Origin: a virus
Strand: one strand, 5' to 3'
IMG/VR virus record: IMGVR_UViG_3300009512_000055
Coordinates: 1-27,659 of that record
Length of the DNA: 27,659 bases
Each line of letters begins with the position of its first letter. The first letter of the stretch is position 1. Below, piece by piece: positions 1 to 27,659 of the stretch. The notes under the pieces were generated by a model, which made no database searches, was not told the origin of the DNA, and saw only the letters and a list, made by a program, of their open reading frames with translations. A program made the translations under genes and the position numbers.

Positions 1-36
1 AAGCGAAACCTAACAAAAAGTAATGCAGTTAACTAA
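1..36 (+). CDS. Possible 3' end of the holin-like gene that is open at the right edge
   Basis: Frame 1 is open from the first base to a TAA at 34-36. It encodes 11 basic and polar residues (KRNLTKSNAVN) and overlaps the start of the endolysin gene at 23. If the window is a circular genome cut open, this joins in frame to the membrane protein at 27477-27659 and gives a 72-residue protein with a basic tail, which suits a holin. The in-frame fit is seen. The circular junction is inference. Confidence 0.4.
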   Translation, partial: KRNLTKSNAVN

Positions 37-403
37 AGACTTCCAGCTTCATGAGTTTGAGTGTAAATGTGGCTGTCAAATGCCAGATTTAGTTTTTACA
101 GAAGTAAAGAAATTAGCTAATCAATTACAGATAATTAGGTCCTTTATTCAGAGGCCTATAATTTTGACCAATGCATACAGATGTCCTACTCATAATAAAG
201 ATGTAGGAGGAGTTTTTGACAGCCAGCACTTATTAGGTAAAGCAGCAGATATAAAAGTAAAAGAATTAGACCCCACAGAACTCTACTCAGTCATAAACAC
301 ACTTATAAGGTATGAGTATGTGACTGAGGGAGGGATGGGATTATACAATACCTTTGTACACTATGACATAAGAGGAACTTATGCCAGGTGGGATAACAGA
401 TAA
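23..403 (+). CDS. Endolysin, peptidase M15 family (D-Ala-D-Ala carboxypeptidase-like)
   Basis: 126 residues, single domain, no signal peptide. The zinc-site motifs of the M15 peptidases are visible: SQHLLGKAAD with H69 and D76, and VHYD with H113. The N-terminal FECKCGCQMPD stretch and YRCPTHN also match the M15A/peptidoglycan-binding family found in phage lysins. The family cuts peptide cross-links in peptidoglycan, so this enzyme should degrade the host wall at the end of infection. With no signal peptide it would need a holin to reach its substrate. Small membrane protein genes lie on both sides (419-589, 570-878, and the holin-like ORF that would precede it in a circular genome). The ATG at 23 is the first start in frame and fits the family N-terminus. 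Confidence 0.88.
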   Translation: MQLTKDFQLHEFECKCGCQMPDLVFTEVKKLANQLQIIRSFIQRPIILTNAYRCPTHNKDVGGVFDSQHLLGKAADIKVKELDPTELYSVINTLIRYEYVTEGGMGLYNTFVHYDIRGTYARWDNR

Positions 404-418
404 ATAAAAATTCTAAAA

Positions 419-589
419 ATGGAAATTATTACAGCAAACCTTTGGGAAATTATTACAGCAGCTCTTTTGATTTTTGAGCTTATAGTAAGACTAACTCCAA
501 GCGAGAAAGATAACTCTATCTACAACTTAGTTAAAAGGATAGTAGATGCACTCATTCCAAATAAAAAGAATGGAGGAGGAAAGCACTAA
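419..589 (+). CDS. Small membrane protein of the lysis block
   Basis: 56 residues starting with an ATG 15 bases after the endolysin stop. Residues about 8-24 (LWEIITAALLIFELIVR) form one hydrophobic segment, followed by a charged, amphipathic tail ending in KKNGGGKH. Its 3' end overlaps the next gene by about 20 bases, as in translationally coupled phage genes. A single-span protein beside an endolysin could be a holin, antiholin or spanin-like factor. I do not recognise a named family, so the lysis role rests on position and topology only. Confidence 0.6.
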   Translation: MEIITANLWEIITAALLIFELIVRLTPSEKDNSIYNLVKRIVDALIPNKKNGGGKH

Positions 590-878
590 AAAGAAGTTTA
601 GTATTAGAAACCTATTTAAAGGACAAAAGAGCCAATCTGAGGCCTTTACTATTAAAAATAACATGGGAATACTAAAAGGATCTATTTCTTTAGCTGCTGC
701 TATCTTAGGAGTGTTAAAAGACAGAAAAGGAAAGTTAAGCTCTAAGAGAACGGTAACTGGTATTCTGGCTACTGCTGCTTTTTTAGACATGGAACTAAAA
801 GGAGTTAACCAGTTTAACCTTATCCTGGCAGCTCTATCTATTATTCCTATACTATTCACAGTATTTGAAAGGGATTAA
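570..878 (+). CDS. Membrane protein of the lysis block, possible holin or antiholin
   Basis: 102 residues from the ATG at 570; an ATG at 546 in the same frame would add eight residues but overlaps the previous gene more deeply. The N-terminus is strongly basic and polar (MEEESTKKKF), followed by hydrophobic stretches around ILKGSISLAAAILGVL, TVTGILATAAFLD and NLILAALSIIPILFTVF, so two or three membrane segments are likely. A small multi-span protein with a charged N-terminus next to an endolysin is typical of holins, but no family motif is recognised. It is the last gene of the lysis block. The sequence AAGGG-ATTAAA-CCCTT around its stop codon can form a short stem but has no T-run, so it is not a convincing terminator. 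Confidence 0.6.
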   Translation: MEEESTKKKFSIRNLFKGQKSQSEAFTIKNNMGILKGSISLAAAILGVLKDRKGKLSSKRTVTGILATAAFLDMELKGVNQFNLILAALSIIPILFTVFERD

Positions 879-1025
879 ACCCTTACCCTATCTACATCTT
901 AATGGCCTATAGTGATTATTTAGTAAAATAAATATGCTTGTTTATGCTTTCTAATGTAAAATAAACTTTATATTTGCGTATAGTTTAGAATTACTGAGCT
1001 AGTTTAAACCAAGAAAAACAGACAA
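879..1025 (+). promoter_or_regulatory. Intergenic control region with a Bacteroidota-type promoter for the early genes
   Basis: 147 bases without an ORF. TATATTTG at 969-976 matches the Bacteroidota -7 consensus TAnnTTTG exactly, placing the start of transcription near 980-983 and giving a leader of about 45 bases before the gene at 1026. No good TTG or TTTG -33 element lies 19-21 bases upstream; a TTG at 938-940 is too far. The leader ends with AAAAACAGACAA (1014-1025), which recurs directly before the next gene (1506-1517). All genes from 1026 to 7074 lie downstream on the same strand. Confidence 0.6.
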
Positions 1026-1496
1026 ATGAATTATAAAGTGAAAAGTCAGATTAACGATGATATCGAATATTTTAATTCAAAAAAAGAGGTGAAGGAATAT
1101 ATTAAGTCAGAATTGAAGTGGGCAAATGTTAATGAAAAACAAAGTCCGTATACAGTAGATGATTTTATTATTACAGATTTAGAAACTAGCGAAGGTCTAG
1201 GAATAACAATGGCACAGAAATACAGACTAGATTCTTTAACTAGAATGCAAAAATTAGAAGATGAAGAGGGTGAGGAAGTGAATGAGGTAGAAATTGAACG
1301 AGATGGAAACATTATTTCAGTTAAGATTTCTGTAGGAGATGAAGTTAGATACAAAGGTCATAAAGGAAAAGTATTAAAAAATGAGTATGATGGTGCCAGA
1401 GTTAATTTCCCAACAATTGGTGAAAGTGGAATGACTATGCATTTCTACTACGAGGATTTCTACTCAAAGGAAGGATACTATAAAGCAGTAGATTAA
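1026..1496 (+). CDS. Early protein of unknown function with a KOW/SH3-like C-terminal segment
   Basis: 156 residues, acidic overall, first gene after the early promoter. The N-terminal 60 residues are charged and helical-looking. A very acidic linker (KLEDEEGEEVNEVEIE) follows, and the C-terminal part VGDEVRYKGHKGKVLKNEYD resembles a small SH3/KOW-like beta barrel. No catalytic motif is seen. As the first early gene it may be a host take-over or anti-defence factor, but this is only position-based. The ATG is directly preceded by the A-rich AAAAACAGACAA leader, which supports this start. Confidence 0.75.
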   Translation: MNYKVKSQINDDIEYFNSKKEVKEYIKSELKWANVNEKQSPYTVDDFIITDLETSEGLGITMAQKYRLDSLTRMQKLEDEEGEEVNEVEIERDGNIISVKISVGDEVRYKGHKGKVLKNEYDGARVNFPTIGESGMTMHFYYEDFYSKEGYYKAVD

Positions 1497-1516
1497 AAAC
1501 CATAAAAAAACAGACA

Positions 1517-1705
1517 ATGCCAAATTTAGAACAATGCGTAAATGAGTTATCAGAGCTAGGTAGATTAGAGCTAGATTTTGATATACAGATTAAGAGGAGT
1601 AACAGATGTCTAGAGCTATGTGATACAGATGGAAGTGATAGGTGGATCAAAGAGGCTCAGAACACTTTAGACAAAATAAAAGAGTATCACTATGGAAAAG
1701 TGTGA
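1517..1705 (+). CDS. Small early protein, unknown
   Basis: 62 residues, predicted mostly helical and acidic (NLEQCVNELSELGRLELDF... IKEAQNTLDKIKEY). No recognised domain. The start is preceded by the same A-rich leader as the previous gene. It overlaps the next gene by 14 bases, a pattern of compact phage early operons that supports both genes being real. Confidence 0.6.
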   Translation: MPNLEQCVNELSELGRLELDFDIQIKRSNRCLELCDTDGSDRWIKEAQNTLDKIKEYHYGKV

Positions 1706-1883
1706 GAATTGCAACAAGGACTATACAGCAGACTTTTATTTGGAGAAATGGTATAGGGAGGAATACTGCCTAGAGTGTAACCAGGAGCTTAATAAGGTCT
1801 GTATGGTCTGTGATAATGAGATAGAGGAGGATGAGGTAGTATGTAGTAGGTACTGCTGGGATGAGTTTACAAGTGATTATTAA
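1692..1883 (+). CDS. Small zinc-ribbon-like protein
   Basis: 63 residues with eight cysteines arranged in pairs: C4/C7, C26/C29, C37/C40 and C51/C55. This is enough for two structural zinc sites. The spacing of the last three pairs (CLEC, CMVC, CSRYC) resembles the small DUF2116-like or zinc-ribbon proteins that are common in phages and in Bacteroidota. Such proteins usually bind nucleic acid or protein; no specific function can be assigned. The reading frame overlaps the previous gene by 14 bases. Confidence 0.65.
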   Translation: MEKCENCNKDYTADFYLEKWYREEYCLECNQELNKVCMVCDNEIEEDEVVCSRYCWDEFTSDY

Positions 1884-1898
1884 TTTAATATTTGAGAA

Positions 1899-2087
1899 AT
1901 GAACAACAAAGAAGAAATGATCCAGATAATGAAAGCCATCTGGACCAGCAGAACAGACCAACAGCTCCAAAGCTGTGAGAATATGCTCAGAAATTACTCC
2001 AATAAAGTAGAAGGAGATAATATAGGAATAACACTAATAGAGGTAGAGATTGAAAGACAAAAACTCCACTTCCAAATTTATAATTAA
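1899..2087 (+). CDS. Small early protein, unknown
   Basis: 62 residues, mainly alpha-helical by composition (EEMIQIMKAIWTSRTDQQLQSCENMLRNY), with no recognised motif. It sits 15 bases after the zinc-ribbon gene and 12 bases before the next ORF, in the same direction. It is likely real because of the tight packing and phage-like codon use, but function is unknown. Confidence 0.55.
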   Translation: MNNKEEMIQIMKAIWTSRTDQQLQSCENMLRNYSNKVEGDNIGITLIEVEIERQKLHFQIYN

Positions 2088-2099
2088 ACAAACCAAAGA

Positions 2100-2423
2100 A
2101 TGAAATCAGCAAGCGTAATCTGGTATTTGAATGGCACTATACAGCAAGAGCTATTTATCCATAAAAACCAAATCACCAATATTTTAAAAGGTGAATATCA
2201 GAAAATAGAACTCACTCCAGAACTCTTAACTAACCTACCAGCTAACTATCATAAGTTTGATACTATGCTAATAGGTAAAGGCTCTACTGATATAGTAAAG
2301 GACAATAACGCCAATTCACTAAAGATAAATGTAAATACGTTTATGAGCTTATCCATAACACATACTGGAGCAGCTATTTTCATGAAAAGTAAAACACTTA
2401 AAAACTTAGAAAGAAATGGGTAA
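2100..2423 (+). CDS. Early protein of unknown function
   Basis: 107 residues; no recognised domain. The N-terminal half alternates hydrophobic and polar residues (SASVIWYLNGTIQQELFIHKNQ), suggesting beta strands; the C-terminus is basic. Its stop codon overlaps the 50-residue ORF that starts at 2416. It lies just upstream of a putative ssDNA-binding protein and may belong to the replication/recombination set. Confidence 0.6.
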   Translation: MKSASVIWYLNGTIQQELFIHKNQITNILKGEYQKIELTPELLTNLPANYHKFDTMLIGKGSTDIVKDNNANSLKINVNTFMSLSITHTGAAIFMKSKTLKNLERNG

Positions 2424-2568
2424 AAGCAGCGAAGAATTTATAAGACTCAGCCATCAGAGCTTAGAGCAAGAACAAAGAAAGTACATAGATGATTCTTTTC
2501 ACTATGCAAAAACAAGGAGCAAAGGACAGCCTAAAAGAATCCTAAAAAATAATTTAGATAAATTTTAA
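2416..2568 (+). CDS. Small basic early protein, unknown
   Basis: 50 residues beginning with ATG GGT inside the end of the previous gene and ending one base before the ATG of the next gene at 2570. It reads MGKSSEEFIRLSHQSLEQEQ and continues as a basic tail (RSKGQPKRILKNN). The stop-to-start spacing and phage-like codon use support it as a real gene. No function can be assigned. Confidence 0.55.
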   Translation: MGKSSEEFIRLSHQSLEQEQRKYIDDSFHYAKTRSKGQPKRILKNNLDKF

Positions 2569-2569
2569 G

Positions 2570-3208
2570 ATGATTAAAGCAAAGGTAAAAGAACAAAACA
2601 GAGAGAAAGTACCATCTGGAACACACATAGCTAGATGCTATGAGATGATTCACATAGGAACAGTTACTTGGGAGTACTTAGGAGAAGTAAAAGAAACTGA
2701 CAAAGTAAGAATCACTTTTGAGCTTCCTGGAGAGATGAGGAAGTTTAATGAGGAGGAAATGCAGCCAATGGTAATATCTAAGGAGTATACTTTAAGTATG
2801 CACGAAAAAGCAAATCTGAGAAAGGACTTAGAGAGCTGGAGAGGTAAGAGCTTTACAGAGGCAGAAGCTAGAGATTTTGATATACTAAAGCTAATAGGTG
2901 TGCCTTGTTCACTAGGAGTAATTCACAGAGAGAATAAGAATGGTAATGTTTATGCTAATATTAGCTCCCTTTCTGGACTACCAAAAGGAGTAGATGCTCC
3001 ATCTCAGATAAATCCTAACTCTATTCTAGACTATAATGAAAACTGGAGTACAGAGAAGTTTGAAACCTTACCAGACTTTATTAAAGACCAGATGAAAATG
3101 ACACCCGAATATGAGGAAGTGATCCAGGACAAAAGTACAGAGGTAAGTGCTGAACACTTAGAACTAGCTACAAAGCTGGGATTTGATAGTGAAGAAGCTC
3201 CATTTTAA
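2570..3208 (+). CDS. Putative phage single-stranded DNA-binding protein (DUF669-like)
   Basis: 212 residues. The region around GTHIARCYEMIHIGTVTWEYLGE, with a following KVRITFELPGE strand and the segment LRKDLESWRGKSFTEAEARDFDILKLIGVPC, resembles a group of phage proteins annotated as ssDNA-binding or DUF669-like, which adopt an OB-fold and coat single strands during replication. The C-terminus is acidic and hydrophobic (FDSEEAPF), like the acidic tails by which SSBs recruit partners. Position supports the call: it precedes the replication initiator and helicase loader. Recognition is from memory of family pattern; a fold prediction would settle it. Confidence 0.5.
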   Translation: MIKAKVKEQNREKVPSGTHIARCYEMIHIGTVTWEYLGEVKETDKVRITFELPGEMRKFNEEEMQPMVISKEYTLSMHEKANLRKDLESWRGKSFTEAEARDFDILKLIGVPCSLGVIHRENKNGNVYANISSLSGLPKGVDAPSQINPNSILDYNENWSTEKFETLPDFIKDQMKMTPEYEEVIQDKSTEVSAEHLELATKLGFDSEEAPF

Positions 3209-3224
3209 TCTTAATATTCAGAAA

Positions 3225-3671
3225 ATGAAAAAAGAAAATTCGCTTTTACTGGAGCATAAATCAGTATCTAAAATGGCCGAGGATTTAGTTTCCTCGGTTA
3301 ATGAGGGATTTGTAAATCCATTAGAGGCCTTTGTAGCTATAAAGCACATGGAGGAGGTATGTAAGTTAGCCAACAAACAGCTAAAAGACCAAGCTCTCAC
3401 AGAGGCCGAAACCTATGGAGTGGAAAGTAAAGACCTAAAGGTCTATGGCGCACAGATTCAAGTTAGAAATGGAGCTGGTAGATGGAACTTTTCACACATA
3501 AAGGAGATAAGCCAATTAGAGGACCAGTTAAAAGAGCTGAAAGACAGCCACAAGACAGCTTACAAAATGAGGCTAAAAGGAAATCAGATGGTGACAGAGG
3601 AAGGTGAGCTTATTGATCCAGCTTATTATGTAGAGGCTGGTCAAGTAATAGCTATAAAATTAAATAAATGA
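3225..3671 (+). CDS. Replication-module protein of unknown function
   Basis: 148 residues from the ATG at 3225, which is preferred to the ATG at 3183 because the latter lies inside the previous gene and adds a non-conserved-looking leader. The protein has a helical N-terminal half (KMAEDLVSSVNEG...AIKHMEEVCKLANKQLKDQALTEAE), a short strand region and a coiled-coil-like stretch (EISQLEDQLKELKDSHKTAYK). No catalytic motif is seen. I associate similar proteins with Bacteroidota phage replication modules beside SSB-like genes, without known function. Its stop overlaps the next start as ATGA. Confidence 0.6.
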   Translation: MKKENSLLLEHKSVSKMAEDLVSSVNEGFVNPLEAFVAIKHMEEVCKLANKQLKDQALTEAETYGVESKDLKVYGAQIQVRNGAGRWNFSHIKEISQLEDQLKELKDSHKTAYKMRLKGNQMVTEEGELIDPAYYVEAGQVIAIKLNK

Positions 3672-3883
3672 GAACTTGGATTCCGATAACTCAATTCCAG
3701 GAAACTTTAAAAGGTAGATTTGAAACTAAGGAGGAAATAATGGAGATACTGGAAATCTCAAGACCTACTCTGGACAGATTAATGAAGGAGGAACACAGAT
3801 TCCTTCCATACCTGGAGATACTATCCAGAATTATGAAGATACAATCTACTAAATTATTCACCTTATTAGAAAACAAAACTTAA
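3668..3883 (+). CDS. Small helix-turn-helix DNA-binding protein
   Basis: 71 residues. Residues about 19-40 (ETKEEIMEILEISRPTLDRL) look like a helix-turn-helix in which SRPTLDRL would be the recognition helix. A third helix follows, with conserved-looking LPYLEILSRIMKI. It overlaps the previous gene by four bases (ATGA) and shares one base with the next start, so it is translated as part of the replication operon. It could be a transcription regulator or a replication accessory factor. It is not clearly a repressor of the lambda CI type. Confidence 0.6.
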   Translation: MRTWIPITQFQETLKGRFETKEEIMEILEISRPTLDRLMKEEHRFLPYLEILSRIMKIQSTKLFTLLENKT

Positions 3884-4113
3884 TGAAAAGACTAGAAAGC
3901 TATAGGATGCCAATGGCATTAATAACTTTACATTTATTTGATAATGTAGAGGCCAATTTCATAGTTAAAAACAAGAGCTATGCTAATATTAAGAAGTACA
4001 TCAGTAGAATGTTTAAGTGGAATCTATACGAGATGGAAGTATCAGAGCTGGGCTTGTTTGAGTATGTGCTACTAAAAGAGCAAGTAATTAATTTAAACAA
4101 CAAAATAGACTAA
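3883..4113 (+). CDS. Small early protein, unknown
   Basis: 76 residues with no recognised domain. It is basic at both ends, with hydrophobic patches MALITLHLF and GLFEYVLLKEQVI. The ATG overlaps the stop of the HTH gene by one base, and the replication initiator starts two bases after its stop. The tight packing supports its reality. Confidence 0.55.
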   Translation: MKRLESYRMPMALITLHLFDNVEANFIVKNKSYANIKKYISRMFKWNLYEMEVSELGLFEYVLLKEQVINLNNKID

Positions 4114-4114
4114 T

Positions 4115-4759
4115 ATGAAATTAACCAAGCGCAAAGGGTTTAATTTCTTTAGGTCTTATTATGACGTTTATAATGAGTTAGAAACTGATAAAGACAAAGT
4201 AGCTTTTCTAAATGCTTTACTAGATAGGCAGTTTTTAGGAATAAGGCCAGAAGGATTAAAAGGTATGGCCAAGTTCGCTTATATCAGCCAGACTAATTCT
4301 ATTGATACTCAAGTGAAAGGATATGAGGATAGAGTGATTTCTTTGAATAAAACTACTCCGAATTATGACCCTTGGCAAGGGGTAAAAAAAGTTTTTTTAA
4401 ACCCTCCACAACAAGAGAAAGAGAAAGAGGAAGGGAAAGAGGAAGGGAAAGAGAAAGAAGAAAGAGTCGATTATGAAAATATAATCTTAGAATTTAACTC
4501 TTTTGATTGGAAACTTTCAAAGTTAAAAGCTCTAAACTCAGAAAGAAAGAAACATATTAAATCCAGGATCAAAGAACATGGAAGAGCTGAGTTAAGCCAA
4601 GCCTTTAAAAAAGTAAAAGAATCTGGTTTTTTGCAAGGTGAAAATGATAGAAACTGGAAAGCTAATTTTGACTGGATAATTAATTCCTCAAATTTTGTAA
4701 AAATAATAGAGGGAAATTATGACAACAAGGAAAACAAACTAAACCCATTAATGAGATGA
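4115..4759 (+). CDS. Phage replication initiator (DUF6291-type N-terminus, replisome organiser)
   Basis: 214 residues in two domains. Residues 1-75 (FFRSYYDVYNELETDKDKVAF..ALLDRQFLG) match the DUF6291-type domain found at the N-terminus of phage replication proteins in Firmicutes and Bacteroidota. A highly charged hinge (KEKEEGKEEGKEKEE, about residues 101-117) links it to a C-terminal helical domain (KLKALNSERKKHIKSRIKEH... FLQGENDRNWKANFDWIINSSNFVKIIEGNY) that resembles the conserved C-terminus of phage O/DnaD-like initiators. Such proteins bind the origin and recruit the helicase loader, which is the next gene and overlaps by four bases. The hinge is encoded by a homopurine tandem repeat that may mark the origin. 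Confidence 0.72.
   Translation: MKLTKRKGFNFFRSYYDVYNELETDKDKVAFLNALLDRQFLGIRPEGLKGMAKFAYISQTNSIDTQVKGYEDRVISLNKTTPNYDPWQGVKKVFLNPPQQEKEKEEGKEEGKEKEERVDYENIILEFNSFDWKLSKLKALNSERKKHIKSRIKEHGRAELSQAFKKVKESGFLQGENDRNWKANFDWIINSSNFVKIIEGNYDNKENKLNPLMR
4413..4466 (+). repeat. Homopurine tract with a 12-base tandem repeat inside the replication initiator gene
   Basis: 54 consecutive purines on the + strand. The core is two perfect tandem copies of GAGGAAGGGAAA (4427-4438 and 4439-4450), with GAGAAA units on both sides. Just upstream, T-A7-G-T7-A (4383-4399) is a perfect odd palindrome. In lambda the origin iterons and an AT-rich element lie within the O initiator gene, so this could be the origin; it also simply encodes the charged hinge. 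The repeat is seen and the origin role is inference. Confidence 0.5.
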
Positions 4760-5475
4760 GAATATCTGATATAAACACAGAGAGAAAAGAGGATCTAAAA
4801 TTCCAAGATCCAAAAATACAATTTACAGACAAAGAGCTTTGGAGTAGGTTTAGATATTTCTGGAAGGTTTTGAACCCTCTCCAGAAGTTCAAAGAAACAG
4901 AGGAGGCTATTGAGAATTTAAAAAGTTTGATATTTTACTTTTCAGAGGACAGCCGATTTTTTGACTGTGATAATCTTATGAAGAGTAAAAACACTCCTAG
5001 CTTTGAAAAGGGCCTTTTAATAATTGGAACTTATGGAACTGGTAAAAGTTCGTACATGGCAGCTTTGCAGTTAGCTTTGAATGGATGTGATAAGAGCTTC
5101 ATGAGTTATCATGCTATGGGGATAGTGGATGAGTTTGAGGCTTGTACTAGTCCCTCAGACAAACAAGTATTTAATAAGAAATATATCAAAGGAACTTTTA
5201 ACGGATTTAAGGCCAAAGCTAAATACTTTGATGATTTGAAAACTGAGAGAGATGCATCCAACTATGGAAAGATTAATCTTTTTAAGGATATTTTAGAGAA
5301 GAGATACGCCAACAGCGCACTAACTCACCTTACTTGCAATTACGATCCAAAGGAGGAGGGCAATCTACAAGCTGGACTATTTGAGTTTAGCACTAAGTAT
5401 GGACCAAGAGTTTATGATAGGATGTTTTCCATGTTTAACATAATAGAATTTAAAGGATCTACATTTAGAACATAG
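4756..5475 (+). CDS. DnaC-like AAA+ helicase loader
   Basis: 239 residues. Walker A is GTYGTGKSS at residues 91-99 with K97. A Walker B-like AKYFDDL is near residue 160. A sensor-1-like strand THLTCNYDP lies near residue 195, and an arginine-finger/sensor-2 region YGPRVYDRMFSMFNIIEFKG..FR closes the protein, as in DnaC/IstB-type ATPases. It should load the replicative helicase onto melted origin DNA together with the initiator encoded just upstream. No phage helicase gene is seen, so the host DnaB is the likely partner. The 127 bases that follow (5476-5602) hold no ORF and no clear promoter. Confidence 0.8.
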   Translation: MRISDINTERKEDLKFQDPKIQFTDKELWSRFRYFWKVLNPLQKFKETEEAIENLKSLIFYFSEDSRFFDCDNLMKSKNTPSFEKGLLIIGTYGTGKSSYMAALQLALNGCDKSFMSYHAMGIVDEFEACTSPSDKQVFNKKYIKGTFNGFKAKAKYFDDLKTERDASNYGKINLFKDILEKRYANSALTHLTCNYDPKEEGNLQAGLFEFSTKYGPRVYDRMFSMFNIIEFKGSTFRT

Positions 5476-5602
5476 CTAAGATTAATATTAAGGCACTAAA
5501 CAAGCTCACTAGTGTACTTAAATACATTAGAGGTAATATGTGAGCAGAAAGTAATTAGAGGGCCTAGAAAGGCTTAATACAAACTGAGTAAAAACCAATA
5601 AA

Positions 5603-5914
5603 ATGAACTACAAGTACAAATCTTATTTTAACACTACTCCAGTAGGCCAGGAGATACTAAACCAATGTAAAGCTGGATCACTAAAGCAAGAGGAAGCTAT
5701 AGAGATGTTTTACAAAGCCACAGAGAAACAATTAACTCCTTCTGATATTCTATACCTTTATCCTAATAATGTGCCTATAACATCTATAAGGAGAGCAATT
5801 ACTCAGCTCACTAAAAAAGGTATTTTAACTATGTGTGAGAGTACAAAAGAATCCGAGTGGGGTAGGCCAGAACACTTCTGGATACATTCTACCTTTAAAA
5901 ATATAACCAAATAA
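5603..5914 (+). CDS. Winged-helix DNA-binding protein
   Basis: 103 residues. The segment from about residue 45 to 95 (SDILYLYPNNVPITSIRRAI, then TQLTKKGIL and GRPEHFWI) has the layout of a winged helix: recognition helix SIRRAITQLTKKG followed by a two-strand wing. Similar small winged-helix proteins are common in phage genomes near replication genes and can act as regulators. It is the first gene after a 127-base gap, so it may head its own transcript, although no TAnnTTTG box is visible there. Target and role are unknown. Confidence 0.65.
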   Translation: MNYKYKSYFNTTPVGQEILNQCKAGSLKQEEAIEMFYKATEKQLTPSDILYLYPNNVPITSIRRAITQLTKKGILTMCESTKESEWGRPEHFWIHSTFKNITK

Positions 5915-5918
5915 CAAA

Positions 5919-6704
5919 ATGAAAAAAAGAATTTTAGTGGCTTGTGAAGAAAGCCAAGCAGTTACAAAGGAGTTAAGAAAATTAGGTCACGAGGCTTTTA
6001 GCTGTGATTTACTTCCTTGTAGTGGAGGTCATCCAGAGTGGCACTTTCAAGAAGATTTAATAGATGTAATGAACGGATGGTTTGATTCTAAAGAAGTAAC
6101 TACAAACGATAACTTTGATTTAAGATTAGATGTTTGGAGTGGAAACGAAGATTTTGAATATAAAGGGGATAAGATAAGGCAGATAGGTTGGGAGTGGGAT
6201 ATGATGATTGCGTTTCCACCTTGTACTTATTTAGCAGTTAGTGGAGCTAGGTGGATGTATAACCCAGAAGATAAAGATTTAGATTTTAAAGACAGAAGAC
6301 CACATCCAAAACATCTAAATAGAAGACAGCAGCAATCAGAGGCTTTAGCTTTTGTTCAGCAGTTAATGGACGCGCCTATCCCAAAGATAGCAATAGAGAA
6401 TCCGATTGGTGTTATCAGCACTATGGTAAGAAAGCCAGACCAAATAGTACAGCCCTGGATGTTTGGTGATAAAGCTACTAAATCTACTTGTTTATGGCTT
6501 AAAAATCTACCAATACTTAAAGAAACTAACGTGGTAGATAAAGGAGAGTTTTTTGAATTTGTAAGTAAGAAAGGAGTAAAGAAAAGAATGCCTATGTGGT
6601 ACTATAAATCTTTACAAAACTCTAAGAACGCAGCAGAGAGAAGCACGTTAAGAAGTAAAACATTTAAAGGTATAGCAGAAGCAATGGCTGAACAATGGAC
6701 TTAG
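5919..6704 (+). CDS. Phage DNA cytosine-C5 methyltransferase-like protein
   Basis: 261 residues. The start RILVACEESQAVTKELRKLG corresponds to the SAM-binding motif I region of a divergent phage C5-methyltransferase group. FPPCTYLAVSG (C102) is the PPC motif IV with the catalytic cysteine, and AIENPIG (E160-P162) is motif VI. The SWGARW-like SGARWMYNP and the C-terminal SKTFKGIAEAMAEQW also fit this group. Between about residues 50 and 92 there is an acidic insert (DSKEVTTNDNFDLRLDVWSGNED) that separates motif I from the DMMIAFPP strand. The enzyme probably methylates cytosine in phage DNA, for protection from host nucleases. No cognate restriction enzyme is adjacent, although a PD-(D/E)XK gene follows. 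Confidence 0.72.
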   Translation: MKKRILVACEESQAVTKELRKLGHEAFSCDLLPCSGGHPEWHFQEDLIDVMNGWFDSKEVTTNDNFDLRLDVWSGNEDFEYKGDKIRQIGWEWDMMIAFPPCTYLAVSGARWMYNPEDKDLDFKDRRPHPKHLNRRQQQSEALAFVQQLMDAPIPKIAIENPIGVISTMVRKPDQIVQPWMFGDKATKSTCLWLKNLPILKETNVVDKGEFFEFVSKKGVKKRMPMWYYKSLQNSKNAAERSTLRSKTFKGIAEAMAEQWT

Positions 6705-6732
6705 TTTTATGACAACCTTTTAAAAGAATAAT

Positions 6733-7074
6733 ATGGAGCTGATAAAAATATCTAAGGAGCAAATAGAGAGAGCAAAAAAGCTCTATCCTTTCCAGGAGTT
6801 AAGAGGATCTATAACTAAAGGCAAAGGAAATCTGATAGGAGCAGTAGGTGAAATTATAGTCTATGACTTATTTACAAGCAAAGGATACAAGGTGGAGTTT
6901 AATTCTACTTATGACTATGACCTAATAATAGATGAGCTTAAAGTGGATGTAAAAAGTAAGGCTACTAATTACAAACCAGTAAACTCTTTCAACTGTAGTA
7001 TTCCAACAGCACAAAGTGGGATGAGCTTCCAGGAGTGGCCAGTAATCCTTTCCCTCACAAATCATTTACAATAA
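6733..7074 (+). CDS. PD-(D/E)XK nuclease-like protein, probably damaged at the C-terminus
   Basis: 113 residues. GKGNLIGAVGEIIVYDLFTSKGY followed by NSTYDYDLIIDELKVDVKSK is the core of a PD-(D/E)XK nuclease fold: E of AVGE, D of YDYD and the D-V-K of VDVKSK. I recall phage homologues as longer, with another 40-60 residues of strands after the CS(I/V) motif. Here the frame leaves the expected pattern after FNCSIPTAQ and stops in what looks like non-native sequence. Another frame stays open from 6999 to 7148 and looks better as coding sequence there. A frameshift or a fusion at the border of the cassette island is likely. Activity of the product is uncertain. Confidence 0.55.
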   Translation: MELIKISKEQIERAKKLYPFQELRGSITKGKGNLIGAVGEIIVYDLFTSKGYKVEFNSTYDYDLIIDELKVDVKSKATNYKPVNSFNCSIPTAQSGMSFQEWPVILSLTNHLQ

Positions 7075-7148
7075 TGATCCCTTTAAGTGGAGGAGGAAAT
7101 CAAATAGTTTACCATTTCATTAATAAATCAAATCCTCCTATTTACTAA
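6999..7148 (+). pseudogene. Out-of-frame 3' coding remnant overlapping the nuclease gene
   Basis: This frame has no start codon at its 5' end but is open for 49 codons to TAA at 7146-7148. It encodes YSNSTKWDELPGVASNPFPH, then KSFTIMIPLSGGGNQIVYHF and a short tail ending in NPPIY. The composition and codon choice look like a genuine protein end with two beta strands, more so than the end of the nuclease frame. It is either the continuation of the nuclease gene after a frameshift or the 3' fragment of another gene joined by recombination. Its stop codon touches the left side of the attC-like hairpin at 7147, as also seen for the gene that ends at 8055. Confidence 0.4.
7091..7139 (+). other. 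Inverted repeat with a long loop at the left border of the cassette island
   Basis: AGGAGGA at 7091-7097 is complementary to TCCTCCT at 7133-7139, with a 35-base AT-rich loop. There is no T-run afterwards, so it is a poor terminator. It overlaps the out-of-frame coding remnant. A comparable long-loop inverted repeat lies just beyond the right end of the island (8695-8735). Confidence 0.35.
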
Positions 7149-7194
7149 TGTTAAGAATATAAAACGGATTTTTTGCTGTTTTATATTTAGTGTT
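7147..7194 (+). repeat. attC-like hairpin 1
   Basis: AATATAAAAC (7156-7165) pairs perfectly with GTTTTATATT (7178-7187) around a 12-base loop. Outside a two-base bulge (GA), pairing continues through TTAA and G-T wobbles to AAT (7147-7149) opposite GTT (7192-7194). The GTT is the first base triplet of cassette A. A long imperfect stem with bulged bases and AA(C/T)...GTT ends is the hallmark of attC folding. Confidence 0.5.
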
Positions 7195-7472
7195 ACCCAC
7201 TTTACGGGTCATTAATAATAAACTTAAATAAAAAACGATGAAATATTTTACAGAAAAAGAGATTGAAGATTTTAAAAACGGTTCTATTAACTACCCTTAT
7301 ATGGTTGTAGAAAAAGAACAGCACGAAGTAATTGAAGTGAGCGAAATTGTAAGTATTGGCGGGATGGCTGATAATAATGGAACACCTACAAGAATAGGGA
7401 TACAAGTACACAGAAAAGGAAAGGAAGTTGAGCATCTTAGATATGTACTCGAAAAGTAGTATTGTGGGTAAC
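7192..7472 (+). mobile_element. Cassette unit A bounded by a 9-base inverted repeat
   Basis: GTTACCCAC at 7192-7200 is the exact reverse complement of GTGGGTAAC at 7464-7472. The ORF 7238-7459 fills the interval and stops five bases before the right copy. In a cassette, these two ends meet in the circular form to rebuild the outer arms of attC. The hairpin that should follow the right copy is missing or decayed (7473-7490). Confidence 0.5.
7238..7459 (+). CDS. Small cassette-borne protein, unknown
   Basis: 73 residues: MKYFTEKEIEDFKNGSINYP followed by beta-rich sequence (EVIEVSEIVSIGGMADNNGTP, then IGIQVHRKGKEVEHLRYVLEK). No recognised domain. The ATG follows an A-rich leader ending AAAAAACGATG that is shared with the cassette gene at 8147. 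The gene lies within cassette unit A with nothing else in it, as is usual for integron cassettes. Confidence 0.65.
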   Translation: MKYFTEKEIEDFKNGSINYPYMVVEKEQHEVIEVSEIVSIGGMADNNGTPTRIGIQVHRKGKEVEHLRYVLEK

Positions 7473-7490
7473 GAAAATAATAAAACACGT

Positions 7491-7709
7491 ATGGAAAAGA
7501 CAGAACAACTTAAAAGTATATTAACAGACTTAGACAATAGAGAACTAACTAAACATCAAGCACACGATTTAATATGTGTTTTATTTAGTGTTGTAGGGCA
7601 GAGCGAACAGTTAAACCCCAATGGAAGCTACTATACAGAATGTAAATGTGGGAATATGGTTCACGCACGGGACAAGAATTGCAAGAACTGTGGGAACTGT
7701 GGGCTTTAA
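7491..7709 (+). CDS. Small cysteine-rich cassette protein
   Basis: 72 residues from the ATG at 7491; an upstream TTG at 7428 lies inside the previous gene and is unlikely. The N-terminal half (TEQLKSILTDLDNRELTKHQAH and LFSVVGQSEQL) resembles short Bacteroidota proteins in which a helical region with a conserved LFxV-SEQL motif precedes a metal-binding tail. The C-terminus carries C51, C53, C64, C67 and C70, a likely zinc site. No start-side complement of its end (CCTACAAC, 7713-7720) lies before the ATG; one lies inside the gene at 7590-7597 (GTTGTAGG). The gene could therefore be a fusion made by cassette recombination, or that match is accidental. Confidence 0.6.
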   Translation: MEKTEQLKSILTDLDNRELTKHQAHDLICVLFSVVGQSEQLNPNGSYYTECKCGNMVHARDKNCKNCGNCGL

Positions 7710-7791
7710 TTGCCTACAACTGTAGCAGTATATAAAACAGTATTGGATAATTTAAGAATAGATTAATAAATAATAAATAAAATTTAAGATT

Positions 7792-8055
7792 ATGAGAAAT
7801 TTAATTAAAAGTAAAGTAAGTAAATATGTTTTATATACGCTGTTATGCGCTTTTTTAGTTGGGTGTAAAAACGACCAAAATGTAGAAGATACTATTATTT
7901 GGATTGAGAAAGCAGAAAAACCAGTACAAGTAACTATACACAGTATGAATGGTTGGACTTTAGAGAATAGATATACTTTGATAGATGCAAAAGGTAAAAT
8001 ATATAGTACTGGTTGTGTAGAATTAACACTGCCTAAAACTATAATTGCGCATTAA
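7792..8055 (+). CDS. Small cassette-borne lipoprotein
   Basis: 87 residues with a clear lipoprotein signal: basic start (MRNLIKSKVSKY), hydrophobic core VLYTLLCAFL and lipobox LVGC with C25 as the lipidated cysteine. The mature part of about 62 residues is beta-rich (VQVTIHSMNGWTLENRYTLI..GKIYSTGCVELTLP). A surface lipoprotein in a phage genome could block superinfection or alter the host surface, but it is equally typical chromosomal cassette cargo. The stop TAA (8053-8055) overlaps the AAC of attC-like hairpin 2, a common cassette feature. It is preceded by an 82-base AT-rich spacer. Confidence 0.7.
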   Translation: MRNLIKSKVSKYVLYTLLCAFLVGCKNDQNVEDTIIWIEKAEKPVQVTIHSMNGWTLENRYTLIDAKGKIYSTGCVELTLPKTIIAH

Positions 8056-8098
8056 CGCTGTGTGTATGTGGTCGTTTTAATGCCATATACACGATGTT
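8054..8098 (+). repeat. attC-like hairpin 2
   Basis: GTGTATGTGG (8062-8071) pairs with CCATATACAC (8083-8092) with one G-T wobble, around the loop TCGTTTTAATG. Pairing resumes outside unpaired bases at AAC (8054-8056) opposite GTT (8096-8098). The left arm is two bases longer than the right (18 against 16), giving bulged bases as in attC sites. Its loop shares CGTTTTAATG with hairpin 3 (8643-8685). Confidence 0.6.
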
Positions 8099-8332
8099 AG
8101 CAACTTATGAACGGATTAAATAGTAATAACTTAAAAATAAAAAACGATGTTAGAAAAAATGATTTTAAACCCAAACGAAAATTTATCTCCTGCAATAGTG
8201 CAATGGAAAGAAGATAAAGAAGATTATGTGATTGACGTACCTAAAGATATTACGAGGTCAGAATTGATTGAGTTAGTGGATGAAATTAAAAGACTTACTC
8301 AATGGTAGAAGATTAGTGAATTTATTGCTAAC
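8096..8332 (+). mobile_element. Cassette unit D bounded by an 8-base inverted repeat
   Basis: GTTAGCAA (8096-8103), which starts at the right end of hairpin 2, is the exact reverse complement of TTGCTAAC (8325-8332). The ORF 8147-8308 is the only gene between them. After the right copy comes GGTTTGGGTATGG, but no complementary arm follows, so the attC-like site of this unit is truncated. Confidence 0.55.
8147..8308 (+). CDS. Small acidic cassette protein, unknown
   Basis: 53 residues (MLEKMILNPNENLSPAIVQW, then KEDKEDYVIDVPKDITRSEL and a helix IELVDEIKRLTQW). No recognised domain. The leader before its ATG ends AAAAAACGATG, nearly the same as the leader of the gene at 7238 (both continue upstream as AACTTAAA), which suggests related cassette leaders. 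It is the only ORF inside cassette unit D. Confidence 0.6.
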   Translation: MLEKMILNPNENLSPAIVQWKEDKEDYVIDVPKDITRSELIELVDEIKRLTQW

Positions 8333-8379
8333 GGTTTGGGTATGGTTAGATTTTTAACGGATTAAAAGAAACAAATATT

Positions 8380-8625
8380 ATGGATAAAGTAAAACAATTA
8401 GCAGACGAACTGTACAACCAAAAGGTATTAGATGGTTGGAAAAATGTAAGTATGGAAACCTGCTTAAAAAGAGCAACGGATTATTATAGAATGGATGAAG
8501 TAGTTAAAAAATTAACTATACCCGTTGTTGTACAGCAAAGCGGACTTTTGTTTTGTGATTGTTATATAAAATACCCAAGAGGTAAGGGTAATTGTTATAA
8601 ATGCGGACTTAGTGAAAGACCTTAA
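8380..8625 (+). CDS. Small cysteine-rich cassette protein
   Basis: 81 residues. The N-terminus is helical and charged (DKVKQLADELYNQKVLDGWK); the C-terminus has C59, C61, C72 and C75 (FCDCYIKYP..NCYKCGL), a likely zinc site. The last attC-like hairpin starts 17 bases after its stop. It follows the truncated right end of unit D by about 45 bases. Function unknown. Confidence 0.62.
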   Translation: MDKVKQLADELYNQKVLDGWKNVSMETCLKRATDYYRMDEVVKKLTIPVVVQQSGLLFCDCYIKYPRGKGNCYKCGLSERP

Positions 8626-8642
8626 TAAAAACAATTGTGTAC

Positions 8643-8685
8643 AACGCACAAATAAGCCACGTTTTAATGTGGTTTAAATGCAGTT
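8643..8685 (+). repeat. attC-like hairpin 3, right end of the island
   Basis: AAC (8643-8645) at the left faces GTT (8683-8685) at the right. The arms, AACGCACAAATAAGCCAC and the 17 bases from 8669, pair over the inner TAAGCCAC/GTGGTTTA and the outer AAC-GCA/TGC-GTT, with bulged bases between. The loop GTTTTAAT lies in the same CGTTTTAATG context as hairpin 2. It lies 17 bases after the gene ending at 8625 and marks the last cassette border before phage sequence resumes. Confidence 0.55.
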
Positions 8686-8694
8686 AAAAAAAAA

Positions 8695-8735
8695 GGATAG
8701 GTGAGCTGGGTAATCAATCCAAACTCTACCTATCC
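8695..8735 (-). terminator. Possible terminator for leftward transcription
   Basis: GGATAGGT (8695-8702) pairs perfectly with ACCTATCC (8728-8735) around a 25-base loop. On the + strand it is preceded by nine A (8686-8694), which on the - strand is a hairpin followed by nine U. No - strand gene to the right is seen, so its use is unclear. It could insulate the late promoter region from antisense transcription or be a remnant at the island border. Confidence 0.35.
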
Positions 8736-8786
8736 TCCATCAACCAAATTGAAAAACAAACTTCTACAAAAGTATAATATTATCTT

Positions 8787-8794
8787 TACATTTG
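8787..8794 (+). promoter_or_regulatory. Bacteroidota -7 box (TACATTTG) of the late operon
   Basis: TACATTTG matches TAnnTTTG exactly. It ends four bases before the ATG at 8799, so with the usual 4-7 base spacing the transcript would start at or within a base or two of the start codon. The sigma-like gene would then be read from a leaderless mRNA. No clear TTTG -33 element is found 19-21 bases upstream, which suggests an activator or weak basal activity. Confidence 0.6.
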
Positions 8795-8798
8795 TACT

Positions 8799-9305
8799 AT
8801 GAGCTTGGAGAGATACGTGGACAAGTATAGCTTTTATCGAAAACTAGCCATAAAGTTAAGTAAGAGTATAGAGATAGGTGAGGAATTAGTCCAAGAGCTG
8901 TACATTATACTTCTGGAGAAAGATAAAAAACTCCTCAAGAGATTAGATGAGGAGAATAAAGCAGAGGCCTACTGTATAATGATCCTTAAAACTCAGCTCT
9001 ATAGTAAAAACTCAGACTTCTATAAGAAGGAAATGAGCTGGAGAAATAAGAAAGCTGATGGAGGTTTGACTGATAAGATAGAAGAGCCTTTTAATGAAGT
9101 AGACTTTTTAAAAATGGTAGATATGGAGAAAGTAGATTTACTAATTAAAAGACTTCCTTATTTTGAGAGAGAAGTTTTTAAGTTTTACTTCGGAGGTGGA
9201 GGTATGAGCTTCACTAAATTCTCCAAGAAAAGTGGAATCTCCAGAAAGACTCTTTACAATACCATAAACAAAGTTAAAAAGCACATTAAGGATAATTACA
9301 AATGA
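8799..9305 (+). CDS. Sigma-70-like late regulator
   Basis: 168 residues. The C-terminal part from about residue 115 (DLLIKRLPYFEREVFKFYF, then MSFTKFSKKSGISRKTLYNT and INKVKKHIKD) has the pattern of sigma factor region 4: a helix with L-P-x-x-E-R-E-V-F followed by a helix-turn-helix. The N-terminal half (IEIGEELVQELYIILLEKDKK... AYCIMILKTQLYS) resembles the region-2 helices of ECF-type sigma factors, but is degenerate. It is the first gene of the late block and sits directly before the terminase genes. A role in switching on late transcription is therefore likely. The next gene overlaps its stop (ATGA). Confidence 0.65.
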   Translation: MSLERYVDKYSFYRKLAIKLSKSIEIGEELVQELYIILLEKDKKLLKRLDEENKAEAYCIMILKTQLYSKNSDFYKKEMSWRNKKADGGLTDKIEEPFNEVDFLKMVDMEKVDLLIKRLPYFEREVFKFYFGGGGMSFTKFSKKSGISRKTLYNTINKVKKHIKDNYK

Positions 9306-9727
9306 GCTGGACAGTAACAAAGGAAAGACAGAAGAAAAGGATCTCAATCTGTGAGAGCTGTGAACACTTTAGAGATAAAACTAGGACTTGTGGAAAGCCA
9401 GTAATAGGAGAGAAGATAGAACACAATGGAGAAACTAAAAAGCTCTGTGGATGCTTTATGGACGCCAAGACTAAACTAAAGTTTGGAAGCTGTCCACTAG
9501 AGCTATGGAGTAGTACTAAGGAGGAAATGAAGGAGCTACTAGATAACAAAGAGTTTCTATCAGCTATTCTGGACTCTTCAAGAGTGAGTGCTAAAGACCT
9601 ATCTAAAGCCTATCAGCTATACACTAAAATAACTGGAGCTAGAAAGTCACCTGGAAGCTGTCCACCATGTATAAAGGCTGACCTAAAGCAAGTAATTAAA
9701 AAGATAGAGAGCGCACTAGAAGATTAA
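9302..9727 (+). CDS. Zinc-binding phage protein of unknown function
   Basis: 141 residues. Cysteines C17, C20, C30, C49, C51 and C64 (ICESCEHFRDKTRTCG, LCGCFMDAKTKLKFGSCPL) form a compact metal-binding domain that I recognise as a recurrent unnamed module beside terminase genes in Bacteroidota phages. The middle part (EEMKELLDNKEFLSAILDSS) is helical, and the C-terminus has a second Cys pair (SCPPCIKADLKQVIKKIE). Its position between the sigma-like regulator and the small terminase suggests a role in late control or packaging, but no function is known. Confidence 0.65.
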   Translation: MSWTVTKERQKKRISICESCEHFRDKTRTCGKPVIGEKIEHNGETKKLCGCFMDAKTKLKFGSCPLELWSSTKEEMKELLDNKEFLSAILDSSRVSAKDLSKAYQLYTKITGARKSPGSCPPCIKADLKQVIKKIESALED

Positions 9728-9730
9728 AAT

Positions 9731-9967
9731 ATGTTAGAACAAATTATAAAGAGCTTTGGTGAAGATGAATTTTTAAAAGCTGATGGTTTTGATGAGGCTG
9801 TAATAGGATTTGAGGAGAGTAGTATGAGATTAATTTACTCTGTATCTAAATGCTTAGAGATACTAGAGAAAGATATGAGTCTAGAGGATGCCTATGAATA
9901 CTTTAATTATAATGTAATAGGAGCTTATGTAGGTGAAGAAACTCCTATCTGGTGTTGGGATTACTAA
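9731..9967 (+). CDS. Conserved small phage protein, unknown
   Basis: 78 residues. The pattern FDEAVIGFEE...RLIYSVSKCLEILEKDMSLEDAYEYFNYNV followed by GAYVGEETPIWC is one I recognise as recurring in otherwise unrelated phages, with no assigned function. All parts of the pattern are present and the length is normal. It starts three bases after the stop of the zinc protein. Confidence 0.65.
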   Translation: MLEQIIKSFGEDEFLKADGFDEAVIGFEESSMRLIYSVSKCLEILEKDMSLEDAYEYFNYNVIGAYVGEETPIWCWDY

Positions 9968-9975
9968 GTAAGATA

Positions 9976-10077
9976 ATGATAAGACTGTGTAAGGTCATAG
10001 GAGGCTATCTGAGAGCCTTAGAGAAAAGGTTTAATGATTCCTATGGATGGTACTTTAAGAACGGAAATAAGGACTAA
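9976..10077 (+). CDS. Very short ORF, possible small phage protein
   Basis: 33 residues: MIRLCKVIGGYLRALEKRFN then DSYGWYFKNGNKD. It fills the space between the gene ending at 9967 and the small terminase at 10093, starts nine bases after the previous stop and has phage-like codon use. The N-terminal half could be an amphipathic helix. No family is recognised; the call rests on position and composition. Confidence 0.4.
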   Translation: MIRLCKVIGGYLRALEKRFNDSYGWYFKNGNKD

Positions 10078-10092
10078 ATAATAAGAGGAGAT

Positions 10093-10512
10093 ATGAGTGA
10101 ATTATCGAACCAAAGCGAACCTTTAAAAAAGGAGGAGCAGCTAAGAACTACTGTGGGAAAGGCCAGAGTCCTGGAAGCACTAGAGAAAACTATGGGAATA
10201 AGCACCACAGCTTGTAAGGCTGCTGGAATTGGAAAGACTCAATTTAACAAGTGGAAAAAAGATGACCCAGATTTTAGAGAGAAGGTGAGCGAGATAATGA
10301 ATTTAAGGCTAGACTTTCTGGAGAATGAGCTACTAAGCAGAATACAAAAGAAAGAGCCAGGATCAAACACTCTGATAATGTATGAGCTGAACAATAGAGG
10401 AAGAGAGAGAGGTTATGGAGATGATAGGAGGATAGATATAACTAGCGGAGGAAATGAGCTACTAGCTCCAAGCTGGGTACTAGATAAACAGAAACCAAAA
10501 GATGAAGAGTAA
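10093..10512 (+). CDS. terS: Terminase small subunit
   Basis: 139 residues. The N-terminal segment KARVLEALEKTMGISTTACK followed by AAGIGKTQFNKWKKDDPDF is the helix-turn-helix typical of small terminases (DNA recognition), followed by a long oligomerisation helix (REKVSEIMNLRLDFLENELLSRI). The IMYELNNRGRERGYGD motif near residue 95 is also usual in this family. The C-terminus carries a short linker ending in DKQKPKDEE, probably the contact with the large subunit. It recognises phage DNA to start packaging. The ATG is preceded by AGAGGAG. Confidence 0.78.
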   Translation: MSELSNQSEPLKKEEQLRTTVGKARVLEALEKTMGISTTACKAAGIGKTQFNKWKKDDPDFREKVSEIMNLRLDFLENELLSRIQKKEPGSNTLIMYELNNRGRERGYGDDRRIDITSGGNELLAPSWVLDKQKPKDEE

Positions 10513-11105
10513 TGGAAATAGTTAAGATAGGGAGCGTAACTCCAAACCCAGACAATCCAAGATTGATAAAGAATGAGAAGTATAAACTCCTTTTACATTC
10601 AGTCAAAGTATCTCCAGCTTTTATGTTAATGAATCCTATAAAAGTGGATTTAGATAATATGATTCTAGGAGGAAATATGAGGTATAAGGCTTGTATGGAG
10701 TTAAAAAAGAAAGAGGTTCCTATAGAGGTTTTTACAAGAGAACACGCTGAGATAAATAATAAGGCTAGAAGGAAAGAGGGAATTAAAGAAGCTACTTATG
10801 AGGAACAATGCCTAGAGTTTATAATAAAAGATAATATCAGCTTTGGGGATAATGACTGGGATCTATTAGCTAATGAGTGGGATTATTTACCACTTCAATC
10901 TTGGGGTTTGGATGGCTTTCCTTTTGAGGATGTAGAGCTAGACTCTGAGGAGTTAGTGATAGATGAAACGCACAAGACCATACCTATATCTTTTAAAATT
11001 AAAGACTATGAAGAGGCTAATGAATTAGTACAGCTCTGTAAGGAGAAAGCTTTCTGTGTTGGTAGTATAGTTATAGAAGCCTTAAAGAAATACTCTAAGA
11101 AATGA
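10512..11105 (+). CDS. ParB/Srx-fold nuclease-like protein
   Basis: 197 residues. The N-terminus has the ParB-like nuclease layout: IGSVTPNPDNPRLIKNEKYK, then NPIKVDLDNMILGGNMRYKA, i.e. N-P-R, a return strand and the GGNMRY motif that replaces G-x-R-R. A middle segment FIIKDNISFGDNDWDLLANE matches the phage branch of this family. Such proteins occur beside terminases and methyltransferases in phages; some bind or cut DNA and some use CTP or ATP. Here it lies between the two terminase genes, overlapping both neighbours by one to four bases. A packaging-related role is plausible but unproven. Confidence 0.68.
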   Translation: MEIVKIGSVTPNPDNPRLIKNEKYKLLLHSVKVSPAFMLMNPIKVDLDNMILGGNMRYKACMELKKKEVPIEVFTREHAEINNKARRKEGIKEATYEEQCLEFIIKDNISFGDNDWDLLANEWDYLPLQSWGLDGFPFEDVELDSEELVIDETHKTIPISFKIKDYEEANELVQLCKEKAFCVGSIVIEALKKYSKK

Positions 11106-11467
11106 AACTACAACCAAGAGCGCCTAGAAAAGAAGGAGAGCTACATCTACAGATAGCAGTAGTAAACTATCTTAAAATGCTCAAGGGGAATATCCTTTTT
11201 AATGGCTCTGCTGGAGGAATAAGGACTAGCATAACTCAAGCTAGAAAGATGAAGCTAGGAGGATATAGAAAAGGCTTTCCAGACTTAATAATCTTAGAGC
11301 CGAGAGGAGAATATCATGGCCTAGCCATAGAGCTAAAAGTAAAAGGAAACTATGCTTCCATTTATCAGAAGGAAGTCATTAAGCAGATGAGAGAGAGAGG
11401 ATATAAGGCAGAAGTCTGTACTGGCTTTGACCAAGCTAAAGAAACTATAGACTCCTACTTTGGTTAG
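11102..11467 (+). CDS. VRR-NUC domain nuclease
   Basis: 121 residues. The domain motifs are complete: acidic EGELHLQ near residue 12, GGIRTSITQARKMKLGGYRK, the catalytic pair FPDLII and AIELKVKG, and a final KAEVCTGFDQAKETI. VRR-NUC is a PD-(D/E)XK family acting on branched or flapped DNA, so it may resolve replication intermediates before packaging, as phage resolvases do. The end of the gene overlaps the start of the large terminase by eight bases. Confidence 0.82.
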   Translation: MKLQPRAPRKEGELHLQIAVVNYLKMLKGNILFNGSAGGIRTSITQARKMKLGGYRKGFPDLIILEPRGEYHGLAIELKVKGNYASIYQKEVIKQMRERGYKAEVCTGFDQAKETIDSYFG

Positions 11468-12620
11468 TCAGCCAAAGACATACTATGACGTTAGTAATTG
11501 TAAGACTAGAATCTCAGTTAATCAAGGAGGAACTCGGTCTGGCAAAACATATTCTATACTCAAAGTATTAGTAGACTATTGCTGGGAGAATAAAGACTGT
11601 GGATCTTATATTACTATCTGTAGGAGAACACTACCAGCTTTAAAGGCCTCTGCTATGCGTGACTTTATGGAGATAATCCAGAAGGAGGGATATTACTCTG
11701 AGAAGTATCATAACAAGTCAGAGCTAACTTATGAGCTGTTTGGAAACACAGTAGAGTTTATTAGTCTGGATCAGCCTCAGAAGGTCAGAGGTAGAAAGAG
11801 GAACATCCTTTTTATTAATGAGTGTAATGAGATAGACCTGGAGAGCTGGATGCAGTTAAGCCTAAGAACTACAGATAAGATAATCCTGGACTACAATCCA
11901 TCTGACGAATTTCATTGGATTTATGATAAGGTCATGACCAGAGATGATGCTACTTTCTTTAAGAGTACCTACTTAGACAATCCATTTCTGTCAGAGTCTA
12001 TAATCCAGGAGATAGAAAGACTAAAAGAAACAGACTCCAACTACTGGGCTGTTTATGGTTTAGGTGAAAGAGGAAAGAGTAGGAGCTTGGTATTTGACAA
12101 TGTAGGCCAAGTGGATGAGATTCCAGAGAACGCTAAAGAGTTAAGTCTGGGCTTAGATTTTGGTTACTCGAATGATCCAACCGCTTTGGTCAGAATATAC
12201 AAAAGAGGAGATGAGCTTTACTTTAAGCAGTTAATTTATACTACTGGCCTAACAAACCAAGACATCTCCAGAGAGCTAAAGGCTTTAGAAATAACTAGAG
12301 GAGCTGAGATATTTGCAGATTCAGCAGAGCCTAAAAGTATAGAGGAGATTTACAGAACGGGCTTTAACATTAAACCTACTAAGAAAGGACCAGACAGCAT
12401 AAGGATAGGAATTGACTTAATGAGGACTTATAAGCTCTTTGTCACATCAGACAGCTTGGACTTAATAAAGGAGTTTAGGAACTACAAGTACAAAGAAGAC
12501 AAAAACCAAAAGATACTTAATGAGCCTATAGACAACTTCAATCATGGAATTGATGCTATACGCTATGGACTTATAATGAAGCTCCAAAAACCTTTCAGCG
12601 GAGAGTACGCAATTATGTAA
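11460..12620 (+). CDS. terL: Terminase large subunit
   Basis: 386 residues. Walker A is GGTRSGKT at residues 23-30, Walker B is ILFINE at 116-121, and a coupling motif-like LDYNPSDEFHW follows. The nuclease domain shows LGLDFGYSNDPTAL (D233), FADSAEP and FNHGIDAIRYG (D365), so all RNase-H-like metal ligands are present. It is the ATP-driven motor and nuclease that fills the capsid. No ATG lies before Walker A; the TTG at 11460, inside the end of the VRR-NUC gene, is the only sensible start and gives the usual length of the PBSX/Terminase_3 group. Translation is probably coupled to the upstream gene. Confidence 0.9.
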   Translation: MVSQPKTYYDVSNCKTRISVNQGGTRSGKTYSILKVLVDYCWENKDCGSYITICRRTLPALKASAMRDFMEIIQKEGYYSEKYHNKSELTYELFGNTVEFISLDQPQKVRGRKRNILFINECNEIDLESWMQLSLRTTDKIILDYNPSDEFHWIYDKVMTRDDATFFKSTYLDNPFLSESIIQEIERLKETDSNYWAVYGLGERGKSRSLVFDNVGQVDEIPENAKELSLGLDFGYSNDPTALVRIYKRGDELYFKQLIYTTGLTNQDISRELKALEITRGAEIFADSAEPKSIEEIYRTGFNIKPTKKGPDSIRIGIDLMRTYKLFVTSDSLDLIKEFRNYKYKEDKNQKILNEPIDNFNHGIDAIRYGLIMKLQKPFSGEYAIM

Positions 12621-12661
12621 AAGGGAACAGATTTGGACAAAACTACACTAACTAATAACAA

Positions 12662-13294
12662 ATGAAAACCAAAGAAATTAAAATACCAACTTCCTGGAGT
12701 GAGATAGAACTAAAAACCTTTAGAGCCTATACGATGTACAAGTCTAGGAATAAAGAGATTTCTAGCTTAGAGGAGAAGATGTTCTGTGTGGAGCTTTTCT
12801 GTAATTTGACTACTGATGTAGTTAGGTCTTTAAACATCCAGGACCTTAATAATATTTATGGTGACCTAATAAAGATACTAGACAACAACACAGCAGATAT
12901 TAAGTTTGAGCAGACCTTTAAATTTAAAGGGAGGGAGTTTGGATTTGTTCCAAACCTTAGTAAGCTATCTACTGGTGAGTGGGTAGATTATGAGGAGCTA
13001 ATGAAACAAGGAGGCTACTGGGAAAACGCTCATAAAATAATGAGTATTCTGTTTAGACCTATAACTAAAAAGAGAGGCAAGAAGTACACTATTGAGCATT
13101 ATTCAGATAGTCACATAGACGATAATTCTGATGACTTTTTAAGTCTGACAATGGATAAAGTAATAGGGGCGCAATCTTTTTTTTTTCGTTTAGGGATAGA
13201 CTTACTAGAGACTTTGAGAACCTATACAATAGCGGAGAAGGAGAAGAGGAGTATCAAGAAAGAACTGGAGAAGAGCAAACTCATAACTCAGTAG
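12662..13294 (+). CDS. Tail assembly chaperone, short form (lambda G-like)
   Basis: 210 residues. It starts IKIPTSWSEIELKTFRAYTM and contains FKFKGREFGFVPNLSKLSTGEWVDYEEL, a pattern I associate with tail assembly chaperones of Bacteroidota phages. It is not a structural protein of the mature tail; it keeps the tape measure soluble until the tube polymerises. Ten T at 13177-13186, near residues 172-175, allow a -1 slip into a second frame that encodes the GT-type C-terminal extension. Without slipping, the frame continues to TAG at 13294 and adds a charged helix (TIAEKEKRSIKKELEKSK). Confidence 0.7.
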   Translation: MKTKEIKIPTSWSEIELKTFRAYTMYKSRNKEISSLEEKMFCVELFCNLTTDVVRSLNIQDLNNIYGDLIKILDNNTADIKFEQTFKFKGREFGFVPNLSKLSTGEWVDYEELMKQGGYWENAHKIMSILFRPITKKRGKKYTIEHYSDSHIDDNSDDFLSLTMDKVIGAQSFFFRLGIDLLETLRTYTIAEKEKRSIKKELEKSKLITQ

Positions 13295-13467
13295 CTGAGA
13301 AATATGGCTGGTATAATACTCTGGCCATAATGAGTAATGATAGGTTTTTAGATATAGAGGAAATAACTAAAAAGCCAATTTATGAGAGTCTAACTTATCT
13401 CTCCTGGCTAAAGGATAAAAACCAAGAGGAGATGAGAAAAGTAAGAAACCAAAACGCAGCAAGATGA
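13159..13467 (+). CDS. Tail assembly chaperone -1 frame extension (lambda GT-like T domain)
   Basis: The -1 frame is open from 13159 to TGA at 13465-13467 and has no good own start. After slippage on the T run (T-TTT-TTT type, 13177-13186) it continues the upstream protein for 93 codons, giving a fusion of about 268 residues. The last part, VAEKYGWYNTLAIMSNDRFL and DIEEITKKPIYESLTYLSWL, is the typical T-domain pattern of this group, with K-Y-G-W-Y near its start and a conserved hydrophobic helix before the charged end. The stop overlaps the next ATG. Most translation should give the short form, a small fraction the long one. Confidence 0.75.
   Translation, partial: SNRGAIFFFSFRDRLTRDFENLYNSGEGEEEYQERTGEEQTHNSVAEKYGWYNTLAIMSNDRFLDIEEITKKPIYESLTYLSWLKDKNQEEMRKVRNQNAAR
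13177..13186 (+). promoter_or_regulatory. Slippery site for programmed -1 frameshift
   Basis: Ten consecutive T in the frame TCT TTT TTT TTT CGT allow both tRNAs to re-pair after a -1 slip. The site is just downstream of the point where the -1 frame opens (13159, after TAA at 13156-13158), and 106 bases before the zero-frame stop. I did not find an obvious strong downstream stem by eye. The same run could also cause transcriptional slippage, which would give the same product. Confidence 0.7.
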
Positions 13468-13952
13468 TTACACTAGTTAACATTATAGAGAAACTCAAGA
13501 CCTATTACACAGACCACTACTTTGTAAAGTCTTTTAACTATGGTCAGCTTGACCTTATGGACTTAAAGAAGGAAACTCTATTTCCTATTATTCACATAGT
13601 TCCAGGACTAGTATCTGTGGAGAAAGGACAAATGACCTATAACTTCGAGATAGTGTGTGCTGACTTACTATTTCAAAAAGAGAACAAAGAGGAGCGAATC
13701 TTAGAGATTTTAAGTGATACACTAAGAAACCTAACAGACCTAGACGCTGAGATTAGGCATGGCCTAAGTATCTTCACAAGAGATGAACAGTTTGAGGTGA
13801 GTCTACCTTTACAGCTCCAGCCTTTTATGGAGGAGTATAAGAATGTCTTATGTGGCTATAACGCTTCCTATGCTATTACAGTTCCTTATCAAGCTAATGC
13901 GTGTATTCAGCCTAAAGATAATCCAATAGATACAACTTTAGTAAGCGGATAA
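13464..13952 (+). CDS. Tail terminator or minor tail protein, putative
   Basis: 162 residues. FPIIHIVPGLVSVEKGQMTY with NFEIVCADLL and then a helix ERILEILSDTLRNLTDLDAE gives the alternating strand-helix layout of small tail-terminator/connector proteins (lambda gpU-like fold). It overlaps the frameshifted chaperone stop (ATGA) and is directly followed by a gp10-like gene. That neighbourhood is usual for neck and tail completion proteins. Family assignment is by pattern and context only. Confidence 0.5.
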   Translation: MITLVNIIEKLKTYYTDHYFVKSFNYGQLDLMDLKKETLFPIIHIVPGLVSVEKGQMTYNFEIVCADLLFQKENKEERILEILSDTLRNLTDLDAEIRHGLSIFTRDEQFEVSLPLQLQPFMEEYKNVLCGYNASYAITVPYQANACIQPKDNPIDTTLVSG

Positions 13953-14512
13953 TGGAGCAAGAGTTTGATAACACATACAAGGAGCTAGAGATATTCTCAG
14001 ATAATGTAGTTAAGAAAGCTAGACAACTTCTAGCTGTAAATAGGACCAGGAAGAACTCAAGAGGAAAGAGCTATACTACAAAGATTAATACATCAGAAGG
14101 AACTTTGTCTAAGTCTTTAATTTGGGATTTAGATAAAAACAGAGGAGGCGTAAGTTTTGGAGCTGTAGGCGCTGGAGCTAATTATGTGGAGGATGTAGAA
14201 GATGGAAGGAAGCCAGGAAAGAGGCCTCCTACTTATGACATCTTAAAGTGGATAATGATTAAACCGTTAAAAGTGAGAAACCTTAAAACGGGGAAATTTA
14301 TGAGTACTAACTTAAAGAGCTTAGAGAGGATAGCCTCCTTAATTTCTAAAAAAATTGGCAAGTATGGTACTCCAGCTACTAACTTTTATGCAGAGGCTTT
14401 TATTGAGGAGTATAATAAACTAGATGCTACTCTACAAGGTGAGTGGATTAAAGATATAGAGTTCAACGTAGATTACACTATGAAGAAATTAGATAATATA
14501 AAACTAAGTTAA
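13952..14512 (+). CDS. Tail completion protein, HK97 gp10-like
   Basis: 186 residues. The beginning is a long helix (NTYKELEIFSDNVVKKARQL), then basic strands (RTRKNSRGKSYTTKINTSEG), and the segment GAGANYVEDVEDGRKPGKRP followed by PTYDILKWI is the characteristic loop of gp10-like proteins, where the tail tube meets the connector. FYAEAFIEEYNK near the end matches the terminal helix of the family. It overlaps the previous stop by one base (TAATG). Confidence 0.62.
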   Translation: MEQEFDNTYKELEIFSDNVVKKARQLLAVNRTRKNSRGKSYTTKINTSEGTLSKSLIWDLDKNRGGVSFGAVGAGANYVEDVEDGRKPGKRPPTYDILKWIMIKPLKVRNLKTGKFMSTNLKSLERIASLISKKIGKYGTPATNFYAEAFIEEYNKLDATLQGEWIKDIEFNVDYTMKKLDNIKLS

Positions 14513-14513
14513 G

Positions 14514-15926
14514 ATGGCCATAACCATAATACAACAACCAAGTCAGTTTGAGCCTATAGGAAGGGATTTAATTATAGTGGCTACTACTACCAATGCAGCA
14601 CAACCTAAATTTCAGTATGTGTTTGATGTGAAGGTTAATGGAGTGTTAAAAGGTAGAGTACTTATTTCTCAGAATAACGCTAATGCTGGAGTGTTTAACT
14701 TCAGAGAGCTTTGCCAGGATCAGCTTACTCCAGAGATATTCTGTAAGTTCGCTTTTGCGCCTAATATACCTTATGGATTTCAGCCTGGAGCAGCTAACCC
14801 TACTAACATCTACCAACAGACTAATGGAGATGGTCAGTTAAGATATGAGATAGAGATAGGAGAGAGCTTTGCAGCATCAGCTACTACAGCTCCAGTAATA
14901 TATCCAGCCCTAGCTGTCGAATCTGGCTTTCTATGGTTAGCCTCTATCCCTCCATATCGTAATTATGACGACAGCACTACATCTATATTTTCAAATAATA
15001 CTGGTGATGATGAGCTTTTAAGTGACAGAGTAGAAAACCTAGTTTCTGACTGCGCTCCATACTCTAGCTTATCACCTTATAACCAAATGATAGAAAGAGT
15101 AAATAGTAAAAGCTGGAGGACTTTGGAGGTCACTAATGACGATGGAACTCTAAACGGTAATACTTGGACTAATATAGTTTATGAGGCGGTAAAGACAGAT
15201 GGCACAGTATTAACTCATAGCTTTCCAGTAACTCAGACTACTGGCTTTACCTTTCCACAGAGCAAAATTAACGTTATACCTTGTGGCCCAGCTAACATAG
15301 AATACTTAGATAACCATATTCCTATAACTGACCAGCCAAACACTCTAGGCAGCTTACTAGACTATTATAAAATTTATGTGACAGACGCTGGAGGAGTTAA
15401 CAAATCATTAGTTTATAATTTTGTCTGGGATTATAACTGTTGTGGAGGAGTGTACAGAGGCAAGTTTGAAACTGCTACTATAATGTGGCTAAACACTAGA
15501 GGAGGTTATGACTACTTTGACTTCAATATGAGAACTACTGTTAAGATTAATGTATCTAAAAAGAAGTATAGAAAGGTCAGAGGTAATTACGCTAATACTG
15601 GAGCCTCCACAGACTTTAGTTATAATGCACAAGAGAGAGGTTTAACTGATTCTCAGAACTATGAGACTAGAGAGTGGTCCTTATCTAGTGACTGGGTATT
15701 TGAGAGTGACTACTGGAGTCTATCCTCATTGTTCTCTAGCTCTAGTGTATTTCTTTTGACTACTTTACAGCCATCTCTAAGAGGTGAGAAGAATGCCGTA
15801 CCAGTATCTATTCCAGTAAATGTAATGGACAGTAACTTCTCAGTAATTCAGACCAATGGCAAGAAGCCTCAAACTCTAAAGCTAAATGTAATGGAGTCAA
15901 ATAATAGATTTTTACCAAATAACTAG
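14514..15926 (+). CDS. Tail structural protein, beta-rich
   Basis: 470 residues, rich in Ser, Thr, Asn and Tyr and nearly all beta by composition. The start AITIIQQPSQFEPIGRDLII and following FQYVFDVKVNGVLKGRVLIS look like an Ig/fibronectin-like fold. The region CGGVYRGKFETATIMWLNTR and GGYDYFDFNMRTTVKINVSK is one I associate with flavobacterial phage tail tip proteins encoded beside the large baseplate gene. It probably forms part of the tail tip between the tube and the receptor-binding protein encoded next, three bases downstream. No enzymatic motif is visible. Confidence 0.6.
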   Translation: MAITIIQQPSQFEPIGRDLIIVATTTNAAQPKFQYVFDVKVNGVLKGRVLISQNNANAGVFNFRELCQDQLTPEIFCKFAFAPNIPYGFQPGAANPTNIYQQTNGDGQLRYEIEIGESFAASATTAPVIYPALAVESGFLWLASIPPYRNYDDSTTSIFSNNTGDDELLSDRVENLVSDCAPYSSLSPYNQMIERVNSKSWRTLEVTNDDGTLNGNTWTNIVYEAVKTDGTVLTHSFPVTQTTGFTFPQSKINVIPCGPANIEYLDNHIPITDQPNTLGSLLDYYKIYVTDAGGVNKSLVYNFVWDYNCCGGVYRGKFETATIMWLNTRGGYDYFDFNMRTTVKINVSKKKYRKVRGNYANTGASTDFSYNAQERGLTDSQNYETREWSLSSDWVFESDYWSLSSLFSSSSVFLLTTLQPSLRGEKNAVPVSIPVNVMDSNFSVIQTNGKKPQTLKLNVMESNNRFLPNN

Positions 15927-15928
15927 AC

Positions 15929-18900
15929 ATGGCTAAAAAAGGAGATGTAATATTAACGGTAAAAACTCAAGATGGGCTGACAGAGGTAGTAATGGATTTG
16001 TATGAAAACATCTCTATACCTACTACTTACCAATTTAGTAATGTCCAAGATTTTAGTAAGACTAACTCAAACCATTCACAGAGTTTTAGGATTCCAGGAA
16101 CTCCTAAGAATAATGACTTTTTTGGATCACAGTATAACGTCAATATTTCTGGAACTTTTAACCCTAAAAAGAAAGCTGATGCAGTTCTGAGCTTTGATAC
16201 TTTACCACAGCTAGTAGGTTACATTCAGCTTAAAAATGTAATTATTCAGAAGGGTAGATTTGTAGAGTATGAGGTAGTTTTGTTTGGAGATGTGGCCAAC
16301 TTTGGAGCAGAGGTAGGAGATAAAAAGCTAGAAGATTACACTACCTTCTTAGCTACTCTGGACCATGACTTCACAGCAGCAAATGTCTATCTAAGCTGGG
16401 CAAATAACTTACTAGGAGGAGATGTAGTTTACCCACTTATAGATTGGGGAGCTAATTACTATGGAGGAGATGGTGTAAGTGGAAGCGGCCAGAACATAGA
16501 GGAGCCAGTAGATGGTAGTAACTTAAACCAATGGAAACCAGCTATAAAATTAAAGGCTATAATAGATGCTATTTTTGCAGAGGAAGGCTTTACCTATACA
16601 TCAGACTTTTTTAGTAATAATACAGACTTTGCTAAGTTAATTATTCTAACTCCTGGAGCTAAAGGTGATACTTTCAGTCAAGGTGGAGCTTTAGCCAATG
16701 AGTTTACTACTCAAATGGTAACTCCTCAGCCATCGGGAACTACTACAAACATATCTATAGCAGATAGCTCTGTAAGACTGCCATTAAATATCTTTGGAGT
16801 ATCCTTAGCCAATGGAGGTTTTGATAATGGAAGTAACTTTGGATCAGCTACTGACTCTGATGGATACACCTATAACTATTATGAGGTCACTCAAAATGGA
16901 CAATACACTCTTACTTTTATTATAAAAATTCAAGATAGTAATGTTTGGCAAAATACAAACTTTCACATTCAGAGCTGTCCAAACACTAATTTTATACCAT
17001 CAGAAACTACAGTAATAGGTGGAAATGTATTTGTAGATGTAGATGCATTTATTCCTACAGTTTATAATGGAGGAATTGAGGCTGGATTAAATGAAGGTGA
17101 TTATATTAGACTTGTGGCTAGGAGTGGAAGTAGTGTGGCTCAAAATTATCCTATTCTTACAGAGGCTTTAGATAATAACGGGATACAGAGTGAAGGCTCA
17201 TTTTTTAATGTTAGACCTACTAATGATTTTAATAGTGGAACTAATGTAGACTTTACAGAGTGTATGCCAGACTTAAAGGCCATAGACCTTTTTAATAGCA
17301 TTACTAAGATGTTCAATCTTATCATAATTCCAGATCCAGAAAATGAAACCAATCTTTTAATAGAGCCTTATGAAACTTGGATAGCTGGAGGAGATATAGT
17401 AGACTGGACAGACAAGCTAGACATTTCTAAAGACATACAAATAACTCCTACTACAGAGCTACAGACTGAGAACCTTTTATTCACCTATAAACAAGGAGAG
17501 GACATACTAAGTAAACTAACTAAAGAAAACAGTAATAGAGTTTATGGTAGAAAATTAATAGACCAGACAAACAATGACTTTGCTAAAGGTGAGAGAAAAG
17601 TAGAGGTAGATTTCGTGGCTACTCCAGCCCAGATTATCTCAGATACGAGCATGATAATTCCAAAGCTGATAGACCAATCTGGTGCGGCTATTGAGCCAAA
17701 GCCTAGAATCTTAGTCTGGCATGGATTAATACCAGCTGGAGTACAATGGTATTTCCATGAGCAGAATTTGACTGGTACACCAGTTACCACTAACCAAATA
17801 TATTATCCTAAAGCCTCTCACTATTTCCAGTCTGGAGCCATTACTTTAAATGGTGACGATTTAAACTTTGGAATGGAAACTCCTTGGCATTATATCCAGT
17901 CAGCTCCACAAGGAACTCTTTACAAAAAGTACTGGGAAGGTTTTGTGGATGAGATTTATAACGAAACGGCCAAATTAATGAAGGCCAATTTTAGAATAAC
18001 ATCTGCTGACATTTTCAAATTTAAGTTTAACGATAAGATATGGATTAAGGATTCCTACTGGAGAATCAATAAAATTAATGGCTGGACCATAACAGACAGT
18101 AAGACCGTACAAGTAGAGCTTTTAAAACTTCCAGATGTTAACGTGACTTGTGAATGGATACCAGACAGCTCTACAAACAATGGTCTTATAACAATGATTA
18201 ACGAGGCTGGAGTTACTGGACCTGGTACAGAAGAGTGCTGTTTATTTGCTGGATATAATTGGGTTTATGTTTCTGCTTTATCAGCTTATAGCTGTAGGTA
18301 TTTATCTGATCCAGGAGGAGGACTAGGAGGTGATATAGTTAGCGCAACAAACGGGCTTAATTTTACTTATGCTGATCCGTTAAGCTCTACTCTACCAACA
18401 AAGCTAATTACAAGTGGAACTCCTAAAAGTGTAAATCCATTAGGACAGAATATGGTACTAGCTGGAAGGTCACAAGGTGAATACAGAGGCTCTGGAAATA
18501 TGATTCTAGGAGTAGATAATACTTTAAGTAGTGGATCAGTTTATGGACAAATAAGCGGACATGGAAATACTATTTCAGAGGTGGATAGTTTGGCCTTAGA
18601 AAACCCTACAGCTACAGACATCTCTTTTGCCTCAGTTCAAGGAATTAATGGAGAGGCACTTCACAAAGCTGAGTGGGCATTGGGAGGAGGTAAAAAGTCT
18701 GGAAGGAGCGTATCAGAGGAAAGGACTGGTAGAGCAAATCATGGAAAGCTAATTTATCTATGTGAAGGCGAAACAAGATATTTGCAAAGTGACGGTGTAG
18801 GAAAAGTGTATGGAATAGAGCTATTTCTGCAAGGTGATGATGGGGCAAAAATAACTTTTGATCAAGATACAGCCTGGATAGTTAGAAATGACGTAGTTCT

Positions 18901-19186
18901 AAGTTTTGAAAGTGGAGCTTTTACTACTATGACTCCAGAAGCCTTTACAGATACAAATCTAATACATAGAAATTCTGATAATGCAGCTACTGGAGCAAAA
19001 GACTACAGAGTAAATAAAGCTACTGTAGTAAATCAGTATCAGAGTAGCACAACTTACTACATCCATTACCACATCACTACTTCTGGAATCCAGATGTTTT
19101 TAATAGAAGATGGAGCTAAAGGCAAAGATTATATTACGGCCTCTTGTACGCAGACCTATACACAACTCAAACCCTATAAAGGATAA
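15929..19186 (+). CDS. Large baseplate / receptor-binding tail protein
   Basis: 1085 residues, the largest gene. Residues 1-130 (YENISIPTTYQFSNVQDFSK, then FRIPGTPKNNDFFGSQYNVN) match the N-terminus of tail tip proteins of Bacteroidota phages. A central part (DISKDIQITPTTELQTENLL, YKQGEDILSKLTKENSNRVYG) fits a hub domain. From about residue 790 a Gly-rich linker (DPGGGLGGD) leads to a different module: a repeat-like shaft with Gly/Asn turns (GQNMVLAGRSQGEYRGSGNM, VYGQISGHGNTIS) and EALHKAEWALGGGKKSG, which recalls Peptidase_G2 or chaperone-tipped fibres. The end is beta-rich. The C-terminal module probably binds the host receptor. Confidence 0.65.
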   Translation: MAKKGDVILTVKTQDGLTEVVMDLYENISIPTTYQFSNVQDFSKTNSNHSQSFRIPGTPKNNDFFGSQYNVNISGTFNPKKKADAVLSFDTLPQLVGYIQLKNVIIQKGRFVEYEVVLFGDVANFGAEVGDKKLEDYTTFLATLDHDFTAANVYLSWANNLLGGDVVYPLIDWGANYYGGDGVSGSGQNIEEPVDGSNLNQWKPAIKLKAIIDAIFAEEGFTYTSDFFSNNTDFAKLIILTPGAKGDTFSQGGALANEFTTQMVTPQPSGTTTNISIADSSVRLPLNIFGVSLANGGFDNGSNFGSATDSDGYTYNYYEVTQNGQYTLTFIIKIQDSNVWQNTNFHIQSCPNTNFIPSETTVIGGNVFVDVDAFIPTVYNGGIEAGLNEGDYIRLVARSGSSVAQNYPILTEALDNNGIQSEGSFFNVRPTNDFNSGTNVDFTECMPDLKAIDLFNSITKMFNLIIIPDPENETNLLIEPYETWIAGGDIVDWTDKLDISKDIQITPTTELQTENLLFTYKQGEDILSKLTKENSNRVYGRKLIDQTNNDFAKGERKVEVDFVATPAQIISDTSMIIPKLIDQSGAAIEPKPRILVWHGLIPAGVQWYFHEQNLTGTPVTTNQIYYPKASHYFQSGAITLNGDDLNFGMETPWHYIQSAPQGTLYKKYWEGFVDEIYNETAKLMKANFRITSADIFKFKFNDKIWIKDSYWRINKINGWTITDSKTVQVELLKLPDVNVTCEWIPDSSTNNGLITMINEAGVTGPGTEECCLFAGYNWVYVSALSAYSCRYLSDPGGGLGGDIVSATNGLNFTYADPLSSTLPTKLITSGTPKSVNPLGQNMVLAGRSQGEYRGSGNMILGVDNTLSSGSVYGQISGHGNTISEVDSLALENPTATDISFASVQGINGEALHKAEWALGGGKKSGRSVSEERTGRANHGKLIYLCEGETRYLQSDGVGKVYGIELFLQGDDGAKITFDQDTAWIVRNDVVLSFESGAFTTMTPEAFTDTNLIHRNSDNAATGAKDYRVNKATVVNQYQSSTTYYIHYHITTSGIQMFLIEDGAKGKDYITASCTQTYTQLKPYKG

Positions 19187-19205
19187 ACTATAAAGACTAA
19201 AAAAG

Positions 19206-21185
19206 ATGGCTAAAACATACGTAGTTAAATTAGAGATAGACGGGGTTAGTGAGTCAATCACCAGCATAAACCAGCTAGAGGGAGCAGTATCAGAATTAGA
19301 ATCTCAGCTAAAAAGTGCTGACTTAGGAAGTGCTGAATTTAAGAAACTAAGTAAGGAGCTAGGTAATGCTAAGAAAGAGCTTAATGTATTCCAGAGAGAT
19401 ATAGATGCACTAGATCCAACAGCCAAAGCTGAGCAGTTTGTAAAGTTTGGAGAGGGAATAGCTGGAGGATTTGCCATAGCTACTGGAGCAGCAGCCTTAT
19501 TAGGTCTAGAAAATGAAACTTTAGAAAAGACAATGGTACAAGCTCAAGGAGCTATTGCCATAGCTGTAGGGTTTAGGTCTTTGGCAGAAAGTAAACTAAT
19601 AGAAACTATAGGCAAGTCAATTATAGCGGACAAAGCTAGAGCCGTAGCTACTGGAGTAAGTGCTTTTGTTACTGGAGCAGCTACTAAAGGAGTTAAATTG
19701 TTTAGACTAGCTCTGGCATCTACTGGAATTGGAGCTATAGTAGTGGCTATAGGATTATTAGTGGCTTATTGGGATGATATAAAAGGTCTGGTTAGTGGTG
19801 TAACTGGAGAGCAAAAGAAATTAAACGAAGAGGCTGAGGAGAATTTAAGAATACAAAAGGAGGCTTTGGAGGCTATATCTGCACAAGAGAACTCTTTAAA
19901 GTTACAAGGTAAAACTGACCGAGAAATACGTGATTTAAAGATACAGCAGACAAATGAAATAATAACAGCTACTGAATTGCAGCTTGAGCAAATGGAGTTA
20001 ACCAAAAAAGCTCAAATAGAAGCAGCTAAAAGAAATACAGATATAGCTCAAGGTATTATAGCTTTTATGACTATCCCAATCACCAGTCTTTTGGTGGCTG
20101 TGGATGCTTTGACTTATGGATTAAGTTTAACTGGAATTTTAGATGAGGGAACTAGTCTAGCTGATGATTTTACTGGAGGTGCAGCAGACCTACTATTTGA
20201 TGCGGAAGGTATTGAAACAAAAGCAGATGAAGCTATAAAAACAACTTTAGCGCAGCTCACAAAACTTAAAAATTCCAGAGATGGATTTCTTCTTCAAACT
20301 AAATCAGAGGATGAAGCAAGAGCGCAAGAACTAAAAGATAAGACAGCAGCAGATACAAAAACGGCAACAGACCAAGCAGATACAGATTTAGAAGCTACAC
20401 TAAAAAGACAAGCTGACGAATGGCAGCAGATCCAGGATCTAACTAATGAACTAGCGTTAATGGCCATAGAGTCAGATTATGAAAGAGCGCAAGAGCAATT
20501 AATACAGCAAGAAATAGCAGACCTAAACGCTATTAACGGAGCAGAAAACTTCTTTGCTCAAAAGCTACTTATAGAAGAGAAATATACAAAGCTGAGTAAT
20601 GATTTATTAAAGGATAAATTAAAGAAAGAGAAAGAGATAGAGGATGAGGCCAAAGCATACAAAGAAAAGGAGCTAAAGGAGGGAATAGATAATCTTCAAA
20701 ATATACTATCTGTAGGAGGTAAGAATATGCAGAAAGTAGGTAAGGCTTTAGCTATAGCTGATGTAGTAAGAACTTCTGTTAAATCTGTTTCTGAACAAGT
20801 ATCTAGTCTAGGTGTGGCTAATGCCAAATCTGTAGCAGCATCTCCATTAACTGGTGGAATGCCTTTTGTAGCCTTTAACACTTTAAAAGCTGGTCTATCT
20901 ATAGGCTCTACTTTAGCGAGTGCTGCTAAAAGTATTCAAGCCATTAAAGGAGATTCTACATCTGTTCCAAGTTCATCTGGAGCTGGAGGTGGAGGTGGTG
21001 GAGGAGGAGGAGCGCCAAACTTAGGAACTCCAGAGGAAACAGCTAACATAGACTTTAGCTTCTTAGGAGATGGTGATGTTTCAGAAGTAGGACAGACAGC
21101 TCCAGTTCAAGCCTATGTAATTGGCTCAGATGTGACCAGCTCACAAGAGGCCAGTCAAGTAATAAAGGACCAATCAACACTATAA
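19206..21185 (+). CDS. Tail tape measure protein
   Basis: 659 residues. The N-terminal 70 residues are coiled coil (SINQLEGAVSELESQLKSAD). A Gly/Ala-rich hydrophobic region follows, with a likely membrane-crossing segment at 171-189 (ASTGIGAIVVAIGLLVAYW) and another near residues 283-312. Long charged helices occupy the middle, and a glycine run near residues 597-605 precedes the end QAYVIGSDVTSSQEASQVIK. This end pattern is typical of Bacteroidota phage tape measures. It sets tail length and crosses the inner membrane during DNA entry. By the usual 0.15 nm per residue the tail would be about 100 nm. It follows the baseplate gene instead of preceding it, which is unusual. Confidence 0.8.
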   Translation: MAKTYVVKLEIDGVSESITSINQLEGAVSELESQLKSADLGSAEFKKLSKELGNAKKELNVFQRDIDALDPTAKAEQFVKFGEGIAGGFAIATGAAALLGLENETLEKTMVQAQGAIAIAVGFRSLAESKLIETIGKSIIADKARAVATGVSAFVTGAATKGVKLFRLALASTGIGAIVVAIGLLVAYWDDIKGLVSGVTGEQKKLNEEAEENLRIQKEALEAISAQENSLKLQGKTDREIRDLKIQQTNEIITATELQLEQMELTKKAQIEAAKRNTDIAQGIIAFMTIPITSLLVAVDALTYGLSLTGILDEGTSLADDFTGGAADLLFDAEGIETKADEAIKTTLAQLTKLKNSRDGFLLQTKSEDEARAQELKDKTAADTKTATDQADTDLEATLKRQADEWQQIQDLTNELALMAIESDYERAQEQLIQQEIADLNAINGAENFFAQKLLIEEKYTKLSNDLLKDKLKKEKEIEDEAKAYKEKELKEGIDNLQNILSVGGKNMQKVGKALAIADVVRTSVKSVSEQVSSLGVANAKSVAASPLTGGMPFVAFNTLKAGLSIGSTLASAAKSIQAIKGDSTSVPSSSGAGGGGGGGGGAPNLGTPEETANIDFSFLGDGDVSEVGQTAPVQAYVIGSDVTSSQEASQVIKDQSTL

Positions 21186-21209
21186 AATAATAAATTTAAA
21201 ATTAGAACA

Positions 21210-22028
21210 ATGACTGAAATTGTAGAGTTAATTATTGATGAGGAAGAGAATGAGTTCGGAGTAGATGCTATCAGCTTAGTATCAGAACCAGCCATACAAG
21301 AGAACTTCCTAGCCTTTAAAAACCAAGAAAAAAGCAAATTTACTTTTGCTGTAGCTGACAAGGAAAGGAGAATACTTATAGGACCAGCCTTAATTCCTAA
21401 TAAACAGATATTCCGCTATGACCAGGAAACTGGAAAGGAGTACTATGTTTGGTTTTCTAAAGATACAGTAAGGAAAGCCTCACAGCTCTTTTTACAGAAT
21501 GACAAGCAGCATAACCATACACTAGAACATGATAAGAATATTGATGGCTTAACTGTAGTAGAGTCCTGGATCAAGGATTCACCTATAGACAAATCTGAGG
21601 CTTTTGGTTTTAAAGTACCAGTAGGATCTTGGATGGTGGCCATTAAAGTTAATGATGATGCTATCTGGAAAGAGCAAGTTAAAAGCGGAAAGACTAAAGG
21701 CTTTAGTATAGAGGGATTCTTTGTAAACGCTATGGAGTATAAAAAGCAGAAAAATAAGAAGAAGAAAAAGAAGTATGACAAAGCTCCTAGAAAGATGTCA
21801 GCAGATACTGAGATTAATTTGGATGAGGTTTATTTTGACCATGAGTATAATTTTAGTGAGGAGCAGATGAAAGAGCTACATGAGAACGGAGTTTTGTATG
21901 CTACTCAGACAGATGAGGATGGTACTAAAATGACTATTAAATTCACTTATAGTCTAGGTGAGATTAGAGATGAGGATGAAGAAGAAAGGCTATGTGAGCA
22001 GATTAAAAATATCATTATAGAAAAATAA
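21210..22028 (+). CDS. XkdF-type prohead protease
   Basis: 272 residues. The pattern RRILIGPALIPNKQIFRYDQ, FSKDTVRKASQLFL, HNHTLEHD (H101-H107), VVESWIKDSPIDKS, GFKVPVGSWMVAIKV and GFSIEGFF (S166) is the XkdF group of head maturation serine proteases. Family knowledge: it cuts scaffold and the capsid N-terminus during head maturation. The C-terminus after a lysine-rich stretch (KKQKNKKKKKKYDK, about 178-191) is acidic and may be a packaging tail. It is separated from the scaffold gene by 237 non-coding bases. Confidence 0.8.
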   Translation: MTEIVELIIDEEENEFGVDAISLVSEPAIQENFLAFKNQEKSKFTFAVADKERRILIGPALIPNKQIFRYDQETGKEYYVWFSKDTVRKASQLFLQNDKQHNHTLEHDKNIDGLTVVESWIKDSPIDKSEAFGFKVPVGSWMVAIKVNDDAIWKEQVKSGKTKGFSIEGFFVNAMEYKKQKNKKKKKKYDKAPRKMSADTEINLDEVYFDHEYNFSEEQMKELHENGVLYATQTDEDGTKMTIKFTYSLGEIRDEDEEERLCEQIKNIIIEK

Positions 22029-22265
22029 ACGGTTAAAAGTTTGGTTTTGTGAGAAACTGTTTTAAGGCCTCTATTGTGCGTTTTAAGGCATTATCTACTC
22101 TCTGTGGTATGCTATATTGTCTTTTTAGAGATAATCTAATTACATAAAAGTCAGTAGGTTACAGAGGTCTTTTTTACTTAGTCAAAACAGCTAAAAGGGA
22201 ACAGAATAGTTTTTTCACTACTATTTAATAACGAAAAGAGTAAATTAATTAATTCATTTTAAAAA
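22029..22265 (+). promoter_or_regulatory. Non-coding control region before the capsid genes
   Basis: 237 bases with no credible ORF in a genome where most genes touch. Two perfect copies of GTTTTAAGGC (22059-22068 and 22080-22089) start exactly 21 bases apart, two helical turns, which suits an operator. TATATTGT (22113-22120) is a degenerate -7 box 24 bases downstream of the second copy. AGGCCTCT (22065-22072) can pair with AGAGGTCT (22163-22170), followed by six T, but the 90-base loop makes a terminator doubtful. The repeats are seen; promoter activity is inference. Confidence 0.45.
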
Positions 22266-22793
22266 ATGTCAATAACAAAACTAGGAAAGATTAAAGCTCT
22301 GCTCGGAATGGAGGTAGCTTTAATGGCTGAGGCCAATTTAAAAGATGGAACGCTAATAGGCACAGATGCTGAAGAGTGGACAGTAGGTGTTTTAGCCTAT
22401 GTAGTAACTGAGGAAGGAGATAAGATGCCTTTACCAACTGGAGAGTTCGAGCTTGAGGATGGTAGAGTTATGGTTATTGAAGATGGTCAAGTGACTGAAA
22501 TCAGAGATGCCGAAGTGATTGAGGAGGAAGTAATAGAGGAGGAAGCTATAGAGGCTTCTGTATCTAAAAAAGAGCTTATCGCAGTTCTTGAGGAGTTGAG
22601 TAAAGACTTCGATTTAAAAATGGAGAATTTAGCGAAAGAGCTTTCTGGATCTTTAAAGAACTTTTCAGCAGCTAACCCAGTTCACAAAAAAAGTATTAAT
22701 CAAGTGCAAAAAGTAGAATTTGCTAAACCTTTAGCTGAGATGAACGCAGCAGAGAGAGCAATGTCTATCTTTTCCAAATCTTCAAAAAACTAA
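22266..22793 (+). CDS. Capsid scaffold-like protein
   Basis: 175 residues, very acidic. The first 80 residues have the pattern DGTLIGTDAEEWTVGVLAYV, EEGDKMPLPTGEFELEDGR, and VMVIEDGQVTEI that I know from proteins encoded just before capsid genes in Bacteroidota phages. An acidic linker with EEEVIEEEAIE and a coiled coil (SKKELIAVLEELSKDFDLKM) follow, then a basic end. This is the usual composition of a scaffold that guides capsid assembly and is removed by the protease. The capsid gene starts four bases after its stop. Confidence 0.65.
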   Translation: MSITKLGKIKALLGMEVALMAEANLKDGTLIGTDAEEWTVGVLAYVVTEEGDKMPLPTGEFELEDGRVMVIEDGQVTEIRDAEVIEEEVIEEEAIEASVSKKELIAVLEELSKDFDLKMENLAKELSGSLKNFSAANPVHKKSINQVQKVEFAKPLAEMNAAERAMSIFSKSSKN

Positions 22794-22797
22794 AAAA

Positions 22798-23739
22798 ATG
22801 TCTAAAAAGTATAATTTCGGAGAATCTATCACCAGCTCTTACGAAGGTGAATTAGCTCAAGCCTATATCTCAGCAGCTCTTCTAAGTGGTAAAACACTTT
22901 CAGAAGGTCTGATCCAGATAAAAGAAAATGTAAAGTATAAAGGAGTTTTAAAAACTCTATCATCTACTGGATTAATTACAGCACAAGCGTGTGATTTTCT
23001 AGATGCTGGTACTGTTACTTTAGCAGAAAGAGTAATTGAGCCTCAGAACCTACAAGTAAACCTTGAGCTTTGTAAGCAGCCTTTCAGAGAAGATTGGGAA
23101 GCAATGCAAACTGGAGGTTTGAGAGTAGATGCAGTTCTTCCTCCAAACTTTGAAACTTACCTTTTACTACACGTAGCTGGAAAGATTGGACAAGATGTCG
23201 AGAATAACATTTGGCAAGGAGATAAAACTGGAGCTGGAACTTTTGCTAGTTTCGATGGTTTATTTACTCAGTCACAAGTTGGAACTTTTGTACCAGCAGC
23301 TCAGAAAATAGTTAACGCTAAAGACCCAATGCTTACAGCAGATATTATTGATGTCTTAGAATTAATAAAAGCTCAAATACCTACTCAGTTATTGTTTCAT
23401 CCAGACCTTAGACTTTATGTAAGTCCAGGAGTGGCAATGACATACATTAACGCTTTAGGAGCGCAAAACTATCAGTTTGAATCTTATGTCGGAGTTAAGC
23501 CATTAAATTATGATGGAATCCAGATTGAGGTGGCTAATGGTATGGCTAATGATGAATTAATGTTATCTCTAAACACAAACTTCTTCTTTGGAACTAACCT
23601 TAGGGGTGACATGAACGAAGCGAAAGTTTTAGACATGAGTAACTTGGACGGTTCAGATAATGTAAGAGTAGTGTACAGATTTACGGGTGGAACTCAGATA
23701 GCTATTGGTGAGGATGTAGTAACCTACAAGAAATCATAA
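22798..23739 (+). CDS. Major capsid protein, HK97 fold
   Basis: 313 residues, no N-terminal delta domain beyond about 30 residues. LNVQLELC-like strand (LQVNLELCKQPFREDWEAMQTG), the long helix region ETYLLLHVAGKIGQDVENNI followed by WQGDKTGAGTFASFDGLFTQ, and the end RVVYRFTGGTQIAIGEDVV fit HK97-fold capsid proteins. It lies between scaffold and tail tube genes. Codons here are less AGA-heavy and more uniform than in early genes, which suits high expression. Confidence 0.82.
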   Translation: MSKKYNFGESITSSYEGELAQAYISAALLSGKTLSEGLIQIKENVKYKGVLKTLSSTGLITAQACDFLDAGTVTLAERVIEPQNLQVNLELCKQPFREDWEAMQTGGLRVDAVLPPNFETYLLLHVAGKIGQDVENNIWQGDKTGAGTFASFDGLFTQSQVGTFVPAAQKIVNAKDPMLTADIIDVLELIKAQIPTQLLFHPDLRLYVSPGVAMTYINALGAQNYQFESYVGVKPLNYDGIQIEVANGMANDELMLSLNTNFFFGTNLRGDMNEAKVLDMSNLDGSDNVRVVYRFTGGTQIAIGEDVVTYKKS

Positions 23740-23764
23740 TTATTAACCTTTAAATTTAGAAGAT

Positions 23765-24307
23765 ATGCCTTGTACATTATCAAGCGGAAGATTACTTCAA
23801 TGTAAAGACAAAATAGGAGGGATTAAAACGGTATTTTTAGCGAAGCATATTGACTTTACTACTGGTATTACTACAGATGCTGCGGAGGAAATAATCACTT
23901 TGCCAACAGCCACTATCTACAGATATGAGTTATCTCAAGGAGTAGGTGATTTTATTGAAACCATAACAAGCTCAGTAGAGAATGGAACGGTTTTCTGGGA
24001 GCAAGCGGTTAATATCTCTTTAATGCAATTAACAGCAGCAGATAGATTGGAGCTTCAAAATGTAGCTCAGACTAGATTAGCTTTGTTTGTCTTGGATAAT
24101 AACGATAATATCTGGATGGTAGGACAGTATGATTCGGCTGAGTTAACTGCTGGAACAGCGGCTACTGGAACAGCTAAAGGAGATGCTAATGGATACACTT
24201 TAACTTTCACAGCTAGTGAGAAATTACCAGCTAGAAAATTATTACAGTACTCAGCAATACCTTTTGATAATTTTGCAGATATCTCAATTATTGCACCATA
24301 TGCTTAA
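23765..24307 (+). CDS. Major tail tube protein
   Basis: 180 residues. MPCTLSSGRLLQCKDKIGGI is a start I recognise from flavobacterial phage tail tube proteins. It is followed by IYRYELSQGVGDFIETITSS, ENGTVFWEQAVNISLMQLTA, LALFVLDNNDNIWMVGQYDS and GDANGYTLTFTASEKLPARK, the beta-barrel pattern of tube monomers. It would form stacked rings of the tail tube around the tape measure. Its gene follows the capsid gene and precedes a strong terminator, so the two most abundant proteins share one transcript end. Confidence 0.75.
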   Translation: MPCTLSSGRLLQCKDKIGGIKTVFLAKHIDFTTGITTDAAEEIITLPTATIYRYELSQGVGDFIETITSSVENGTVFWEQAVNISLMQLTAADRLELQNVAQTRLALFVLDNNDNIWMVGQYDSAELTAGTAATGTAKGDANGYTLTFTASEKLPARKLLQYSAIPFDNFADISIIAPYA

Positions 24308-24338
24308 TTAGAAAAGCGAGTTTAATTAATATCACTTT

Positions 24339-24378
24339 AAAAGAGGAGCTTTCAATTTGATAGTTCCTCTTTTTTTTT
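24339..24378 (+). terminator. Strong intrinsic terminator after the capsid and tube genes
   Basis: AAAAGAGGAGCT (24339-24350) pairs with AGTTCCTCTTTT (24362-24373) over 12 pairs including one G-T, with an 11-base loop, and runs into nine T (24370-24378). It lies 31 bases after the tube gene stop. The portal group downstream must be made by read-through or from a promoter I cannot see. Confidence 0.85.
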
Positions 24379-24389
24379 AAAATAGAAAG

Positions 24390-24560
24390 ATGCTAAAAGC
24401 CAAAGTAGATAATGTTACCCTTTATGGAAAACTAGTAGATTTAAAGAACGCTTCACAAAGCACTTTAAAAACGGTTAAGAGGCTTTGTCCAAACTTAATA
24501 GGTGAGGTTAAAAAGAAACAGCCTAAAGTAGTAACAGAGGACAAATCTGAGGAGGTATAA
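24390..24560 (+). CDS. Small structural-block protein, unknown
   Basis: 56 residues (MLKAKVDNVTLYGKLVDLKN, then a basic stretch TLKTVKRLCPNLIGEVKKKQ and an acidic end). No family recognised. It begins 11 bases after the terminator T-run and shares its last base with the next start (TAATG), so it is coupled to the following gene. Confidence 0.55.
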   Translation: MLKAKVDNVTLYGKLVDLKNASQSTLKTVKRLCPNLIGEVKKKQPKVVTEDKSEEV

Positions 24561-24988
24561 TGTTACAGCTCCAGCCAAACACTCCAGGCTATCAGACAGT
24601 CAGTTTAACGGTTAACGAAAGACTTAAAAATTGGCCTTTAAAAGCAGATACTTTAGGAGTCATATTTGTGTTAACTGACCAAATGACTCAGAAAGAGTAC
24701 AAGGTGATGTGCGCTAATAGCATAATAACAGCTACAGATAGGTACTGGAACATTTCCATAAACACAGATGGATCAGAGAGTAATATTAATGGAGGAGTGG
24801 CTATTCTAAATGGTGGATATTTCACGTACCTTTGTTATGCTGTGAATAAGCTAAATATAAATTTAGATTTGGCTGATCCAAACTTTTCTCACTTTGTGGA
24901 GAGAGGACTATTATTAGTCGGAGAGGCTCAAGATTACTTTACAGAATATGACCAAACCATTCCAAATTCAGTAGCATACAATGGCTAA
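24560..24988 (+). CDS. Putative structural protein, unknown
   Basis: 142 residues, beta-rich in the first half (LGVIFVLTDQMTQKEYKVMC, ITATDRYWNISINT), then GGVAILNGGYFTYLCYAVNK and DPNFSHFVERGLLLVGEAQD. I associate this kind of protein with the head-tail region of Bacteroidota phages but cannot name a function. It overlaps the portal gene start by eight bases. Confidence 0.55.
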   Translation: MLQLQPNTPGYQTVSLTVNERLKNWPLKADTLGVIFVLTDQMTQKEYKVMCANSIITATDRYWNISINTDGSESNINGGVAILNGGYFTYLCYAVNKLNINLDLADPNFSHFVERGLLLVGEAQDYFTEYDQTIPNSVAYNG

Positions 24989-26876
24989 AAGAAGAACAAT
25001 AAACAGCAAGACAATTCCTAAACCTACTGAGAACTCAGCAGTACATGGAATAGGTTTATCATCTCACTATGATACGGACTTTACGGAGTCTAGTAGTAGA
25101 GGTGGATGGGTAAACTATGGAGAGGACAATCTCTATCCAGACTTTTTAATAGGATTGGCCAGGAATAGTGCTGTTCATTCAGCTCTTATTAATGGTATTT
25201 CTGATATGATTTATGGTGAGGGATTAACTGCTGCTGATAAGGAGGAGAAACCAGACCAATGGCTGCGTTTAGGTATGTTTTTAGATACTTTGGATGAGGA
25301 TGAGATAAAGAAGTGCATAAAGGACTTAAAAGTCTTTAATGGCTTCTATTTGAATGTTATCTATAGTGTAGACAGAACTACTTTTACAGAGATTTATCAT
25401 GTACCATTCCAAAAGGTGAGAGCTGGAGATAATAATGAGGATGGAGTTACAGATAGTTTCTTTTATTCAGAGGACTGGGCCAACTACAGAAAGAAGGAAA
25501 ACACTCCAATAGAGATAGCAGCCTTTAATCCAGAGAATAAAATGCTTTATCCAAATCAGCTCTTTGCTGTGAAAGGGTATTCAGTAGGAGATAAGACTTA
25601 CCCAAAGCCAGACTATCTAGGAGCTATAAACTACATAGAGCTAGATAAAGAAATAGCTATCTATCATCTGAATAACATAAAAAATGGTTTAGCTCCAAGC
25701 TTTCTCATAAATTTTTCTAATGGGGTTCCAGGAATAGAGAAGAGAAACCAGATAAAGCAAACCATTAAAAAGGAACTAAGCGGAACGGGAAACGCTGGTA
25801 AGTTTGTTATGACCTTTTCAGATGGAAAGGACAGAGCGCCAGATATGACTCCATTTCCTTTAAGTGATGCTGATAAACAATACCAATTTTTAAGTGAAGA
25901 AGTAACTAAAAAAATTATGATTGGCCACAGAGTCACTAGTCCTATGCTCTTTGGAGTAAAGGATAGCTCTGGTTTTGGAAATAACGCAGATGAGCTAAGA
26001 ACTAGCTTTGAATTATTTGAGGCCACAGTAGTCCAGCCTTATCAGCTTATAGTACTAAAGGCTTTAAATAAGCTCTTAGGAGAAGTAGGAATTAATTTAG
26101 ACCTTTATTTTGAGTCTATGAAACCTATCACAATTATTAAAGAGGATGCTCCAATTTTAGAAGAGAATGAAATAAGCTCTCAGCAGAATCTAAGCTCTTG
26201 TTGTGGATCTGATAAAATGAACTTCGGTAAGGAGGTAAAGGATGAATGTAACAAGTACATTCCAAACAAGGAGGAGGAGAATGCTGCTTTAGATTACATG
26301 AAGTCTATAGGTGAGGATAAGGTGGAGTTTGAGAAAGACTGGCTTTTGATTGATGAGGAAGAGGTAGAAGATGAGCCACAAGTGGACAATCACTACAGCA
26401 GAAACTATAGCTTTGCCATACAGAATGATCCAGATAAAAGGTCTTATTTGGATAGCGGATTCTACAGAATAAGATATAAGTATGACGGGCCAGCTCCGAT
26501 TAGAACAAGTAGAAATTTCTGCATAGAGATGATTACTACTTATAAGGCTAATTTATACAGAAGAGAAGATATAACCGCTATGACTAACTCAGTTACAAAT
26601 AAGCCTTTTGGAAGGTATAGCATATTTTTATGGAAAGGCTCTTATAATTGTAGACATAAGTGGAACAGAAGAACATACTTCTTAAGAAGAGTACCTAAAG
26701 GAAAGACTATAACTATACAAGGGAAGGAGTATAAAGGTGGCCAGTTCTTACCAGCGGATATAATGAAGCACTTTAAAATAATTAATCCTAATGGATTTAC
26801 AGATGTTTTAGGAAGGCCTAGCTTTCCTATTGAGAATCCTACAGCCACTAATGTTAACCCTAAAGTATTAAGCTAA
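24981..26876 (+). CDS. Portal protein fused to an MuF-like head morphogenesis domain
   Basis: 631 residues. The first 390 or so are a portal: GGWVNYGEDNLYPDFLIGLA, NGFYLNVIYSVDRTTFTEIY, HVPFQKVRAG, PKPDYLGAINYIELDKEIAI, NGLAPSFLINFSNG and the end VTSPMLFGVKDSSGFGNNAD with a clip/crown helix. A linker of about 100 residues follows, with SSCCGSDKMNFGK and a charged helix. From about residue 495 comes RYKYDGPAPIRTSRNFCIEM and FLWKGSYNCRHKWNRRTYFL, which match the S-R-x-F-C and N-C-R-H-x-W signatures of Mu gpF-type minor head proteins. In most phages these are separate adjacent genes. Confidence 0.75.
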   Translation: MAKRRTINSKTIPKPTENSAVHGIGLSSHYDTDFTESSSRGGWVNYGEDNLYPDFLIGLARNSAVHSALINGISDMIYGEGLTAADKEEKPDQWLRLGMFLDTLDEDEIKKCIKDLKVFNGFYLNVIYSVDRTTFTEIYHVPFQKVRAGDNNEDGVTDSFFYSEDWANYRKKENTPIEIAAFNPENKMLYPNQLFAVKGYSVGDKTYPKPDYLGAINYIELDKEIAIYHLNNIKNGLAPSFLINFSNGVPGIEKRNQIKQTIKKELSGTGNAGKFVMTFSDGKDRAPDMTPFPLSDADKQYQFLSEEVTKKIMIGHRVTSPMLFGVKDSSGFGNNADELRTSFELFEATVVQPYQLIVLKALNKLLGEVGINLDLYFESMKPITIIKEDAPILEENEISSQQNLSSCCGSDKMNFGKEVKDECNKYIPNKEEENAALDYMKSIGEDKVEFEKDWLLIDEEEVEDEPQVDNHYSRNYSFAIQNDPDKRSYLDSGFYRIRYKYDGPAPIRTSRNFCIEMITTYKANLYRREDITAMTNSVTNKPFGRYSIFLWKGSYNCRHKWNRRTYFLRRVPKGKTITIQGKEYKGGQFLPADIMKHFKIINPNGFTDVLGRPSFPIENPTATNVNPKVLS

Positions 26877-26882
26877 GAAATC

Positions 26883-27404
26883 ATGGCATTACCACAAAGC
26901 GTTTTATTTATAGACGAAGATTATATTAAAAGATACAGTACTATTAATGGATCAGTAGATCCTACTTTCTTAGAGCCTAGACTTATTATAGCACAAGATA
27001 AATGGATTCAGCCAATATTAGGAACTAACCTTTATCAGACTATTAAAGCAGCTATCGTAGCAGATAACTTAACTACAGACCAAAAGACTCTTTTACAAGA
27101 CTTCATAATGAGAGCTACTTTACACTGGGCTATCCTGGAGATATTACCTAGTATGCTCTATAAGATTAATAACGGAGCTTTGAGTACATACAGCTCAGAA
27201 GATAGCTCTCCTATTAGTAGAAGTGAGCTGGACAGATTAGTGGAGGAGCAGAGAAATAACGCTCAGTTTTATAGTGAGAGATTAATAGATTATTTATGTG
27301 CTAATAATAGCTTATTTCCAGAGTATAACACAAGAACTTCTAATGACCAAATGTGGCCAATTAAAGGAACAGTTTACTATGAGGGAGGTATGGAGATAGG
27401 ATGA
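26883..27404 (+). CDS. Head-tail connector protein, DUF6712-like
   Basis: 173 residues. The start VLFIDEDYIKRYSTINGSVD, then LIIAQDKWIQPILGTNLYQT, LLQDFIMRATLHWAILEILP and EEQRNNAQFYSERLIDYLCA match a helical connector (adaptor) family that I know as DUF6712 and that also occurs in crAss-like phages. It should bind beneath the portal. It lies six bases after the portal stop, which supports the role. Confidence 0.7.
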   Translation: MALPQSVLFIDEDYIKRYSTINGSVDPTFLEPRLIIAQDKWIQPILGTNLYQTIKAAIVADNLTTDQKTLLQDFIMRATLHWAILEILPSMLYKINNGALSTYSSEDSSPISRSELDRLVEEQRNNAQFYSERLIDYLCANNSLFPEYNTRTSNDQMWPIKGTVYYEGGMEIG

Positions 27405-27514
27405 TTAGTAAAGAGAAGAAAATAGAGAACGAAAAGAAGTTAAGACTATTCTTAAAATTAAACAAAAAAGAGAGCGATGCTGGGAAAAACACTATTTCAA
27501 AAGATTACAAGTAG
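27401..27514 (+). CDS. Small basic protein, unknown
   Basis: 37 residues (MISKEKKIENEKKLRLFLKL and NKKESDAGKNTISKDYK). The ATG overlaps the previous stop (ATGA), which is the usual coupling here, and the 3' end overlaps the holin-like ORF by 38 bases. It is strongly basic and probably helical at its start. No function can be assigned. Confidence 0.45.
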   Translation: MISKEKKIENEKKLRLFLKLNKKESDAGKNTISKDYK

Positions 27515-27659
27515 TCTGATTTCAGACCATATTCTTTTGGTGAATACTGGAGCTGTGGGATTGACTTTTTCAAACGTGGAGCAGATGCTAAAAATTATTG
27601 TACTTTTCTTATCTGCTATTTACACAGCGGTAAAAATATACCAAATGTGTAATAAGAAA
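27477..27659 (+). CDS. Holin-like small membrane protein, cut by the right edge
   Basis: 61 codons to the window end, no stop. After a polar start (MLGKTLFQKITSSLISDHIL) and NTGAVGLTFSNVEQ, one hydrophobic segment MLKIIVLFLSAIYTAVKIYQ is followed by a basic end (MCNKK). This is the size and topology of flavobacterial phage membrane proteins placed before endolysins. In a circular genome the frame would continue to 36 and overlap the endolysin start at 23, a typical holin-endolysin arrangement. Confidence 0.55.
   Translation, partial: MLGKTLFQKITSSLISDHILLVNTGAVGLTFSNVEQMLKIIVLFLSAIYTAVKIYQMCNKK

Follow-up and report, generated by a model that had tools for sequence, protein, structure and literature searches.

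Clusters of attC sites carried by phages have already been described, including two sites in the Polaribacter phage P12002L, one of which, P12002L_attC2, recombined with IntI1/attI1 in E. coli (Qi et al. 2023, PMC9892861). The array reported here shares with this CALIN its attC-like sites, the lack of an integrase, a virulent flavobacterial phage as carrier and a DNA methyltransferase cargo (PMC9892861), and it belongs with this type of array. An initial annotation, made from the sequence alone, had considered phage-borne cassette arrays as undescribed for Bacteroidota; since the P12002L cluster was published in 2023, this claim of novelty was too strong. However, the P12002L paper reports two sites in 'divergent directions' (PMC9892861), whereas the arrays considered here reach about 13 units, occur in several phage genera, consistently carry genes reversed relative to the site and include many sites of 110-223 nt that hold gene starts.

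The cassettes of class 1 and chromosomal integrons are comparable in their AAC...GTT hairpins, their complementary ends, their precise gain or loss and the fixed anchor flanked by variable neighbours. Unlike these integrons, the present arrays have an R box reduced to GTTR, no integrase in cis and sites of up to ~220 nt. Furthermore, classic cassettes extend from GTT to GTT (the gene, then attC), whereas those found here extend from AAC to AAC (the site, then the gene). The integrons of Treponema also break the usual orientation rules, but in the part of that study considered here (PMC3607928) it is the integrase gene that is turned relative to the array, and cassette genes reversed relative to attC are not reported. 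The papers describing the Baltic phages and phage JQ make no mention of integrons or cassettes. A literature search, which lay outside most subscription journals, found no report of arrays with a site-then-gene order, nor of start codons lying within attC-type sites; the reversed polarity, the start codons within the sites and the size of the arrays appear to be undescribed so far.

The window, i.e., the whole 27,659-base record of a small marine phage, carries at 7143-8690 an island of five cassettes with AAC-hairpin-GTT sites between them, located after an early gene cut short at ~7015 and before the late region starting at ~8700 (Table 1). This island is quite probably an array of integron-type gene cassettes devoid of an integrase gene (CALIN-like). 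The cassette structure itself is more certain than the explanation as a whole, and the nature of the enzyme less so. The integron-like interpretation first proposed is thus supported overall, with the mobile unit corrected to a hairpin plus the gene that follows it (AAC to AAC).

Table 1. Features of the cassette island and of its left flank (positions in the window).
Feature	Position	Strand	Description
Left flank	6733..7074	+	Phage gene shortened by the island; longer version in the island-free relative L005
S0	7143..7198	+	First hairpin site; left box without AAC (CTAAT); GTT 7192-7194
Cassette 1 body	7192..7471	+	ORF 7238-7459, 73 aa; closing pair GTTACCCAC/GTGGGTAAC (7192/7472)
S1	7470..7592	+	Long-loop site; AAC 7470-7472, GTT 7590-7592; stem score 14.3, pairing 7479-7492/7572-7585; encloses the ORF2 start codon and N-terminal module
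Cassette 2 (AA^C to AA^C)	7472..7719	+	ORF2 7491-7709; closing pair GTTGTAGG/CCTACAAC (7590/7720)
S2	7718..7844	+	Long-loop site; AAC 7718-7720, GTT 7842-7844; stem score 13.0; encloses the lipoprotein gene start
Cassette 3	7720..8055	+	ORF3 7792-8055; closing pair GTTATGCGC (7842)/GCGCATTAAC (8056), one bulge
S3	8050..8102	+	Short hairpin site; AAC 8054-8056, GTT 8096-8098; stem score 11.9
Cassette 4	8056..8331	+	ORF4 8147-8308; closing pair GTTAGCAA/TTGCTAAC (8096/8332)
S4	8330..8529	+	Long-loop site; AAC 8330-8332, GTT 8527-8529, 194 nt between; stem of 18 positions, score 15.4, arms 8338-8358/8503-8523; encloses the ORF5 start and N-terminal module
Cassette 5	8332..8644	+	ORF5 8380-8625, cysteine-rich C-module; closing pair GTTGTACA/TGTACAAC (8527/8645)
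S5	8639..8689	+	Terminal short hairpin, array anchor; AAC 8643-8645, GTT 8683-8685; followed by an A-run, then the inverted repeat GGATAGG..CCTATCC

The five small genes, one of them encoding a lipoprotein, and the AAC/GTT hairpins separating them are present as initially annotated, with a GC content of 31% in the island versus 36% in the remaining record. Six hairpin sites are found, i.e., five intact sites and a degenerate one in 7143-8689, a CALIN being defined by at least two attC-like sites within ~4 kb. ORF2 consists of an N-module and a zinc-ribbon-like C-module joined at GTT. ORF3 is lipoprotein-like, with a VGC lipobox-like motif and a stop codon overlapping the closing AAC, and the right arm of S2 codes for a part of its signal peptide. 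Searches of Pfam and PHROGs assigned none of the five island proteins to a confident family, and a BLAST search of the island against the phage collection gave no match. Several sites had been considered as truncated, which does not hold: most are intact long-loop sites (S1, S2 and S4) and only S0 lost its AAC. The long-loop sites looked truncated because their loops, 117-194 nt from AAC to GTT, contain the 5' end of the next gene. The AAC-to-GTT distances of 103 sites fall into three groups (~37-85, 110-123 and 178-223 nt), with a sharp peak at 118. Single-strand DNA folding gave z values of -4.0 for S0, -1.8 for S2, -1.3 for S3, -0.7 for S5 and +0.9 for S1, those of S1, S3 and S5 being unremarkable and the folding energy of single sites being a weak test here, in place of which genome-to-genome comparison was used.

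Each cassette body opens with GTT and a short word and closes with the complement of this word. It had been proposed that two units obey this rule; the rule stands but the count does not, as five units do, four of them with an exact closing of 8-9 bases and the lipoprotein unit with a single bulged base. The circular form of a cassette would carry one complete site, the ends of its body being complementary. A detector demanding both a hairpin between AAC and GTT and the closing rule identified three fully scored closed units in 7100-8750, versus a mean of 0.004 in 1000 first-order shuffles of this region, none of which ever contained two or more units. It found no match in the remaining window outside 7100-8750 and recovered the known array of Shewanella phage M16-3, used as a positive control. 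Over 1.49 Mb of loci, shuffling left three matches versus dozens of units in the real sequence. The closing rule alone, applied to 8-mers in the island region, gave five matches versus 1.06 expected.

Comparison of the same locus in related contigs indicates how the island varies. Contig L002 is nearly identical to the window. In L005, the island is absent and the gene that it cuts is longer: positions 1987-2274 of L005 match 6728-7015 of the window at 91%, and the L005 reading frame runs on. In L006, cassette 2 (95.6% identical) is joined straight to S5, exactly cassettes 3-5 being missing, with the junction ...CCTACAAC directly followed by GCACAAATAAG. L008 and L013 carry other genes at this place, between the same kind of sites, and those of L008 include a DNA methyltransferase (PF01555). 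The expectation that related phages would lack the genes of this locus or carry different ones was thus borne out. L010, compared with L013, was listed with L006 as further indel support for AAC-to-AAC units, this comparison involving only 25 bases at a contig end and having little weight. A second small gene of the window (9731-9967), with no hairpin site noted at its locus, is either missing from L005 and L006 or replaced there, the match jumping from 9726-9729 to 9974.

A covariance model, R1, was built from 19 short sites. S3 and S5 match it with 44.5 and 42.2 bits, respectively, by construction since both are training sequences of R1, and S0 with 23.6 bits (E 0.041). R1 detects additional sites, almost always in gene sense, one of the locus sets searched being chosen by the methyltransferase and thus biased towards arrays with that cargo. 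Among 65 more distant terminase relatives, R1 finds one site only, and therefore the array is not standard in this phage group. Long arrays are carried by isolated and named phages, with ~13 units in Flavobacterium phage stinky9-1 and 8 in Polaribacter phage P12002S; Polaribacter phage P12002L and Tenacibaculum phage JQ also have such arrays. R1 had no match in classic integrons and nothing matching the stinky9-1 array was found in plasmids. Narrow scans of bacterial genomes revealed neither a relative of ORF2 nor an occurrence of one hairpin pattern present in four viral contigs. It had been suggested that the same hairpins would flank other small genes in chromosomal arrays: they do recur, and this is shown in phages. 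Between different genes, the viral contigs L085, L086, L087 and L088 carry short sites whose loop, TTAAGCGATAGCGACCCGATAGGGTTAA, is almost the same in all four; this loop pattern was found in none of the bacterial genomes scanned.

The unit that moves was delimited from indel junctions between close relatives in a set of 13 Baltic Sea Flavobacterium phages and two Polaribacter phages. Among 20 junctions, 18 lie in arrays, and both ends are at AAC in all 18 and at GTT in none, some of these junctions sharing history and not being independent events. For example, one 506-base unit is missing from mumin6-3 compared with filifjonk9-1, and P12002S has three extra units (1094 bases) compared with P12002L. 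Whole cassettes are thus gained or lost precisely at one strand-specific point, in the 18 junctions as well as in L006 at the locus studied here. By contrast, the blocks of class 1 integrons from plasmids, used as a control for block ends, extend from GTT to GTT. Linkage leads to the same boundary: in unit pairs with a body similarity of 80% or more, the upstream hairpin is kept in 70 of the 77 pairs versus 22 for the downstream one (upstream alone shared in 51, downstream alone in 3), the 77 pairs not being independent. Judging from these sequence comparisons, the mobile unit is the hairpin with the following gene, from AAC to AAC, and its polarity is reversed relative to that of classic cassettes, because of this upstream linkage and of the AAC junctions as opposed to the GTT-to-GTT blocks of class 1 integrons.

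The flanks of the sites provide independent support for this reversed polarity. In gene sense, they read AACG in 87% and TGTT in 88% of cases, while the bottom strand of a classic attC reads AACG..TTGTT; by its letters, the coding strand carries the signature of the attC bottom strand. Read plainly, these would be classic attC sites whose genes were inserted in the opposite orientation, throughout whole arrays. GTT is followed by R in 98% of 103 sites and the next position is T in 58%, so that of the R box consensus GTTRRRY/RYYYAAC only GTTR is kept. The order gene then own attC, with a cut G^TT 3' of the gene, was not found. No intI (TIGR02249) is present in cis in the window record, where a complete integron would have one. 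The island is not a classic integron and was not filed as such, because R-box consensus, gene polarity and integrase in cis were each tested and each differ from those of classic integrons.

It could be considered that an integrase-less cluster of the classic type, which is common and known in phages (PMC9892861), was acquired from a host integron in a single capture and has since evolved as ordinary phage genes. This is very unlikely, as near-identical phages differ in gene content at exact cassette borders, indicating recent exchange (mumin6-3 versus filifjonk9-1, P12002L versus P12002S), and as the genes are reversed relative to the sites.

The ends of the arrays are more constant than their content. 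On its gene-3' side, the array has an identical end in every Baltic phage (13 of 13), namely AAC joined to TACAATATTACATG, and this end is preceded by at least seven different cassettes; the opposite end is constant in the six Baltic phages checked. In the window family, the anchor is S5, which also follows cassette 2 in L006, while L008 and L013 have another site as anchor. A fixed anchor with variable neighbours is the pattern expected from insertion at an attI-like point, and the anchors of the window family and of L008/L013 may be functional attI sites. In L008 (4834-4890) and L013 (3212-3274 and 5358-5420), the last array site looks inverted (AACACC..TTCGTT) relative to the other sites and is followed by a fixed gene.

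As initially annotated, no integrase is encoded in the window: its record contains no tyrosine recombinase, and PF00589 was found in 0 of 16 array phage records. Serine recombinases (Resolvase) were found in 0 of 15 array phage records, and so was Y1_Tnp (PF01797), which would be expected for IS200/IS605 or REP-type elements. NinG/Rap was found in 7 of 15 array phages and is missing from the window; it was rejected as a common recombinase given this distribution. Because no recombinase is encoded in array phages, the enzyme is probably supplied in trans.

The gain and loss of units could instead be due to the recombination or replication machinery of the phage itself (annealing, template switching at hairpins, a NinG/Rap-like junction resolvase) acting through the short TAACG identity of the left box. 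The lack of a site-specific recombinase in these phages, the occurrence of NinG/Rap in some of them and the junction overlaps, which span 5-32 nt and always include TAAC, are consistent with such a process. However, GTT boxes have a similar short identity (TGTTR) and no junction lies there, NinG is absent from the window and from several array phages, template switching leaves the complementary body ends and the fixed anchor unexplained, and a P12002L site works with IntI1 (PMC9892861). This makes the phage's own machinery a rather unlikely explanation.

For a cassette exchanged by an integron-type enzyme, the following organization and steps can be proposed. Each cassette has the structure AA^C-hairpin site-GTT-gene body-AA^C. 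During infection, the coding strand, which bears the attC bottom-strand signature, would become single-stranded and fold. An integron-type tyrosine recombinase provided in trans by the host or a co-infecting element would then cut at AA^C, and the cut end would be exchanged with either a second site or the attI-like anchor. As the gene runs out of its own site, about one third of the cassettes would start translation in the hairpin loop and read through GTT into the body; such a site would additionally serve as a 5' UTR and encode an N-terminal module, modules of this kind occurring on unrelated bodies.

Among the cassettes with an ORF in sense, the start codon lies inside the site, with reading across GTT, in 24 of 72, and GTT falls in frame 0, as a codon of the ORF, in 18 of these 24; avoidance of stop codons in the other frames may be part of the cause of this excess. 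These features, i.e., sites located at the 5' ends of genes and enclosing the start codon in a third of the cassettes, could suggest that the hairpins act solely at the RNA level, as terminators or 5' UTR switches belonging to ordinary small genes of the phage. This is hardly conceivable, as an Rfam scan of the island gave no match, the blocks move from AAC to AAC with indels respecting the site borders, and the bodies obey the closing rule. A regulatory side role of the hairpins alongside mobility is possible.

The N-terminal modules look protein-coding and portable. The N-module of ORF2 recurs in the unrelated L084 with 30 identical residues and three base differences, each of them synonymous; there, GTT links it to another C-terminal part. 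Other N-modules are found on different bodies in L104 and stinky9-1 (89% of 18 residues) and in L008 and L084 (59% of 27). No fresh junction at GTT was found among the 18 array junctions. One could tentatively propose, as a possibility that is doubtful at present, that these arrays are a phage-adapted branch of integrons where the site lies ahead of the gene and also serves as its 5' UTR and N-terminal coding module, exchange shuffling N-modules onto C-terminal bodies at GTT and the recombinase being outside the known integron integrases or coming from flavobacterial hosts. The array of L084 also carries a repeated element, AACAAGGGGCTAACCGCACATTTACTAAAGAACAATGG..., at 109-180, 2208-2230 and 6117-6185, outside the site model.

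Most of the cassette genes are small and have no assigned function; DNA methyltransferases are frequent among them. It was reported that LMO9 phages plating poorly on LMO6 lack a specific methyltransferase that the well-plating ones have, and morran9-1 and lillamy9-1 were named in a re-growth test (Nilsson et al. 2020, PMC7077304). In hemulen6-1, an 843-base methyltransferase gene makes up one exact cassette, which is found in hemulen, snork, sniff, filifjonk and mumin but is missing from lillamy9-1, lillamy9-6 and morran9-1. The cassette methyltransferase is putatively the same kind of gene as the one linked to plating (PMC7077304). Since the cargo includes DNA methyltransferases, one likely benefit of the arrays is a fast turnover of small accessory genes, those for anti-restriction included, and cassette exchange may let phages change their anti-restriction genes. 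The arrays of isolated virulent phages with known hosts, which differ between close relatives at exact cassette borders, raise the questions of which enzyme moves cassettes in a group with few known integrons and of whether a site of the attC type can be located both upstream of a gene and within it.

Two other observations concern the methyltransferases. Tetrasphaera phage TJE1 (L175), a reported attC carrier, encodes at 318-1046 a methyltransferase that is 48% identical to that of the L008 cassette. The methyltransferase cassettes of hemulen6-1 (L177) and snork9-1 (L181) have bodies that are 99% identical and different upstream hairpin arms; both arms differ together yet pair, as though by a swap or by co-variation of the stem.
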